Source: Nitrosopumilus sp.
Lineage (GTDB): Archaea > Thermoproteota > Nitrososphaeria > Nitrososphaerales > Nitrosopumilaceae
DNA length: 64,000 bases
Direction: 5' to 3'
NCBI GenBank assembly: GCA_029862745.1
Contig: JAOTWS010000002.1
Location: 1-64,000, forward strand
Shown: piece after piece, positions 1-64,000 of the stretch
How positions within the stretch are numbered: position 1 is the first letter of the stretch
How the letters are laid out: every line of letters starts with the position of its first letter
The notes under the pieces: model-generated
The model's input: only the letters and a program-made list of their open reading frames with translations
The model's database searches: none
Told to the model about the DNA's origin: nothing
Position numbers and translations under genes: made by a program

Positions 1-147
1 GATCCTAAAACAGGGCCAATTGGTGAAAAAGTAGTATTTTCAAACGTTGTTCCAGAATTTGGTACAATTGCAATGATGATACTAGCTGTTGCAATCATAA
101 GCATCGTAGCAGTAACTGCAAAATCTAGAGTCATTCCAAAATTTTAG
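1..147 (+). CDS. C-terminal end of PEFG-tailed surface protein (partial)
   Basis: The reading frame is open from the first base of the window and ends at TAG, so only the last 48 residues are present. The tail has a VVPEFG motif, a hydrophobic stretch of about 20 residues and a short basic end. This is the layout of the thaumarchaeal PEFG-CTERM sorting signal, recognised by archaeosortase-type enzymes in exported proteins. The same tail ends the gene at 6655-8013. The body of the protein is outside the window, so its function cannot be told. It converges on the next gene with a 14-bp gap. Confidence 0.75.
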   Translation, partial: DPKTGPIGEKVVFSNVVPEFGTIAMMILAVAIISIVAVTAKSRVIPKF

Positions 148-161
148 GAATTCCTCTTTTC

Positions 162-803
162 TTATTTTCTTTTAATTAATGCAATTATCGCTAAGATAAT
201 TGCTGCTGCTGCAATTGATAATCCAAATACTGCAAAGTCATAAGATGCTCCATCATCTAAAGAAGAAACAGATTTCTCATCAGATTTTAGTTTTGAAACA
301 TCTTGTTGCAATGATGAAATAGCATTTTTTAGAGCAATGACATCACCAGTTCCTTCAGCGGTAGTCGGAGGAAAATCTAAAACTGCAGTAGACTCTACAT
401 CTTCAATTGGAATTTTTATATCAATCACAGTTCCATCTATTTCACCTTTGAATTCAACCATATAGGTACCAGTTTTAGTTGGAATAATTGGAGAAAAATA
501 GTATCCAGGTCGTGGGTCAGAATTTACATCAATTTTTTTTGTAGCCCCACCAAACATAACAGTAGTATCTACATCTTTGAAAACACTAGTAACTCCTTTG
601 TATGATCCTTCAGTTTCACCAGATTGAGTAATTTTAAAGACAAGATCATTTCGTATTCCAACAACAGGAGGTTCAATTCCCCAACCTGCCTCTATTTGAT
701 ATTGTTCAACATGAACAGTAGTATGTCCAAATGAAGGTACAAGTATTCCTACAAAAAATAATAAACCAATAATACCAAAAATTACCATTTTCATTACTAT
801 CAT
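162..803 (-). CDS. Secreted membrane-anchored protein next to the CopC/CopD fusion
   Basis: 213 residues. An N-terminal signal sequence (about 1-27) is followed by a beta-rich domain starting HTTVHVEQYQIEAGW (about 27-135), a short coiled-coil stretch (about 158-180) and one C-terminal membrane helix ending in KRK, so the bulk should face outside. The beta domain looks like small CopC/YtkA-type exported domains, but I cannot assign it firmly. It is divergent from the copper-related gene at 897, which supports a role in copper or redox handling at the cell surface. Met codons at 794 and 788 are alternative starts. Confidence 0.7.
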   Translation of the reverse strand: MIVMKMVIFGIIGLLFFVGILVPSFGHTTVHVEQYQIEAGWGIEPPVVGIRNDLVFKITQSGETEGSYKGVTSVFKDVDTTVMFGGATKKIDVNSDPRPGYYFSPIIPTKTGTYMVEFKGEIDGTVIDIKIPIEDVESTAVLDFPPTTAEGTGDVIALKNAISSLQQDVSKLKSDEKSVSSLDDGASYDFAVFGLSIAAAAIILAIIALIKRK

Positions 804-865
804 TTTGCAATAACACGTTATTATCTTTACGTGAATTGGTACAAAGACCGAAATAATGAAAACTG

Positions 866-874
866 TTTAAATTA
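866..874 (+). promoter_or_regulatory. TATA-like box of the CopC/CopD fusion gene
   Basis: TTTAAATTA is centred about 27 bp before the ATG at 897, the distance expected for an archaeal TATA box driving a leaderless transcript. Confidence 0.5.
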
Positions 875-896
875 TCAACTATGACTTGAAGAATAA

Positions 897-3680
897 ATGC
901 AAAAAATACTGATTGCTCTTCTAGCTATTTCGTTTATTTCTATTCCATTTGTATATGCCCATCCGTTTACAGAAGAAACAATTCCAAGTCTGACATCAAA
1001 TTCTCCTGCTGGTACTACAGAAATAATTGTATTTTTTTCAGAACCAGTTGACATAAACTTTAGCGAAATTAAAGTATTGGATAATAACGGAAATCAAATT
1101 GATAATAAAGATACTAGTTACTATGAAGGCGAGTTATCTCTTATTGTCACAACTCCGCCATTAGAAGATGGGATTTACACTGGAACAACTAAAGTACTCT
1201 CTAAAGTTGATGGGCATTTAGTTCCAAGTGCATTTCAGTTTGCAGTTGGAGATGTTATAATTGATCCATCTTTGTTTGAACAAAAGAGATCTTCAGAAAT
1301 TATATTTTTACCTGAAGCAGGAGCTAGGTTTCCAGGACTTGTAGGTCAGACAATTATTTTGGGTGCAGTTATTGCGTCATTAATAATTTGGGAAACTCAA
1401 AATAAGCAGTTAATCAAAGAAGAATTTGATAAGATAGAATCATTTCACCATAGTAAATTCATGTCAATCACAGGAATTGGTTTAATGTTAGTTTTTGTTT
1501 CAAATATCTTGATGATTGCAACACAATCAATAAGATTAGAGGCTTCGGTTATAGATGCAATTCAGACAGATTTTGGTTTTACTTGGATTATCAGGATGAT
1601 CATTACAATAATTTTACTGGTGATTTGGTTTACATTAGATAGGAAGAAAATTCTATCAAAGAAAAATCAAATACCATTGCTTATAGCTATGCTTGCATTA
1701 ATTGGGACTTCTAGTATGATTGGACACGGTGCAGCCAGTGGAGAAATACCTGCATTAGTTTTAGATTACATGCATAATTTGGTATCAGCAGTGTGGATTG
1801 GTGGAATATTCTATTTTGTTTTTACTTTACTACCAACATTTTCACAATTAAAAGAATCAAAACGAGAAAAAATGAGTTTGGTGATGATTCCAAGATTTTC
1901 GATGGCATTTATCATTTCAGTAGGGATTATTATAATTACAGGACCAACACTTATGTGGTTCTTAGAATCAGATCTAGGAATAATCACTGAATCAATTTAT
2001 GGTCAATTGATTATTTTAAAAATTTCAATTGCAATAATGATACTTGGGTTTGGAGCATTTTTCCAATTTAACGTTCAAAAAACTGCTGAAAAAAATTTTT
2101 CATCAGGAAAAATTTCAGTTCACAAAAAACTAAATAGATCACTCAAAATTGATGCTATGTTAGGAGTTATTCTTCTTGGAGTTGTAGCATTACTAACGAA
2201 TGGAACATTACCTGCAGGCGAAATTCAAAAAGTTGATGCCCAAGAGATTGCTTATGGATTTAATACAGTAGAATTTACAGAAAATGCAAAATTCGATATT
2301 AACATTACACCATTCTCTAGTGGAACAAACACTATTGTAGTTAAAGTGACTGACTTTGATAACAAGCAACTATACGATTCAAATGAAGTAAAGGTAAAGA
2401 TATCCAACCCATCAAAGAATATTTCACCGATTGAAATTCCAATGGATATAATCAAGCATGAAGAAAATAAGCCAATTGAATTTCAAGGGCAATTAACGTT
2501 TGGATTTTATGGGGAATGGTTGATTGAGATTGAAGCCAAACGAACTGATAATGCAAATGAATCAAAGATTTTGAATCTATTTGTAAAACCAAGATTAACA
2601 GACATTCAAACTAAAATTACAGAATATGAATTTCCTGAAAATGCAAAGCCTCTATTTCCAATATATGATGGGAAAGATTCCATATGGATTAGTGATGCAT
2701 CAGCACCACGATTATGGGAATTTTCACTTGAAACAAAAGAATTTACTCCATATTCATTTGATGGATTGGTAACCACATTTCTAACTCAAGATAATAAAGG
2801 AAGAATTTGGTTTACAGATACACCGCGGAATCAAATTGGATTTATTGATATTGAAAGTAAACAGATTACAACAAAAACTCTTCCAAAACTAGATCCTTTA
2901 ATTTCAGAAAATACACCACTTTTCATCCAATCTGATTTTGAGAATAATATTTGGATTACAATTGTCAATAAAGATAGAATTCTAAAATATTTACCAGACC
3001 TTAACAAATTCGAAGAAATTGTACTTACAGGAAAAGAATCACTGCCATTTGCTCTAACAATTGATGAGGATGGAAAGGTTTGGTATAGTACTACGGGTGC
3101 AGGTAAAATAGGATTCATCAATCCTCAAGATAATTCGGTAGTGCAAATTTCTACAGACATTATACTTCAAGGTCCAGAATCATTGGTTTTTGATGATAAA
3201 GGAAATCTATGGATTGCAGAACATACAGGTTTAGCTATTACCAAATTTAATCCAATTTTAGGGACATTTGAGCGGATTTTAATTCCAAACAAAGATGCAT
3301 TACCATTTGGTATGACATTTGATAAGTACAACAATATTTGGTTTGCTCAACATACAGTAGATAAAATTGGAGTTTATGATCCAGACAACAATAACTTGCT
3401 TGAAATTCCAATACCTACAGAGAATACATTTATTCAGTTTATGACATCTGATAGTGATGATAACGTGTGGTTTGTTGAACAACAATCAAATAAAATTGGA
3501 ACTGTGAAAACTACAGAAATTCCAGTTGTTGCTTCATATACAGGATCATCCAATAATTTTGAATTAAAGTATACAGAAGTTGTTTCACCGCTTATTGCAT
3601 TGGGAATTATTGCAACATCATTATTTTTTGTAAGAAGTGTTAAAGATAAAAGAAGATTAAATTCGTTGATTAATGCTTAG
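897..3680 (+). CDS. CopC-CopD-beta-propeller fusion protein
   Basis: 927 residues. A signal peptide (1-21) ends just before His22, which with Asp105 and His107 (motif KVDGH) matches the copper site of CopC proteins. A multi-helix membrane region with the CopD signature HNLVSAVWIGG follows (about 145-435). Next is a YtkA-like beta domain (about 445-570) and a propeller (about 590-880) with seven IW/VW/LW repeats like virginiamycin B lyase (Vgb) or NHL proteins, then a last membrane helix near 893-912. Single CopC-CopD fusions are known; the added propeller is uncommon. Likely role: copper uptake or sensing at the envelope, relevant to copper-rich ammonia oxidisers. Vgb lyase chemistry is not implied by the fold alone. 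It overlaps the end of the converging permease gene by 11 bp. Confidence 0.8.
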   Translation: MQKILIALLAISFISIPFVYAHPFTEETIPSLTSNSPAGTTEIIVFFSEPVDINFSEIKVLDNNGNQIDNKDTSYYEGELSLIVTTPPLEDGIYTGTTKVLSKVDGHLVPSAFQFAVGDVIIDPSLFEQKRSSEIIFLPEAGARFPGLVGQTIILGAVIASLIIWETQNKQLIKEEFDKIESFHHSKFMSITGIGLMLVFVSNILMIATQSIRLEASVIDAIQTDFGFTWIIRMIITIILLVIWFTLDRKKILSKKNQIPLLIAMLALIGTSSMIGHGAASGEIPALVLDYMHNLVSAVWIGGIFYFVFTLLPTFSQLKESKREKMSLVMIPRFSMAFIISVGIIIITGPTLMWFLESDLGIITESIYGQLIILKISIAIMILGFGAFFQFNVQKTAEKNFSSGKISVHKKLNRSLKIDAMLGVILLGVVALLTNGTLPAGEIQKVDAQEIAYGFNTVEFTENAKFDINITPFSSGTNTIVVKVTDFDNKQLYDSNEVKVKISNPSKNISPIEIPMDIIKHEENKPIEFQGQLTFGFYGEWLIEIEAKRTDNANESKILNLFVKPRLTDIQTKITEYEFPENAKPLFPIYDGKDSIWISDASAPRLWEFSLETKEFTPYSFDGLVTTFLTQDNKGRIWFTDTPRNQIGFIDIESKQITTKTLPKLDPLISENTPLFIQSDFENNIWITIVNKDRILKYLPDLNKFEEIVLTGKESLPFALTIDEDGKVWYSTTGAGKIGFINPQDNSVVQISTDIILQGPESLVFDDKGNLWIAEHTGLAITKFNPILGTFERILIPNKDALPFGMTFDKYNNIWFAQHTVDKIGVYDPDNNNLLEIPIPTENTFIQFMTSDSDDNVWFVEQQSNKIGTVKTTEIPVVASYTGSSNNFELKYTEVVSPLIALGIIATSLFFVRSVKDKRRLNSLINA

Positions 3681-4488
3681 ATAACAAGCCAGCAGATTTT
3701 ATTCCAATTGTTCCAGCAAGGAGGCCAATTGCTAATAATACAATTGTTCCAGCAGGTGTTATATCAAAAATATAAGAAATTAAGATTCCTATAACTACAG
3801 AGAAGACTGAAAAACTCATAGAGATTATAGCAGTCTGTTTGAATCCTTTGCCATACATAATTGCAGTAACATTAGGAATTACAAACAAAGCAGAAATTAA
3901 CAGTACGCCAACTAACTGAATTGATGTAACTACAGTTAGTCCTGCCATGAACACAATCAAATAATTGATTTTTTCAACAGGAATTCCACTGACTTTAGCT
4001 TGTTCCTCGTTAAATGTGGAATAAAGAATTTGTCGATAAAGTAATAAAATTACAATAAGAATTACACCAGTAAGTGCTAAGATTAGTATTGTGTCATTTA
4101 CACTTACTAGAAGAATACTTCCAAATAGAAAACTAAAGATATCTATTGTAAATCCTCCTGAAAAGCCAATAATTACAAGCCCAACTGCGATTCCTGATGA
4201 CAGTAATACTGCAATTGATGCATCACCAGAGATGTTGTATCTGTCCTTGATTTTTGTAATGATTAGAGCACTAGTTATTGAAACACCATAAGCTGTCCAT
4301 AGAGGATAAATTCCTGCCAGCAAACCTAGTGCAATTCCTCCAAATGAAGAATGTGCTATGGCATCACCAAATAATGAATACCGGCGTAATACCAAAAACA
4401 GTCCAATTACTGAACAAAGGATTGCTATTGCAACTCCAGAAATTAATGCTCTGTGCATGAAACTGTATGACAAAATTTCTAGAGTCAT
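3670..4488 (-). CDS. znuB: Metal ABC transporter permease (ZnuB/MntB type)
   Basis: 272 residues, the usual length for ABC-3 family permeases of zinc, manganese or iron importers, with about eight hydrophobic segments. It starts 2 bp after the ATPase gene and is last in a three-gene operon: binding protein, ATPase, permease. The metal cannot be read from the permease; the His-rich binding protein and the NikR-like neighbour point to zinc or nickel. Confidence 0.85.
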   Translation of the reverse strand: MTLEILSYSFMHRALISGVAIAILCSVIGLFLVLRRYSLFGDAIAHSSFGGIALGLLAGIYPLWTAYGVSITSALIITKIKDRYNISGDASIAVLLSSGIAVGLVIIGFSGGFTIDIFSFLFGSILLVSVNDTILILALTGVILIVILLLYRQILYSTFNEEQAKVSGIPVEKINYLIVFMAGLTVVTSIQLVGVLLISALFVIPNVTAIMYGKGFKQTAIISMSFSVFSVVIGILISYIFDITPAGTIVLLAIGLLAGTIGIKSAGLLSKH

Positions 4489-4490
4489 TC

Positions 4491-5210
4491 TTAATGATGA
4501 TGCATATGCTCCTGCATTGAAGCCTCAGAATATTGTTTGATGAGTTCATCATTTGAAAAGAATTTTTCAGATTCTCCATGGAAAAATAATACTCTATTTA
4601 GACAGGCTACATGATTTGCCAGTTGATTAACAGCATCCAGATCATGAGAAGACCAAATAATAGTGATTTTTTGTTTTGAATTTAATTCACGAAGTATACT
4701 GTAAAATAATTCTATACTTTGTTGATCAATTCCTGTAACAGGTTCATCCAGAATGAGGATTTTTGGACTGTTTACCAAAGCTTTTGCAATAAATACTCGC
4801 TGAAGTTGTCCTCCAGATAATTCACCTATTCTTCTATTACGAAGTTCATGTATCCATAATTGTTGTAAAATTTCATCAATTTTATTTTCATTAGATTCAT
4901 TTCTTAATCCCATTCTTACCACATCGCTAACAGTGACGGGAAAATTTTTCTCAAAAATTGGTTTCTGTGGTACATATCCAATTTCTTTAAGATAATTTTT
5001 TGATTTTCTGATATCTTCACCAAAAAATTTGATCGTTCCCATATAGTTTGTATTGAGTCCTAACATTGAATCAAATAAGGTGGATTTTCCTGCTCCGTTA
5101 GGACCAATTATACCTAAAAAGTCGCCTTGATTGACTCTAAGGCTCACATTATCTAGTGCCTTAATATCAGGGTATTGAACAGTAAGATCTTTGATTTCTA
5201 TTATCAACAT
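4491..5210 (-). CDS. znuC: Metal ABC transporter ATP-binding protein (ZnuC type)
   Basis: 239 residues. Walker A GPNGAGKS near 36-43, signature LSGGQLQRV near 134-142, Walker B ILILDEP near 154-160 and the H-loop SSHD are all present. The C-terminus carries a His-rich tail (MQEHMHHH), common in metal importers. It overlaps the binding-protein gene by 7 bp, indicating translational coupling. It energises uptake of the metal delivered by the neighbouring binding protein. Confidence 0.9.
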   Translation of the reverse strand: MLIIEIKDLTVQYPDIKALDNVSLRVNQGDFLGIIGPNGAGKSTLFDSMLGLNTNYMGTIKFFGEDIRKSKNYLKEIGYVPQKPIFEKNFPVTVSDVVRMGLRNESNENKIDEILQQLWIHELRNRRIGELSGGQLQRVFIAKALVNSPKILILDEPVTGIDQQSIELFYSILRELNSKQKITIIWSSHDLDAVNQLANHVACLNRVLFFHGESEKFFSNDELIKQYSEASMQEHMHHH

Positions 5211-6196
5211 AATGCCTCCTTTAGATTTTCAAGATTTTGTGTCATTTTAGATATGTATGTTTGATCAGATAAAACTTCCAGTGGTGATAAAATTAATACT
5301 TTGCCTCCTATCTCATTTGCAATTATGTTTGATGTGCGTGTATCAATATTTTCTTCACTAAAAATTACTTTGATATTTAATTCTCTAGAAGTTGAAATTA
5401 TATTTTCAAGAGTTTTTGCTGTTACTTCTCCATGCGAATAATTTGATGAAATGATTGCATGTTGATTAAGATTATACTCTTCTGCAAAATAAGAAAATGC
5501 ATTATGAAAAGATACAAAATCATGATTACAGTCAGATAATTCATCTCGAATTTTTGAATCAAGTAAATCTAATTTTTCTACATATTTTGCTGCATTGGAT
5601 TGGTAATATAGTTTATTTTCAGGATCAGATTGCGAAAAAGCAAACGCTATGTTTTGTACTTGAATTTTTGCATAAACAGGATTTAGCCAAATATGCGTAT
5701 CTGTAATTTCATGAGAATTTTCAGCATGAGAATTTTCAGCATGAGAATTTTCAGCATGAGAATTTTCAGCATGAGAATTTTCAGCATGAGAATTTTCAGC
5801 ATGAGAATTTTTGATTGGAATTCCTTTACTTGTATCAACTATTTTACCAGAGTAATTAGTTTCTTGTAAATTATCAACCCAATTTTCAAAACCAAGTCCA
5901 TTTATAATTATTAGATCAGACTTTTGCATTCTTTGTACATCTTTAACAGTTGGTTCCCAATCATGTGGTTCAACTCCTACTGGTACAAGTAAAATAACAT
6001 CAACTTTTTCTTGTCCAACATTTTTTGAGAATTCGTATAGAGGGTTAAATGATGCAATGACTTGTAATTTTGAGTTATCAATTGTTGTAAATTGTTGATA
6101 AGAGTTAGTTCCATAAACTACAATTGAGCTTAGTGGGATTATAACCGATATGGCAATTATTGCAAATTTTATCTGAAGATTCACGCAGCAATTCAC
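5204..6196 (-). CDS. znuA: Metal-binding protein of ABC importer (ZnuA type) with ENSHA repeats
   Basis: 330 residues from a GTG start. An N-terminal hydrophobic export segment (about 10-29) precedes a cluster A-I solute-binding fold. Likely metal ligands are His in GVEPHDWEP, His in THIWLNP and His in FHNAF, with an acidic residue in the FSEEN segment as a fourth. The histidine loop before THIW consists of six ENSHA units followed by ENSHE, encoded by a 15-bp tandem repeat. Such loops collect zinc or nickel in this family. It is first in the operon, divergent from a NikR-like regulator that probably controls it. Confidence 0.9.
   Translation of the reverse strand: MNCCVNLQIKFAIIAISVIIPLSSIVVYGTNSYQQFTTIDNSKLQVIASFNPLYEFSKNVGQEKVDVILLVPVGVEPHDWEPTVKDVQRMQKSDLIIINGLGFENWVDNLQETNYSGKIVDTSKGIPIKNSHAENSHAENSHAENSHAENSHAENSHAENSHEITDTHIWLNPVYAKIQVQNIAFAFSQSDPENKLYYQSNAAKYVEKLDLLDSKIRDELSDCNHDFVSFHNAFSYFAEEYNLNQHAIISSNYSHGEVTAKTLENIISTSRELNIKVIFSEENIDTRTSNIIANEIGGKVLILSPLEVLSDQTYISKMTQNLENLKEALC
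5711..5811 (-). repeat. 15-bp tandem repeat inside znuA
   Basis: Six near-identical copies of a 15-bp unit (plus strand ATGAGAATTTTCAGC) begin at 5711, 5726, 5741, 5756, 5771 and 5786; a seventh partial copy follows from 5801. Each unit encodes Glu-Asn-Ser-His-Ala, so every copy adds one histidine to the metal-collecting loop without a frame change. Such arrays can change copy number by replication slippage. Confidence 0.95.
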
Positions 6197-6202
6197 TTAT
6201 GA

Positions 6203-6264
6203 TTATTAATAAAGATATAAATTATTAATAAGATTAATTGCTAAACTTATAAGATAATTAATAA
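6203..6264. promoter_or_regulatory. Divergent znuA/nikR-like promoter with repeated palindrome
   Basis: The 78-bp gap between the two start codons holds two perfect copies of the self-complementary decamer TTATTAATAA (6203-6212 and 6222-6231) and a one-mismatch third copy (6255-6264). TATA-like boxes sit about 26 bp before each start (minus strand around 6213-6222, plus strand CTTATAAG at 6246-6253), so the repeats overlap both core promoters. They are candidate operators for the adjacent ribbon-helix-helix regulator; the region is AT-rich, which weakens the case. Confidence 0.45.
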
Positions 6265-6274
6265 CATTAGATAT

Positions 6275-6658
6275 ATGCCAATAGTCTCAATCTCATTAAA
6301 TGATGAAATTCTCTCAGAACTAGACAAGCTGCAATTATCAATGGGGTTTTCAGGTAGGTCAGAGGCTATCAGGGCGGGAATTAGAGTATTTGTTTCTGAA
6401 GAAAAACAAAAAGCTGATTTGTCTGGAAACATTCATGCAATTCTTTTGGTAGTACATAATGATGAATTTGATCATGTTGTTTCTGGAATTACTCATAATT
6501 TTGAAGATCTAATTACAACACATCTTCACAGTAAAATTGAAAAAGAAAAATGCATGGAGTTGTTTCTAATAGATGGAGATGCAGAGAAAGTCTCTACAAT
6601 AACAAAAGATTTCCAAATAAACAAAAACATGGATACCGTAAAACTAGTTACGCTTTAG
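6275..6658 (+). CDS. nikR: NikR-like ribbon-helix-helix metal regulator
   Basis: 127 residues, near the usual NikR length. Residues 1-45 form a ribbon-helix-helix DNA-binding domain (MPIVSISLNDEILSELDKLQ). The C-terminal ACT-like domain has the NikR pattern of His near 80, His-x-His in TTHLHSK and Cys in KEKCMELFLI, matching the four nickel ligands. It is divergent from the metal importer and should repress it when metal is plentiful. Whether the ligand is nickel or another metal is not proven; with a His-rich binding protein next door, zinc is possible. Confidence 0.88.
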   Translation: MPIVSISLNDEILSELDKLQLSMGFSGRSEAIRAGIRVFVSEEKQKADLSGNIHAILLVVHNDEFDHVVSGITHNFEDLITTHLHSKIEKEKCMELFLIDGDAEKVSTITKDFQINKNMDTVKLVTL

Positions 6659-8013
6659 ATATTTGGTGAATTTTTTCTAGTTATAAAAATAATACTGGTT
6701 ATTGAAATTGCTAATATCAGTAATACAATAGTTCCAAATTCTGGTGCAACAACTAGCGCAAATTCAGTTTCTTGCCCTGTGTTCCGAATATTTTCAAATT
6801 TAATAATTGTAGGGCCAGTCTGACCTTCTGCAAAAGTGAATTTTTCAAATTCTCCACCTATTTGTGCAGTTCCAGACACACGATGAATTTCTTTTCCATT
6901 TTGGATAATTACAATTGTGTAATCAGAATTTCGTAGGGGTTCATTTGTTTTTCCATCTCTGATTGTAAAAATAAAATTTGTATTAATTCCAGGCTCTACA
7001 GTCAAAGGATCCCATGAAAGGTTTACTTTAAAGTCCTCACTTTTTGTATACGCTTCTAATGGAAAAGATACATCATTACTAGCAGATATTGTAAATTTGA
7101 TATTTTCAGGAAATGGTTCATCAGATTTTTTCATTTCATTTTTTAAATATCGTAAATGATCTTGCAACAATACAAGATGGACAATCCTCTCATCATCTTC
7201 GGTATAATCATCAACTGATACTGAAGAATTGAATAGTTCAATATCATTTACGTATCCAGAATAACTAGGAGACAAAAACTCGACGAAATCTTTTGGGAAA
7301 TGAGTTTCTACATGTACTACTGATACATGAGACATTCGTTTTTCGCTCCAATCAAATGGCATTTCAAATGTAATTTGTTTAGCCTTAAAATCATAATTAA
7401 AATTGGAAATTGTATCAAAATAAGATTTTGAACGGAATTCTACATCGTTATTTTCAGAATCTTTCTGAATGAAAGAAATGGTCTCAATTATGCTCAAATC
7501 AGCATTATAGATACCAGAATTTTCTATGATATTTGTAGGCTCATCAATAGTTCTTATCTCAATCTCAAAGTTGTACAGACCACTCGAATTAAACAAAGGC
7601 CCAGTAATTTCAATAGGATTAGATTCAGTACTATGCCAAGCTCCAAGTAGAGAGTCTTGTTCACCATTAATTGTAATTTCATTATCTTGTGTTGGTCTTA
7701 CTATAATTGGCAAAATACCATTTTCTGCAAAAAAGTAATTTCTAAAGATCATTTTATCATCATGAAATAAACCAATTAAAAAGGTGATATTTTTTGCATT
7801 TTCTTTTGTTTTCTTTTCTGTTGCAGTAATTGTAATTTGCTCTTGTTCATTTTCAAAAACCATTGGCATTTCTACTGAAACAGATAATTCTTTTCCTTGT
7901 ACATTTATTGAAGAAATCGTATCAATTCCAAAGCCATGTCCAAAAACATTACTTACTGGAAACAATAAGCATAAAGCCATCATTAAAACGCTAAATTTGA
8001 TTAATCTCATCAT
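6655..8013 (-). CDS. PEFG-tailed secreted protein
   Basis: 452 residues. A signal peptide (about 1-25, ending NVFG) leads a beta-rich extracellular region that includes an Ig-like or copper-export-type domain near 325-420. The end carries VVAPEFG, a hydrophobic helix and RKNSPNI, a PEFG-CTERM sorting tail. It should be exported, anchored and possibly processed by an archaeosortase. I do not recognise the rest. It overlaps the converging regulator gene by 4 bp and lies 18 bp downstream of the Lon-N gene on the same strand. Confidence 0.8.
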   Translation of the reverse strand: MMRLIKFSVLMMALCLLFPVSNVFGHGFGIDTISSINVQGKELSVSVEMPMVFENEQEQITITATEKKTKENAKNITFLIGLFHDDKMIFRNYFFAENGILPIIVRPTQDNEITINGEQDSLLGAWHSTESNPIEITGPLFNSSGLYNFEIEIRTIDEPTNIIENSGIYNADLSIIETISFIQKDSENNDVEFRSKSYFDTISNFNYDFKAKQITFEMPFDWSEKRMSHVSVVHVETHFPKDFVEFLSPSYSGYVNDIELFNSSVSVDDYTEDDERIVHLVLLQDHLRYLKNEMKKSDEPFPENIKFTISASNDVSFPLEAYTKSEDFKVNLSWDPLTVEPGINTNFIFTIRDGKTNEPLRNSDYTIVIIQNGKEIHRVSGTAQIGGEFEKFTFAEGQTGPTIIKFENIRNTGQETEFALVVAPEFGTIVLLILAISITSIIFITRKNSPNI

Positions 8014-8031
8014 TATTTCTTTTTCACGGAC

Positions 8032-8742
8032 CTATTTTACTGTCAGCAATTCCTCAACTTTTTGGATTAGTTCATCCATTGTTCTTGCCTCCAATATTGG
8101 TTGAAGTTCATTTGGATCCTTTGCACCAAGAGCAGATAATGAATAAACATAGTCAATTGTAGGTGTTTCTGTATTAAGATAATATTGTTCCAAAACATGA
8201 TCTAATGCATGTGGTTCAACTATTTGAGGTAATGCCTGTGAGATAATTTTCTTTTTCCATAATTGAACCAATTGTTCCCATTTTTCGTATGAAATATTTT
8301 CATCTATTTCCAAAAGCATTTCAACTTCAGCTTGAATGTACATTTTCTCTTTAATTCCAATTTTCTCATGCATTTCAGATATTTCCTGATGTCCTTCTAC
8401 TGAAAGAGGATCATAGTTTACAGGTTGAGGAATAGATGGCGGGATGATTCTTTTAATTTGAAATGAGTTTCTTCCAATTGTTTCAATGTGAAGTTGTAAT
8501 CCATCTAGATTAACATCTTCACATTTGGTTATCTTAGCGATAGTTCCTATCATTCTGGGTGAATTCCATCCTTTTATAGAATTATTTTCATCAATCAAAC
8601 ATACTCCAAATTGTCCGTCGCCAAGCATACAATCATCAACTAACTGTTTGTAGCGAGGCTCGAATATTCTAAGAGGAAGTTCTTGTCGAGGAAATAATAC
8701 CAAGTCTAATGGAAAAATAGGGATAATTTTTGTTTCTGTCAT
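8032..8742 (-). CDS. Lon N-terminal (substrate-binding) domain protein
   Basis: 236 residues beginning with the LON/PUA-like signature IPIFPLDLVLFPRQELPLRI and FEPRYKQLVDDCM. There is no AAA+ or Ser-Lys protease domain, so this is a stand-alone Lon-N protein, perhaps an adaptor for protein turnover. A helical C-terminal half (about 120-236) matches the helical part of Lon-N domains. Its precise role is unknown in archaea. Confidence 0.85.
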   Translation of the reverse strand: MTETKIIPIFPLDLVLFPRQELPLRIFEPRYKQLVDDCMLGDGQFGVCLIDENNSIKGWNSPRMIGTIAKITKCEDVNLDGLQLHIETIGRNSFQIKRIIPPSIPQPVNYDPLSVEGHQEISEMHEKIGIKEKMYIQAEVEMLLEIDENISYEKWEQLVQLWKKKIISQALPQIVEPHALDHVLEQYYLNTETPTIDYVYSLSALGAKDPNELQPILEARTMDELIQKVEELLTVK

Positions 8743-8793
8743 CTAGTTACAGAGAAATCTCTCTAGATATATGGAATACGGATTACCTTAGAA

Positions 8794-9723
8794 TTAAAAA
8801 CCATTCTCGTTTAGTATCAAGCCTAACAAAGCAGCACGAGTATGTTTTCCATATTCAGCTTGTTCAAAATATTTGGCATTTTTTGTTTTATCAACATCAG
8901 CAGAAATTTCATCTATTCTTGGAAGAGGATGTAAAATTATTGAATCATCTTTCATTTGTTTTAGTAAATCTAATCCGACAACATAACTTCCTTTTACTTT
9001 TAGATATTCTTCTTCATCTGGAAATCGCTCTTTTTGAATTCTTGTTACATAAAGAACATCAAGTTCATCAATGTGATCTTCAATATTTGGAGATTCAATA
9101 AAGTCTAATCTCTTTTTGATTTCATAAGTTGAATCAGATCTAATTCTAAGGGATTCAGGAGAAATTAGACGCACATCAACATCATAATTTCCAAGTCCAT
9201 ATAATAGAGAATAAACAGTTCGTCCATACTTTAGATCACCTACAATCCCAATCTTTATACCATCAATCTTTTTTTTTTCTTTTCTAATTGTAAATAGATC
9301 TTGAATTGCTTGTGTAGGATGTTCTTCTGTACCACTACCTGCATTGACAAGTGGTTTTTCTGAAATTTCTGATGCAAACCTACTTGAACCATCTAAAGGA
9401 TGGCGTAAAACTAGAGCATCTGAATAAATCGACATGATTCGTACAGTGTCTGCAAGACTTTCGCCTTTTTGAGTTGATGATGAGGAGATATCAGAAATTC
9501 CTAATGAATTTCCACCAATTGATGCCATAGCAGATTCAAAACTAAGTCTAGTTCGTGTACTTGGTTCATAAAACAAATAACCTAAAGTTTTACCTTTACA
9601 AATTTCTCTTCTATCTGTTAAATTTAGTTGAATGATTTTATCTGTCGATGTAAAGATTTTTTCAAGTTTTTCTTTGTTAAAGTCTTTAATTGAGATAATG
9701 TCTTTTTGATAGAACTCGTTCAT
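8794..9723 (-). CDS. pyrB: Aspartate carbamoyltransferase catalytic subunit
   Basis: 309 residues, the usual length. It joins carbamoyl phosphate to aspartate, the first committed step of pyrimidine synthesis. The carbamoyl-phosphate motif YEPSTRTRLSFESA (about 52-65), HPTQAIQDL and HPLPRIDEIS are present. The regulatory chain is encoded divergently at 9765, although the pair is usually one operon. A TATA-like TTTGTATAG on the minus strand (9748-9756) is about 29 bp before the ATG. Confidence 0.96.
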   Translation of the reverse strand: MNEFYQKDIISIKDFNKEKLEKIFTSTDKIIQLNLTDRREICKGKTLGYLFYEPSTRTRLSFESAMASIGGNSLGISDISSSSTQKGESLADTVRIMSIYSDALVLRHPLDGSSRFASEISEKPLVNAGSGTEEHPTQAIQDLFTIRKEKKKIDGIKIGIVGDLKYGRTVYSLLYGLGNYDVDVRLISPESLRIRSDSTYEIKKRLDFIESPNIEDHIDELDVLYVTRIQKERFPDEEEYLKVKGSYVVGLDLLKQMKDDSIILHPLPRIDEISADVDKTKNAKYFEQAEYGKHTRAALLGLILNENGF

Positions 9724-9730
9724 TCTTTCA

Positions 9731-9756
9731 ATAATATATACAGGTGACTATACAAA
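9731..9756. promoter_or_regulatory. Shared pyrB/pyrI divergent promoter
   Basis: Plus-strand ATAATATATA (9731-9740) is centred about 29 bp before the ATG at 9765, and a minus-strand TATA-like TTTGTATAG (9748-9756) is about 29 bp before the pyrB ATG at 9723. The two core promoters interleave within 42 bp, so one bound complex should exclude the other. Confidence 0.5.
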
Positions 9757-9764
9757 GTATTCTG

Positions 9765-10226
9765 ATGGAACAGTCCGACCTAATGGTTCGACGAATTAAG
9801 GAAGGAACTGTAATTGATCATATTGATGAAGGTAAGGGTATTCAGGTACTTAATGCATTAAGAATAGATGGGAAAGACGGTAGTTTAATTACCATTGCCT
9901 TGAATGTACCAAGTGGAAAATTTAAGAAAAAAGATATTATCAAGGTAGAAAATAAGTTTCTAAAAGATGATGATACAAACAAGCTTGCAGTCATTGCCCC
10001 AAAAGCAACAATTAACATGATAAAAGAATACAAACTTGTTGAAAAACGAAGAGTTTCATTACCAAATGAGATAGATAGGATATTCCGATGTTCTAATCCA
10101 GATTGTATTACAAACAGTACAGAATATATTGAATCAGTTATGGATGTGATTGATAAAGAAGGGAGAGTTCTCAAGTGCAGATACTGCGCCAGAGTTTTAG
10201 ATGTAAACAAGCTAAAATATAATTAA
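9765..10226 (+). CDS. pyrI: Aspartate carbamoyltransferase regulatory subunit
   Basis: 153 residues from the ATG at 9765, exactly the length of bacterial PyrI; a GTG at 9744 would add seven residues but leaves only 20 bp to pyrB and disagrees with the TATA box. The N-terminal allosteric domain (about 1-100) binds nucleotides. The C-terminal zinc domain has four cysteines in CSNPDCI and CRYCAR that contact the catalytic chain. It makes the enzyme responsive to end-product nucleotides. Confidence 0.94.
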   Translation: MEQSDLMVRRIKEGTVIDHIDEGKGIQVLNALRIDGKDGSLITIALNVPSGKFKKKDIIKVENKFLKDDDTNKLAVIAPKATINMIKEYKLVEKRRVSLPNEIDRIFRCSNPDCITNSTEYIESVMDVIDKEGRVLKCRYCARVLDVNKLKYN

Positions 10227-10260
10227 AAAACCTAAAAATTTGAAAAAGATATTGTAAGGA

Positions 10261-10566
10261 CTATTGTCCTAAGATGATAAACATCATAACTATACCATAG
10301 ATTGCGATTGATTCGACCATACCTACGAAGATGAATACCTTAGACTGTAAAGCTGGGTTCTCACTAATGACTGCAAGACCTGCTGCACCTACTTGACCAA
10401 GACCTATTCCTGCTCCTCCTGCTGCAATACCAAATGCTAAACCAGCACCGAGAAGTTTCATAGAGTCACCACTAGATGCAGAATCTTCTTGTGCAAATGC
10501 AATTCCAGTTGAACCTAGAATTGAAATTGCTGATGCTGCCAAAAGTAACATGACGATAGTTTTCAT
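10261..10566 (-). CDS. atpK: A-type ATP synthase subunit K (membrane ring)
   Basis: 101 residues. A cleavable-looking signal segment (1-26) precedes two membrane helices of a proteolipid ring subunit (about 35-65 and 75-100). Glu85 in VGMVESIAIYG is the expected ion-carrying carboxylate. The helical pair is rich in Gly and Ala as in other c-ring proteins. It is last in the E-A-B-D-ORF-K operon. Confidence 0.92.
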   Translation of the reverse strand: MKTIVMLLLAASAISILGSTGIAFAQEDSASSGDSMKLLGAGLAFGIAAGGAGIGLGQVGAAGLAVISENPALQSKVFIFVGMVESIAIYGIVMMFIILGQ

Positions 10567-10618
10567 TTACGTTCAGACTCCATTGGGTCCATATTTAAAT
10601 CATGATGAGATATTTGAC

Positions 10619-10750
10619 TCAAACTCGATCTAGTGTTTTCTTTTTGAATGATTTTAGATCGTCTTTAATGGAATTTACAAAATCTTCATAGTTTACATCT
10701 AATTCTTTCTTAGAATTTTCAAGTAATTTTTTTATTTCTTCTTTTGCCAT
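10619..10750 (-). CDS. 43-aa helical microprotein inside the ATP synthase operon
   Basis: An ATG 2 bp after the subunit D stop opens a 43-codon frame beginning MAKEEIKKLLENSKKELDV and ending in TGA. The peptide is strongly charged, Lys/Glu-rich and predicted helical with no membrane segment. Position between atpD and atpK and the tight spacing suggest a small stalk or assembly factor of the ATP synthase. I do not recognise a family; subunit F would be about twice as long, so this is not a normal F. Confidence 0.6.
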   Translation of the reverse strand: MAKEEIKKLLENSKKELDVNYEDFVNSIKDDLKSFKKKTLDRV

Positions 10751-10752
10751 TA

Positions 10753-11382
10753 TCATCTACTTTCCATCTTTGCCTTGACTTTTTTTAACTTTGCGAATTC
10801 TTCTCTTTCTCTTTCTTCAAGAGTAGAGAGAATAAATCTAATATTATCTTTGTATTGAGGAATAATGACATTTTCAAGCGCATTTAGTAATTTTTGCGTT
10901 TTTTCTAATGCTTTTGCAAGACTAAAAATGGAATTTTCATATTCTGCTGCTTTACAAATTTTTGGCATCAATTCTTTGATTTGTTTTGCTGCTCTATCAA
11001 TTGAAGAATTTGTATCTGCAAATCCATAAGGCATTGATTTTGTATCTTTTTCTGTAACAGTAAGTGCAGGGATTTTAACATCAACAACTCTTCTCACATG
11101 AACTTCTACTTCCATTACAGGTGGAGTAGACTCTGCTACAGAGTCAACAGTATTGGTTCCTAATGCCAAATATGCTTCGTTAACTGATGTGTAAATATCT
11201 TGTAATGGTTCCCATATTCCACCTCTTGCTTTAGATGCTTCTTGAATCATCTCTTCAATATTTTTTAAGAGAACTTTACGTTTATCATCTAAAATTTGCT
11301 GAACCATTACAGCAATTTGAGTAGATTTTTTATATTTAAAAAGTTCAATTTTTGTTGCTGCAACGTTTTGTCCAAATGACAT
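10753..11382 (-). CDS. atpD: A-type ATP synthase subunit D
   Basis: 209 residues with the long N- and C-terminal coiled coils of the central shaft subunit D (start SFGQNVAATKIELFKYKK; end EEREREEFAKLKKVKAKMESR-like basic helix). The shaft couples rotation of the membrane ring to the A3B3 head. It begins 4 bp after atpB. Confidence 0.92.
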   Translation of the reverse strand: MSFGQNVAATKIELFKYKKSTQIAVMVQQILDDKRKVLLKNIEEMIQEASKARGGIWEPLQDIYTSVNEAYLALGTNTVDSVAESTPPVMEVEVHVRRVVDVKIPALTVTEKDTKSMPYGFADTNSSIDRAAKQIKELMPKICKAAEYENSIFSLAKALEKTQKLLNALENVIIPQYKDNIRFILSTLEEREREEFAKLKKVKAKMESR

Positions 11383-11386
11383 TTAG

Positions 11387-12772
11387 TTATTCTTCCTTGT
11401 AATACTGTTCTACGTACTTGTCTTTAATTTTAGTAATCTCATTCTTTGGTAATTTTGATACAATCTTCCACATAAGTGCAAGTGTTTCTTCAATAGTTCT
11501 GTTCTCATCAGTTGCTTGTGTAAGGAATTCTTTTTCAAAGGTATCACCTACATCCATGTATTTGAGGTCAATTTCAGTTAGTCCTGCTTTACCTACAATA
11601 CCTGCTAGTGCTCTTACTTCTTGTGCTCTAGAATATGCATCATAAACTTGATTAGAAACTTCACTATGATCTTCTCTAGTACTTCCTTTACCAATTCCGT
11701 CTTTCATCAGTCTACTAAGACTCATCAAAATATTGATTGGTGGATAAACTCCTTGCCTGAATAAATCTCTACCAACTACTATTTGTCCTTCTGTAATGTA
11801 ACCAGTAAGGTCAGGAATTGGGTGTGTAATATCATCAGATGGCATTGATAAAATTGGAACTTGTGTAACACTTCCTTTTCTTCCATTGAGTTTTCCTGCT
11901 CTTTCATAAAGTGTTGAAAGGTCAGTGTAAAGATAACCAGGATATCCTTTTCTTCCAGGAACTTCTTCTCTAGCTGCACTAATCTCTCTTAATGCTTCTG
12001 CATAATTTGTCATGTCAGTAATTACAACTAGAACGTGCATTCCTAATTCAAATGCCAAATATTCTGCTACAGTTAATGCTACACGTGGTGTAATGATTCT
12101 TTCAATTGCAGGATCATCTGCTGTATTAAGGAATAGAACACTTCTTTTGAGTGCACCGGATTCTTCAAGACTTCGTCTGAAATATTCTGCTTCACTGTAC
12201 TGCACACCAATTGCTGCAAATACTACAGCAAAATCATCTTGTGTTCCAACAACACTTGCTTGTCTTGCGATTTGTGCTGCCAAAAGATTGTGAGACATAC
12301 CAGAACCAGAAAAGATTGGAAGTTTTTGTCCTCTAACTAGAGTCATCAATCCATCAATTACAGATACACCAGTTTGAATGAAATCCTTTGGATATTCACG
12401 TTGTTCTGGATTCATTGGTTCTCCGTTAATATCTACAAATTTATCAGCAATTGGATCTGGCAGTCCATCTTTTGGTCTTCCTAGCCCATCAAAAACTCTG
12501 CCAAGTACTTCTTTTGATACTGGCATTTCCATAACTTTACCTACAAATTTTGCGCTAGTTCCAGAGATTGATAATCCAGTTGTTCCCTCAAAGACTTGAA
12601 CAATTGCTTTACCGTTTCCTACTTCTAGAACTTTACCTAATCTTCTTTCCCCTTCAGTAGTTTCAATTTCAACGAGTTCATCAAATGCTGCATTTTCAAC
12701 ATCATCTACAACAACTAGAGGGCCCTTGATTTCTGCAATCTTACTGTATTGAACTCCACCTTCTGCCGTCAA
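11387..12772 (-). CDS. atpB: A-type ATP synthase subunit B
   Basis: 461 residues, the normal length for the non-catalytic nucleotide-binding subunit. The degenerate P-loop region FSGSGMSHN replaces a true Walker A, as is usual in subunit B. The family segment [17 protein letters not shown] and the Arg-finger region [11 protein letters not shown] are present. It overlaps atpA by 4 bp. Confidence 0.96.
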
Positions 12773-14547
12773 TTTGATACTTTCACTCCTGAAATTGACT
12801 TGAATTGTTCTTGCATATCTTTATCTAATTGATCAAGTTTTGGCATCTCATCATCTTTTACATCCATTCTTGCTTTGAGCAAACTGCTTACTATACCTAG
12901 TTCTCGTATGTCAGATAATGCTGCACCGTCTTTTAGTGCTTGTTGTCCCTTATTGTAAAAATCAACACATAATTTCATTAATTTAAATTGTTTTTCTGGA
13001 CTACAATAAGTATCAACATCATCAAAGGAGTTTTGTTGTAATAAAGCAATCTTTACCATTCTTGCAACCTCAAGAATCAATTTTTCTTCATCTGGTAAGG
13101 CTTCAGGACCTAAGAGTCTGACAATTTCTTTTAATGTATCTTCTCTTTGTAAAATACCATAAGTTTCACTTCTAATGCTAAACCAATTTTCATTAATGTT
13201 TTCACTCCACCATTTTGCGATATCTGCAAGATAGCCAGAATAGCTGTTCATCCAATTGATTGATGGGTAATGTCTAGAGTATGCAAGTTTTGCATCCAAA
13301 GCCCAGAAAGTTTTGATAAATCTCATTGTGTGAGTTGTGACTGGTTCCGTAAAATCACCACCTGATGGAGATACAGCACCAATCAAAGTAACTGAACCGT
13401 CACGTTCTGGACTACCAGTTGCTTGAACACGACCTGCCCTTTCATAAAATTCTGCTAATCTTGATGCGAGATATGATGGATATCCTTCTTCTGCAGGCAT
13501 CTCTTCTAATCTACCACTCATTTCTCTGAGTGATTCAGCCCACCTACTTGTTGAATCTGCTACAAGTACAACGTCTTTACCCATATCTCTATAATATTCA
13601 GCAATTGTAACACCAGTGTAGATACTTGCTTCTCTTGCTGCTACTGGCATGTTACTAGTATTTGCTACAAGGACAGTTCTATCCATCAATGGTTTTCCAC
13701 TACGTGGATCTTTGAGATGGGGAAATTCAACTAATACTTCAGTCATTTCATTTCCTCTTTCGCCACAACCAATGTAAACAACAACTTGAGAATCAGCCCA
13801 TTTTGCAATTTGGTGTAATGTTACAGTCTTTCCTGTTCCAAATGCTCCAGGAATTGAACCAGTTCCTCCTTTTGCAATTGGGAAGAATGTGTCAATAACA
13901 CGTTGGCCAGTTAAGAGTGGAACAGTTGGATCATATCTCTTATTGTAAGGACGTGGTTTTCGTACAGGCCATCTATGATACATTTTGAGTGGAATTGATT
14001 GTCCATCTTTCTCAGTAGTAGCTAGTACAGTTTCTAAATCATAATCTCCTTCAGATACAAGGTTTGAGATAACTCCACCTGGATGATCTGGTGGAACCAT
14101 AATAGAGTGTTCGATAAGATCCGTTTCTTGAACAGTTCCAATGATATTTCCTGCATTAACTTCATCTCCGTTACTTGAAGTAGGAACAAAATGATATTTT
14201 TTTGTCATGTCTACAGCAGTAGTTGTGATACCCCTTCCGATGAAAGAACCAGATGCTTTTGATAATTCTCTCAGTGGTCTTTGAATTCCATCATAAAGTT
14301 GTCCAATAATTCCAGGACCTAATAATACACTAAGTGGGTTTCCGGTACCTATTACAGGTTCACCTGGTTTAAGACCACTTGTTGATTCGTATACTTGAAT
14401 AAATGCGACATCTCCTGTAAGTCTAATAACTTCACCTACTAATTTTGAATTTCCTACAGTTACAGTTTCATACATTTTTGCATCAGACATGCCGTCTGCT
14501 CTTACAGCTGGGCCACTTACCCAAACAATTCTACCTTGAGCTGCCAT
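12769..14547 (-). CDS. atpA: A-type ATP synthase catalytic subunit A
   Basis: 592 residues, usual for the catalytic subunit. Walker A GAFGTGKT is at 234-241, with the catalytic GERGNEM segment after it. The A-type-specific non-homologous insert lies between about 110 and 200. No intein is present, unlike some archaeal AtpA proteins. It sits 3 bp after atpE in the operon. Confidence 0.97.
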
Positions 14548-14550
14548 TTT

Positions 14551-15150
14551 TTAATTTCCCACTCCGAATTTTGCTGCAATTTCTTTCCTTATTAAAGGCT
14601 TCAGACGTTCAATTCTTGCGTCGATCGTATTATCAAATGTCATTGCACCATCTTTAGATTTTACTTTAATTCCTCCAAGACAATTAATTGTTGTAGATGA
14701 CAATTCAGCTCCTGAAAATTGAGATAATGCCTGCTGGACAACATCTTTGTCTTTTGCATTTGTAGAAATTGAAATTTCTGAAGTACCCAAAATTTGAATT
14801 ACCTCTTTAATTAAAGTCTTAATCAAGTTTGAATAATCATCACTGCGATCAGTATTTGCAATTTGGTCCAATGCTGTAGAAAATACCCTATCAACTGCTT
14901 CCTCTAATGCTAAAAGTTGTTTATTTCTGGCTTCAATGTCTGAGCTTCCTGTGATCTGTTTTCCAATTTTATCAGCCTCTTTTTTGGCATCAGAAATAAT
15001 TTTATTGTATTCACTCTCTAATTTTGGAATAGCAGCATCTAGATTTTGTTGTGAATCATCTAGTGCTAATTTTATGTTAGAAATGATATTTTTTTCAGTA
15101 TTTATTAGAATTTTGTCAATTGTACTTTCTAATGCGGAATTAGATGCCAA
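14551..15150 (-). CDS. atpE: A-type ATP synthase subunit E
   Basis: 199 residues from a TTG start; a long N-terminal helix rich in Lys, Glu and Asp (about 1-95) and a globular C-terminal domain match the peripheral stalk subunit E. It leads the operon. A TATA-like TTAAAATCC on the minus strand (about 15172-15180) is about 26 bp before the start. Confidence 0.85.
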   Translation of the reverse strand: MASNSALESTIDKILINTEKNIISNIKLALDDSQQNLDAAIPKLESEYNKIISDAKKEADKIGKQITGSSDIEARNKQLLALEEAVDRVFSTALDQIANTDRSDDYSNLIKTLIKEVIQILGTSEISISTNAKDKDVVQQALSQFSGAELSSTTINCLGGIKVKSKDGAMTFDNTIDARIERLKPLIRKEIAAKFGVGN

Positions 15151-15237
15151 TAGGTGCAGTTGACTTATAACGGATTTTAATGTTTGGGATGGAAATCAGA
15201 AAGATATTAAACTCAATAAAAATATCAAAAATTTGTC

Positions 15238-17337
15238 TTGGGAACAGCCGATCTAAAATTAGGAACCATAATTTTACCAAGAAATGAGTCTCCAAGAGCA
15301 ATTTCAAGATTAACCGAATTTGAGTGGTATCATAAAATTGATTCTGCTAATGATCTGGTAACTCCTGAAATTGATGATCTTTTATTAAAAGCACAACAGA
15401 CTTTCCAGTCAATCGACGATGTGGTCAAAGGAATGGGAATTCCTCTAGAGGTAGGAATTATGGAGATATTATTCAAAGGAACTGTGATTAAGAAAAAAGA
15501 TTATGAAATTAATGAAATAGAAGAGATGGTAGAGCAATTAAGCAAAGAGGCTCCTTCCATTATCGATGAGCCAGCAAAATTATTACGAGATGCCGCTGAT
15601 ACTAGACTATCAATTGAAGAGTACAAGGCACTCAAAGATACATTAGAAATAATTAGAAAAATGAAGATAGATCTTTCTGGATTTGGGTTAATGAGATATT
15701 TTTTTGCAAATCTCTTTGTAATTAATTCTGCAGACTTTGATGAGATTAGTCGTTCCCTTGAGGATGTTACAATTTACAAATATGATTTAGAAAATAAGGA
15801 AAAATCAGCAATTTTGGTAATTTCTGGTACCGAGGATTCTGAGAAAGTTCTAAAAGTATTAAGAAGTTTTAATTCAACTACTTTTAAAATTCCAGAAGGA
15901 TTTCCACAAATTCCAAGTGAAGCTTATGCACTTGCAGAAGCAAAAATCAAAGAATTAATTATAAAACAAGCAGCAATTAAAAAACAATTATCGGGATTAA
16001 CAAAGAAGATCAGACGAGATATTCTTTCTATTCATGAAAAAGCACAAGTTGCAAAAGACGTACTTGAGACTCTAAGAAAACCTGGAGGAACAAAGAATTT
16101 TGCAGTAATTCAAGGCTTTATTCCAAAAAAAATGGAATCTAAATTTACTAATGTTACAAAACAATGGATGTCAGTTGTAGAGGACATAACAGATCCTAAA
16201 TTAAAAGATGAAATTCCAACATTATTTGATAATAAAAAATTCGTTAAAACTTTTGAAGTAATCACAAAAAGTCAGGGAATTCCGAAGTCTGGAGAACCAG
16301 ATCCAACACCTATGATTGCTTTGATGTGGCCAATTTTTTATGGATTGATGTTTGCTGACATGGGTCATGGGTTATTACTAATGGGATTAGGCTTATTATT
16401 CAAATTCAAAGGACAGGGAGAACTTTCTAGGTGGGGAATGCTTATTGCAATTTCTGGTGCCTCAGCAGCTATAGCTGGTGTAGGTGCAGGAGAAGCGTTT
16501 GGATATCATCTTGACCATATGGGTCCATTTGAAGGGTTATTGGAAGAAGGAGGAGCACTGCATTCAGTTAGTTGGATAGTAGGTATTCTCAGTGTTGCCG
16601 AATTAACATTTGAACAAGTAATCAACATTCTCAAAGTTTCATTATTCATTGGAATTATACATCTAGTTTGGGCAATGACTTTACGTGTAATCAGATTACT
16701 AAAAGAAGGTCATAAACTAGTAGTATTTACCGAAGCAATTCCAAACATCACACTTTATGGTGGTATTGTAGTTATAATGATGTGTGCTATTGGCTCCCAA
16801 TATGATGTAATGAACATGTATTCCAGAGTTCACACGGAAGCTGTTCCTTGGGTAACTATGTTTCTTGGAGATTGGGCACAGGTTTGGATAATTACAAGAA
16901 TTGCAGTTGTAATTGTAATTGCATCAATGATCATAATGATGGTTGGAGGTGTAATACATGCAAAGAAACATCCAGAAGATGGAGCAGATCCGGCAAGTGT
17001 AATCATGGAGGTTTTGCTAGGAAAGACAGTTGAAAGTTTAGCGCATACAATTAGTTATGCTCGACTTGGAATTATGTTGTTGGTACATGCGGCTCTATTG
17101 TTGACAGTAAACAATGCATTTTCATCTCTAGGAGGTGTTGAATCAGGCGGAGCAATAGCTATGATCATTGGTGGTAACTTAGGAATTATGATGATTGAAG
17201 GATTAATTGTGTATATTCAGTCTCTCAGATTACATTTGTATGAATTCTTTACAAAATGGTATGTAGGCGGTTCACAACCATTTAGACAAATTAGACCAGA
17301 ATTGATTTACAACCAATTCATTTGGAAGAAGAGTTAA
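15238..17337 (+). CDS. atpI: A-type ATP synthase subunit I (membrane stator)
   Basis: 699 residues from a TTG start. The N-terminal half (about 1-350) is cytoplasmic and helical, the stalk-holding part. The C-terminal half (about 365-690) has the membrane helices, with the family segments PIFYGLMFADMGHGL and LSYARLGIMLL-type (here ISYARLGIMLL) that carry the ion channel. It is divergent from the main operon over an 87-bp gap and is not co-transcribed with it. Confidence 0.93.
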   Translation: MGTADLKLGTIILPRNESPRAISRLTEFEWYHKIDSANDLVTPEIDDLLLKAQQTFQSIDDVVKGMGIPLEVGIMEILFKGTVIKKKDYEINEIEEMVEQLSKEAPSIIDEPAKLLRDAADTRLSIEEYKALKDTLEIIRKMKIDLSGFGLMRYFFANLFVINSADFDEISRSLEDVTIYKYDLENKEKSAILVISGTEDSEKVLKVLRSFNSTTFKIPEGFPQIPSEAYALAEAKIKELIIKQAAIKKQLSGLTKKIRRDILSIHEKAQVAKDVLETLRKPGGTKNFAVIQGFIPKKMESKFTNVTKQWMSVVEDITDPKLKDEIPTLFDNKKFVKTFEVITKSQGIPKSGEPDPTPMIALMWPIFYGLMFADMGHGLLLMGLGLLFKFKGQGELSRWGMLIAISGASAAIAGVGAGEAFGYHLDHMGPFEGLLEEGGALHSVSWIVGILSVAELTFEQVINILKVSLFIGIIHLVWAMTLRVIRLLKEGHKLVVFTEAIPNITLYGGIVVIMMCAIGSQYDVMNMYSRVHTEAVPWVTMFLGDWAQVWIITRIAVVIVIASMIIMMVGGVIHAKKHPEDGADPASVIMEVLLGKTVESLAHTISYARLGIMLLVHAALLLTVNNAFSSLGGVESGGAIAMIIGGNLGIMMIEGLIVYIQSLRLHLYEFFTKWYVGGSQPFRQIRPELIYNQFIWKKS

Positions 17338-17347
17338 AATTAAAAAA

Positions 17348-18124
17348 CTATTTTTCAACAGGAAGTTCTAATTTATTCCCCCATTCTCCCCAAGAACCTA
17401 GATAAACTCGAACATTTTTGAATCCTAGTTTTTTCAAAACTAGAAATGTATTGGCAGCTCTATATGCACCCTGACAATAAGTGATAATTTCAGAGTCTTT
17501 TGGATAGTTATATAATTTAGATAATTCATCATTATTTTTGAAGGTACCATCATCATTGATATTTTTGTTCCAATCAACATTAATTGAATTTGGAATATGA
17601 CCTGATTGAGCTGCGCGGATAATACTACCATCATATTCTTCAGGAGAACGAACATCAATGATTTTTACATTTTTTAGATTATCTTTAATATACGCAAATC
17701 CTGATATTATATTTGGGTTGATATTTCCTGAAAAAATAGATGGTTTAAAACCATTAGGTTTGATTTCAAGTGAAAGGTTTTCTTTTTTCCATTTTGATAT
17801 TCCACCATTTAACATTGATACATTTTCATGAGAAAAATACATCAACATCCAAACACCTCGTGCTGCAAGCATTCCAGAGACATTATCATAAAAGACAACT
17901 TTCTTTTCTGGTGTGACTCCTAGAAATGAAAGAAGTTTTTGTGTTTGATTATCAAAATTTTCAATTCCTTGTTTTGTTGTATCAATCCAATGAAATGCAA
18001 ATAGATCTAAATGAACAGCCCCAGGAATATGACCTTCAGAGTATTCTTTGAATGAACGAGTGTCAACGATAATCAGATCAGTATCAGTAAGAATTGAGTA
18101 AAGTTCTTCTACAGAAATCAACAT
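17348..18124 (-). CDS. Thiosulfate/mercaptopyruvate sulfurtransferase (double rhodanese)
   Basis: 258 residues with two rhodanese domains (about 1-125 and 130-258). The active-site loop CQGAYRAA in the second domain carries the catalytic Cys near 215; the first domain has no loop Cys and is structural. The segments VDTRSFKEYSEGHIPGAV and DVRSPEEYDG are the CH2A-type motifs. It transfers sulfane sulfur to a thiol or cyanide acceptor; the true substrate is not known. Confidence 0.9.
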   Translation of the reverse strand: MLISVEELYSILTDTDLIIVDTRSFKEYSEGHIPGAVHLDLFAFHWIDTTKQGIENFDNQTQKLLSFLGVTPEKKVVFYDNVSGMLAARGVWMLMYFSHENVSMLNGGISKWKKENLSLEIKPNGFKPSIFSGNINPNIISGFAYIKDNLKNVKIIDVRSPEEYDGSIIRAAQSGHIPNSINVDWNKNINDDGTFKNNDELSKLYNYPKDSEIITYCQGAYRAANTFLVLKKLGFKNVRVYLGSWGEWGNKLELPVEK

Positions 18125-18414
18125 GATTGAAGTAAATTAATGCAATCTAAATTGATTTGCACTAGATACCAAATAAAGAGAAGATGTATTATTTGATTTG
18201 TTGATATTCTCTATTGGGATATACCAAAATCACTGCTAACATTCTTTAGAAGCGGTTCTCATCTAGTAAACTATTGAACATCTAAATAATACATAATAAA
18301 TCAAAAAATTACATACACTAAATATTAGAATATTAAAGATATGTTTTTGATTATACTCACAATATAGATAAACAGTTATTCAAATTAAAAATTAAAAAAA
18401 TTTCTTGTTTGATA

Positions 18415-18759
18415 CTAAAGTGCTGATGAATCTGTCTTTTTACTGGCAATATTAACTACCTGATCAACATCTGTAACAATTACTATTCCATCACCACTCT
18501 TCCCAGTATATGCAGCTTGAGATATGGCTGAAATAACTTTTGAAACTTCAGAATCATCTACAACGGTCATGATAGAGTCCATAATATTATATTCAGCTCT
18601 AAACTGTGTTGTTCCTCTACCGCTTCGAAGCATAGGTCGCTCTCCAGAACCTTGACCTTTTATGCTTGTTACAGTTACGCCTTTTGCACCTGTAGATTTA
18701 ATTGCACTAACCACTTCAGATAGTTTATCACTCCTAACTATAGTTTCCAATCTTTTCAT
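18415..18759 (-). CDS. glnK: PII nitrogen regulatory protein (GlnK)
   Basis: 114 residues, PII family, start MKRLETIVRSDKLSEVVSAI and a C-terminal GDGIVIVTDVDQ segment. PII trimers read 2-oxoglutarate and ATP/ADP and plug Amt channels. The T-loop (about 36-56) has Phe53 (GTTQFRAEY) where enteric PII has the uridylylated Tyr51, so that modification is not possible. A TATA-like GTTAAAAAAG region lies about 25-30 bp upstream. It precedes amt in the window by 212 bp but has its own promoter and lies downstream of it on the same strand. Confidence 0.93.
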   Translation of the reverse strand: MKRLETIVRSDKLSEVVSAIKSTGAKGVTVTSIKGQGSGERPMLRSGRGTTQFRAEYNIMDSIMTVVDDSEVSKVISAISQAAYTGKSGDGIVIVTDVDQVVNIASKKTDSSAL

Positions 18760-18971
18760 GTTTCTGTTAATATTACGTTGTTAAAAAAGATATAGATAAC
18801 AAGTAGAATTTTAAAATAATTTTTTAAGACAGAGATTTTCAAATATCTCAAATCACAAACAAATCTAGAAATTAAAACAAGACAGTATTTTTTCTTATTG
18901 CTTCTCAATCTAGATAGAATATGTTAACATAGAAAACAATGAATATTACAAATTAATAATACCTTAATCTG

Positions 18972-20534
18972 TTATTCATTAACATAAGCACGTTCACCAT
19001 GCTGTGCTAAATCTAATCCTATCTCTTCTTCCCTAGGAGTTACTCTGATACCACCAGGCCATACTAAATCCATCACTTTAAGAATACCGAACGTAACCGC
19101 TAAAGTATAACCAACAGCTATAACAGCACCAATTATTTGGATGCTTTGTTGTTCCATACCCTCTGCAGTACCAGTCCATGCACCGATACCATCACCACCA
19201 GTATCCCAAATATGTGGACTTGCTAGGGTACCAGCAAGAATAACTCCGGTCAATCCACCCATACCGTGAACTCCCCAAACATCTAAAGCATCATCCCATC
19301 TTTTAGCATTCTTAAATGCTACTGCACCATAACATACAGCACCAGCAGCAATTCCAATAATCAACGCACCCATCGGACCTACCCAACCAGACGCAGGAGT
19401 AATGGTTCCTAATCCAGCAATGGTACCAGTAGCAGCACCAATGATGCTTGGTTTTCCGGTATGAGCCCAACTTAATAATACCCATGTCACGGTACCCATT
19501 CCAGCAGCTATGTTAGTAGCCATCCAAGCACTGACAGTTACACCATCAACCATAACTTGACTTCCAGGATTAAATCCAAACCAACCAAACCAGAGAATAC
19601 CGGCACCTAAAACAACCAATGGAACATTATGGGGTTCCATTGGAACCTTTCCAAGTCCCATTCTTCTTCCTAAGACAAGTGCAGCAGCTAATGCTGCAAA
19701 TCCAGCAGTAATATGTACAACTGCCCCTCCAGCAAAATCAAGCACATAACTAGGTGAGAGAGAAGGATCTAAATCCAGTGTTCCATCTGACATAAATCCA
19801 CCGCCCCATATCCAATGAGCAACTGGATAGTAGACAAATGTAGACCAAACTATAACAAATATCAAAACTGCACTGAATTTCATTCTGTCAACAATACCAC
19901 CAATAATTAAAATAGGAGTAATTATTGCAAATGTTCCCTGAAATGCTGCAAAAAGCATATGGGGAATAGTACCAGGCCAATCTTGGCTACATTGATCCGC
20001 ATCAACCATTGCATTCATTTGATATGCAGCTGACCATGTATCAGTACAAGGACCTACTGAACCAAGTGGGGCAAAGTGAGAAACATTATTGAATCCAACA
20101 TAGTCAAGTGCACCCATAAATGCATTACCTGCTTCATAATTAGGACCAAATGCCAATGAATAACCAAATCCAAGCCATTGAACAGCGGCTACACCCATAA
20201 TTACTAAAGTCATACCGAAAACATTAACAGCGTTCTTACTTCTAGCAAGACCACCATAAAATGCAGCCACGCCAGGACTCATCAAAAGTACCAAAGAAGT
20301 AGCAGTCAACATCCAAGCTGTGTCACCAGTGTCAATTCTACAAGGTAACATGTTACCATCATCATCAGAATACCAACATTCATGAGGATTACCAGTGTAT
20401 ATTCCAGAAGTTCCAAGCACATAACCATCCATCCCATCAGATGTAGACTGCGCATAAGCCTGAGTCATTGCAGCAGCAGAAATAACTGAAACTATTGTAA
20501 ACATTACGATAAGAGAAATCTTTTGATTTTTCAC
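18972..20534 (-). CDS. amt: Ammonium transporter (Amt)
   Basis: 520 residues from a GTG start. A signal-like N-terminus (about 1-28) is followed by about 11 membrane helices. The paired pore histidines lie in VAHWIWGG and WGVHGMGG. Two external segments each hold a Cys pair (HECWYSDDDGNMLPC and GPCT...DQCSQDW), probably disulfide-bonded, and lengthen the protein relative to bacterial AmtB. It brings in ammonium for an organism living on it. PII is encoded just downstream. Confidence 0.95.
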   Translation of the reverse strand: MKNQKISLIVMFTIVSVISAAAMTQAYAQSTSDGMDGYVLGTSGIYTGNPHECWYSDDDGNMLPCRIDTGDTAWMLTATSLVLLMSPGVAAFYGGLARSKNAVNVFGMTLVIMGVAAVQWLGFGYSLAFGPNYEAGNAFMGALDYVGFNNVSHFAPLGSVGPCTDTWSAAYQMNAMVDADQCSQDWPGTIPHMLFAAFQGTFAIITPILIIGGIVDRMKFSAVLIFVIVWSTFVYYPVAHWIWGGGFMSDGTLDLDPSLSPSYVLDFAGGAVVHITAGFAALAAALVLGRRMGLGKVPMEPHNVPLVVLGAGILWFGWFGFNPGSQVMVDGVTVSAWMATNIAAGMGTVTWVLLSWAHTGKPSIIGAATGTIAGLGTITPASGWVGPMGALIIGIAAGAVCYGAVAFKNAKRWDDALDVWGVHGMGGLTGVILAGTLASPHIWDTGGDGIGAWTGTAEGMEQQSIQIIGAVIAVGYTLAVTFGILKVMDLVWPGGIRVTPREEEIGLDLAQHGERAYVNE

Positions 20535-20555
20535 TTTCTAACCTCAAGCGAAGCC

Positions 20556-20565
20556 ATTTAAAAAG
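20556..20565 (-). promoter_or_regulatory. TATA-like box of amt
   Basis: The minus strand reads CTTTTTAAAT, centred about 26 bp before the GTG start of amt. Confidence 0.5.
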
Positions 20566-20658
20566 ATATTTTTTTTTTATTAATAAATTGTGTTACTATT
20601 GTAAATCAAATTATTGTGAGATTAATATTTTATAAGATAAAATATAACATCAGACACG

Positions 20659-21294
20659 TTGAAAACATCTCTTTTTGAAACCTTTAAGTTAACAAACCAA
20701 CTAACTGGGAAGGCAAAAAGACAAAGGAAAATAATTAAAATTATTGGAACCACACATATTCCAAACCAGAGAACAAAAGTAGAAATTTCAAGAAAGATAA
20801 GTATGGAGAATAAACAATCTTGGAAGAATTCTTACTCTGGTGTTTATGACGATATTGAAAAAATATTGTTACCTCAAAAAATAATTGAAGAGGAAGGAAG
20901 AATTCCACTCAAAAGAGGACCACGTTTACTACAAAGAGAAGGTACAGGATATTACAAATTAACAAAAATAGGCACATTATTGTTATTTTGTATAGAAGAC
21001 AGTAAAATGAAAATAGACTTTACAGATCTTACACATCAACAAGATCTGGGAGAAGAATTGAATTTATTATATACAATTAATCCTGACTTGTGTTTTTTAT
21101 TGTTAGAAAAATATACATCCACAAGATGTATGAATGGAAAGGATATAATACCAATCACGTTAGAAAAGATTAGTAAAGTATACGAATTTCCATTAAATTG
21201 TAATTTAAAATTTATAAAATCAATACTGTCACACAGTAAAGATAATCAAAGAAGAATATTACAGATTCTATCACATATTGATTCTAAACATTAA
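20659..21294 (+). CDS. Hypothetical protein, possible winged-helix
   Basis: 211 residues from TTG; a TATA-like TATTTTATAAGA at 20626-20637 lies 27 bp upstream and supports this start. The N-terminal half is basic (KRQRKIIKIIG) and contains a segment GRIPLKRGPRLLQREGTGYYKLTKIG that resembles the wing of a winged-helix domain; the C-terminal half is helical. I cannot name a family. It lies 26 bp before atpC on the same strand and may be co-transcribed with it. Confidence 0.55.
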   Translation: MKTSLFETFKLTNQLTGKAKRQRKIIKIIGTTHIPNQRTKVEISRKISMENKQSWKNSYSGVYDDIEKILLPQKIIEEEGRIPLKRGPRLLQREGTGYYKLTKIGTLLLFCIEDSKMKIDFTDLTHQQDLGEELNLLYTINPDLCFLLLEKYTSTRCMNGKDIIPITLEKISKVYEFPLNCNLKFIKSILSHSKDNQRRILQILSHIDSKH

Positions 21295-21320
21295 AATCTA
21301 TTTGTATTTGTTTCCAATAT

Positions 21321-22358
21321 ATGGGATCATCAAAGAATGTCTATGCCTCAGTTAAAGCATACAGTAAAAGAGGCAAATTACTGACAAAGGCTGATTTCCA
21401 AACACTTGCAGAATCAAGAGATTTAGAAGAATTAATGACTAGAATCAAAAATACAGTGTATGCCGATTCTGTAGCAGATGTTCAAAAACCATATACTTCA
21501 CAAAGTATCGAATCAGCTTTAAGAAGTAAACTGGCAGATGTTCATTACTCCATTGCAAAGACATCAGGAAATTCAGGTGTATTAGATGCATATTATATGA
21601 AATTCATTATATCAAATCTAAAATTAATTCTGAAAGGTAAAGTTCTAGGAAAATCTCAAGAAGAAATTGAGATTCATGTTAATCTTCATGCAGAAGAATT
21701 AATCAAACAAAGAGATATTGTAATCAAAGCATTAGTTTCAAAAGATCTTGAAGAAGCTGTCGCAAGTTTGAATTCAGTTCAATTTGGAGAGGAGATTGCA
21801 AAGGCTGCAGCATTATATAATGAAAAAAAGAATGTGCAAATATTTGATATATATTTTGATAAAATATTATATCAGCATCTTGCTGATGCAATGAAGAACT
21901 ATTCAGATAAAGAAGCAACAAAACTTGTTTCAATGGATATTGACTTTTACAATATTTTAACTGTAATTAGAGGAAAGTTCTGGGGATTGCAAGAAGAACA
22001 AATTAGAGATATGATTATTAGTACTAATCCACCTGCAAGAGGATTACTAGAAAGAATGATGGCAGTGGCTACAGTAAGAGATGCATTCAATGAACTATCT
22101 AGTACAAAATATAAGGATTTAGTACCACAAGTAGAAGATGAATTGAATGCTATTGCAGAATTTGAAAGAGCATTTGAGATGGCAATATACAGTTCATCAC
22201 TTGGATCATTCAGAAAAATGTTTAGTTTTGGAACAATTATTGGAATTACTAAATTGACTTCCTTTGAAGTTAGAAATCTAGCAGCAATTGCTTTTGCTGT
22301 CGAACAAAAAATACCAACTGAGATTACCATGTCAAAGTTAATCCTAGAGGAAGAATAG
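21321..22358 (+). CDS. atpC: A-type ATP synthase subunit C
   Basis: 345 residues, the size of the V/A-type subunit C (d in V-ATPase), a helical cone that links shaft to membrane ring. The start SSKNVYASVKAYSKRGKLLTK and the repeated helical modules with FDIYFDKILYQHL fit the family. It stands about 6 kb away from the main operon and on the other strand, with amt and glnK between. Confidence 0.88.
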   Translation: MGSSKNVYASVKAYSKRGKLLTKADFQTLAESRDLEELMTRIKNTVYADSVADVQKPYTSQSIESALRSKLADVHYSIAKTSGNSGVLDAYYMKFIISNLKLILKGKVLGKSQEEIEIHVNLHAEELIKQRDIVIKALVSKDLEEAVASLNSVQFGEEIAKAAALYNEKKNVQIFDIYFDKILYQHLADAMKNYSDKEATKLVSMDIDFYNILTVIRGKFWGLQEEQIRDMIISTNPPARGLLERMMAVATVRDAFNELSSTKYKDLVPQVEDELNAIAEFERAFEMAIYSSSLGSFRKMFSFGTIIGITKLTSFEVRNLAAIAFAVEQKIPTEITMSKLILEEE

Positions 22359-22367
22359 GATTCTAGT

Positions 22368-22604
22368 ATGTTTAATTTTCCAAAGAAAAAAACTAAAGTT
22401 TCTACAGAAGTTTTAGTCAGATTCATTTGGGTTAGTTCATTTTTAGCAATGATTTTCACATTGCCACCATTAGCATTGTTCTTAGGAATTTATTTTTTGA
22501 CAGGTGAACTAATCATAGGAGCAGTAATTGGTTTTGGAATTCATTTTATGATATTAGCTTTTTCAGGAAGAATTTCAAAGATCATAACTAAGATAATGAG
22601 CTAA
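22368..22604 (+). CDS. Small two-helix membrane protein downstream of atpC
   Basis: 78 residues with two hydrophobic helices (about 18-42 and 46-66) between basic ends. It starts 9 bp after atpC, so it is probably translated from the same mRNA. I do not recognise it; an accessory role for the ATP synthase is only a context guess. Confidence 0.6.
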   Translation: MFNFPKKKTKVSTEVLVRFIWVSSFLAMIFTLPPLALFLGIYFLTGELIIGAVIGFGIHFMILAFSGRISKIITKIMS

Positions 22605-22637
22605 ACTAAATGAGGCTATTTAAGAAGGTAAAATATC

Positions 22638-23282
22638 ATGATGGGAGATAGAGATTTTCAAAAGATCATTAAAAGCGCTGTTGAATCTATTGGAAAACAG
22701 TTAGAGATCCAGATAAATTCAGAAGATATCCAAACTATTCATCTTCATGAAGTAGTTCAATGTCTTAGGCGTTCCTACTATGACAGAGTAGATCCTCAAG
22801 AGGTTAAAAGAAGAGGATTCAATGATCTTCTCTCAGGATTATTAAGGAAACTAGAGTATGGAAGTGAACCTAAAGAATTTGCTATAGAGGATATCAATCT
22901 TAAAGGACAAGTAGATATGATAGTTGATGATACTATTATTTTATTCAGACCGGTAGCAACTGAATTGGAAAATCCTCAAGCAAATGACGTTTTGTATCTT
23001 AACGCATGCATGTGGATATATAATAAATATGATGGAATTGTTGTATATATTTCAGGAGATAGAAAAGAGACAACATTTTCATTAACACGAAACAAAAAAA
23101 TGTTTGAAGAAATAATTAGAAGGGTAAGGGTCCTAAATGATCTTCTAAAGGAGCAAAAATTGCCAATACTAGAGCCATCTACAGAGTGTTCTGAATGCCA
23201 ATATTATGAGAGATGTTTCATGAAAAAGAAGAATTCCAAACAGATGTCTTTAGCTGAGATGTTAGGAATGAGCGACAAATAG
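22638..23282 (+). CDS. Cas4-like Fe-S protein with altered nuclease motif
   Basis: 214 residues. Cys42 in QCLRRSYYDR and the C-terminal trio Cys184, Cys187 and Cys193 (CSECQYYERC) match the four Fe-S ligands of Cas4/Dna2-type RecB-family nucleases. G-x-V-D (90-93) matches the first catalytic motif, but where the E-x-K motif is expected the protein reads LFR (102-104). It may bind DNA without cutting or use other residues. No CRISPR array or cas genes lie near. It sits 33 bp after the small membrane protein gene, the ATG at 22641 being an equal start. Confidence 0.7.
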   Translation: MMGDRDFQKIIKSAVESIGKQLEIQINSEDIQTIHLHEVVQCLRRSYYDRVDPQEVKRRGFNDLLSGLLRKLEYGSEPKEFAIEDINLKGQVDMIVDDTIILFRPVATELENPQANDVLYLNACMWIYNKYDGIVVYISGDRKETTFSLTRNKKMFEEIIRRVRVLNDLLKEQKLPILEPSTECSECQYYERCFMKKKNSKQMSLAEMLGMSDK

Positions 23283-23327
23283 TCCAGACATAAATCAAAA
23301 AGATTGTGAAGGAAAAAATCCTTTTGG

Positions 23328-23438
23328 TTAATCTAGTGATTCTGGATGTCCTTTACCACGTAACGCGAAACACACTACTGCTAGTGCAATTGCAACTCCA
23401 GCTGCTGCGCCAAATGCGGCCATACTTGCTTCTGCCAT
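23328..23438 (-). CDS. 36-aa single-helix membrane microprotein
   Basis: A 36-codon frame from ATG to TAA encodes a short Ala-rich membrane helix (about residues 6-26) followed by RGKGHPESLD. Its codons are visibly more GC-rich than the flanks. A TATA-like TTATAAAAGG on the minus strand (23461-23470) is 27 bp before the ATG, the leaderless spacing. These features support a real, possibly well-expressed gene. The family and function are unknown to me; small helices like this are often subunits of membrane complexes. Confidence 0.6.
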   Translation of the reverse strand: MAEASMAAFGAAAGVAIALAVVCFALRGKGHPESLD

Positions 23439-23460
23439 TTGATAAAAAGGCATCTTACGG

Positions 23461-23470
23461 CCTTTTATAA
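23461..23470 (-). promoter_or_regulatory. TATA-like box of the 36-aa microprotein
   Basis: The minus strand reads TTATAAAAGG, centred 27 bp before the microprotein ATG. Confidence 0.5.
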
Positions 23471-23537
23471 CTTTGTCAATATTCTTTGTCTAAAAATAAA
23501 CTATCGTAATTTTAGAATTTTATGATACTATACTAAT

Positions 23538-24092
23538 TCATTTGGTAAATTCAAAATGAAGAATATTTTCTTGTCCACTAGTCATAGAGCTTAAATTGTA
23601 AAATACATCACCTGAAACTCTCCAAGATGGATCATTATTTTTAAGAATTGTCCATAATTCAGGAGTGTTTTCAGAACCTCTTAATGTAATAGTATCTCTT
23701 AGAATTATTGAATTCTCACCAAGAAGAGTATAATAATTTGAGCCAAATTCAACCATTCCCTCTGGTCTACTTCCTATTCCACCTCCTGAAATTTGTTCAG
23801 AATCAGAATAATTTGTCTCAAATAATTGATAATCCATCATTTGGACAATTACAGCACGAGGATTAGGATTTGAAAGTTTAAACGAAATATCTATTTCAGC
23901 AGTTCTTTCTGAAATTTTTTCAACTGATATATTTTCTAATTCAATGTAAAGAGGTTTAACTTCTGGAACACCTTCAATTTGACTAGAATCTTCTTGAGAA
24001 GGTATGACTATTGTAGGTCCTACCAAAAGAATTCCACCTAATATCATAACCAGTACTACTACAGCAATACCAACAAAGATTTTAGGATTCAT
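23538..24092 (-). CDS. Membrane-anchored LEA14-like protein
   Basis: 184 residues: one N-terminal membrane helix (about 5-28) and an external beta domain with the LEA14/WHy pattern of a beta strand, NPNP turn and DYxLF segment (FKLSNPNPRAVIVQMMDYQLF). LEA14-type domains are linked to stress tolerance in plants and occur in archaea without a known role. Relatives of similar layout are at 52093 and 57764. Confidence 0.65.
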   Translation of the reverse strand: MNPKIFVGIAVVVLVMILGGILLVGPTIVIPSQEDSSQIEGVPEVKPLYIELENISVEKISERTAEIDISFKLSNPNPRAVIVQMMDYQLFETNYSDSEQISGGGIGSRPEGMVEFGSNYYTLLGENSIILRDTITLRGSENTPELWTILKNNDPSWRVSGDVFYNLSSMTSGQENILHFEFTK

Positions 24093-24162
24093 AATTTTTC
24101 ATATTCCTTAGACATCTTAAATGTTAACATGATTATTATATTATTGAGGAAAGAAGGAAACT

Positions 24163-24513
24163 ATGCAGTATTTTCAAGCGGTACAACAAGGAAAACAAAG
24201 AGCAAGTAAATCACAGATGAAAATGTTTGAGGTTGCTGGATTTGGAATGCTAACTTTGACAACGAAAAAAATTAATGGTGTATTTTATCCAGTAGGAGAA
24301 GAAGAATTCACTGCAGTGATTAGTTCAGCCGATGGATATGTAGCAGTAATTGTAGATAAAGATGGATTTACAAAGGCTCAATCAAAAGCAATGGAAAAAG
24401 AAGAAGCTATATCAATTTTCAAAAAACTACGAGAATTAGGAATTGATGAATATTCAGAAAAAGAGATTCAGATCTGGTCTGAGACAAGAATTACTATACA
24501 AAACGAAATTTAA
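24163..24513 (+). CDS. Hypothetical protein, 116 aa
   Basis: 116 residues with no signal or membrane segment and a mixed alpha/beta pattern. The start follows a purine-rich stretch (GAGGAAAGAAGGAAA) that could act as a ribosome site. It converges on pyrH with a 6-bp gap. I do not recognise the family. Confidence 0.6.
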   Translation: MQYFQAVQQGKQRASKSQMKMFEVAGFGMLTLTTKKINGVFYPVGEEEFTAVISSADGYVAVIVDKDGFTKAQSKAMEKEEAISIFKKLRELGIDEYSEKEIQIWSETRITIQNEI

Positions 24514-24519
24514 CAGAAA

Positions 24520-25203
24520 TTATTTTGAAGGTAGTATGATTTGAGTACCTACATCTGCACCTCTAATGGCCTTTTCAATGATTTTTGGTTCCGCCTTTAA
24601 TATTCTTGTTTTAATTTTGGAACGTTCTATGATTTTCAGAGCAACAATATCCATCAAATCATATCCACCTGCTAAAGAATCTTCATGAACTAACATATTT
24701 TTCAGATTTTTAAGATCAATTCGTTTAAATTTTTTGGCTTTTTTGAATTTATTAGGATCCATATCATAAACCCCATCTACATCAGTAGCATTAAGAAATT
24801 GCTCTGCATGTATTTTTTCGGCAATTAAAGCTGCAGTACCATTAGTACTTTGACCTGGATGCAAACCACCAGCTACAACAATTAATCCATCATCTACTGC
24901 ATGCCTGACTTCTTGTAGAGTAGTTGGTGGATGTGAATATGCCTTTGCTCTTAATGCATAAATCAATAGTTTTGCGTTAAGTCTAGATATTTCAATTCCC
25001 AGTTCATCTAGTGTTGATTCATCTGCTCCAGAGGATCTGGCATGAGAAATATAATGTCGTGCAATATTTCCACCACCAGCAATAACAATTGGTTGACAAA
25101 TTTTACTGATTCTTACTAAAAACTCTGCATAGTCTTTTAGCACTTTGACATTATCCATAGCAAAAACTTTACCAGATAATTTGATGACAATTCGTTTTTT
25201 CAT
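24520..25203 (-). CDS. pyrH: UMP kinase (archaeal type)
   Basis: 227 residues, amino-acid-kinase fold. The KLSGKVF start, [10 protein letters not shown] and the [15 protein letters not shown] segment are typical of archaeal UMP kinase. It phosphorylates UMP to UDP. It overlaps the upstream HD gene by 4 bp, placing it last in the tmk-HD-pyrH nucleotide operon. Confidence 0.93.
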
Positions 25204-26438
25204 TCTAGCTCACCTAGGATTGATTTTGCGGCAATTTCAACTTTTTTTCTGTGATTCTGATTAGTATAAATTCTAAGTATATTCATGAATCCAAAAATGG
25301 TTGAAACCACAGGAATTTCTGAAATAGGCATCTCTTTTGCAGAAGATTGTTGTCCATTCTCATGAGTGATCAAAATTATAGATTTAGATTCATTCTTTGA
25401 TGGTGCAAGAGGAATTGATGGAGTAACAGAACTATCTACAAAAATTTCATTTTCATCAATTTTTGATTTTTTAGAGATTTCATTTCTTAATTCATCAGTA
25501 CGTGTTTTTTTCAAGTTAGTTTGACTAGTCAATATTCGTTCATAAACACATTTTAACAATTTTCTGTTTTGGTAGTCTTGCGCAAGTTGTCTAGAACGTT
25601 TTAATTTTGAAGATTCTGATGAAATTATAGTTGATAAAACATACTCATCTGTGAGTTTAACAAATTCATTTAAGTTAAAAGTTGTAAATCCAAATTCATC
25701 ATCAGCTAATCTTAATGCTTCAATAAGCATTACTTCAGCCGCGCGTACAGTTTTGTGAAAATATACTGCTTTGAACATTTGATATCTAGAATGCATCATA
25801 GATTCAAACGAATACAATGCAGAACGTTCCAAAGCTAATTTCTTTTTATGTACATCAAGTGATTGTGTAATTCTTTTATGATCAATTTTAGCATGTTCAG
25901 CACCGGTAAAATAACCATCTCTAAGTAAATAATCCATCATATCAGCACTAAGTGCACCTGAAATAATTTCATTCATGTATTGAAATTTAGAGTCGCCAAA
26001 AGCAATTTTTGTGATCAATTTTTTATCAAAACCATTTTTTGATAAATTATCACCAATTTCAGAATTTAAAATTATTTCTTTACCAAAATCTTCATGTGAG
26101 ATTTTTTTTTCTTGTATTATTTCTTCAAATAAATGAGAAAATGGTCCATGACCTATATCATGTAAGAGACCTGCAAGGCGAAGAATTTCAATATCATCAG
26201 ATTGTAAAATTCCTTTTTCATTTAATGCATGACCCGCTTGGCTAGCAATGTGCATTACTCCTAGTGAATGTTCAAATCTTGTATGTTGAGCAGATGGATA
26301 TGTTAAATGAGCACCAGAAAGCTGTCTAATACGTCTTAATCTCTGAAAAATAGGATTGTCAATTATTGATAGCTCATGTTCATAGACACGAATGAAATCA
26401 TGAATTGGATCAATAATATCTAGATAAATTTTTTTCAT
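25200..26438 (-). CDS. HD-domain phosphohydrolase (SAMHD1/dGTPase-like)
   Basis: 412 residues. The HD motif is in [15 protein letters not shown] (about 89-103), preceded by [13 protein letters not shown] and followed by a conserved Asp in [12 protein letters not shown]. This arrangement is that of dNTP triphosphohydrolases of the SAMHD1 type. Four-bp overlaps on both sides with tmk and pyrH tie it to nucleotide balance, which fits dNTP hydrolysis, though the substrate is not proven. Confidence 0.85.
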
Positions 26439-27016
26439 AATCCTATTTTCTTTGAGAAAACTTTCATAATTTCTTCGTGTACTTCTTCTTTAGATTTTGA
26501 TGCATCAATTATTTTCCAATGTTTCTTTTTAGCAGTTATATGATAAATTGTAGAAATTTTTCTTAAAAATTCTTTATTTTTTTCAAACTTATCACGATTA
26601 GTTTTTTGTCTACGAAATGATTCTTTTTGTGTAACATCAAGTAAAATTACAAGATCTGCCTTTGGAAGTCCAGCGTCAAGATTTTCAAGCCAATTTTGTT
26701 TCATACCATTTGCAATTCCATAAACCAGATTAGAGTGGTAGTATCTATTCATAATCAAAACAGAATTTTTCTCTTGGGCTACTAAAATCTCGTCAAGTTT
26801 TTCCCATCTATTTGCAGCCAATAAACAATGAATTACTTGTGGAGGAAATTTTCTTTTTCCCCTCAAATATTGTCTGATTTCTTTTCCAATTGGTGTTTTG
26901 TAGTCAGGAAAATTGAATAGTTTAGTTTTGACCTTTCTTTTTTTAAGGGCTTTTTCCAACATAGTTGATTGAGTTAGTTTTCCTGCTTGGTCTCCGCCTT
27001 CAATTACAATTATCAT
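26435..27016 (-). CDS. tmk: Thymidylate kinase
   Basis: 193 residues. Walker A is GGDQAGKL (7-14); the position after Lys13 is Leu instead of the usual Ser or Thr, followed by Thr15. The DR/Y-type segment MNRYYHSNLVYG and a lid-like basic stretch FRRQKTNRDKFEKN are present. It makes dTDP from dTMP and heads the operon with the HD hydrolase and pyrH. Confidence 0.88.
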   Translation of the reverse strand: MIIVIEGGDQAGKLTQSTMLEKALKKRKVKTKLFNFPDYKTPIGKEIRQYLRGKRKFPPQVIHCLLAANRWEKLDEILVAQEKNSVLIMNRYYHSNLVYGIANGMKQNWLENLDAGLPKADLVILLDVTQKESFRRQKTNRDKFEKNKEFLRKISTIYHITAKKKHWKIIDASKSKEEVHEEIMKVFSKKIGL

Positions 27017-27384
27017 AAGTTATCAAAACAGAGAAATTAATTAATTAAAAATCTATCAATAGCAGTTATCAATATTCAGTAATAAAAACAAGGTTTGTTG
27101 TAAAATCAAGGAAAACAGTATTGGAAAATCTGTCAACACTGAAAATAATGAAGACAATGGTTCATAATTAACAAATGATGATAACACAAGCCTAAAAACA
27201 ATCAAGATCTTGTTCAGGTGCTCTTTCGGACACGTTAATTTTCGCCGCTCTGTCCTAACCCCATATTCATTGTACTCCTAACCGAATTTGAACTATCAAG
27301 GATTTTCAAATAACCAACTTTCGTCATTATGCTACGTTAAATTCTGTCAAGGTTTATAACCAAAAATGGAGTACATAGCACAAA
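27017..27384. other. 368-bp intergenic region with a GC-richer island
   Basis: No convincing gene. The part from about 27190 to 27300 is less AT-rich than the rest and contains CCTAACC twice (near 27256 and 27288). No tRNA, SRP or RNase P motif could be fitted. On the minus strand a frame without a standard start crosses it. It may be an RNA gene or gene remnant; I have no firm identification. The part next to the Hsp20 start should hold its promoter. Confidence 0.3.
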
Positions 27385-27765
27385 ATGGGACTAGTTAACG
27401 ATGTAATCAAAGAGATCGGAAACAAATCAAGAGAATTTTATGAATTTGTTTTACCACCAATTGACATGTATCGGAATGAAAATAATCTCAAAGTAGTAAT
27501 TGACATTCCAGGATTTAACAAAGAAAACATCAAGTTGACCCTGTGCAAAGATATACTTTCCATCAAGGCTCAAAAAGAAGTTGATGAAAAGGAAGCAGAT
27601 ACATTGATTTCAAATCAGAGACCAAGTGTGATTGATAAAAAAATTAGACTTCCAATCGAGATTAAACAAGGTGAAGAAAAAATAGAGTCTGCAAAATATG
27701 AAAATGGTGTGCTTACATTAATTATCCACGTAACAAAAAAAGGAAAAAATATCCCAATAGAATAA
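27385..27765 (+). CDS. Small heat shock protein (Hsp20)
   Basis: 126 residues. The alpha-crystallin domain (about 25-115) begins PPIDMYRNENNLKVVIDIPG and ends in the YENGVLTLII strand before a short tail with an IPIE end (the I-x-I-type contact is degenerate). It holds unfolding proteins in soluble complexes. It ends 1 bp before the converging UbiB-like gene. Confidence 0.9.
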   Translation: MGLVNDVIKEIGNKSREFYEFVLPPIDMYRNENNLKVVIDIPGFNKENIKLTLCKDILSIKAQKEVDEKEADTLISNQRPSVIDKKIRLPIEIKQGEEKIESAKYENGVLTLIIHVTKKGKNIPIE

Positions 27766-27766
27766 T

Positions 27767-29311
27767 CTAGTATTTTCTAAATAATACAGAAACTATCATT
27801 ATCAAACCAGAACTAACCATCCCAGCTAAACCCAAAGATTGGCTAGACTGGAACAAAAACGTAGAGCCTACAAAAATTGCAGAGGCAAATATACTTCCAC
27901 TGATTAAGATCATTGGCTTTCTTTTTTTCATATAGATGGAAACTTCATCCCGAAGTTTCTCCATTTCAGGTCCAATTCGTAGCGCAAAATCAATAGATTT
28001 TGCGAAGCTGTCAAAAGAGATCTTTAATTCTTCAACATATGCTCTTGAAATAAGATTTTCCTCCTCAAGAATATTTTTCAAGACTTTGACAAACTTGAAA
28101 TCAACGTTGTGTGTTTTGTAAATTCCCTCAATTATGGAAGCCATTCTCATATACAAGGCTAAATTTTTTGGCAAAACAAATGGAAATTTACTCATGGTTT
28201 GATTTGCAAGTTCCATCAAACTTTGTACTTCCATTTTGTCAGGTTTGTTTCCATGCATTGCACCAATCGAAAGTTCAATTCCTTTTTCAATTACTGATCT
28301 ATTATATCCAGGAGTTAGCATTCGAAGATCATTCATTGCATTAACAACTCTAGAAGGGTTTTTTTCAACTAGTGCAAGATAGAGCCTAATTAGTTTGAAT
28401 CTGGTTTCATTATTTATCTTTCCGACCATTCCATAGTCATACAAAATTAGTTTTCCATCATCAGTTACTGCGATGTTTCCAGGGTGTGGATCTGCATGAA
28501 AAATGGAATGCTTTAGAAGCATGGTAAAAAAAACCTTATGAACATCAATGACTAGCTGTTCTCTGTCAATTCCCTTCTCATCAAGTGCCTGAACATTTGT
28601 GATTTTGATTCCGGGGAGATATTCCATTGTTAACACGTTTTTTGAAGAAAAATCATCAAAAACAGATGGCACGATTACCTGGTTGGATCCTTTCATGTCA
28701 TCTTTAATTTTTTTAAGATTTTTAGACTCTATAGTGTAATCCATCTCTTCGTAAACCGTTTCAATGAATTGGGAAAGCATGGCCTTTGCTGAATAACGTA
28801 AATTTGGATCAACAAATCTTAATGCCAGTGGAAGGATTTTTTTTAAAACTTTAAGATCTTGTTCAACAATTTTTTCAATTCCAGGTCTTTTTACTTTGAT
28901 AACAATTTGTTGACCTAAAATAGAACCTCGATAAACTTGCCCTATTGATGCACCAGAGATGGAATTAGTATCTATTTCATCAAATCTTTCATCAATTGGG
29001 CCAAGATCTTTTTCAATTATTGGTTTTACTTGAGCAAAAGGAACTACAGGAACACTATCTTGGAGTTTTGCAAGTTCTTCAAGATATGGTTGAGGCAATA
29101 TATCAGCCCTCGAAGAAAGCCATTGACCTAATTTGATATAGACTGGTCCGAGTGAAATGAATACGTTAAGAGCTCTACGAGCGTTTTTTCGAAATTGTTC
29201 TAAATCGATTTCATTTTTCTTTTGGTTAATCCAAATTTTTCTATCTCTACGTAACGCCAAAACTGACGGTAAGAGTTTGATAAAAATTTGAATAATTCTA
29301 ACTGTAGACAT
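27767..29311 (-). CDS. ABC1/UbiB-family atypical kinase
   Basis: 514 residues. The family hallmarks KxGQ (YIKLGQWLSSRADILP), the Ala-rich loop replacement (SGASIGQVYRG), the catalytic FHADPHPGN and two C-terminal membrane helices (about 470-512) are all present. UbiB/COQ8 proteins are ATPases that support membrane quinone or lipid metabolism. It begins 5 bp after the upstream membrane protein gene. Confidence 0.92.
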   Translation of the reverse strand: MSTVRIIQIFIKLLPSVLALRRDRKIWINQKKNEIDLEQFRKNARRALNVFISLGPVYIKLGQWLSSRADILPQPYLEELAKLQDSVPVVPFAQVKPIIEKDLGPIDERFDEIDTNSISGASIGQVYRGSILGQQIVIKVKRPGIEKIVEQDLKVLKKILPLALRFVDPNLRYSAKAMLSQFIETVYEEMDYTIESKNLKKIKDDMKGSNQVIVPSVFDDFSSKNVLTMEYLPGIKITNVQALDEKGIDREQLVIDVHKVFFTMLLKHSIFHADPHPGNIAVTDDGKLILYDYGMVGKINNETRFKLIRLYLALVEKNPSRVVNAMNDLRMLTPGYNRSVIEKGIELSIGAMHGNKPDKMEVQSLMELANQTMSKFPFVLPKNLALYMRMASIIEGIYKTHNVDFKFVKVLKNILEEENLISRAYVEELKISFDSFAKSIDFALRIGPEMEKLRDEVSIYMKKRKPMILISGSIFASAIFVGSTFLFQSSQSLGLAGMVSSGLIMIVSVLFRKY

Positions 29312-29316
29312 TTAGG

Positions 29317-29724
29317 TTACTCCAAATAACTTTTAATTTGCTTTGCTGTTGTGTATCCCACATATCCAGAAATGATTGATGATATAAGACCAACTGTAAA
29401 TGATTGTTTTTTCGAATTTTTATTAAGAATATTTTTTGCAACTTGTGAACCACTAAAAACTGCACATGCCAAACCAATTAGAACTTCAGGTGCATCATGA
29501 ATTAAATGTCCAACTGGATCTTTTCTGGGGTCTATTCTATCCATATGAACCAAAAATTTATCGTCATATTCTCTAATGTGTAAATTACCATAACGATACT
29601 GTTTATATGCTCCATTTTTTTGTCCAAGGAAGGTTTCTTCTGCTTCTTCTAGCATAAATTCTCGCAATTCCTTTGGAACTTCAATTTCATCCCCATGCAT
29701 GATCGCAAGATCTAGTAATTGCAT
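29317..29724 (-). CDS. Hypothetical membrane protein upstream of UbiB-like kinase
   Basis: 135 residues; an acidic soluble N-terminal part (about 1-75) and two hydrophobic segments (about 80-97 and 108-127). It leads the UbiB-like gene by 5 bp and probably works with it. Met9 is an alternative start. Family not recognised. Confidence 0.65.
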   Translation of the reverse strand: MQLLDLAIMHGDEIEVPKELREFMLEEAEETFLGQKNGAYKQYRYGNLHIREYDDKFLVHMDRIDPRKDPVGHLIHDAPEVLIGLACAVFSGSQVAKNILNKNSKKQSFTVGLISSIISGYVGYTTAKQIKSYLE

Positions 29725-29931
29725 ATAACCTTACGGTCTGTAAAGTGCTTCAGCCTAAGACCAAAAATATGTTGTACTTTGATGGTTAGATTGAATTTTA
29801 TAAATTGGTATTTACCGCTAACTGAAAATTTCTACTAATCCTTTGATATAAATTTCATACATTCAATAGATGAAATGAATGGTTTTTCTAAAATTGTAAT
29901 TTTACACTAATCATTAAACAGGCAAAAAATC

Positions 29932-30144
29932 TCAAGATGTCTTTAGCCGATCTTTTGTAAACATTATGAAACTAATTGAAAAGACCGTCAGCATTGCAAT
30001 ACCTGTAACATATGCATAGTTTAGTCCAATCCCAGGATGAACCTCTTGATGATAGTAGTTGATCAAAAACGTTACAACTAACAAAATCACTCCGATAAAT
30101 GTTAGTTTCTGATGTGTCTCCAACAAAAAGAAATTTGTCAGCAA
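29932..30144 (-). CDS. Small two-helix membrane protein
   Basis: 70 residues, two membrane helices (about 14-31 and 40-60) joined by a short loop with NYYHQEVHPG and ending in a Lys/Arg-rich tail. No recognised family. It stands alone with gaps of 143-207 bp on both sides. Confidence 0.5.
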   Translation of the reverse strand: MLTNFFLLETHQKLTFIGVILLVVTFLINYYHQEVHPGIGLNYAYVTGIAMLTVFSISFIMFTKDRLKTS

Positions 30145-30287
30145 CTATATGAATTTAGAAGTACAACAGAAAAAATTTGGATTACACAATATTATAAAAA
30201 AAGAAAATATATTTTGACATATAACCATTAACATTCCCTTAGTGGATGATAAAATAAATACAAGTTTTAGAATTGAAAATTGTTAGA

Positions 30288-30620
30288 TCAGGGATCATAA
30301 TCCATTTGAGATAATTTTTTGATTACCTCTTCAAGCTCTGCTGCATTTTGATCAATTACTTTTTCTATTACTGCAATCTCTTCATTAATATTCTCTAGAT
30401 GAACATCATTAGAATTTTTAATTCTTTCTTCTAGGTCTTTTAGAATTTGTCGATTATATTGATTGATTTTTTCGAGTTCATTTTTGTATGTCTCTAATTT
30501 CTCATATTGATTAGAAATTTCAGGGGATTCAACATATTTTTGATTTGTAAGAAATCCCAAAGAGATTACCAAACCTCCTACTGCGAAAACCACAATGAGA
30601 ACAATTATGTTCAATTTCAA
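30288..30620 (-). CDS. Membrane-anchored coiled-coil protein
   Basis: 110 residues. An N-terminal membrane anchor (about 4-25) is followed by a long acidic coiled coil (about 38-105). It lies 44 bp downstream of the S-layer-type exporter partner, on the same strand, and could serve that exporter as a periplasm-like adaptor, but this is only context. Confidence 0.6.
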   Translation of the reverse strand: MKLNIIVLIVVFAVGGLVISLGFLTNQKYVESPEISNQYEKLETYKNELEKINQYNRQILKDLEERIKNSNDVHLENINEEIAVIEKVIDQNAAELEEVIKKLSQMDYDP

Positions 30621-30664
30621 TTTGAATGAATCTATTTCCTCATTTTAGATTTGAGATTTAACAC

Positions 30665-31969
30665 CTAGCTTGTAGGAGTTGTTATTTTTTTACGCCTGCG
30701 TATTATGTAAATTCCAATGCCTATTGCCGCAATAATTGGAATAGTAATCATGGTTAAATCTGGACCAGAGTCGTCATCATTTGATGGTTCTTTAACAAAT
30801 ATTGTTGCATCATGTGGTTGAAAGATCTCATCTCTAACACCATCTTTGTATCGTACAGTAATGGTGACGTCATGTTCCCCATATTTTGGCTCACCATCAA
30901 ACTCAATAGGAATGTTAAATGGAACAGGGGCATCAATTTCAATTTCATCAATGAATTGGGTATTTGATTTGATATTAGAATCTCCACGAGGTTCAATAGA
31001 TACAAAACCAAATAATCCATCTTCATTTCCTTCATTAATTATTTCTCCAATTACCATCTGTGTACCAGATAGTTCAATGACATCAATATTGTATATGGAC
31101 AAATCAATGAGGCCTTTAACATAGAAATCAGCTATTCGTGAAACAGTCTGCTTATCACCATGTGCATTAAAATAAGTTATTTCAATGGGTGCACGAAGTG
31201 TATCACCTTTCAAAGATTCTGGTACGTATATGTCAAGTTCAATTAGTTTTTTTGATTTTGGATCAATTTCACCAATTTCCCAATCGGTATTTAGAACAAC
31301 AACATTCTCTATATTAGTAATAGATTGGGTAGTTGATGCTCTTTCACTTTGCGTATTTTGCAGTACTACATTAACACTTGAAATAGGTGCAGTTCCATCA
31401 TTTGAAATTTCAATTGTTACATGGTTTTGTTGTAAAGATGTAAGGAATGGATCTAGTGCACGGATGTTTATTACACTTTCTCCAGTTATTTTAAAATCAA
31501 AATTCTCAAACGCAGTTCGAACGCCGGACTCACGAAGTCGTGAATAGTCAACTTTGACCGTACCAGGATATTGTTGGACTTTAACACTATTGCCTATATC
31601 AACAAAAAATGTTAGATGAAAGTTTTCTCCAGCAAGAGAATTTGAATCAGCGTCACCATAAATTAATGAACCAGGTCCATCTGAGGCTGAAAATCCAAGA
31701 GGTAGAGACAGTTGTCCTCGTATTCCAGTAATATCCTGAGTTCCAACATTTGCCATTACTACAGTAAATGGTACATTTTTGTCACCTGCATCAATCTCAA
31801 ATTTCTCATCTATTGTTCCAAAGTATGCATCAAGGAATTTGACATCTCCATAGTCTCTTTCAAAAGGAGAATTGCCAAACCCTCCTGAGATGATTTGTGC
31901 ATAAGAGTTATTAAAAATAAATGGTGCAAATCCTATTACAAACAAAGATAACAAGAGTTTTACATTCAT
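30665..31969 (-). CDS. S-layer-type (COG1361-like) exporter partner protein
   Basis: 434 residues. Signal peptide (about 1-24), repeated beta-sandwich domains and one C-terminal membrane helix (about 407-425) before RRRKK. Such proteins are often encoded with MacB-type ABC genes in archaea. Its ATG overlaps the ATPase stop by one base (TAATG), so it is translationally coupled. It may act as the outside adaptor of the transporter or be its cargo. Confidence 0.7.
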   Translation of the reverse strand: MNVKLLLSLFVIGFAPFIFNNSYAQIISGGFGNSPFERDYGDVKFLDAYFGTIDEKFEIDAGDKNVPFTVVMANVGTQDITGIRGQLSLPLGFSASDGPGSLIYGDADSNSLAGENFHLTFFVDIGNSVKVQQYPGTVKVDYSRLRESGVRTAFENFDFKITGESVINIRALDPFLTSLQQNHVTIEISNDGTAPISSVNVVLQNTQSERASTTQSITNIENVVVLNTDWEIGEIDPKSKKLIELDIYVPESLKGDTLRAPIEITYFNAHGDKQTVSRIADFYVKGLIDLSIYNIDVIELSGTQMVIGEIINEGNEDGLFGFVSIEPRGDSNIKSNTQFIDEIEIDAPVPFNIPIEFDGEPKYGEHDVTITVRYKDGVRDEIFQPHDATIFVKEPSNDDDSGPDLTMITIPIIAAIGIGIYIIRRRKKITTPTS

Positions 31970-32673
31970 TATATTATGACCTCCATTTCAGATGGTTGTT
32001 CGCCCTCAAACGCCTTACCATCTTTTATCGTTATCACCTTATCTACTTCACCAAAATGTTGTCTATCATGTGTAACTATAATGAATGTTTGATTAAGTTT
32101 TTTTGCCATTGATTTCATTAGTTGAACAATTGTTTCTGAAGTTACAGAATCAAGATTGCCTGTAGGTTCATCAGCTAAAACAATTACGGGTTTGTTGATT
32201 AATCCTCTTGCAATTGCTACTCTTTGAGCTTGTCCACCTGAAATCTTGTTTGCACGTTTATTCATTTGGTCTTCAAGCCCTACTGCTTTTAATAAATCTC
32301 TAGCTTCTTTTTCAGCAATGCCATCAGTTCCTCCAATTTGTCTTGGTAACAGTACATTTTCTAAAACAGAAAGATCAGTAAGTAAGTTAGAAAATTGGAA
32401 GATGAATCCTAATTTTTTGTTTCTAAATGAGGAAATTTTATTATCATCAAGTGTTGTGGTATCAACACCATCAATGAAGATCTTTCCATTTGATGGATGA
32501 TCTAACAATCCAATAATGTTAAGTAATGTAGATTTTCCAGAACCGGAACTTCCTACAATTAGGACAAGTTCACCCCTCTCAATTGAAAATGATACATCAT
32601 CAAGAGCCTTGACTTTACTATCTCCTTCTCCGTAAATCTTACTAACATTAGTAATTTCAAGTACTTTAGACAG
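31969..32673 (-). CDS. ABC exporter ATPase (MacB/LolD type)
   Basis: 234 residues if started at CTG 32671-32673, which overlaps the permease stop by 8 bp. Between the upstream in-frame stop and TTG 32508 there is no ATG, GTG or TTG, yet this interval encodes the normal N-terminus and Walker A GSSGSGKS (41-48). Later motifs are ISGGQAQRVAIARG, Walker B VIVLADEP and TGNLDS. It powers export or mechanotransmission with the permease next to it. A start at 32508 would delete Walker A, so a non-standard start is far more likely. Confidence 0.85.
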   Translation of the reverse strand: MSKVLEITNVSKIYGEGDSKVKALDDVSFSIERGELVLIVGSSGSGKSTLLNIIGLLDHPSNGKIFIDGVDTTTLDDNKISSFRNKKLGFIFQFSNLLTDLSVLENVLLPRQIGGTDGIAEKEARDLLKAVGLEDQMNKRANKISGGQAQRVAIARGLINKPVIVLADEPTGNLDSVTSETIVQLMKSMAKKLNQTFIIVTHDRQHFGEVDKVITIKDGKAFEGEQPSEMEVII

Positions 32674-33853
32674 TTCTCATCGCCTCCACGGGTAATAGCT
32701 TTGTTGCCCTATACGAAGGATACAAAGATGCAATAATTGCCAAAGCAAAGGAAGTCAAGGCAGTTTGTATGATCTTTTCCCAGTTATAGCTAACCTCAAG
32801 AGGTAAACTATTGTTAAATGACATTTTTGTTTCTTTTGCATAAAAAGTATAACCCAATCCTGCTGCAGTTCCCACTCCAGCACCAATTGCTCCAATAATC
32901 ATTCCTTGAAAAATGAAGACTATTAGAATGTCTTTTCTTTTGGCTCCAATTGCCCTCATAATTCCAATTTCTTTAGTTTTTCCATTGACTAACATCATCT
33001 GAATTGTAAGAATTGCAAATGCAGATGACATCATTCCAAAATAACCTATCATGCTAATCATTGCAATACCAGATCTAAAACCTGCAAGTTGTTCTTCAGC
33101 TGATTCTTCTATGGTTTCTGCGAGAAAATCATCATTAGGAAATGATGTTAAAAAGAATTCTTTTACCTCTAATGCTTTCGAAGGATCGTTTAGTTTCACC
33201 ATAAATGAACCAGTATCTCCAGGTCTATTCATCATATCACGTAGAGTATCAATATGTACAACAGCTGTATAATCAAATCCCTGACCTCCAGGTGATTTTG
33301 CAATTCCAGAAATAGTGAATCTTCTAATCTGATCTTCTCCGAATCTATCTACAACAAGAACTTTAACACTATCACCAACTTCGGCTCCTCCAAGATCTGC
33401 TGCCACATTAGATCCTAACACAATAGAATTTCTTGAAAAGACATAGTTTCCTTCTGAAACAGTTTCATGAACAGTAGATGCTCTAATATCACGAAATGGA
33501 TCAACACCCACTATTGGCACTCTAGTTTCCTCAATTAGTTTTCCATTTTTTGTCATATTCATTTCAGCACTTGATGAAAGCCGCGGCGCTGCCCCCGCAA
33601 CATAAGGTATTCTTTCAAACCAATTCACAATTGACAGATCAGATTTATCGATATAATCTGCCTCATCAGTTACAAGAATATCGCCATTTCTATAATCACT
33701 AATATCCCTAACTATAGCATCAAACAATCCCTGAAAGATTACAAAGTTAACATGAATAACCAAAATTCCAATTGTAACAGCTAGTACAGCTCCAATCAAA
33801 CTACCCTTTTTATTGAATAGCATTCGTTTGGCAAGTTTTAGCCTATAATCCAC
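32666..33853 (-). CDS. MacB/FtsX-type ABC permease
   Basis: 395 residues. One N-terminal membrane helix (about 15-40), a large external domain (about 45-255) and three C-terminal helices (about 262-385) with the FtsX signature KTKEIGIMRAIGAKRKDI. This is the MacB topology, used for lipoprotein release or peptide export rather than bulk transport. Coupled by overlap to the ATPase gene. Confidence 0.88.
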   Translation of the reverse strand: MDYRLKLAKRMLFNKKGSLIGAVLAVTIGILVIHVNFVIFQGLFDAIVRDISDYRNGDILVTDEADYIDKSDLSIVNWFERIPYVAGAAPRLSSSAEMNMTKNGKLIEETRVPIVGVDPFRDIRASTVHETVSEGNYVFSRNSIVLGSNVAADLGGAEVGDSVKVLVVDRFGEDQIRRFTISGIAKSPGGQGFDYTAVVHIDTLRDMMNRPGDTGSFMVKLNDPSKALEVKEFFLTSFPNDDFLAETIEESAEEQLAGFRSGIAMISMIGYFGMMSSAFAILTIQMMLVNGKTKEIGIMRAIGAKRKDILIVFIFQGMIIGAIGAGVGTAAGLGYTFYAKETKMSFNNSLPLEVSYNWEKIIQTALTSFALAIIASLYPSYRATKLLPVEAMRTV

Positions 33854-33882
33854 AAAAAATATAAAATAGTCTAATATTTAAT

Positions 33883-33913
33883 GTCTATCATCTATAGTGC
33901 TAATAATATAGAC
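33883..33913. promoter_or_regulatory. Inverted repeat between ABC permease and Lrp-like gene
   Basis: GTCTAT at 33883-33888 and its complement ATAGAC at 33908-33913 are spaced two helical turns apart and lie in the divergent promoter region, 56 bp before the Lrp-like ATG. Lrp-like proteins bind such spaced half-sites and often regulate themselves. Arms are short, so this is tentative. Confidence 0.3.
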
Positions 33914-33968
33914 AATTTTATAATAGATTAGTGTTTTCTGTATCATAAGGAAAAAAATAAGTGATGAA

Positions 33969-34871
33969 ATGGACAATTTAGACATGAAAATATTAAGTAG
34001 GTTATTGAATAATTGTAGAGAATCAGATAGACAAATAGGCATAGAATTGGGAATTTCTGGAGGAGCAGTTCGAACTCGAATCCAAAAGATGCAAGAAAAG
34101 AAGATTATTGAAGAGTTTTTCATCAAAGTAGAGCCTCCTGTATTGGGTTATGGTGTTTTGTACATTGTTGTAATAGGTGAAAACATGAATGAGATTTTAG
34201 AGCAAACAAATCTTGTTGGTGAACCATATTTTGTCGTGCCATGTATTGGGGGAATAACAGTTTGTGGTATTACGATAAAAGAAAATATGAAGCAAAAAAT
34301 TGAGATTGCAAAAAAATTGATGAAAGATGTGAGAGTATTATCCATTTTTGAGGCAGAAAATCCGGGGTTCAATTCAAATCTTACAAAAACAGACTTGGAA
34401 ATTTTAGAAGAATTGATAAAAGATCCAAGACAGAAAATTGAACGAGTTGCAAAAACCACTAACATGTCAACAAAAACAATAACAAGATGTATAGAAAAAT
34501 TACATAGGAATGAAGGTATTCAATTTACATTAGTTTATGATCCTAAAAAAATAAAAGATTTCATCCCTTATGCTGTATTAGCTTGGATAGATGGTGATCT
34601 GAAAGAAACATTAGGAAACTTGAATAATTCATTTTCTGAATCATATTTACAAATTCCATTTATAGCAAAAAATCAGATTGTTCTGTTCATGTACAGTGAT
34701 AATATTTTCAAGATGGATGAACTTACACAAAAAGTAAGAACCATAAAAAATGTAAAATCAGCTGATTTGTTCATACCAAAGAAGATTTCATTTTACGTTA
34801 AATGGATAGAAAAAGCAATTAGAGATTTTAAAAAATCACCAAAATTGCATCTTATATATCAAACAAATTAA
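33969..34871 (+). CDS. Lrp/AsnC-like regulator with two HTH domains
   Basis: 300 residues. The N-terminal HTH (about 1-50, MDNLDMKILSRLLNNCRESD) is Lrp-like. A second HTH follows at about 140-190 (TKTDLEILEELIKDPRQKIE). Each is followed by an alpha/beta domain. It reads like a duplicated Lrp-type protein in one chain. The effector is unknown. It is divergent from the ABC exporter and could regulate it. Confidence 0.82.
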   Translation: MDNLDMKILSRLLNNCRESDRQIGIELGISGGAVRTRIQKMQEKKIIEEFFIKVEPPVLGYGVLYIVVIGENMNEILEQTNLVGEPYFVVPCIGGITVCGITIKENMKQKIEIAKKLMKDVRVLSIFEAENPGFNSNLTKTDLEILEELIKDPRQKIERVAKTTNMSTKTITRCIEKLHRNEGIQFTLVYDPKKIKDFIPYAVLAWIDGDLKETLGNLNNSFSESYLQIPFIAKNQIVLFMYSDNIFKMDELTQKVRTIKNVKSADLFIPKKISFYVKWIEKAIRDFKKSPKLHLIYQTN

Positions 34872-34896
34872 ATAAGAATTATTTTTTAGATATTAT

Positions 34897-35412
34897 ATGA
34901 AGAAAACAAAGATCTATGATGGAAAAATTTTAGGTCTTAGTGTTTATGAAGGAAAAATTGAGGGAAGGTTAGTCAAAAGAGAAGTAATTGAACACAGAGG
35001 TGCAGCAGCTATGCTTGCTTTTGATGAAGAGAATAGAGTAATACTTGTTAAACAACATAGATTTCCATATGGATATGTCCTAGAGATTCCTGCCGGAACA
35101 TTAGAAAAAAAAGAAGAGCCGATTAAATGCGCATTTAGAGAATTAGAAGAAGAGACAGGATATAAAGCAAAGAAGATGACTCCATTAATTACATATTATC
35201 CGTCAATTGGCTATAATGCTGAGAAAATTCACTGTTTTGTAGCCTCAGGATTAAAGAAAATTGCAAATTTAAAATTAGATGAAGATGAAATATTATCAGT
35301 AGTGAAAATAGATTTAAAAAAATTATTGATAATGATTAAAACTGGAAAAATTCAAGATTCAAAAACGATATGTGCAGTTTTAACATATGCTGCAAAAAAG
35401 AAATTATTTTAA
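34897..35412 (+). CDS. Nudix hydrolase (ADP-ribose pyrophosphatase type)
   Basis: 171 residues. The full Nudix box [20 protein letters not shown] (followed by TGY) is present, with a preceding HRFPYG and EIPAG segment typical of ADP-sugar pyrophosphatases. It likely cleaves ADP-ribose, removing a reactive NAD breakdown product. It lies 25 bp after the Lrp-like gene. Confidence 0.9.
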
Positions 35413-36393
35413 TTATTCATTATAAATTGGTTGAACAAGATCTACTACATCTGCCCATGATTGTGCAATTCGTTCATACATATACAATAAATCAAAAAAT
35501 TCTATTGGAATTTCTTTTTTATTTCCAAATGTAATTCGTAGTGAGCTTAATTTTTCTTCATATTGTTTATGTGAAGATATGGCTTCAATTGCTAAAAGCC
35601 TATCAGGCTTTGTAAATGCAAGGATTGATTTTTCAGCAAGTGTATTAAAATTTTTTACAGTATCAAATATTTTTTTAGAGAGTTCAGTAGATAAAGATGA
35701 ATTATAAATAAATATAGAAAGTTCAACAATAGAATCACCTGCATTTTCAAGAACATTTGCTGCAACTCTATAATCAAGTATATCTATATTTTCTAAATTG
35801 AATACATTAGCTAATCTTTTATCAACAAGTGTACTTCTAATCAATCTGACAAGTAAGAAATATTGTCTATTTACCTCAACATCACGTTTTGATAATGTTT
35901 GTAGATTAGATTTATCATCTGAAATTAATCCATTAGATGCATCATCATACATTCCAAGTGCGATTGAACTCATTCGTTTGAGAATTTTTTCTGGATTAAG
36001 TGTTGTTGCATCTAAAAGAAATTGCATATTAATATGAGATGCAGCTTCTTCAATTATTTCCATTCCCACTAATCTTCTCATTGAATTACGAATTTCCTCT
36101 CTATCTTTTCCAGGAATAATTGATTTTGAATTTATTTGAATTATATCATATCCTAAGAGATAGGCTCCAGTGATATTTGCCACAATATTTTCTTCTTGTG
36201 GTAATGGGTAAGAAATTACAAGTTCTTTTGTTGGACGTGTATCCTTATTTGCAGATATTGAAATGGTGTCCTGTCCAGTTTCAATTTCCACTTGATTACC
36301 TTTATCAAGATGATTAGTATCAACCCATTCTTTTGGAAGTGACACTAGGATACTGCTTCCTATTCTTTGCAGGCGACGAATGAATTTAGTCAA
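35413..36393 (-). CDS. AbrB-PhoU fusion regulator
   Basis: 326 residues. An AbrB-type swapped-hairpin DNA-binding domain (about 1-48, RRLQRIGSSILVSLPKEWV) is joined to a PhoU-like helical domain (about 100-325) containing two bundles. In archaea this fusion is annotated as a phosphate uptake regulator, though no pst genes are in this window. It is convergent with the Nudix gene and divergent from the CoA operon. Confidence 0.85.
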   Translation of the reverse strand: MTKFIRRLQRIGSSILVSLPKEWVDTNHLDKGNQVEIETGQDTISISANKDTRPTKELVISYPLPQEENIVANITGAYLLGYDIIQINSKSIIPGKDREEIRNSMRRLVGMEIIEEAASHINMQFLLDATTLNPEKILKRMSSIALGMYDDASNGLISDDKSNLQTLSKRDVEVNRQYFLLVRLIRSTLVDKRLANVFNLENIDILDYRVAANVLENAGDSIVELSIFIYNSSLSTELSKKIFDTVKNFNTLAEKSILAFTKPDRLLAIEAISSHKQYEEKLSSLRITFGNKKEIPIEFFDLLYMYERIAQSWADVVDLVQPIYNE

Positions 36394-36458
36394 TTTATAT
36401 TAATTTAATTAATTTAAGCCATATTCTTATATTTTATGTAAAATTTAAACTTAGATCA

Positions 36459-37370
36459 ATGGAGGCTACAGCATTTTGTCCTGCACATATCACTGGTTTT
36501 TTCAAAGCCCATTTAGAAGACCAACATGATGCTTTAGAAAATTTAGGTTCTACTGGCGCAGGCTTCTCAATTAAAGAAGGCGTTACAACCAAAGTGAAAA
36601 TAAATACAAGAAATAATCAAAAATCTAATTTTAGAATTACAACTAATGGATATCAATCAGATAAAACAGATGTTTCAAAATATGTGTTAAATGAATTTCT
36701 AAAGCTTGGTGAATTTTCAAATAAGTTTATTGATATTGAGCACAACATATCAATTCCAGTCGGGTATGGTTTAGGATCAAGCAGTGCTGTTGCTTTATCA
36801 TTGTCATTTGCATTAGATAGGGTTCTTGAGACAAAATTAGATAAAATAAAAATTGGACAAATTGCACACAATGCTGAAGTAAATTGTAAAACAGGATTAG
36901 GCGATGTATTAGCATCATATCATGGAGGTTTTGAAATTCGTGTAAAACCTGGTGCACCAGGAATTGGGTCTATTAAAAAAATCGATACAGATGAAATGTC
37001 TGTAATTATGATCTGTTTCTCCCCCATATCTACAAACAAATTCATCAAAGAGCGTTTAGCACAAATTAATGGTCTTGGTGGAAAAATGGTTGATAAACTA
37101 TTAGAATCAAAAAATTATGAACATTTTCAAGACATGTCTTTAGAATTTGCAAAATATGTAGATGTGATGACACCTAGAATGGAGAAATTAGTTAGAGATC
37201 TTTCTGAAAATAATATTAAATGTGGAATTGCACTCTTTGGTGAAACTATTTTTTCTATGATTCCAAAAGAAAATGAATCCAAAATTTTGAAAATTTTACA
37301 AAAATATGATAATGGAATTATAATAAAATCAGAATTAGATAATGTTGGAGCAAGAGTACTTTATAATTAA
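36459..37370 (+). CDS. Pantoate kinase (archaeal GHMP type)
   Basis: 303 residues. The GHMP ATP motif PVGYGLGSSSAVALSLS is near 98-114. Archaeal pantoate kinase makes 4-phosphopantoate, part of the archaeal route to CoA that replaces PanC and PanK. Its place before phosphopantothenate synthetase, PanB and CoaBC confirms the assignment over other GHMP kinases. Confidence 0.9.
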   Translation: MEATAFCPAHITGFFKAHLEDQHDALENLGSTGAGFSIKEGVTTKVKINTRNNQKSNFRITTNGYQSDKTDVSKYVLNEFLKLGEFSNKFIDIEHNISIPVGYGLGSSSAVALSLSFALDRVLETKLDKIKIGQIAHNAEVNCKTGLGDVLASYHGGFEIRVKPGAPGIGSIKKIDTDEMSVIMICFSPISTNKFIKERLAQINGLGGKMVDKLLESKNYEHFQDMSLEFAKYVDVMTPRMEKLVRDLSENNIKCGIALFGETIFSMIPKENESKILKILQKYDNGIIIKSELDNVGARVLYN

Positions 37371-37380
37371 TTGAAATTAC

Positions 37381-38145
37381 ATGCAAATAATTCCTAAATC
37401 ACATCCAAGAGCAAAATCACTTTTAATACGTGAAAAACTAGTTAATGGATTTGATAACGGATTGGTTGCAAAAGAAGGACTTTTGGCACAAGGTAGAGGA
37501 GAAGCTTTTGATTATCTATTAGGTGAAAAAACAGGAAAAACTGCAGTACGTGCAATCAAAGCTGCAGCTGCACAACTCCTATTAGCTGAAACGCCTGTAA
37601 TTTCAGTTAATGGGAATGTTGCCGCATTATGCCCTAAACAAATTGTGAAATTATCAAAACAAATTAAAGCAAAAATTGAAGTAAATCTATTCTATGCTAA
37701 TGAGAATCGAAAGCGGGCAATTATTAAGACTCTTAAAAAAAATGGTGCCTTAGAAATTCTAGGGTCAAGAATTAGTTCATCAACAAAACTGTCAGGTATT
37801 GATTCTGCAAGAAGAATTGTAGATAAGAATGGAATTTTTGTTGCTGATGTTGTTGTAGTACCATTAGAAGATGGGGATAGAACAATGGCATTAAGAAAAG
37901 TCGGAAAAACGGTCATCACATTTGATCTAAATCCTCTATCAAGAACTTCACAGACTGCAAACATTACAATTGTAGATAATGTAACTAGGGCAATTGATTT
38001 ACTTATTGAGGAATGTAAAAAAATGTCAAAAAACAATAAAAAAAATCTTCAAAAAATTATTGCTAATTTTGACAATAAGAAAAATCTTATAGAAAGTGTA
38101 AATCAAATCAAAAATAATTTAACAAGGAGAGCTAAGATTGCATAA
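37381..38145 (+). CDS. 4-Phosphopantothenate synthetase (archaeal)
   Basis: 254 residues with the family start IPKSHPRAKSLLIREKLV and EGLLAQGRGEAFDYLLGE. It condenses 4-phosphopantoate with beta-alanine using ATP. It starts 10 bp after pantoate kinase and overlaps panB by 8 bp. The C-terminal helix is Lys-rich. Confidence 0.92.
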   Translation: MQIIPKSHPRAKSLLIREKLVNGFDNGLVAKEGLLAQGRGEAFDYLLGEKTGKTAVRAIKAAAAQLLLAETPVISVNGNVAALCPKQIVKLSKQIKAKIEVNLFYANENRKRAIIKTLKKNGALEILGSRISSSTKLSGIDSARRIVDKNGIFVADVVVVPLEDGDRTMALRKVGKTVITFDLNPLSRTSQTANITIVDNVTRAIDLLIEECKKMSKNNKKNLQKIIANFDNKKNLIESVNQIKNNLTRRAKIA

Positions 38146-38977
38146 AACAGTCCAAGACATTTTAACTATGAAAAAAGAAAAAAAGAAAATTTCAGTAATT
38201 ACAAGTTATGACTACACATTAGCTTCTCTATGTGACAGAGCAGGAATTGATGTGTTACTGGTAGGTGATAGTGCTGGAATGGTCATACTAGGATATGAAA
38301 ATACAATTTCAGTGACAATGGATCAAATGTGTATGTTTACCGGGGCAGTAAGTAGAGCAAGAAAAAATTCTCTACTAGTATCAGATTTACCATTCATGTC
38401 ATATCAAACAAGTATTGAAGACGCAATAAGTAATTCTGGCAGGTTGATCAAAGCTGGTGCTGATGCAGTAAAGCTGGAAGGAGGTTCGGTTATGGCAGAA
38501 ACGATTAGTGAAATTGTTGATATAGGAATACCAGTAATGGGACATATAGGATTGCAACCTCAAACAGCAATACTTTCAGAAGGATACAAAATACAAGGAA
38601 AAACAAAAGATTCGGCAATGAAGTTAATTGACGATGCAAAAGAGCTAGAAAATGCAGGTGTATTTAGTATTGCATTGGAAATGGTAAGTCATGAAGTAGC
38701 TGAAATAATCTCTGAAACAATCAGTATACCAACTATTGGAATTGGTTCAGGAGCAGGCTGTGACGGTCAAGTGTTGGTAGTACAAGACGTGTTAGGAATG
38801 TATGATAAGATTAAGCCAAAATTTGCAAAAAGATACATGAATTTATCTGAAGATATAGTAAATTCGCTTGAAAATTATAAGAAAGATGTCGAATCAGGCA
38901 TATTTCCAGCACAAGAAAACTGGTTCTCAATGAATGAGGAAGAGTTAAAGAAATTACGTGAGCAAATTGGTAGTTAA
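38138..38977 (+). CDS. panB: Ketopantoate hydroxymethyltransferase
   Basis: 279 residues from TTG. Motifs include VITSYDYTLASLCDRAGID, VGDSAGMVILGYENT, KLEGG and GHIGLQPQ (metal and substrate binding). It makes ketopantoate from ketoisovalerate and a folate-type C1 donor. Starts within the upstream gene and overlaps coaBC by 20 bp, so all four genes are coupled. Confidence 0.95.
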   Translation: MHKTVQDILTMKKEKKKISVITSYDYTLASLCDRAGIDVLLVGDSAGMVILGYENTISVTMDQMCMFTGAVSRARKNSLLVSDLPFMSYQTSIEDAISNSGRLIKAGADAVKLEGGSVMAETISEIVDIGIPVMGHIGLQPQTAILSEGYKIQGKTKDSAMKLIDDAKELENAGVFSIALEMVSHEVAEIISETISIPTIGIGSGAGCDGQVLVVQDVLGMYDKIKPKFAKRYMNLSEDIVNSLENYKKDVESGIFPAQENWFSMNEEELKKLREQIGS

Positions 38978-40220
38978 AAAAAAGGTAAAGCAAAAAGATC
39001 ATCCATCTTTAGATATTGTCAATTCACATGGTATAGAAATATCTGGCAAGAAAATTGTGCTTTGCGTTGCAGGTAGTGTTGCAGCATACAAAGCAATTGA
39101 ATTAGCAAGATTACTTATGAGACACGGTGCCGATGTAACATGTGTAACAAGCAATGCAGTTACAAAGCTAGTGCAACCTGAATATTTCAAATGGGCTACA
39201 GGTAATGAAGTAATAACTAAGCTGACAGGAGAATTAGAGCATATTAGGTTAGCAGATTATAATCAATCAGATCTTATAATAGTATATCCTGCTACGGCAA
39301 ACACATTAGGGAAATTAGCAAATGGTATTGATGATACCCCAATTTCCACAATACTTACTGTAGGATTTGGATCAAAAATTCCAATTTTGATGTGTCTGGC
39401 CATGCATGCATCAATGTATGATAATTTGGCAGTTAAAAAAAACATAGACTATTTGAAAAACAAAATTGAATTTCTGGCTCCCAATATGATTGAAGGTAAA
39501 GCAAAAGCTTCAGAACCTGAGGATGTTTTAGAATATGTTCTATCAAAGTTTGGATTTTCTTCAGTGTTAAAAAATAAAAAAGTGTTGATAACTGCCGGCC
39601 CAACAATTGAATATATTGATCCTGTAAGAGTAATAACAAATCTTAGCTCAGGAAAAACGGGAGTGTTTTTAGCATCTGAATTGATTTCTGCAGGAGCTAA
39701 AGTTACTTTTGTTTATGGTCCGGGAGAAGAAAAACCACCAAAGGGAGCAAAAATAATCAATGTTGAATCTAGTAATGATATGCACGATGCAATTAGAAGA
39801 GAATTAAAGAAAAAATTTGATATTGTTATCATGGCAGCAGCAATAGCTGACTATATTCCAGTGAAAGCAAGTAAAAATAAAATAAAAAGTTCAAAATCAG
39901 AATTAAGAATTAATCTCAAAAAATCACCAAAAATTATAGATCAAATCAAAAAATATCAAAAGAGCGTATTTTTGGTTGGTTTTAAAGCAGAAGCAAACGT
40001 TTCAAAAAATCAATTGATTAAATCTGCACAAAAAAAATTAAGAGATTCATCATCAGACATGATAATAGCTAATGATATTGGTTCACTGAAATATAAAAAA
40101 AATCCTCAAAATAATCAAGTAATTATCATAAATTCTAAAAAAGTAGTTTCAACAAGTTGGATGAAAAAACAAAAAATTGCCAAATTTATTAGAAAACAAA
40201 TAGAATTAAACATAGAATGA
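38958..40220 (+). CDS. coaBC: Phosphopantothenoylcysteine decarboxylase / synthetase
   Basis: 420 residues from a GTG start. The CoaC flavin domain (about 30-210, VLCVAGSVAAYKAIELARLL) is followed by the CoaB ligase domain (about 212-415, ITAGPTIEYIDPVRVITN and NLSSGKTG). It adds cysteine to phosphopantothenate and decarboxylates the product. Last gene of the CoA operon; the remaining steps (ketopantoate reductase, phosphopantetheine adenylyltransferase) are not in the window. Confidence 0.95.
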   Translation: MSKLVVKKKVKQKDHPSLDIVNSHGIEISGKKIVLCVAGSVAAYKAIELARLLMRHGADVTCVTSNAVTKLVQPEYFKWATGNEVITKLTGELEHIRLADYNQSDLIIVYPATANTLGKLANGIDDTPISTILTVGFGSKIPILMCLAMHASMYDNLAVKKNIDYLKNKIEFLAPNMIEGKAKASEPEDVLEYVLSKFGFSSVLKNKKVLITAGPTIEYIDPVRVITNLSSGKTGVFLASELISAGAKVTFVYGPGEEKPPKGAKIINVESSNDMHDAIRRELKKKFDIVIMAAAIADYIPVKASKNKIKSSKSELRINLKKSPKIIDQIKKYQKSVFLVGFKAEANVSKNQLIKSAQKKLRDSSSDMIIANDIGSLKYKKNPQNNQVIIINSKKVVSTSWMKKQKIAKFIRKQIELNIE

Positions 40221-40407
40221 AGAAATTAGAACTACGAAAACTTACCTGACTATAAGGAATTTAAAAAAAATAGAAAACCAAAAATACAACAAATTAAAAG
40301 AAAAATTAGCGATAATTGAACATAGATATTATCATGAGACAAGTAAAATACAAAAAGATGATCTTCAAGAGATTACATAAAATACTTGATAGATCAAAGT
40401 TATACAA

Positions 40408-41244
40408 ATGAAATTGATTCATTTTGAATACAAACAAAGGAATATGAAAATTTGGAATGAAGTTGCCCCTCGTTATCATAAAAAGTGGGCAAGCGTAAAC
40501 AAGGGACCATTTCAAAGCAGTAAAAAATTAATTGAATTAGTTGGCATCAATAAAGGTGATTTAGTACTAGATCTTGCATGTGGTACAGGTGCTTTAACAA
40601 AAGAAATTCAAAAAAAAATTCATAATTCAGGATATGTTGTTGGCATAGATACTTCAATTGCTGCAATTAAAATTGCAAAAAAATGGAATGATAATAAATC
40701 AAATTTAGTTTTTCTAAATATCGATGCAGAGAAATTTAGTTTTTCTAAAAAATTTGATGTTGTAACTTGTCAGTATGCATTATTCTTTTTTCCAAATGCT
40801 CAAAAAGCATTAAAAAACATGAGAAATAGCCTCAAAAAATCAGGTAAAATTGGAATATCAGTTCATGGAAATAATGTTCCATTTTTTAACAGTATTTTAG
40901 ATTCAGTAATTAAATACATTCCAGATTATGTTCCTCCAAATTCACCAGATCTAGATAGGTTTGGAACAAAATTTGCATTAAGATCTGAAATTTCTAAAGC
41001 AGGATTTTCAAATGTTATAGTAAAAGAATTTCTTTTTCAATACAATCCTGGAGTGTTTGAGGAATATTGGAAAAATTACATAAAATACATTCCAAAGCCA
41101 CTAAAAGAAAAACTAAATGCTTTAGAATATTCAAAACGAAAGGAATTGAAATTATTAGTAAAAGAGAAAACAGCTAAATATACAAAGAAAAATGGTCAAA
41201 TTCTATTCCCTTGGCAAGTTTTAATTTCAACAGCTAAATACTAG
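40408..41244 (+). CDS. SAM-dependent methyltransferase (UbiE-like)
   Basis: 278 residues. SAM-binding motif I is LVLDLACGTGALTKE (near 58-72), with VVGIDTSIAAIKIAKK and a motif near DVVTCQYALFFF. The substrate is unknown; UbiE-like enzymes methylate quinones or small molecules. The ATG at 40444 is an alternative start, but a TATA-like ATAAAATA region near 40377-40384 fits the ATG at 40408. Confidence 0.85.
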   Translation: MKLIHFEYKQRNMKIWNEVAPRYHKKWASVNKGPFQSSKKLIELVGINKGDLVLDLACGTGALTKEIQKKIHNSGYVVGIDTSIAAIKIAKKWNDNKSNLVFLNIDAEKFSFSKKFDVVTCQYALFFFPNAQKALKNMRNSLKKSGKIGISVHGNNVPFFNSILDSVIKYIPDYVPPNSPDLDRFGTKFALRSEISKAGFSNVIVKEFLFQYNPGVFEEYWKNYIKYIPKPLKEKLNALEYSKRKELKLLVKEKTAKYTKKNGQILFPWQVLISTAKY

Positions 41245-41263
41245 AGATTCTAAGGAGAAAGAA

Positions 41264-41746
41264 ATGGGTAAAGATAAAAAGAAAAAAGAGGAAAAACCAA
41301 AAAAATCAGATTTTAAAGCATTTCTGCGAAAAAGGGCACCATTTTACCTTGCAGCCATTGCATTAATTGTAATTTCAGCATATGGAGTATTATCAGAAAA
41401 GAATCTAGAAAATAGTATACCAGAACTTGGATCTGAAGACCAACAAATTGTAGATATTCTAATGAAGTATAATGGTCCAAATGAAACAGGGCTAACAGTA
41501 TTAAAAGCAATTGAAACCAAAATTAAAGAAGAGTATCCAGATGAGAAAATTTTTGATGATAAAAAAACCAAAATTAAATTAGACATATTAAAAATAGATT
41601 CAGATGAATATAGAGTTGTTTTGAATTTTCAATCACATAAAGGAGAAATAAATTATGATTGGAATGTAAATACAAGTTCTAAAAAACTTACTTCAAATAA
41701 TCCAGAATCAAAACACATTATTGATTTAGTAGACTTTTATGATTAA
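41264..41746 (+). CDS. Membrane-anchored hypothetical protein
   Basis: 160 residues. A Lys-rich cytoplasmic start (MGKDKKKKEEKPKK), one membrane helix (about 29-46) and an external alpha/beta domain. No recognised family. It follows the methyltransferase by 19 bp on the same strand. Confidence 0.6.
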   Translation: MGKDKKKKEEKPKKSDFKAFLRKRAPFYLAAIALIVISAYGVLSEKNLENSIPELGSEDQQIVDILMKYNGPNETGLTVLKAIETKIKEEYPDEKIFDDKKTKIKLDILKIDSDEYRVVLNFQSHKGEINYDWNVNTSSKKLTSNNPESKHIIDLVDFYD

Positions 41747-41748
41747 GC

Positions 41749-42813
41749 TTAAACTGTGACTAGATTTTTAGTAAATTTGTGCATTACAATTGGTCGTTCT
41801 TTTACAATTAGTGAATCTTCTATCCTGATTCCAAATTTATTTTCAATATAGATTCCAGGTTCTACTGTAATTGCCATATTTTTTTTTAATTTTGTATCAC
41901 TTCTGTAAGAAATAGTTGGAAGCTCATGTACTTCTAATCCAATCCCATGACCAGTTGAATGGATAAAGTATTTACCATAATTTTTTTCTTCAATATATTT
42001 TCTGCATGCAAGATCTATTTCTTTACAATTTACATTTGGTTTGACAGCTTTTAGACCTAGATTTTGAGATTCTTTAACTATGTCATATGCTTCTTTTGCT
42101 TCCGATGAAATTTTTCCAATAGCAAATGTTCTAGTTGCATCTGAAACATATCCTTTGTATCTCAATGTAAGATCAGTTACCACAAGATCACCTTTTTTGA
42201 ACTTTCTTTGAGTAACTTGGGCATGAGGAAGAGCACCGTTGGGACCTCCAGCAATTATCAAGGGATTGAGTGTAGACTTGTATCCAGTGTCAAACATTTC
42301 TTGTTCCATCGCATAAGTCATCAAAATTGTCTGCAATTCTGATTCTTTTTGACCTACTTTCATTTTTTTCGAACAAATCTCAAACATTTCATCTATGATT
42401 TTTGATGCTTTTTTAAGTATTAGAATTTCTTTTTCTTCTTTAATTATTCGGGAATTGTAAAACGGTTCCGTATTTGATGTTATTGTAGGAACATGTTTCT
42501 TTAGGGTCATCATAGTAGAATAGTTTTGACAATCAGTACAAACTTGATTTTTATTTATGTTTTTAATCAAAGAAGAAAGCAAGCCGGTTCCACGTTCTGC
42601 AGTAATTACATTACAATCTTCAGATTCTTCTTTTGCTCTACCTACTTCTAGTTCTGGTGTAATAATGGTAGTTTTTCCATTTTTTTCAAGTAATCCAATG
42701 GCTTCACCCCAAAATCCAGTCATGTAAAACAAATTTTCAGGTTCAAAAGTGACCAAGGTATCACAATTAATTTTTTGAGCAAATTTTAGAAGATTCTTTC
42801 TTCTCTGCTTCAT
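41749..42813 (-). CDS. pepQ: Xaa-Pro dipeptidase (M24 family)
   Basis: 354 residues. The five-ligand metal site is visible: Asp in VTDLTLRYKG and VSDATRTF, His in HSTGHGIGLEVHE, Glu in VEPGIYI and Glu in RIEDSLIV. An N-terminal creatinase-type domain spans about 1-125. It cleaves dipeptides with proline at the second position. Confidence 0.92.
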   Translation of the reverse strand: MKQRRKNLLKFAQKINCDTLVTFEPENLFYMTGFWGEAIGLLEKNGKTTIITPELEVGRAKEESEDCNVITAERGTGLLSSLIKNINKNQVCTDCQNYSTMMTLKKHVPTITSNTEPFYNSRIIKEEKEILILKKASKIIDEMFEICSKKMKVGQKESELQTILMTYAMEQEMFDTGYKSTLNPLIIAGGPNGALPHAQVTQRKFKKGDLVVTDLTLRYKGYVSDATRTFAIGKISSEAKEAYDIVKESQNLGLKAVKPNVNCKEIDLACRKYIEEKNYGKYFIHSTGHGIGLEVHELPTISYRSDTKLKKNMAITVEPGIYIENKFGIRIEDSLIVKERPIVMHKFTKNLVTV

Positions 42814-42884
42814 ACAAAAATATCTTTGATTCTTAATTTATGTTTGATGTAAAGTTTGTATATGGAAAATTAGATTAATTTTTT

Positions 42885-43898
42885 GTGGCAGAAAAAAAAG
42901 AGAAAAAAAAAGTAGTTGCCTTACTATCAGGTGGTCTAGATAGTCAACTTGCAGTAAGAATAATGCAAGAGCAAGGTTTTGAAGTTTCAGCTGTTGCAAT
43001 AAAAACTCCTTTTTGTGATTTTGATTGTGGGCGAGGGTGTGGATTTGAAATTAGAGAGAGAGCAGATGATCTAAATGTTAATTTAAAGACAGTATATCTT
43101 GGTGATGAATACATTGAGATGTTAAAACATCCAAAACATGGAATTGGTGCTGGTTTTAATCCATGTGTTGATTGTCGAACTATGATGTTTGATGCGGCAA
43201 AAAAACACATGGAAGAAATTGGTGCAGAATTTATCATATCAGGTGAAGTATTAGGCCAACGTCCAATGAGTCAACATTTAGATTCATTAAGAATGATTGA
43301 AAAAGATTCAAACCTTATTGGAAAAATTGTTAGACCGTTATCAGCAGGATTACTTCCAGCAACAGATCCTGAAAAAAATGGTTTGATCAAAAGAGAAGAT
43401 CTTGGAATGATCAAAGGGAGAACACGAAGAAATCAATTAGAAATGGCAAAAAAATATGGTATTGAAAATCCACCTAATGCAGGAGGGGGTTGCTTGTTAA
43501 CAGAACCACAGTTTGGAATTAAAGCTAAAGATTTGTTTGAACATATTGAAACTCCAACAATTAATGATATTGACTTATTAAAAATTGGTAGACATTTTAG
43601 ATTAGATGAAGAAACAAAATTTGTTGTTGGAAGAAATAAAGATGAAAATGAAATGATCAAAGCATTAGCATTACCAGGAGATATTTTATTTGAAGCGAAA
43701 GATTACGTAGGGCCAGTTTCAATATTACGTGGTAAGAATACAAAATCTCATATTGAATTTGCAGCATCTGTAACTCTAAGATATTCAGATGCACCAGAAA
43801 ATGAGCAGGGAATTGTTATTGTCAAAAATGATAATTTATCTGAAGAAATTAGTTCAAATTGTGCAATAGAAGAATATTATATTAAATTTAGAATGTAG
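42885..43898 (+). CDS. PP-loop ATPase, TrmU/ThiI-like tRNA-modification enzyme
   Basis: 337 residues from GTG. The PP-loop motif SGGLDSQLAVRIMQ (near 15-28) marks an ATP-pyrophosphatase. Cys clusters are CDFDCGRGCG and CVDCR, plus a Cys in GGGCLLTEPQFG. This matches TrmU-like tRNA thiolation proteins. The C-terminal part (about 255-337) resembles the NFACT-R type RNA-binding domain. Likely job: sulfur transfer to a tRNA base; the exact position is not known. Confidence 0.78.
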   Translation: MAEKKEKKKVVALLSGGLDSQLAVRIMQEQGFEVSAVAIKTPFCDFDCGRGCGFEIRERADDLNVNLKTVYLGDEYIEMLKHPKHGIGAGFNPCVDCRTMMFDAAKKHMEEIGAEFIISGEVLGQRPMSQHLDSLRMIEKDSNLIGKIVRPLSAGLLPATDPEKNGLIKREDLGMIKGRTRRNQLEMAKKYGIENPPNAGGGCLLTEPQFGIKAKDLFEHIETPTINDIDLLKIGRHFRLDEETKFVVGRNKDENEMIKALALPGDILFEAKDYVGPVSILRGKNTKSHIEFAASVTLRYSDAPENEQGIVIVKNDNLSEEISSNCAIEEYYIKFRM

Positions 43899-43971
43899 GC
43901 GTGAATTTTTTAAAAAATTAGTTAAAACTAAGGAAGAGTTTTTGAGTGAGTAAATCTCATTTTCAACAAGG

Positions 43972-44250
43972 ATGCAAAAACAAGAAAATCCAACATATCT
44001 CAAGGCCATAACAATTAGAGATATCAGTGATATTCATTCTATCAAAGAGGACATAAAAAAAGATATGATTTTGATTCTAAGAGTTACACCATTAGCACAA
44101 AAGGATGTTGAACAGCTTCGTAAAGTTGTAGAAGAATTGTATTCTATTGCAAAAGCTGCAGATGCAGAGATAGCCAGATTAGGAGAAGAGCGAATTATTG
44201 TTGCACCATCAAGTATAAAGATCTGGAAACCGGAATATGATCTAAAATAA
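43972..44250 (+). CDS. sepF: SepF-like cell division protein
   Basis: 92 residues with the SepF (DUF552) core (about 10-90) and VVEELYSIAKAADAEIARLGEER. Archaeal SepF anchors FtsZ or CdvB-type division machinery to the membrane. The bacterial N-terminal amphipathic membrane helix is shorter here. Its end overlaps the converging aCPSF1 gene by 9 bp. Confidence 0.82.
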   Translation: MQKQENPTYLKAITIRDISDIHSIKEDIKKDMILILRVTPLAQKDVEQLRKVVEELYSIAKAADAEIARLGEERIIVAPSSIKIWKPEYDLK

Positions 44251-46182
44251 TTTTATCGCTTCTTGGACTTGCGGATAATGTGCAGGTACTTTATACATTC
44301 TTCTAATATTCATAGCAAGGTTTTCTGATTTTTTACGTTCACCATGATTAACTAACACACGACGAAGTTTTGGTCTTAGTCTTTGCACAAATGACATTAA
44401 TTGATTATAATCACTATGCCCACTAAATCCATCTAGTTTTTCCACACCACAGTTAATTGAGACAACTTCAACTTTTCCCTCTTTTCCCAACATGGTTGCT
44501 TGTTTAGAACCGTCAAGAACTCTTCTTCCTAAAGTTCCATTAACTTGATAAGAAACAAACAGTACTTTATTTTTTTTATCAGGTGCAATATTTTTGAAAT
44601 ATTCTAAAACTGGTCCACCTTCTAACATTCCAGATGTTGCTAAGATAATACATGGGGAGTTATCTCTCATTGGTTCTTCTCTAGCATCTCCATGTTCAAT
44701 ATTTGTAAAGTATTCAGAATCAAATGGGTTATCATCAGTTTCTAGAATCTTTTGTTTAAGTTCTCTTGCAAGATATTCAGGATAGAATTCATGTATTGCT
44801 GATGCTTCAGATATCATTCCTTCAGTAAATACAGGGGCTTCGATCATTTCACCCGATTTCATATAATGATCAATTACCATCATGATTTCTTGTGCACGTC
44901 CAACCGCGGGAATAGGTATCAGAACTTTTCCTCCATCTGCTAATGTGTTGTTAACAGCATTAATGAATGCAGATTCTACTTCTTGTCTAGTTGGTTGAAT
45001 ATCTTCTTTAAGACCATACGTACTTTCAATCAATAATGTTTCAACCCTTGGGAAATTCCAACTAGCAGCTTCGAACAAAATACTCTTTCCAAATTTAATA
45101 TCACCTGAATAAACAAAGTTGTGAACTCCATTTCCAATATGAAAATGACACAAGGCAGAACCTAGTATATGACCAGCATTTGCAAAAACTAGTTTAATAT
45201 CAGGTGAAATATCAGTAACTGTTCCATAAGGTAATGTAATTGCTTGTCTCATAATCTGTTTTACATCTCGTTCAGCATAAATTGGGGTTCTACCTTGAGC
45301 AGATGCTACTTTGATTGCATCTAACTGAATAAGATTCATCATTGGAAGTGTTGGTTCAGTACAATAAATTGGACCTTTATAACCATATTTGCATAAAGTC
45401 GGTAAAAATCCAGTGTGATCTAAATGTGCATGCCCAATGACTATTGCGTCAAGTTCATCTAGCGTGATATTGAGCGAGTCTAATCTAGGAAATGCATCCA
45501 TAGGAGATCTTGCACCAGGATTTATGCCACAATCAATTAGGATCTTACTTTCAGGTGTGGATAATAGTAATGAAGATCGTCCTACTTGACCAAATCCACC
45601 AAGAGTATAAAGCGAAACTTCAGTTCTTGGAGATAACCGAGGTCTAAAAATTTCATCACCGACTTGTTTAAGCTGTTTACTCCTTTCAGAGGAAGATTGT
45701 TTTAGAGTTGCATTAATTGTTTGAATTGTACGTGATGGTATGGTTGTTGCTTTTCTAATGCGTAATCTCCAGCCTGTTATCTCAGTTACTTCCACATGAT
45801 TGAATTCTTTTGCATTTCTTTGTAATAGCCAAGGTCTTTTTGCTTCAATTGATACTTCACCAGTTGTAGCATCAAAAAGAGTTGCTTGTAGATTTGCTTC
45901 TTTTGGAACATATTCTGCAATGATTTTTCTAGCTTCTTCTTCAGGTTTTCTTATTGATTCATCAGTTCTAACAACAATTCGTTTTTTAATTATATTTACA
46001 AGATTGGATATTGTATCATTGTTTTCCATCAGATACCGTGGAGTATTTGTGTAAAGAGCAATTCTTGGTCCTTCATATTCTATTTTTGTAACACTTGCTT
46101 CCTTGGGTATACTTTGCAGTATGGTTGCCATAATACTTTGGCTACTAGGATCTAAATCTCTTTGTAATTGTTTTTTTTGCAT
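44242..46182 (-). CDS. aCPSF1 / FttA beta-CASP ribonuclease with KH domains
   Basis: 646 residues from ATG 46182; a longer frame to 46221 would overlap psmB by 32 bp. Two N-terminal KH-type RNA-binding domains (about 1-165) precede a metallo-beta-lactamase fold with GHAHLDHTGF, a beta-CASP cap and the SGHSDYNQL motif. It is the archaeal transcription termination RNase and is essential in tested archaea. It follows psmB by 7 bp in an operon. Confidence 0.95.
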   Translation of the reverse strand: MQKKQLQRDLDPSSQSIMATILQSIPKEASVTKIEYEGPRIALYTNTPRYLMENNDTISNLVNIIKKRIVVRTDESIRKPEEEARKIIAEYVPKEANLQATLFDATTGEVSIEAKRPWLLQRNAKEFNHVEVTEITGWRLRIRKATTIPSRTIQTINATLKQSSSERSKQLKQVGDEIFRPRLSPRTEVSLYTLGGFGQVGRSSLLLSTPESKILIDCGINPGARSPMDAFPRLDSLNITLDELDAIVIGHAHLDHTGFLPTLCKYGYKGPIYCTEPTLPMMNLIQLDAIKVASAQGRTPIYAERDVKQIMRQAITLPYGTVTDISPDIKLVFANAGHILGSALCHFHIGNGVHNFVYSGDIKFGKSILFEAASWNFPRVETLLIESTYGLKEDIQPTRQEVESAFINAVNNTLADGGKVLIPIPAVGRAQEIMMVIDHYMKSGEMIEAPVFTEGMISEASAIHEFYPEYLARELKQKILETDDNPFDSEYFTNIEHGDAREEPMRDNSPCIILATSGMLEGGPVLEYFKNIAPDKKNKVLFVSYQVNGTLGRRVLDGSKQATMLGKEGKVEVVSINCGVEKLDGFSGHSDYNQLMSFVQRLRPKLRRVLVNHGERKKSENLAMNIRRMYKVPAHYPQVQEAIKLF

Positions 46183-46189
46183 TAAATCA

Positions 46190-46822
46190 CTAAAGTTCGA
46201 TGACTGCTTTTTTTTGTTCATCGGTTAAAAGACGGAATCCATCTTTATCCATTACTGCGATGTTAATTCCATCTCCAGTACCAATATTTCTAACTATTGC
46301 AGCTTTAACAGCTCGTAAAGCAATTTTCTTGGCTTCCTCAATTGTTAGATCTTTTTTGTATTCTTCTTCAAGCAAACCATATGCTACTGGTGAACCGCTA
46401 CCAGTTGTAACATATGATTTCTCCTCAACTGAACCAAACATGTCAATGTTAAATAATGCAGGCCCATTTGCATCAAAACCACCAACTAAGATATCAGCCA
46501 TAAATGGATAACCTCTATTCTGATGGAATATTAAAGAGCAAAGTCTTGCAAGTGAGTGGATTGAGATTGGTTCCTGTTTTTCCACTCTATGAAGATTAGA
46601 ATGATAACGTAAAATATCAACAATGTTTTGTGCATCTGCAACGCCTCCAGCCAAAGTTAATCCTGCATGTAAATCGATTTTCTGAATTTTCATTGTGTTA
46701 TTATTTGCAATAAAATAGCCAGCACTAGCTCTCATATCAGCACATAATACAACACCGTCTTTAGCCTTGATACCTACAGTGGTGGTCCCATGCAGAATTT
46801 TTTCTTCAACGTTATTTGACAA
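46190..46822 (-). CDS. psmB: Proteasome subunit beta
   Basis: 210 residues from the TTG at 46822. The propeptide of 12 residues ends at Gly12, releasing Thr13 (motif HGTTTVGIK) as the catalytic N-terminus. A longer frame to 46912 would add 30 residues before the propeptide and overlap the divergent G1PDH gene, so the TTG start is preferred. It forms the inner rings of the 20S core. aCPSF1 follows. Confidence 0.94.
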   Translation of the reverse strand: MSNNVEEKILHGTTTVGIKAKDGVVLCADMRASAGYFIANNNTMKIQKIDLHAGLTLAGGVADAQNIVDILRYHSNLHRVEKQEPISIHSLARLCSLIFHQNRGYPFMADILVGGFDANGPALFNIDMFGSVEEKSYVTTGSGSPVAYGLLEEEYKKDLTIEEAKKIALRAVKAAIVRNIGTGDGINIAVMDKDGFRLLTDEQKKAVIEL

Positions 46823-46860
46823 AATACACCTATTAAGATAAAGTAAATGGCATCTAACCC

Positions 46861-46870
46861 TTTTAAATAA
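46861..46870 (+). promoter_or_regulatory. TATA-like box of G1PDH gene
   Basis: TTTTAAATAA is centred about 32 bp before the ATG at 46898, within the divergent gap to psmB. Confidence 0.45.
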
Positions 46871-46897
46871 CTTTTTGATCCCCTGAAATGATAAATA

Positions 46898-47962
46898 ATG
46901 AGAAAAAATCATGATCGCATGTATTCACATACAATGGAATTACCAAGGCAGATTGTTGTAGGTGAAAAAAATATTAGTGAGTTTGGAGAATTTCTACATA
47001 ATCTAACTAAACCAAAGAAAGTTTCTCTAATTTCAGGAATTCACGTTAAAAAAATCATTAAACAAAGAGTTGAAAAATCATTAAAATTTAAAAAAATCAA
47101 ATTTACTTGGCATACATCAAAAGATAATCAGATCAACACTTTAAATGAAATTCAAAAAGAGGTGAAAAAAGATCGTAGTGATGTAATAATTGGTATAGGT
47201 GGCGGTCGTTCTGTAGATACAGCAAAACTAATTGCCTTTAATTTAGATATTTCATTTGTTAGTGTGCCTACGGCAGCATCACATGATGGAATGGCAAGTC
47301 CATTTGTTTCAATAAAAAGTGACAAACCCCATTCAATTATTGCAACAGCTCCTTTAGGTGTTTTTGTAGATATAGACATAATCAAAAAAGCACCCGCCAG
47401 ATTACTTGCAAGTGGATGTGGGGATCTTGTGGCAAACATATGTGCAGTAAAAGATTGGAAATTGGGACGTGATAAAACTGGAGAGTATTATGGGAGATAT
47501 TCAGCAAATTTGGCCATAATGAGTGCAAAGATAGTAATGGAAAAATCAAGTCATTATGCAAAGAAAGGACTTGATGCAAGAGTAATTGTAGAGGCTCTCA
47601 TTAGTGCAGGAGTTGCATCTTGTATTGCTGGAAGCAGTAGACCATGTTCTGGTGCAGAACATCTCTTTTCTCATGCACTAGATAAAATTGCACCTGGAAA
47701 AGGACTTCATGGTGAAAAATGTGGATTGGGCGCAATAATGATTACAAAACTTCAAGGTCAAGATTGGAAAAAAATTATAAAAACACTAAAAGATGTAGGA
47801 GCTCCAACAACCGCAAAACAAATTGGTTTAAACGAAGAGCAAATCATAGATGCACTAATGATTGCGCAAGACTTGAGGCCTGAAAGATATACAATTCTAA
47901 AAGAAATAGAAATGACAGAAAGAAGAGCAAGAAATCTTGCAAAGTCTAGTAAAGTGATTTAA
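46898..47962 (+). CDS. egsA: sn-Glycerol-1-phosphate dehydrogenase
   Basis: 354 residues. The NAD-binding GIGGGRSVDTAK is near 99-110, with metal ligands in the HDGMASPF, GAEHLFSHAL and HGEKCGLG segments. It makes glycerol-1-phosphate, the backbone stereoisomer of archaeal ether lipids, and is a hallmark archaeal gene. The ATG at 46919 is an alternative start. Confidence 0.96.
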   Translation: MRKNHDRMYSHTMELPRQIVVGEKNISEFGEFLHNLTKPKKVSLISGIHVKKIIKQRVEKSLKFKKIKFTWHTSKDNQINTLNEIQKEVKKDRSDVIIGIGGGRSVDTAKLIAFNLDISFVSVPTAASHDGMASPFVSIKSDKPHSIIATAPLGVFVDIDIIKKAPARLLASGCGDLVANICAVKDWKLGRDKTGEYYGRYSANLAIMSAKIVMEKSSHYAKKGLDARVIVEALISAGVASCIAGSSRPCSGAEHLFSHALDKIAPGKGLHGEKCGLGAIMITKLQGQDWKKIIKTLKDVGAPTTAKQIGLNEEQIIDALMIAQDLRPERYTILKEIEMTERRARNLAKSSKVI

Positions 47963-47963
47963 T

Positions 47964-48728
47964 TTAAGCAGTTTTTTGTTTAGATACTTCTTCTTTTGGT
48001 TCAGGTACTTCTTTTGGTTCAGATTTCTTTTCTTGAGTTTTTTTATTAATATGTGTCTCAACAAAGTGTATCTTTTCCAAAATTGGAACAAATTTAAAAA
48101 TATCTAGCTGGATAAAATGTTTCATAATTTGTAAACCATCAGCACGTAAAATTTCTTCAGGTATTACGATATTTACTTCTTTATCCTTCAAATCAAACGA
48201 AATTTTTGTGTCTTCTACCGGAAGTCTATTTTTAAGAATTGAGTCAATTTTATCACTTGGGGATTCAAGTGATTGTATAACATTTACATCAAAAACAATT
48301 GTTTTTCCTGCATATCGATGGTTGTAATCTATTTGAACTCTACCAGAACCAATAAAACGAATAATTCCTCTTTTATTATCAACTTCAATAGTATCACCTA
48401 CTGAAACTTTTTCTGCATCTTCTCCCAATTTCCTAACAGGTATCATTCTAACTTTGCCAGCATCTCTTTCACCAAAACCTTTGTCAGGTGTTACTTCAAC
48501 AACTAGTTTATCCCCAACTGAGGTTTTTGCAAGTGCTTCATCCAATCCTTTCAGAACAGGATAAGATATTTCACCAATAGAAACTAGTTTTGGTTGATAT
48601 TTGACATTTTGTTCATGAATAGAATATTTTTTTGCATTTTCTTCAATGGTTGTATCAAAAACCTCGTTACTGTCTTTTACCGTTGCAGTATAATCAATTA
48701 GAATTAATGAGCCTTTATTGAAAGTCAA
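47964..48728 (-). CDS. FKBP-type peptidyl-prolyl isomerase (SlyD-like)
   Basis: 254 residues. The N-terminal FKBP domain (GSLILIDYTATVKDSNEVFDT; VLKGLDEALAKTSVGDK; FGERDAGKVR) is split by an insert-in-flap domain like SlyD, then NHRYAGKTIVFDV. After about residue 155 comes an extra domain, ending in a low-complexity Lys/Glu/Pro tail. It folds proteins and may bind metal. It converges on egsA with a 1-bp gap. Confidence 0.88.
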   Translation of the reverse strand: MTFNKGSLILIDYTATVKDSNEVFDTTIEENAKKYSIHEQNVKYQPKLVSIGEISYPVLKGLDEALAKTSVGDKLVVEVTPDKGFGERDAGKVRMIPVRKLGEDAEKVSVGDTIEVDNKRGIIRFIGSGRVQIDYNHRYAGKTIVFDVNVIQSLESPSDKIDSILKNRLPVEDTKISFDLKDKEVNIVIPEEILRADGLQIMKHFIQLDIFKFVPILEKIHFVETHINKKTQEKKSEPKEVPEPKEEVSKQKTA

Positions 48729-48770
48729 TGTGTTCGGTCTCGAATTTCCTTATATTAAGTTAACATGATT

Positions 48771-49916
48771 TTAAAGAGCTTTTAGTTTTTCTTCTGCAGT
48801 CTTCAGTCCCACTTGAGCATCTACATCATATCCCATCATTGTTAAGGTGGATGAAATTGCGGAGATTGTTCTCATTACATGATAGGGACTAACTTCTCCC
48901 ATACATCCAACTCGGAATACTTTACCTTTAAGATTTCCAAATCCACCTGCAACTAATACTTTGAATTTATCAGCTAGTGTATTTCTGAAAGTTTTGTCTT
49001 CAAGTCCATCCAAATAATTCAATGCTACAATTGAAATTGAACGATCCTCTTCTTTAGCAAATGGAGAAAGACCCATTGCACTCAATCCAGAATATAACGC
49101 ATCAGAACAAACCTTGTGACGTTTAAAGACATTTTGTAATCCTTCTTCCAACATTATGGATAATGCTTCTCGGTATGCATAAAGTAATGGAAGTGCAGGT
49201 GTAAAAGGAGTATGTTTTTCCTCATCATAATATTTGAAATATCTTGCTAAATTGAAATACATTGTTGGTGGTGGATTTGCTATCATGTATTTTTTGGCTT
49301 TAGCGCTAACAGAAATTGGCGAAATACCTGGTGGGGCAGCAATTGCTTTTTGTGCACCAGTCATGCATACATCAATATTCCATTTATCAACTGGAAGTTG
49401 TGCACCACCAAGTAATGAAACAGAATCTACAACATAGAATGCGTCATTTCTTGATGTTAAATCAGATACTTTATCAAGATAATTTACCATTGTCCCTGTT
49501 GAAGTTTCATTGTGAACAACATAGAAAGCTTTGACATCTTTATTATTATCAAATGCTTCTTTTACTTGATCAAAAGTTGCATTTTGCCCTGGTGGGGTTT
49601 GAAGTTTTATAACATTAGTTCCTTGATTCTCAATTAATTGTGACAGTCTGCCACTAAATTCTCCATTAATTGGAATGATAATTTTATCGCCTTTTTTAAC
49701 TAAATTTACTACACCTGCTTCTACTGCACCAGTTCCAGATGCAGATAAAGCAACAATATCATTTTGTGTTTCAAAAACTTGTTGGGTTTTTTTCACAACA
49801 TCAGTGTATAATTCAACAAAATCATCACTTCTATGATTAATTATAGGTGCAAGCATTGCTCTCATTACTCTATTAGGTACATTTGTTGGACCAGGAAGCA
49901 TTGAAAGATATTCCAT
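48771..49916 (-). CDS. Class V aminotransferase (serine/alanine-glyoxylate type)
   Basis: 381 residues. Start MLPGPTNVPNRVMRAM and the PLP lysine in CMTGAQKAIAAPPG (Lys near 192) are typical of alanine- or serine-glyoxylate aminotransferases. It moves an amino group between serine or alanine and a keto acid; the exact pair is not readable. Confidence 0.9.
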   Translation of the reverse strand: MEYLSMLPGPTNVPNRVMRAMLAPIINHRSDDFVELYTDVVKKTQQVFETQNDIVALSASGTGAVEAGVVNLVKKGDKIIIPINGEFSGRLSQLIENQGTNVIKLQTPPGQNATFDQVKEAFDNNKDVKAFYVVHNETSTGTMVNYLDKVSDLTSRNDAFYVVDSVSLLGGAQLPVDKWNIDVCMTGAQKAIAAPPGISPISVSAKAKKYMIANPPPTMYFNLARYFKYYDEEKHTPFTPALPLLYAYREALSIMLEEGLQNVFKRHKVCSDALYSGLSAMGLSPFAKEEDRSISIVALNYLDGLEDKTFRNTLADKFKVLVAGGFGNLKGKVFRVGCMGEVSPYHVMRTISAISSTLTMMGYDVDAQVGLKTAEEKLKAL

Positions 49917-49955
49917 ATGTTATCTGTGTCAATACAATATGGGGTTTATTTATAA

Positions 49956-50450
49956 TTAGAGATTTTTTAAATGCTCTTTAGCACTAGTATTTATCAAGAA
50001 ATTCTTTGTACCTTCAGGAACAAGATCCTCCCATTTTTGATCGCTAACAATTAGATCTCGGATATTGGTTCCAGATAATTTATCTCTGTTCAAAAATGGA
50101 ATAGAAACAACTTGAGTTGTTCTTTTAGAATACAGATGTTTTGTTAACTCATCATTAGAAAAAATTATATCAAATTTTGGAACTATTGTATCTATTTTCT
50201 CAATCCATTTTACATGATTGTCTACATCAGGGATAAAAAAAATAGAAATGTTCTCTTTCATTGAATCATCAATTGAGGATAGAATCATTTCTTTTCGCTC
50301 TTCAGCAGTAAATGGATTATTTTTTTCTATGGGTTTGTTAGAACTGCCCAAGCCTACCCATAATTTATCAACTTTTGATAATGCAAAACGTAAAGCTTCA
50401 AGATGACCTAAATGAAAAGGTTGGAATCTTCCTATCAATAAGCCATTCAT
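49956..50450 (-). CDS. nadM: Nicotinamide-nucleotide adenylyltransferase (archaeal)
   Basis: 164 residues. The nucleotidyltransferase start GLLIGRFQPFHLGHLEAL and the C-terminal SGTNIRDLI match archaeal NadM rather than CoaD. It completes NAD by joining NMN and ATP. Confidence 0.9.
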   Translation of the reverse strand: MNGLLIGRFQPFHLGHLEALRFALSKVDKLWVGLGSSNKPIEKNNPFTAEERKEMILSSIDDSMKENISIFFIPDVDNHVKWIEKIDTIVPKFDIIFSNDELTKHLYSKRTTQVVSIPFLNRDKLSGTNIRDLIVSDQKWEDLVPEGTKNFLINTSAKEHLKNL

Positions 50451-50511
50451 AAATAGATATAGAAGGACTGTTTTTAAAAACTATCATAAAGAGTAATTAT
50501 CAAAAACAATT

Positions 50512-51534
50512 GTGGATTTTCTAAAAATCAATGGAGCATATGGTGAGGGTGGTGGACAAATTATCCGCTCGGCTATTATACTTTCATGTATCACTAAACA
50601 ACCAATTCATCTAGAAAATATTAGAGAAAATAGAAAAATTCCGGGAATAAGACCACAACATCTTACTGCAATAATAATTCTTCAAAAGATAGCAAACGCT
50701 AAAGTTATCGGAGCAGAGATTGGATCTACAGAATTAAAATTTATTCCAAATAATATTGAAAGTTTAGAATTAGTTGAAGATGTAAGAACAGCTGGAAGTA
50801 TTTCATTAATTTTACAAGTTTTGATTCCTGTTGTTGCTATTTCTCAAAAAAAACTTAATTTAATAATTAAAGGTGGAACAGATGTTCTTTGGAGTCCTAC
50901 AATTGATTATACTCAACATGTTCTAAGAGAAGCATATTCTAGAATGGGAATAAAATTTTCACTTAAATTAACTAAACGTGGATATTATTCAAGAGGAGGA
51001 GGAGAAATTTGTTTACAAGTATATCCTTCACATTTAAAATCAATATCATTTACAAAAAGAACAACTAATAATGTAAAATTGATTTGTACATTTTCAAAAA
51101 TATCAGAAGAGAAGATTAAGGATCAAATTGAATGGATTAAAAGAAAATTAGTTGATAAGAATTTTATTGTTGAGATTAAAATAAAAAATCAAGAAGCAAT
51201 TGATTCAGGGGCATCGTTGCTGATTTATAGTATTGATGAAAATTCAATTATAGGAGTTGATACGTTATTTGATAAAAAAATGCAAAGATTTGATGTAGAA
51301 TTTGGTAAATTTATAAATTCTTTGGCAGTAGACGATAATTTAGCAGACATGTTGGTTGTTCCCGCAAGTTTAGGAAATGAAAAAACAACATTTCAAGTTA
51401 GAGAAATTACAAAACATTTGGAAACAAATTTGTTTGTAACATCAAAAATTACAGGTTGTAAATATGGAGTTAGGAAGATAAACGGAGGATTTGAGATAAT
51501 TATTAAAGGAATTTCAGACTCCAGCATCAAGTAA
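50512..51534 (+). CDS. rtcA: RNA 3'-terminal phosphate cyclase
   Basis: 340 residues from GTG. Motifs GAYGEGGGQIIRSAI (start), RENRKIPGIRPQHLT and YYSRGGGEI are typical. The adenylated histidine should be His in REITKHLETNL near 305. It converts RNA 3' phosphates to 2',3' cyclic ends. No RtcB is present nearby. Confidence 0.93.
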   Translation: MDFLKINGAYGEGGGQIIRSAIILSCITKQPIHLENIRENRKIPGIRPQHLTAIIILQKIANAKVIGAEIGSTELKFIPNNIESLELVEDVRTAGSISLILQVLIPVVAISQKKLNLIIKGGTDVLWSPTIDYTQHVLREAYSRMGIKFSLKLTKRGYYSRGGGEICLQVYPSHLKSISFTKRTTNNVKLICTFSKISEEKIKDQIEWIKRKLVDKNFIVEIKIKNQEAIDSGASLLIYSIDENSIIGVDTLFDKKMQRFDVEFGKFINSLAVDDNLADMLVVPASLGNEKTTFQVREITKHLETNLFVTSKITGCKYGVRKINGGFEIIIKGISDSSIK

Positions 51535-52011
51535 TGATGCAAAAAATAGTATTGCAACTGACAAAACTACAGTAATTTCTCCTAGAATTATTATTTTTTT
51601 CCTTAATTTTTGAATTTCAGGTGCTAACATTTGGTTAGACATGATTTTAACTTCTATATCTTTACGAATAACTCGTACATGAATTATATAAGTTACAATC
51701 AGTGCAACGACAAGTATTATTTTAATTATTAGAAATGTGCCATAACTTGTTCCAACAAGCAAATCCGGTTTACTAAGAAGGGCATATGAGCTATACAATC
51801 CAGTTGCCATGAGAATAATTAATGACGGAACTGCAATTTTGTTAAATCGTCTTCCAACACGAATCATTATTTGCATTCTTTCTTCAACAGAGTTGCTCAA
51901 CGTTTTTAGAAGTGGTGAGAATACAATTCCAATGAAAAGGGAGCCTCCAACCCATATTGCTGCAGAAACAAGATGAATCCAAGTAAGAATAGCTTGTTCT
52001 ATTGCACTCAT
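51514..52011 (-). CDS. CopD-like four-helix membrane protein
   Basis: 165 residues, four membrane helices (about 10-32, 55-74, 85-108, 138-160). WIHLVSAAIWVGG matches the HNLVSAVWIGG signature of the CopD part of the gene at 897, so it belongs to the same membrane superfamily. It may bind heme or copper through the histidine. Overlaps rtcA's end by 21 bp. Confidence 0.75.
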   Translation of the reverse strand: MSAIEQAILTWIHLVSAAIWVGGSLFIGIVFSPLLKTLSNSVEERMQIMIRVGRRFNKIAVPSLIILMATGLYSSYALLSKPDLLVGTSYGTFLIIKIILVVALIVTYIIHVRVIRKDIEVKIMSNQMLAPEIQKLRKKIIILGEITVVLSVAILFFASLLDAGV

Positions 52012-52092
52012 AGATTATTCTATTTTAATTCAAATATTATGTATTTGGATCTTGACAACCTTTTTTAGTTGTGCAAATCTGTAGACATTGAA

Positions 52093-52584
52093 ATGGCACT
52101 TCAAAGCAAAATGACAGTTTATGCGGCAATTGGTGGAGTCTTTGCGTTAATGGGTGGAATTGTTTTCTTTACATCGGACAATGTTGACCTTGAACAAGTT
52201 AAAATTGAATTAACAAATGTAGAATTGAGAGAGATAAACTTGGAAAACAATCAAGTAAAAATGGATGTTACATTTTTGATAAAAAATCCAAGTGATACAA
52301 CATTAACCGTTTCAACAATAGATTATCAGCTTTATGGTAATGGAGTATTATTGGGTTCAGGGTTATATTCCACAGCTGATATTGCTATGCCAGGAAGAGC
52401 AGCAATTTATTCAGGCGCAGAAGTTCCTTTGAAAAATATGTTTATTCTAAGTAAATCTGATGTAAATTCGGAAATCTATGAGGATATGATAAATGATAAA
52501 ATTACTAGTTTTACAGCTGAAGGGATGATTATTACACAAACTTCATGGAGTGAATCTGAGAAAGAATTCAAAACTGGTTACTAA
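52093..52584 (+). CDS. LEA14-like membrane-anchored protein
   Basis: 163 residues from the ATG at 52093; a TTG at 52069 adds eight residues that would lengthen the cytoplasmic end. An N-terminal helix (about 7-27) and an external LEA14/WHy-like beta domain with FLIKNPSDTTLTVSTIDYQLY. It resembles the proteins at 23538 and 57764. It ends 8 bp before the converging tRNA-Val gene. Confidence 0.7.
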   Translation: MALQSKMTVYAAIGGVFALMGGIVFFTSDNVDLEQVKIELTNVELREINLENNQVKMDVTFLIKNPSDTTLTVSTIDYQLYGNGVLLGSGLYSTADIAMPGRAAIYSGAEVPLKNMFILSKSDVNSEIYEDMINDKITSFTAEGMIITQTSWSESEKEFKTGY

Positions 52585-52592
52585 TTAAAAAG

Positions 52593-52666
52593 TGGGCCGA
52601 GTGAGATTCGAACTCACGATCACTGCCGTGTCGAGGCAGTATCCTAACCAGCTAGACTACCGGCCC
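52593..52666 (-). tRNA. tRNA-Val (anticodon GAC), unusual C33
   Basis: A complete cloverleaf reads on the minus strand: acceptor GGGCCGG/TCGGCCC, D-stem GTCT/GGAT, anticodon stem CTGCC/GGCAG with loop TCGACAC, T-arm GTGAG-TTCGAAT-CTCAC and discriminator A. The anticodon is GAC (Val). Position 33 is C where nearly all elongator tRNAs have U. No intron and no encoded CCA are seen. Confidence 0.88.
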
Positions 52667-52743
52667 ATTGAAGTACAAGACATGAGGGGGAATTATTAAC
52701 GTTTAACAAAAGAATGAATAAAAAGAAAAGAGGAATAAAATAG

Positions 52744-53454
52744 ATGACTAGTGATTTTACTGAAGAGGAGAAAAGAGGTTTCTACAAAGCAATTTATTCA
52801 AGAAGAGATGTGAGATCACATTTTACCTCAAGACCTATTGAAGACGATATTTTATCAAAAATTCTTCATGCTGCACATCATGCTCCATCAGTAGGATTTT
52901 CTCAACCGTGGAATTTTGTTTTAATAAAAAATATTGAAACAAAAAAGAAAATCAAAGAATCATTTAACAAAGAGAAAAATCGTTCATCACAATTAATAGA
53001 AAATCCAAAAAAATCAGAATATCTTTCATTTAAGTTAGAAGGAATTTTAGAATCGCCGGTAAATCTTTGTGTAACTTATGATCCTACAAAATTTGGTCCA
53101 TTTGTAATTGGTAGATCAAGTATTCCAGAAGCTGGTCTGTATAGTGTATGTTGTGCAATTCAAAATTTGTGGTTATCAGCAAGAACAGAAGGTGTTGGTC
53201 TTGGATGGGTAAGTATACTGTCAAATGAAATGCTAAAAAAAACTCTAGAATTACCAGACCATGTTATTCCTGTTGCATACTTGTGTTTAGGGTATGTAGA
53301 AGATTTTGCAGAAAAACCAGATCTTGAAAATGTAGGTTGGTTACCAAGACTTGATTTGAAAGATGTAATATACTTTGAAAAATGGAATGATAAAGAAAAT
53401 GAAAATTGGAAAAGTATTCAAAATATGATCAAAGAAAATATGGATTACGCTTAA
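52744..53454 (+). CDS. bluB: 5,6-Dimethylbenzimidazole synthase
   Basis: 236 residues, nitroreductase fold of the BluB type: FYKAIYSRRDVRSHF, AAHHAPSVGFSQPWNFVLI, SARTEGVGLGWVSIL and CLGYVEDF. BluB breaks down FMN to form the lower ligand of cobalamin; ammonia-oxidising thaumarchaea make this vitamin. A cobJ gene lies at the window's end. Confidence 0.9.
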   Translation: MTSDFTEEEKRGFYKAIYSRRDVRSHFTSRPIEDDILSKILHAAHHAPSVGFSQPWNFVLIKNIETKKKIKESFNKEKNRSSQLIENPKKSEYLSFKLEGILESPVNLCVTYDPTKFGPFVIGRSSIPEAGLYSVCCAIQNLWLSARTEGVGLGWVSILSNEMLKKTLELPDHVIPVAYLCLGYVEDFAEKPDLENVGWLPRLDLKDVIYFEKWNDKENENWKSIQNMIKENMDYA

Positions 53455-53478
53455 ATAATTAAGAATGTTTTTTTTGCT

Positions 53479-53571
53479 GGGTTTGTGGCGCAGAGTCAAT
53501 TTGACGCGAAACATGGATAGCGCAGTAGCCTCCTAAGTTACAGGTCGAGGGATCGAAGCCCTCCAAACCCG
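53479..53571 (+). tRNA. tRNA-Arg (anticodon CCT) with D-loop insertion
   Basis: The acceptor stem GGGTTTG/CAAACCC, D-stem GCGC (53488-53491 and 53520-53523), anticodon stem GTAGC/GTTAC with loop CTCCTAA, and T-arm GAGGG/CCCTC are all present; discriminator G. The loop closed by the D-stem is 28 nt (53492-53519) instead of about 8-11. About 18 extra bases lie in it, including a GTCA-ATT-TGAC hairpin. This is probably an intron in a non-canonical D-loop position, known in thaumarchaea. Confidence 0.85.
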
Positions 53572-53624
53572 TTTTGTTTCAAATTTTTATTGGAATTTAA
53601 ATATAGAGACAATTAGTTGTAAAT

Positions 53625-54155
53625 ATGAAAATAGTTGTAATTTCTGGTAGTCCAAGAAAAAATTCTAATACACAAATAATTATGAGATATGTCTATGAAT
53701 ATGTTAAATCAAAAAACCAAGAAACAAAATTAATTAATCTTTCTGAAGGTCAAATTGAATGTTATAGAGGACCAGATGAAGAATATAACGATATTACAAA
53801 GGCAGCAGTTGATGATATTACAAATGCAGATGTATGGTTAATTGGTACACCGATCTATAACTCATTTTTTAGTTCAGCATTAAAAAATCTGTTTGAATAT
53901 ATCAATTATAAAAAAACTCTGGGAAAAGTTGCAGGGATTACAATTTTGGGCGCTGGTACAATTGGTTTTATAAATGTTCAAACGTTGGTTACACAATTAT
54001 TATCATATTTCAGAGTAATAACAAACCCAAAACCAGTATTTCTTACTACAGAATGTATTACTGAAAATTCTTTTTCAGATACAGATGGACAGAAAAAACT
54101 AAAAGAAATGGTAGACGAAACTTTACAAATAGCTTCTAAATTATATCGAAACTAG
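53625..54155 (+). CDS. NADPH-dependent FMN reductase / flavodoxin-like protein
   Basis: 176 residues. The FMN phosphate loop ISGSPRKNSNTQII (about 5-18) and TPIYNSFFSSALKNLFEY are typical of SsuE/NfnA-like flavin reductases. It reduces free flavin or quinone; the acceptor is not known. FMN is also the BluB substrate (upstream), so a link is possible but unproven. Confidence 0.85.
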   Translation: MKIVVISGSPRKNSNTQIIMRYVYEYVKSKNQETKLINLSEGQIECYRGPDEEYNDITKAAVDDITNADVWLIGTPIYNSFFSSALKNLFEYINYKKTLGKVAGITILGAGTIGFINVQTLVTQLLSYFRVITNPKPVFLTTECITENSFSDTDGQKKLKEMVDETLQIASKLYRN

Positions 54156-54234
54156 TGTATTGATATGTTAAAGATAATCTAAAATAAAAGATCTATTCGT
54201 TTTTAAAAAAATAAAACCAAAATATTAACATTAT

Positions 54235-54369
54235 ATGGTAACGAAATTAATGAGTTTGAAAAAAGATCCAACAGAATTGTGTTCATGTAAATGTCATTAT
54301 GGAGGAGCAGTTAGTTGTCCTAGCTGTAAGAAAAATCATGGCATAGAGTGTTCTCACTGCAAAAATTAG
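54235..54369 (+). CDS. 44-aa Cys-rich microprotein
   Basis: An ATG frame of 44 codons begins MVTKLMSLKKDPTELCS and holds eight cysteine or histidine-flanked pairs, including CSCKCH, CPSC and CSHC. This can bind one or two zinc ions or an Fe-S cluster. It ends 6 bp before the converging membrane protein. No family name can be given, but the cysteine pattern is not expected by chance. Confidence 0.6.
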   Translation: MVTKLMSLKKDPTELCSCKCHYGGAVSCPSCKKNHGIECSHCKN

Positions 54370-54375
54370 ATATAG

Positions 54376-54843
54376 TTATTTTCTTTTAGAGGCTAACATT
54401 TTAAGATTAGTCAATTCTGCTTTTAATGATTCAATTTGAACAAGTGTTTGTAAATTTAAAATTTCTTGGTTTAATCTTTCAATTTCACCATCTTTTAGTT
54501 TTACAAATTCCTTTAAGCTATTAAGTTCGGTAGATAATTCAGATTGAACTTGTTTTATTTCTGAAAGACCTATTTGATTACCACTAGTTGTTGTTTGAAT
54601 AGTTTGTGTATTAATCAAGCTTTTTTTTTCAGTTCTAGCATGAGAAGGAGCATGATTGTGCATGTAATCGGTGCTTTTTTGAGATATCCAACATGTAAAA
54701 ACCATAAACCATGTTATTGGAACAGCCATCAGAAATACGAAATCCAGCACTGGTGATAAATCCCAAAATGCCCAAAGTCCTGTAAGTACAGCTGCAAAAA
54801 TTCCTGTAGAAACAGTGGCCAAATGATTTCCCAAATATCCCAT
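54376..54843 (-). CDS. Two-helix membrane protein with C-terminal coiled coil
   Basis: 155 residues. Two membrane helices (about 8-29 and 33-53), a His-rich linker (YMHNHAPSHARTEKK) and a long coiled coil (about 95-150). Family not recognised; probably a membrane scaffold. Confidence 0.65.
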   Translation of the reverse strand: MGYLGNHLATVSTGIFAAVLTGLWAFWDLSPVLDFVFLMAVPITWFMVFTCWISQKSTDYMHNHAPSHARTEKKSLINTQTIQTTTSGNQIGLSEIKQVQSELSTELNSLKEFVKLKDGEIERLNQEILNLQTLVQIESLKAELTNLKMLASKRK

Positions 54844-54925
54844 ATTTGTTCTAAAAATTCATTATTTATAATGGTAATGCTAAAAATCATAAAAAGATAT
54901 AATTAAAAAGAAAAAAGAGCAGAAT

Positions 54926-55156
54926 TTATTCGTCTTCTTCAGAGGCAGTAGTTGTTTTGGGCATGTCAGATTGTAAGATTTGGATCTTTTGTAATAGTTC
55001 GGTTCTCAGATCTCGTGCCACTCTTCTTACAGTAGGTCTTGGAACACCAAGTTCATCAACAACTTTGGTGTAGATATCCTGCTTGTCGGTTACCCCTTTG
55101 TCAAGATAAGAATTAATTGCTTCTTTAATTATCGTGCTTTGGTTTGTACGATTCAA
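54926..55156 (-). CDS. Small HTH DNA-binding protein
   Basis: 76 residues. A helix-turn-helix spans about 20-50 (DKQDIYTKVVDELGVPRPTVRRVARDLR region), followed by a helix that could dimerise and an acidic tail. Its promoter carries repeated TTCTAAATTTTA motifs, suggesting autoregulation. Confidence 0.75.
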   Translation of the reverse strand: MNRTNQSTIIKEAINSYLDKGVTDKQDIYTKVVDELGVPRPTVRRVARDLRTELLQKIQILQSDMPKTTTASEEDE

Positions 55157-55160
55157 CGAA

Positions 55161-55211
55161 TTCTAAATTTTAATTGTTCTATATAAGACTATAACTTTCT
55201 AAATTTTAGAA
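55161..55211. promoter_or_regulatory. Candidate autoregulatory operator of the small HTH gene
   Basis: TTCTAAATTTTA occurs at 55161-55172 and at 55197-55208; the second copy is part of a perfect 15-bp palindrome (55197-55211). The TATA-like CTTATATAG of the minus-strand gene (55180-55188) lies between the copies, and the first copy covers the expected transcription start. Confidence 0.45.
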
Positions 55212-55398
55212 TTATAATATTTAATAAATCCAAATTTTGACTTTGAAAAAAAGAAAATTCTTAAAAAGTTTTTACATATAGCATATCTACAAGAAATGTT
55301 TGGCGTGTATGAATTTTTTAAAATACATTAAAAATCTGTAAGAAATTTTGAAGAATTTTTCACAAGACTCTTATGATATAATTATATTTGATCTTTTG

Positions 55399-55875
55399 TT
55401 GGTCACAGTAAATATAGAAACTAACTTAGGAAAAATATCGTTTAAACTTTTGCCTGAGTTGGCTCCTGAAACTGTAAGAAATTTTGAAAAATTAGCTAAA
55501 GATGGATTCTACAATGGAACTCTTTTTCACAGAGTAATTCCTGGATTCATGATTCAAGGTGGTGATCCTAATACTAAGACCAATAACAAAGGTTCATGGG
55601 GAATGGGTGGACCAGGATACAACATAAAGGCTGAATTCAATTCAAGATCTCATTTACGTGGCATAGTTTCCATGGCTAGATCACAAGATCCAGATAGTGC
55701 AGGTTCACAGTTTTTCATAGTAACATCTGACAGTACATTCCTAGACAGACAATATACTGTTTTTGGTGAAGTAATTCAAGGAATGGATGTTGCAGATAAA
55801 ATTGTAAATCTTCAAAGAGATGGTAATGACTGCCCTTTAGAAAAAGTATCTATGATTAGTGTAACAGTGGAATAA
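55399..55875 (+). CDS. Cyclophilin-type peptidyl-prolyl isomerase
   Basis: 158 residues from TTG 55399. Residues VNIETNLGKISFKLLPELAPETVRNFE-type start, FHRVIPGFMIQGGDP, and MARSQDPDSAGSQFFI show a bacterial-type cyclophilin with the catalytic Arg in FHRVIP. A frame to TTG 55348 would add a 17-residue non-homologous start and run over the TATA-like box near 55373-55386. It is followed with no gap by a surface protein gene. Confidence 0.93.
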   Translation: MVTVNIETNLGKISFKLLPELAPETVRNFEKLAKDGFYNGTLFHRVIPGFMIQGGDPNTKTNNKGSWGMGGPGYNIKAEFNSRSHLRGIVSMARSQDPDSAGSQFFIVTSDSTFLDRQYTVFGEVIQGMDVADKIVNLQRDGNDCPLEKVSMISVTVE

Positions 55876-56772
55876 ATGGAAGTAAAGATCTTTGGTTTTT
55901 TAGTAATTTTATTGATAATATCTATAATTCCTATGGTTAACGCACAAATTTCAGTGGGAGAAAAAGCCGTACAGAGATCTGTTGAAGTGGTCATAAATTC
56001 AGCAGGTGACGTTCACGTTAAGCATGTGATAAACCCAGCAAACACACCAAAACAGGTTGAATTAGTTAATGGAACCATCTCAAATATTCAAGTAACAAAT
56101 GAACATGGTAAAGAACAACAATTCTCAGTTATTGGAGCCAATAATGGGGTATTGATAATGCCATCTAATGAAAATTCTATTTTAAAATACAATATTGAAG
56201 ATGCACTCATTCAAGAAAATAATGTTTTGGCATGGAATTTTAGATATCTTGAAACAACTTCGTTTATTTTGCCTGAAGAGGTTGATCTGATTTTTGCAAA
56301 TGGTAGTCCGGTATACTTGGATGAAAAAAAAGGAATTACATGTCATGGATGCCAAATGGTTTTAGAATATTCTATCAATGAACCAAAAATTTTAGAAAAT
56401 GTGAAATGGGAGGAAAAACAGTTTATAGTAGAAATTAACAGTCACTCTAATATTGAAAAATTTAATTTTGATCAACCAACAAAAAGTATTACTTTTAATG
56501 TCTCTGATGAAGATAGATTTGTAACAACATTAATTCCATTGGAATTGTTATGGAAACCATATTCAGTATTTCTTAATGATGAAAAAATTTATTTTCATGA
56601 ATATAACAACAACGGAACTCATGTTTGGCTTAATATGAAACCGGAAACATCGGGAGAAATTGTAATCATAGGAACTACAGCAATTCCTGAATTTCCTATT
56701 ATTGCTCCACTTGTAATAGGATTTTTAATGGTATTTTTGGTACCATTTATTCAAAAATTCAATCTCCACTAG
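55876..56772 (+). CDS. Secreted PEFP-tailed surface protein
   Basis: 298 residues; its ATG follows the cyclophilin stop directly. Signal peptide (about 1-24, ending NAQ), a beta-rich external domain, then AIPEFPIIAP, a hydrophobic stretch and a basic end. PEFP is a variant of the PEF/PEFG sorting tail. A pair of cysteines (CHGC) near 155 could bind metal or form a disulfide. Confidence 0.75.
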   Translation: MEVKIFGFLVILLIISIIPMVNAQISVGEKAVQRSVEVVINSAGDVHVKHVINPANTPKQVELVNGTISNIQVTNEHGKEQQFSVIGANNGVLIMPSNENSILKYNIEDALIQENNVLAWNFRYLETTSFILPEEVDLIFANGSPVYLDEKKGITCHGCQMVLEYSINEPKILENVKWEEKQFIVEINSHSNIEKFNFDQPTKSITFNVSDEDRFVTTLIPLELLWKPYSVFLNDEKIYFHEYNNNGTHVWLNMKPETSGEIVIIGTTAIPEFPIIAPLVIGFLMVFLVPFIQKFNLH

Positions 56773-56914
56773 AACCACAACTACAAAAGCCATATTCATC
56801 GATTCGGACATCACAAACAGGGCATTTTTCTCCATATTCTACTTCCCATGGTTCTTTCCCAAAAAGTTTGAAATGGTCATCAATTTCCAAGGGAATCTCC
56901 CTTTTCTTTTCCAA
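56759..56914 (-). CDS. 51-aa zinc-ribbon-like microprotein
   Basis: From TTG, 51 residues beginning MEKKREIPLEIDDHF; the C-terminal half holds CPVC and CSC (CPVCDVRIDEYGFCSCG), a compact zinc ribbon. It overlaps the converging surface protein gene by 14 bp. The frame is too short to have been called by length alone but the cysteine pattern and acidic/basic composition support it. Confidence 0.55.
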   Translation of the reverse strand: MEKKREIPLEIDDHFKLFGKEPWEVEYGEKCPVCDVRIDEYGFCSCGSSGD

Positions 56915-56963
56915 TAATTTGTATATGTATTACAATTATACATACATTGTTGGAGAATAATTC

Positions 56964-57155
56964 ATGAAAATTGAATGCAGTTGTCATTGTATAAAATGCA
57001 AAAGTATTGAACTTGAATCAAATAGAGTTGGACAAGTGGAAGATGACGGATATTTTGATATGCATCATACTTGTAAACAATGTAATACTCATTTTGATCA
57101 TTTAGATGGTGAAGTTTTTTCTAACTGTGAAAAATGTAATTATTATTTTAGTTAG
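56964..57155 (+). CDS. 63-aa Cys-rich protein
   Basis: 63 residues with CSCHCIKC at the start, CKQC in the middle and CEKC at the end: up to four metal-binding pairs, probably two zinc sites. A TATA-like TTGTATATGTATTACA region lies upstream. The gene follows the 51-aa zinc microprotein divergently. Unknown family. Confidence 0.65.
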   Translation: MKIECSCHCIKCKSIELESNRVGQVEDDGYFDMHHTCKQCNTHFDHLDGEVFSNCEKCNYYFS

Positions 57156-57633
57156 TTACTAGTAGTTCTTGAGTAAAATAATGGGTTCTATTTTCACTAG
57201 AATTTTTCATAATTTCTTTATTTAAAGCCATTTTTGCTAAAGCTTTCGATACATCCAATGGGCCTGTAGCCCACCCATATTCTCTGAGTTGTTGTACAGT
57301 TTCAGTGACTGTTCTTGGAGAATCAAAGAATCTACTTGTCTCTAAAATTCTTAATTTTGATTTAATTTCATGAGGGGTAATGTATCTTGGTTCATTAAAT
57401 TCTGGCTCATATGCTTCAGCATCATCTAGATGTTCTAGACCAAAGTGAGTGTTGTGCCCAGATTCAGTTGGTTTTTGAATGGAATCGGTTTCATAAACGA
57501 TTTTTGCTTGATTATCTGGTAAATGCTGTGAAATGTTATCAATGATTTCTCCCAAGGTTTGATTATCTACATAAAAATCTCTAGAGTCAACCTCAATCTC
57601 ATTTTCCCCTAGCTTAAGTTTGATTCTTGCCAC
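57148..57633 (-). CDS. Hypothetical protein with C-terminal HTH-like domain
   Basis: 161 residues. The N-terminal part (about 1-60) is a small alpha/beta domain; the C-terminal part (about 90-155) has a pattern like SRFFDSPRTVTETVQQLREYG followed by WATGPLDVSKALAKM, which looks like a winged-helix domain used in archaeal DNA-binding or plasmid proteins. Overlaps the Cys-rich gene by 8 bp at the 3' ends. Confidence 0.6.
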   Translation of the reverse strand: MARIKLKLGENEIEVDSRDFYVDNQTLGEIIDNISQHLPDNQAKIVYETDSIQKPTESGHNTHFGLEHLDDAEAYEPEFNEPRYITPHEIKSKLRILETSRFFDSPRTVTETVQQLREYGWATGPLDVSKALAKMALNKEIMKNSSENRTHYFTQELLVTN

Positions 57634-57763
57634 TACAGATAATCACATAGTTTTGATTTATTCTGTTAGATCTAATGTGCTTAAAGATTAGATCAAAACT
57701 TTTACACAATTTATTGGGATTTTTTCCCTTTTGATTTAAAATGTAAATTTGAAAATGTTAGTT

Positions 57764-58207
57764 ATGAAATCGTCCAAAAAGGTAGGTATAATTCTATTTT
57801 TACTAGGTATGAGCATTTTTGGATATTCACAATATGCCTCTGCGTCACAAATAGGTATGAGTATTTCTCAAAGTGAATTATTAGATAAAACTGAAAATGG
57901 TTCAAACTACAATGTTGAATTACGTTTTGAAAATCCGTCATTACTAACAATGACTGCAGGAGAAACTGAATTTTTTGTAATAGCTAATGATGAGATCATT
58001 GGAAAAGGTCAGTTAGAGATATTTACATTATATCCATTAAACCATACTTTTGTTAAAGGTACTTTTCATACAGATCCTAATACAAACGAAGAATCACAAT
58101 TGGTAAAGATTACAGGGGTAACAAAATATGATCTAGTTGTTGCATCTATTGAGGTTCCATTTGTATATTATCCAACACAGGAACAGGCAAGGGAATTTAT
58201 ACATTAA
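57764..58207 (+). CDS. Secreted LEA14-like protein
   Basis: 147 residues from ATG 57764 (TATA-like TTGATTTAAAA at 57731-57741 is 28 bp upstream). Signal peptide (about 1-28, ending ASA), then a beta domain with LRFENPSLLTMTAGETEFFV resembling the LEA14 proteins at 23538 and 52093. No membrane anchor at the C-terminus, so it may be free or lipid-linked. ATG 57755 and TTG 57749 are alternatives. Confidence 0.65.
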   Translation: MKSSKKVGIILFLLGMSIFGYSQYASASQIGMSISQSELLDKTENGSNYNVELRFENPSLLTMTAGETEFFVIANDEIIGKGQLEIFTLYPLNHTFVKGTFHTDPNTNEESQLVKITGVTKYDLVVASIEVPFVYYPTQEQAREFIH

Positions 58208-58224
58208 AATTAGTTTCTTACCAA

Positions 58225-59118
58225 ATGCTTACTGTTTTTGGTTCAACAGCACTAGATACTATCAGAACTCCAAGAAAAACATTGAAGAATATTCTAGGTG
58301 GGGCAGCAACATTTGCAGCAATTTCAGCAAGTAATTTTGTAGACACAGGATTAATTGCAGTTGTTGGAAAAGATTTCCCAGGACAATATCATAAAATTTT
58401 ATCCAAGTATCTTGACTTACAAGGATTGACTATTAAAGACGGTAAAACATTTCGTTATGATGGTAAATATGATGATACATTAAGTACTAGATCAACGTTA
58501 AAAACAGAGTTAAACGTACTTGCAAATTTTAAAGCAACCGTACCTGAGGCTTATAGAAGCTCTCAATTTGTATATCTTGCTAACAATGATCCTGAACAAA
58601 ACATTTCATTGATCAAAGAATTTGATAAAGTAAAATTTTCAATGTGTGATACAATAGATTTTTGGATTTCTACAAAACGAGAGGCAGTAATTAAAATGAT
58701 TAAAGCTGTAGATGCAGTTGTAATTAATGATGATGAAGCAAAACTCCTCACAAAAGAATTCAATTTGATAAAATGTGCAAAAAAAATGATGCGATGGGGA
58801 GCAAAATATGTGATTATCAAAAAGGGAGAACATGGTTCCTTGATGTTTTATGATGATATGATTTTTCCAACGGCAGGTTTTTCGTTAGAAGATGTTGTGG
58901 ATCCAACAGGTGCAGGAGATTCTTTTGCAGGTGCGATGATAGGATATCTAGCAAGTAAGAAATCAACTAGCGTATCAGATATTAAAAAAGCTGCAGTTTA
59001 TGGAAATGTGTTAGGATCATTTGCAGTTGAAAGATATGGTTTAGATGGCCTGCTAAAGATAAAAAATGGTGATATTACAAAACGAGTTAAGAGTTATGAA
59101 AAGATGATTCGATTCTAA
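58225..59118 (+). CDS. PfkB-family carbohydrate or nucleoside kinase
   Basis: 297 residues. The C-terminal PfkB signature DPTGAGDSFAGAMIGYLA (near 231-248) with the catalytic Asp, and the N-terminal GGAATFAAISAS, are present. Substrate not readable; archaeal members phosphorylate ribose, adenosine or similar. It follows the LEA14-like gene by 17 bp. Confidence 0.88.
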   Translation: MLTVFGSTALDTIRTPRKTLKNILGGAATFAAISASNFVDTGLIAVVGKDFPGQYHKILSKYLDLQGLTIKDGKTFRYDGKYDDTLSTRSTLKTELNVLANFKATVPEAYRSSQFVYLANNDPEQNISLIKEFDKVKFSMCDTIDFWISTKREAVIKMIKAVDAVVINDDEAKLLTKEFNLIKCAKKMMRWGAKYVIIKKGEHGSLMFYDDMIFPTAGFSLEDVVDPTGAGDSFAGAMIGYLASKKSTSVSDIKKAAVYGNVLGSFAVERYGLDGLLKIKNGDITKRVKSYEKMIRF

Positions 59119-59157
59119 AAAGATTTAAGTTCAATTATTTCTCAAATTAATTTACAA

Positions 59158-59514
59158 TTGTCAAAAGAAATGTTTGAAAAAGACAAAGATAGGTTAGATA
59201 CAATTTTCAAACTTCAGGAAAACCTGTCTAATATGATGAAATTAGATAGATATCCTAAAGACTCTGAAGGTAGAATTTCTGCTTTATGCACTGCAATAAT
59301 CCATGAAGCAGTAGAGTTACAAAGGACAACTAACTGGAAATGGTGGAAATCACCAGTTGAATTCGATCATGCAGAAGCAAGAGAAGAATTAATTGATATC
59401 TGGCATTTTGTTGTACAGGCATCTTTAGAGTTAAATCTTACCCCAGATACTATTTTGGAAGAATATAAAAAGAAAAATGAAATCAATCTAGAAAGACAGA
59501 GAAATAGTTATTAA
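59158..59514 (+). CDS. dUTPase-like (MazG superfamily) nucleotide hydrolase
   Basis: 118 residues from TTG. The all-alpha dUTPase_2/MazG pattern EAVELQRTTNWKWWK and EELIDIWHFVVQASLELN (Glu and Asp ligands for Mg) is clear. Likely hydrolyses dUTP or a related nucleotide. Overlaps the converging MtrA-like gene by 4 bp. Confidence 0.85.
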   Translation: MSKEMFEKDKDRLDTIFKLQENLSNMMKLDRYPKDSEGRISALCTAIIHEAVELQRTTNWKWWKSPVEFDHAEAREELIDIWHFVVQASLELNLTPDTILEEYKKKNEINLERQRNSY

Positions 59515-59987
59515 AAAAAATTAATTTTATTCAAAATTGTTTCATAGTTAGTTTCGTTGATTAAATTTACAAGAGTTACATTATTTTGGAAATATTGTAT
59601 TTTAGATTGTGAAACAGAAAGATATGGATACGGACTAGTTGAATTTATTATTCTTTTATTCTTATCAATTCCATTTTTGTGTAATTCAAATAAAGAATGA
59701 CCAGCTTTATGGCCAGAAACATCTTTTCCACAAACTATGAGAGTTTTAATTTTTTGGTTTTTATTGACATATTCAATAATTGAATCAATTCCCTTATTTT
59801 CAGAAAAAAGTCTTCCTACTATTGAAATGTTATTTAGAATTTCAGAATTTGCAAACTTTTTGAGTAAATTCATGCTTGAAAGAGTGCATATCGCTATTGA
59901 AGATTCATGGTCACCAAAGTAGCACTCCTCAGGTATTGGCAATATGATTTTGCATAATTCTCCAATAATCTCATCTATAACATTCAC
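59511..59987 (-). CDS. MtrA-like corrinoid-family protein
   Basis: 158 residues like methanogen MtrA: ESSIAICTLSS, RLFSENKGIDSIIEYV and VCGKDVSGHKAGHSLFELH. In MtrA a conserved His binds the cobamide; His93 or His97 here are candidates. There is no membrane anchor and no other Mtr subunit, so it cannot be part of the methanogen complex. Starts 4 bp inside the DegT gene, so the two are coupled. Confidence 0.82.
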   Translation of the reverse strand: MNVIDEIIGELCKIILPIPEECYFGDHESSIAICTLSSMNLLKKFANSEILNNISIVGRLFSENKGIDSIIEYVNKNQKIKTLIVCGKDVSGHKAGHSLFELHKNGIDKNKRIINSTSPYPYLSVSQSKIQYFQNNVTLVNLINETNYETILNKINFF

Positions 59988-61066
59988 AGTAATTCATGAA
60001 TAGATTTACTAATAAATTCAATATCTTTTTGAGTTACTTTTGGATGAACTGGTAAAGATAGAACATGTGCAGCAGCCCAATCAGTAACTGAAAGTTTAGT
60101 TTTTATATTGTAAAAGGGGGTTTTGTGAACTGGTGTGGAATAATAAGATGCTGCACCTATTCCCTTTTGATTTAATTTTTTCAAAAGATTATTGCGCTTT
60201 TTAGTTGCAATTGTATAAAGATACCAATTAACATGTTCATTTTTTTTCTGATGCGGAAGTATAACTTTAAGATCAGATAGTAATGTTGTTAAGAGTTCTG
60301 CGTTCTTCTTTCTAGATTTTAAAAAATTTGGAAGTTTTTTCATTTGTACAGTAGCAATTGCTGCACTAATTTCAGGTAATCGTAAATTCAATCCTAAAAT
60401 TCTAGTATCATATCCATTAACCATTCCATGATTTCTAACCATTAGTAGTTTCTCTCTAAGTTTTTTATCATTAGTTGCAATAAAACCACCTTCACCTGAG
60501 GTCATTACTTTTGCGGGATACATACTCCAACACCCCATTTCAAAGAAAGTACCAGCATGTTTTCCTTTATATGTACTTCCTAAGGATTGGGCAGAGTCTT
60601 CAATTATTGGAAGATTGTGTTTTTTTGAAATTTCAGATAATCTTTCTATATTAGATATATTTCCATAAAGATGAACTGGGATAATTGCACGTGTTTTTTT
60701 TGTAATTTTTTTTTCTAGATCAGCAGGGTCTATTGTATAATTCTCTTTTGAGATATCAACAAAGACAGGTTTTGCTCCAGTTGAAACAATAGCATTTGCA
60801 GTTGCAACAAAAGTAAACGACGGTATTAAAATTTCATCATCTTTTTTTATATCTAGTGCATAAAGAGCAGTTTGTAATGCAGCAGTACCCGAGTTAACTG
60901 CAACCACATATTTTGATTTTACAAAAGTGGCTACAGATTTTTCAAAAGCTTGAACGTGTGGTCCTCCATTCTTAGCTGCGGAAGTTAAAACGCCATTTTT
61001 AAGAATAGATGTAACCACAGATATCTCTTCTTTATCTATTATTGGCGTATTAATTGCAATTTTCAA
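59984..61066 (-). CDS. DegT/DnrJ/EryC1/StrS aminotransferase
   Basis: 360 residues. PLP-binding Lys in SMYPAKVMTSGEGG (Lys near 185), with IEDSAQSLGSTYKG and PVHLYGN. These enzymes add an amino group to sugar ketones in surface glycan synthesis. Overlap with the MtrA-like gene suggests a shared job, but no known pathway joins them. Confidence 0.9.
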   Translation of the reverse strand: MKIAINTPIIDKEEISVVTSILKNGVLTSAAKNGGPHVQAFEKSVATFVKSKYVVAVNSGTAALQTALYALDIKKDDEILIPSFTFVATANAIVSTGAKPVFVDISKENYTIDPADLEKKITKKTRAIIPVHLYGNISNIERLSEISKKHNLPIIEDSAQSLGSTYKGKHAGTFFEMGCWSMYPAKVMTSGEGGFIATNDKKLREKLLMVRNHGMVNGYDTRILGLNLRLPEISAAIATVQMKKLPNFLKSRKKNAELLTTLLSDLKVILPHQKKNEHVNWYLYTIATKKRNNLLKKLNQKGIGAASYYSTPVHKTPFYNIKTKLSVTDWAAAHVLSLPVHPKVTQKDIEFISKSIHELL

Positions 61067-61148
61067 TAATTGATGTTTTTCATTCTAGTCTATAAATCTC
61101 CTGAAATAAACATGAATTTTTATATTTCAAAATTTGTCAATCGACATT

Positions 61149-61721
61149 ATGAAATCTCGACATCTAGAAAAATCTGACTCAAGTTACAAAGTCTATCTAT
61201 ATGTTTTCTATATTTGTGGATTCGTTATGTTATCAACTCTAGTTTTTGGTGTGTATGTTACTATGACAGAATGGATAGAAAATGGAACTTATGTTATGGG
61301 GGAAGCAATTCATAATACAGCTGTTCCATTTGAAAATTTTGCTAGAGTATCAACTTGGATATTTTTTTCTACAATAATTGGATGGTATTGTGTTTCAAGA
61401 ATAGGTTGGAGAAGGACTGCAGGAGATAAAATAGTTGGAACAAAGATGGCATTACTTCAGCTAATGTTGTTAGGATTTTCCATAATCACAATATATGAAG
61501 TACTGTACAATTTTACAGTATTAAATGCACAAATAACTGCAGGAATCATTAATGGTCTAGTTCCAGATATAGATAAATTGTCTGTTGCTTATCCAGATCC
61601 AGACAGACCATGGAATTTGGTTTTTGCAACCAAAGTATTCCTTGCAGCTTTTATTATCAGTGCTCATGCATTTTATCTTAGTACAAAGCCTAGGAAAAGT
61701 CTAGACGAATCAAAATCATAA
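61149..61721 (+). CDS. Four-helix membrane protein
   Basis: 190 residues from ATG 61149 (TATA-like TTTTTATATTT at 61119-61129, 25 bp upstream; TTG 61134 is the alternative). Four membrane helices (about 16-40, 67-82, 97-120, 157-176). The loop between helices has an acidic external stretch. Not recognised. Confidence 0.65.
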   Translation: MKSRHLEKSDSSYKVYLYVFYICGFVMLSTLVFGVYVTMTEWIENGTYVMGEAIHNTAVPFENFARVSTWIFFSTIIGWYCVSRIGWRRTAGDKIVGTKMALLQLMLLGFSIITIYEVLYNFTVLNAQITAGIINGLVPDIDKLSVAYPDPDRPWNLVFATKVFLAAFIISAHAFYLSTKPRKSLDESKS

Positions 61722-61982
61722 ATACATTGTAGGTTTTTGGATTAATTTGTATTAAAAAAACTATTTCTGATATGTAGAGATAATTTGAATATGATGGTAT
61801 TTGAATCTAATAAAAAAGAATTAAAATGTAAAAACTAGAATAATTCTTGTTCATCATGACAGGTTAAAAAATATGAGTAAAAAGCACGCAATAAAAAAAG
61901 ATGCAAAATTGTGGAACTGAATTTTAATACTTAAGATGATTTAAGAAAACACAAGAAAAATTGCAAAATAGATTTTAGGAAA

Positions 61983-62192
61983 TTATGTTGATAAATCAGA
62001 TTCGCATTTTGGCGATCTTTTAAGTGCTTTTTGAATGGCTTCTAAATTTTTTATTTCATTTTTAGAATTCAATGTTAGGATTTGAATCATTTCTGAGCCT
62101 AATTGAACTGATTGTTCAGGTAACGTTTCTAAAAATTTTTCTAATCCTTTCTTATAACTTTCAATTAATTCTAATCCCTCTTCAAGAGTCAT
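61983..62192 (-). CDS. Small helical hypothetical protein
   Basis: 69 residues, helical throughout, with no membrane segment. Upstream and downstream flanks are open for 90-260 bp. Not recognised; could be a small regulatory or toxin-antitoxin-like protein but there is no partner gene. Confidence 0.45.
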   Translation of the reverse strand: MTLEEGLELIESYKKGLEKFLETLPEQSVQLGSEMIQILTLNSKNEIKNLEAIQKALKRSPKCESDLST

Positions 62193-62285
62193 AATTATTG
62201 AAAATTTATCTTCTATTCAAAGCTTACAAATTAAATTAATATTTTAAATAACTTTATACGTTTACTTTTAAAAAGTTGTTTTGAT

Positions 62286-63332
62286 TTGGATATAACAGAA
62301 AAGATAGATCTAATGGAAAGATCACCAACGGAAGAAATAGTAACACATAATGAATTAGTCGAATTATTCAAAACGAATTCATCACCCAAACATTACATTG
62401 GATTAGAAATTTCTGGATTTTTGCATCTTGGTAGTTTGATCAGTACTGGTTTCAAAATTAATGATTTTATAAAAGCAGGTGTAAAATGTACAGTTTTTCT
62501 TGCAGATTGGCACACCCTTATTAACGATAAACTTGGGGGAGATTGGGAAGCTATATCCAAAGTTTCAAAATATTATCACGATGCTTTCAAGTTAGTTTGT
62601 CCAGATGTAGAAATTGTTTTGGGATCAAAATTATATGAAGAAAAAAGAGAGTATTGGTCAGATCTTGTTAAATTTACAAAACATATGTCGATTGCCAGAA
62701 CAATGAGAACACTTACAATTATGGGTCGTTCTGAGGATGATAAAAAAATTGATGTGGCTAAATTACTTTATCCTGCAATGCAAGCAGTTGATATTCATTC
62801 TTTGGATGTAGATATAGCTCATGCTGGAATGGATCAGAGAAAGATCCACATGTTAGTCAGAGAAATTTTTCCTAAAATGAAATGGAGAGTTCCTGTTGCA
62901 ATTCATCATAAACTGTTACCAGGACTTTCAAAACCTACTGGAATGAGTGATTCTCAGATATTAGGCAAGATGAGTAAATCAGATCCAAATTCAGGTATAT
63001 TTATTCACAATACAGATGAGGAAATAAAGAAAAAGATCAGTAAAGCATGGTGTGAGGAGGCAAATATTCAAAATAATCCATTGTTGGAAATTGCAAGAAC
63101 TTTAATTCTACATGAATTTGATGAAATTAATGTAGAAAGACCTGAGAAATTTGGTGGTAATGTATCATATTCAGATTATACACAATTGGAAACAGACTTC
63201 GTTGAAAAAAAATTGCATCCAGGTGATTTGAAACAGACAGTGGGAAATTATTTGGTGAAAATAATTTCGCCAATTCGAGATAAACTCAATTTGCATGAAG
63301 AAATTTTTGAGGTTATAAAGAAAAGCTATTAA
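62286..63332 (+). CDS. tyrS: Tyrosyl-tRNA synthetase
   Basis: 348 residues from TTG. The HIGH-type motif HLGS (47-50) and KMSKS loop (GKMSKSDPNSG) are present, with the archaeal/eukaryal-type length and no S4 tail. A TATA-like CTTTATACG near 62251-62259 is about 30 bp upstream and supports the TTG over ATG 62313. Confidence 0.95.
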   Translation: MDITEKIDLMERSPTEEIVTHNELVELFKTNSSPKHYIGLEISGFLHLGSLISTGFKINDFIKAGVKCTVFLADWHTLINDKLGGDWEAISKVSKYYHDAFKLVCPDVEIVLGSKLYEEKREYWSDLVKFTKHMSIARTMRTLTIMGRSEDDKKIDVAKLLYPAMQAVDIHSLDVDIAHAGMDQRKIHMLVREIFPKMKWRVPVAIHHKLLPGLSKPTGMSDSQILGKMSKSDPNSGIFIHNTDEEIKKKISKAWCEEANIQNNPLLEIARTLILHEFDEINVERPEKFGGNVSYSDYTQLETDFVEKKLHPGDLKQTVGNYLVKIISPIRDKLNLHEEIFEVIKKSY

Positions 63333-64000
63333 ACTTTGAGATTAGGATTAGTTTGTTCTTCTAAATTATATTTTGATTTGTATCCTCTTGGATTAATCAT
63401 TAGATCTTTGTAAGTATATGTTGAAGAGTTTCCAATTATTACTGTAGTGATCATACCTAATTGGTCAGAGTAATTTGGTAAATTCTCTAAATTAGTTATA
63501 ACAATAGTTTCAGAGTCTCTGAATGCTCCTTTAATTATTGCAACAGGAGTTGTAGGTTTCCTGTATTTCAGAAGAATTTTTCTAGTATCTTGTAATTGAT
63601 GAATTCTCTTTTTACTGGCAGGGTTATAAATTACAATTACAAAATCACCTTGTGCTGCAGACTCAACTCTTTTTTCTATAATTTCCCATGGAACCAACAA
63701 ATCACTCATACTAACAACTGCAAAGTCAGTCATTAATGGCGAACCAATTAATGATGCACATGAATTGAGTGCAGATACGCCTGGAATTATTTCAACTTGC
63801 AGGTCATCTTTAGGATCCCAACCGCTCTCAGCAAGTGTTTCATAAATTAATCCAGCCATACCATAAATTCCAGGATCTCCACTTGAGACCAACGATACTA
63901 TTTTTCCAGATTTTGCAAGATCAATACATTGATGAGCTCTTTCAACTTCTTGTGTCATTGCATAACGATAAACAGTTTTACCTTCAATGAGATCTTGGAC
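63329..64000 (-). CDS. cobJ: Precorrin-3B C17-methyltransferase (partial)
   Basis: At least 224 residues; the frame is open to the window edge and starts beyond it. Segments MTQEVERAHQCIDLAKSG, SLVSSGDPGIYGMAGLIYE, DFAVVSMSDLLVPWE, VIYNPASKKR and TTVIIGNSSTYTY are those of CobJ/CbiH, which contracts the corrin ring and adds the C17 methyl. Together with bluB it shows a B12-making organism. It converges on tyrS with a 4-bp overlap. Confidence 0.92.
   Translation of the reverse strand, partial: VQDLIEGKTVYRYAMTQEVERAHQCIDLAKSGKIVSLVSSGDPGIYGMAGLIYETLAESGWDPKDDLQVEIIPGVSALNSCASLIGSPLMTDFAVVSMSDLLVPWEIIEKRVESAAQGDFVIVIYNPASKKRIHQLQDTRKILLKYRKPTTPVAIIKGAFRDSETIVITNLENLPNYSDQLGMITTVIIGNSSTYTYKDLMINPRGYKSKYNLEEQTNPNLKV

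Follow-up and report, generated by a model that had tools for sequence, protein, structure and literature searches.

One of the closest described counterparts of the locus reported here is the YcnJ system of B. subtilis (PMC12362106, PMC13344008). YcnJ supports growth at low copper only if the copper residues of its CopC and CopD domains are intact; the YtkA domain of the protein aids CuA assembly, a role in which it overlaps with CtaK (PMC13344008). The adjacent gene encodes YcnI, a DUF1775 protein with a mono-histidine brace, which binds Cu(II) through its N-terminal His, one Glu and one Trp; the metal is exchanged between YcnI and the CopC domain (PMC12362106). The CopC/D fusion of AOA is already published, as the orthologues NVIE_014300 and NVIE_014310 within the phylum (Reyes 2020, main text; PMC7785015). 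The same main text reports that N. viennensis genes induced by copper limitation carry the motif TTCSGSMTTTGWACYANT at -35 to -70, and proposes that this motif is conserved in terrestrial AOA.

We analysed a 64,000-nucleotide stretch of a Nitrosopumilus sp. genome (the window), in which the gene at 897-3680 (+ strand) encodes a protein, P0001, that has the module order CopC-CopD-YtkA of YcnJ and, in addition, a propeller. An earlier note made from the sequence had claimed four modules in one protein, and this held: the frame is single, 927 aa long and has zero internal stops, and its parts are supported by Pfam and NCBIfam matches, full-length orthologues and an AlphaFold2 model. A putative signal peptide (aa 1-21, 897-959, +) would be cleaved between VYA and H22; its -3/-1 pattern and H22 are invariant among the aligned relatives. 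The CopC domain (aa 22-118, 960-1250, +; Pfam match at 22-117, 8.5e-8) carries the Cu(II) brace ligands H22, D105 and H107. It is followed by the CopD membrane domain (aa 144-434, 1326-2198, +), which has eight helices and the invariant residues H277 and H293; Pfam matches 331-433 (1.2e-12), and the NCBIfam profile spans the whole of 144-434 (3.4e-24) under its own cut-off. The YtkA-like beta domain (aa 450-565, 2244-2591, +) is below Pfam detection in the window protein and was placed by the AlphaFold strands and by the orthologue L085, which is above the Pfam YtkA cut-off (4e-8; a further orthologue, L097, gave 0.005). The propeller (aa 572-875, 2610-3521, +), placed by Pfam, alignment and Foldseek, precedes a C-terminal membrane helix (aa 896-916) with a basic tail (VKDKRR), together at 3582-3677 (+). 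In the AlphaFold2 model, of moderate confidence (pLDDT 70; CopC part poor), CopD forms eight helices, a beta domain occupies about 455-563 and the blades about 572-875, and the final membrane helix follows. The propeller had been taken to replace the usual short tail; instead, the YtkA-like domain remains, and the propeller is an addition that follows this domain and precedes the last membrane helix. An Rfam search of positions 1-8100 of the window gave zero matches.

P0001 and YcnJ also share the CopC brace ligands, conserved histidine in CopD, which in YcnJ is H295, the location of both ends outside the cell, and an adjacent gene for a membrane-anchored partner with an N-terminal His. In contrast to P0001, YcnJ has no propeller, its partner is a DUF1775 protein and its repressor is YcnK.

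To place the fusion within the order, 300 genomes were searched, and 262 gave some match, many of these being relatives of CopD or of the propeller only. Full-length orthologues of P0001 were found in almost all sampled Nitrosopumilaceae genera and, with identities of 32-37%, in families f2 and f3 and in most of f8. The four-module fusion is unbroken in all 94 aligned rows (90 distinct proteins), which include every main AOA family found, and these 90 intact orthologues rule out a frame error or chance fusion. A frame error between CopD and the propeller was looked for in these rows and zero cases were seen; the same was true of loss of the copper ligands. His22, Asp105 and His107 of CopC are invariant in 94/94 rows, as the earlier reading of kept ligands had it, and so are H277 and H293 of CopD, which are also present in a Deinococcus CopC-CopD. 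Among about 250 non-AOA Thermoproteota and 72,556 plasmid records the fusion was absent, and propeller and CopD occurred there in separate proteins only. Conservation of the fusion was upheld in almost every AOA examined. In the soil genus g27 (L153, L154), the four-module propeller fusion was not found and a CopC-YtkA-like gene is accompanied by a separate CopD gene nearby; copper supply in AOA therefore does not depend on the propeller. In part of f8, a second, shorter CopC-CopD gene without the propeller adjoins the long gene directly downstream (L097 3108-5132; L099 2930-4969), and in these two loci a 251-aa P0002-like frame (see below) lies between them.

The predicted repeat number of the propeller was also correct. 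Seven blades are marked by W at 597, 638, 686, 729, 772, 815 and 858, and the best family match is Pfam Vgb_lyase (704-873, 2.6e-36). Foldseek of the AlphaFold2 model (pLDDT mostly 80-92 in this part) returned virginiamycin B lyase 2Z2N at the top (TM 0.92 by target, rmsd 2.2), and the seven-bladed fold and the repeat signature are common to P0001 and the lyase structures 2Z2N and 2QC5. Unlike virginiamycin B lyase, the propeller lacks the catalytic His and Glu, has an additional invariant His pair and is fused outside a membrane transporter. The catalytic His270 of Vgb, which lies in P-H-G-I and is mutated in 2Z2P, is missing, and no blade has P-H-G; in a provisional blade register taken from the sequence, His270 corresponds to Gln847 and Glu284 to the variable position 862. 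H776, H819 and Q847 are invariant across the 94 aligned rows, and E775, E861, D600 and D641 are each present in 93. These residues are in blades 5, 6, 7, 1 and 2, with none in blades 3 and 4, and by analogy with the Vgb blade topology they would all be on the same face, close to the central channel. What the conservation shows is a fixed site, distinct from the Vgb catalytic site; sensing of copper or a ligand, which the earlier note had proposed, is a candidate role beyond this. Between families, the propeller is 32-37% identical and CopD 31-39%; being equally conserved, the propeller is not decaying. As a separate observation, a Vgb-type propeller is joined to a dienelactone hydrolase in a 658-aa protein of the same genome (L002 172-2148, contig C8), and its blades lack the paired His of the P0001 propeller.

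The second exported beta-domain gene that had been noted as divergent beside P0001 is real and conserved. It lies at 162-803 (- strand) and encodes P0002, a C-terminally anchored beta protein with a membrane helix at 185-212 and with His27 at its mature N-terminus, W41 and E44. Among the homologues, the mature start is strongly conserved (His27 88/88, W41 88/88, E44 87/88); an N-terminal His is rare, being found in 2.6% of signal-cleaved proteins (PMC12537917). It had been asked if the fusion is always next to this gene. In the 88 loci with enough flanking sequence, a P0002 homologue is divergent within 300 bp of the P0001 orthologue in 73 and no farther than about 2.3 kb away in another 11; the remaining 4 have none, and "always" is nearly true. 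P0002 resembles YcnI in its N-terminal His, conserved Trp and Glu, C-terminal membrane helix and position beside a CopC-CopD gene. Unlike YcnI, it has no DUF1775 match (there were zero Pfam matches at E up to 1), which rules out DUF1775 membership by sequence, and its model is nearest to P19/FetP and CrdA. CrdA was the first Foldseek match, and VIA-align gave FetP/P19 and CrdA a Z of about 10 (model pLDDT 65), nearly equalled by a DUF4426 protein at 9.8, with other folds at 7.7 or less. FetP/P19 and H. pylori CrdA would share this fold with P0002, the identities being 10-17%; the ligand sets appear to differ, and CrdA has no histidine. The modelled resemblance to copper proteins is a lead, not proof. 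Profile comparison of P0002 with the YtkA-like and CopC modules gave no usable probability of sequence kinship.

The region between the two genes contains an operator-like site, TTCGGTCTTTGTACCAAT (835-852, -), apparently shared by them. It has one mismatch to the N. viennensis motif TTCSGSMTTTGWACYANT, is placed at -62, inside the reported range of -35 to -70, and is the sole match at up to one mismatch in the 1.81 Mb of genome scanned. Phylogenetic footprints suggest a conserved BRE/TATA-like core promoter on either side of it, one facing the 162-803 gene (818-833, -; footprint within Nitrosopumilus) and one, GAAAACTGTTTAAATT, facing the CopC-CopD gene (858-873, +). In Nitrosopumilus relatives the site holds its position at about -60 to -63 between the two TATA-like elements while its flanks vary. 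The core TTCGNNNTTTGTACCA gave 21 matches in 19 of 50 Nitrosopumilus genomes and 0 for the reversed control, the genomes being related and the events not independent. Seventeen of the 21 are in the P0001-P0002 intergenic region, two are 5' of a multicopper oxidase, one is 5' of a cupredoxin-like gene, and one (L128) has no clear copper gene beside it. The multicopper oxidase genes are those of the Nitrosopumilus relatives L119 (1501-2943) and L120, in which the motif is immediately 5' of the annotated-length frame. Outside the genus, several f8 loci have a similar site at -60 to -63, and the site is weak or absent in f2 and many distant Nitrosopumilaceae. L099, which is probably N. viennensis, has two copies of the motif before the propeller-bearing gene and one before the P0002 homologue. 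The doubled motif agrees with the report for copC/D_b, NVIE_014310, which is very probably the propeller-bearing form. In Nitrosopumilus, the single site between the two genes appears to control the pair. The main text of Reyes 2020 (PMC7785015), taken apart from its supplements, mentions neither the propeller, nor the P0002 family, nor the motif in marine AOA, and a search of main texts in part of the journals found no published description of the propeller. The window also encodes a lone CopD-like membrane protein (51523-52002, -; Pfam CopD 1.4e-13), near which the copper-limitation motif gave no match.

That the P0001 modules handle copper outside the cell, as the earlier note had suggested, is well supported, because the CopC brace ligands and the CopD histidines are invariant, the architecture is YcnJ-like, the divergent partner resembles copper proteins and the intergenic site matches the copper-limitation motif. 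Taken as a whole, P0001 is probably a YcnJ-type copper importer or acquisition protein to which a propeller head has been added and whose partner is YcnI-like. The CopC domain would catch Cu(II) outside the cell through its N-terminal histidine brace and, as inferred from YcnJ and YebZ, pass it to the eight-helix CopD by way of the two invariant histidines. CopD would import the copper, and the YtkA-like domain may load copper enzymes outside. The Vgb-fold propeller, anchored in the membrane on both sides, could be a head for docking: the fixed His/Glu/Asp/Gln site on part of its face would most likely hold either another protein or copper in complex with a ligand; streptogramin lyase activity is not expected. 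P0002 is likely to be a Cu(II) carrier and would exchange copper with CopC in the manner of YcnI and YcnJ, and the intergenic site would give both genes a copper-responsive control in Nitrosopumilus.

Other explanations were weighed against this acquisition role. P0001 may be primarily an assembly factor for cuproenzymes, its YtkA-like domain and propeller supplying cytochrome oxidase (CuA) or AMO, with import secondary. The overlap of the YcnJ YtkA domain with CtaK in CuA assembly is in line with such a role, and complex IV and CopC/D shift together in both AOA covered by the main text of PMC7785015, but the invariant CopD histidines point to a copper path through the membrane, and oxidase genes did not appear among the linked genes that were compared; we regard it as possible but rather unlikely. 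A function in copper resistance or oxidative stress, in which uptake or sequestration outside the cell limits damage and the propeller is a mere scaffold, is unlikely. CopC and CopD are classical resistance genes, and H2O2 raised the level of a CopC-type membrane protein in each of three Nitrosopumilus strains (PMC6593220). In N. maritimus, copper limitation lowered CopC/D and raised a lone CopD (Qin 2018, as cited in the main text of PMC7785015), which favours resistance and also means that the motif may not signify low-copper induction in marine AOA. Against resistance, the same main text reports that N. viennensis raises both of its CopC/D genes, which bear the motif, under copper limitation; the precedent of YcnJ is one of acquisition, and the propeller site is conserved.

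Two further explanations concern the propeller itself. It could act as a receptor for organically complexed copper, or as a lyase that has diverged to handle such complexes; the His/Glu/Asp/Gln site on one of its sides would seize or strip the ligand-bound copper, and P0002 and CopC would relay it to CopD. We consider this quite improbable; if true, it would give AOA a dedicated route to ligand-bound copper. An active streptogramin or related lyase joined to a copper transporter is suggested by the Vgb_lyase family match and the close fold similarity to 2Z2N, but with Gln847 in the place of His270, P-H-G absent and the place of Glu284 variable, all in the provisional register, we hold it to be very improbable, and an active Vgb lyase was rejected on these residues. 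Labels of "virginiamycin B lyase" in Thaumarchaeota have been used to suggest streptogramin resistance (PMC10064710), and such labels need to be checked for the catalytic histidine. The nearly AOA-wide gene pair, the named ligands, the unexplained propeller and the candidate control site make copper acquisition testable.

Other metal-related genes are located nearby. A ZnuA-type metal-binding protein with a His-rich loop of HAENS repeats is encoded at 5204-6196 (-), in an ABC cluster with ZnuB, ZnuC and a NikR-like regulator (6275-6658), and this cluster adjoins the copper gene in Nitrosopumilus. The gene at 6655-8013 (-) encodes a PEFG-CTERM protein, the mature form of which probably starts with H-G-F-G. 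In other AOA, several relatives encoded close to the copper gene have retained a His right behind the signal peptide, suggesting that this protein may be another N-terminal-His metal protein.
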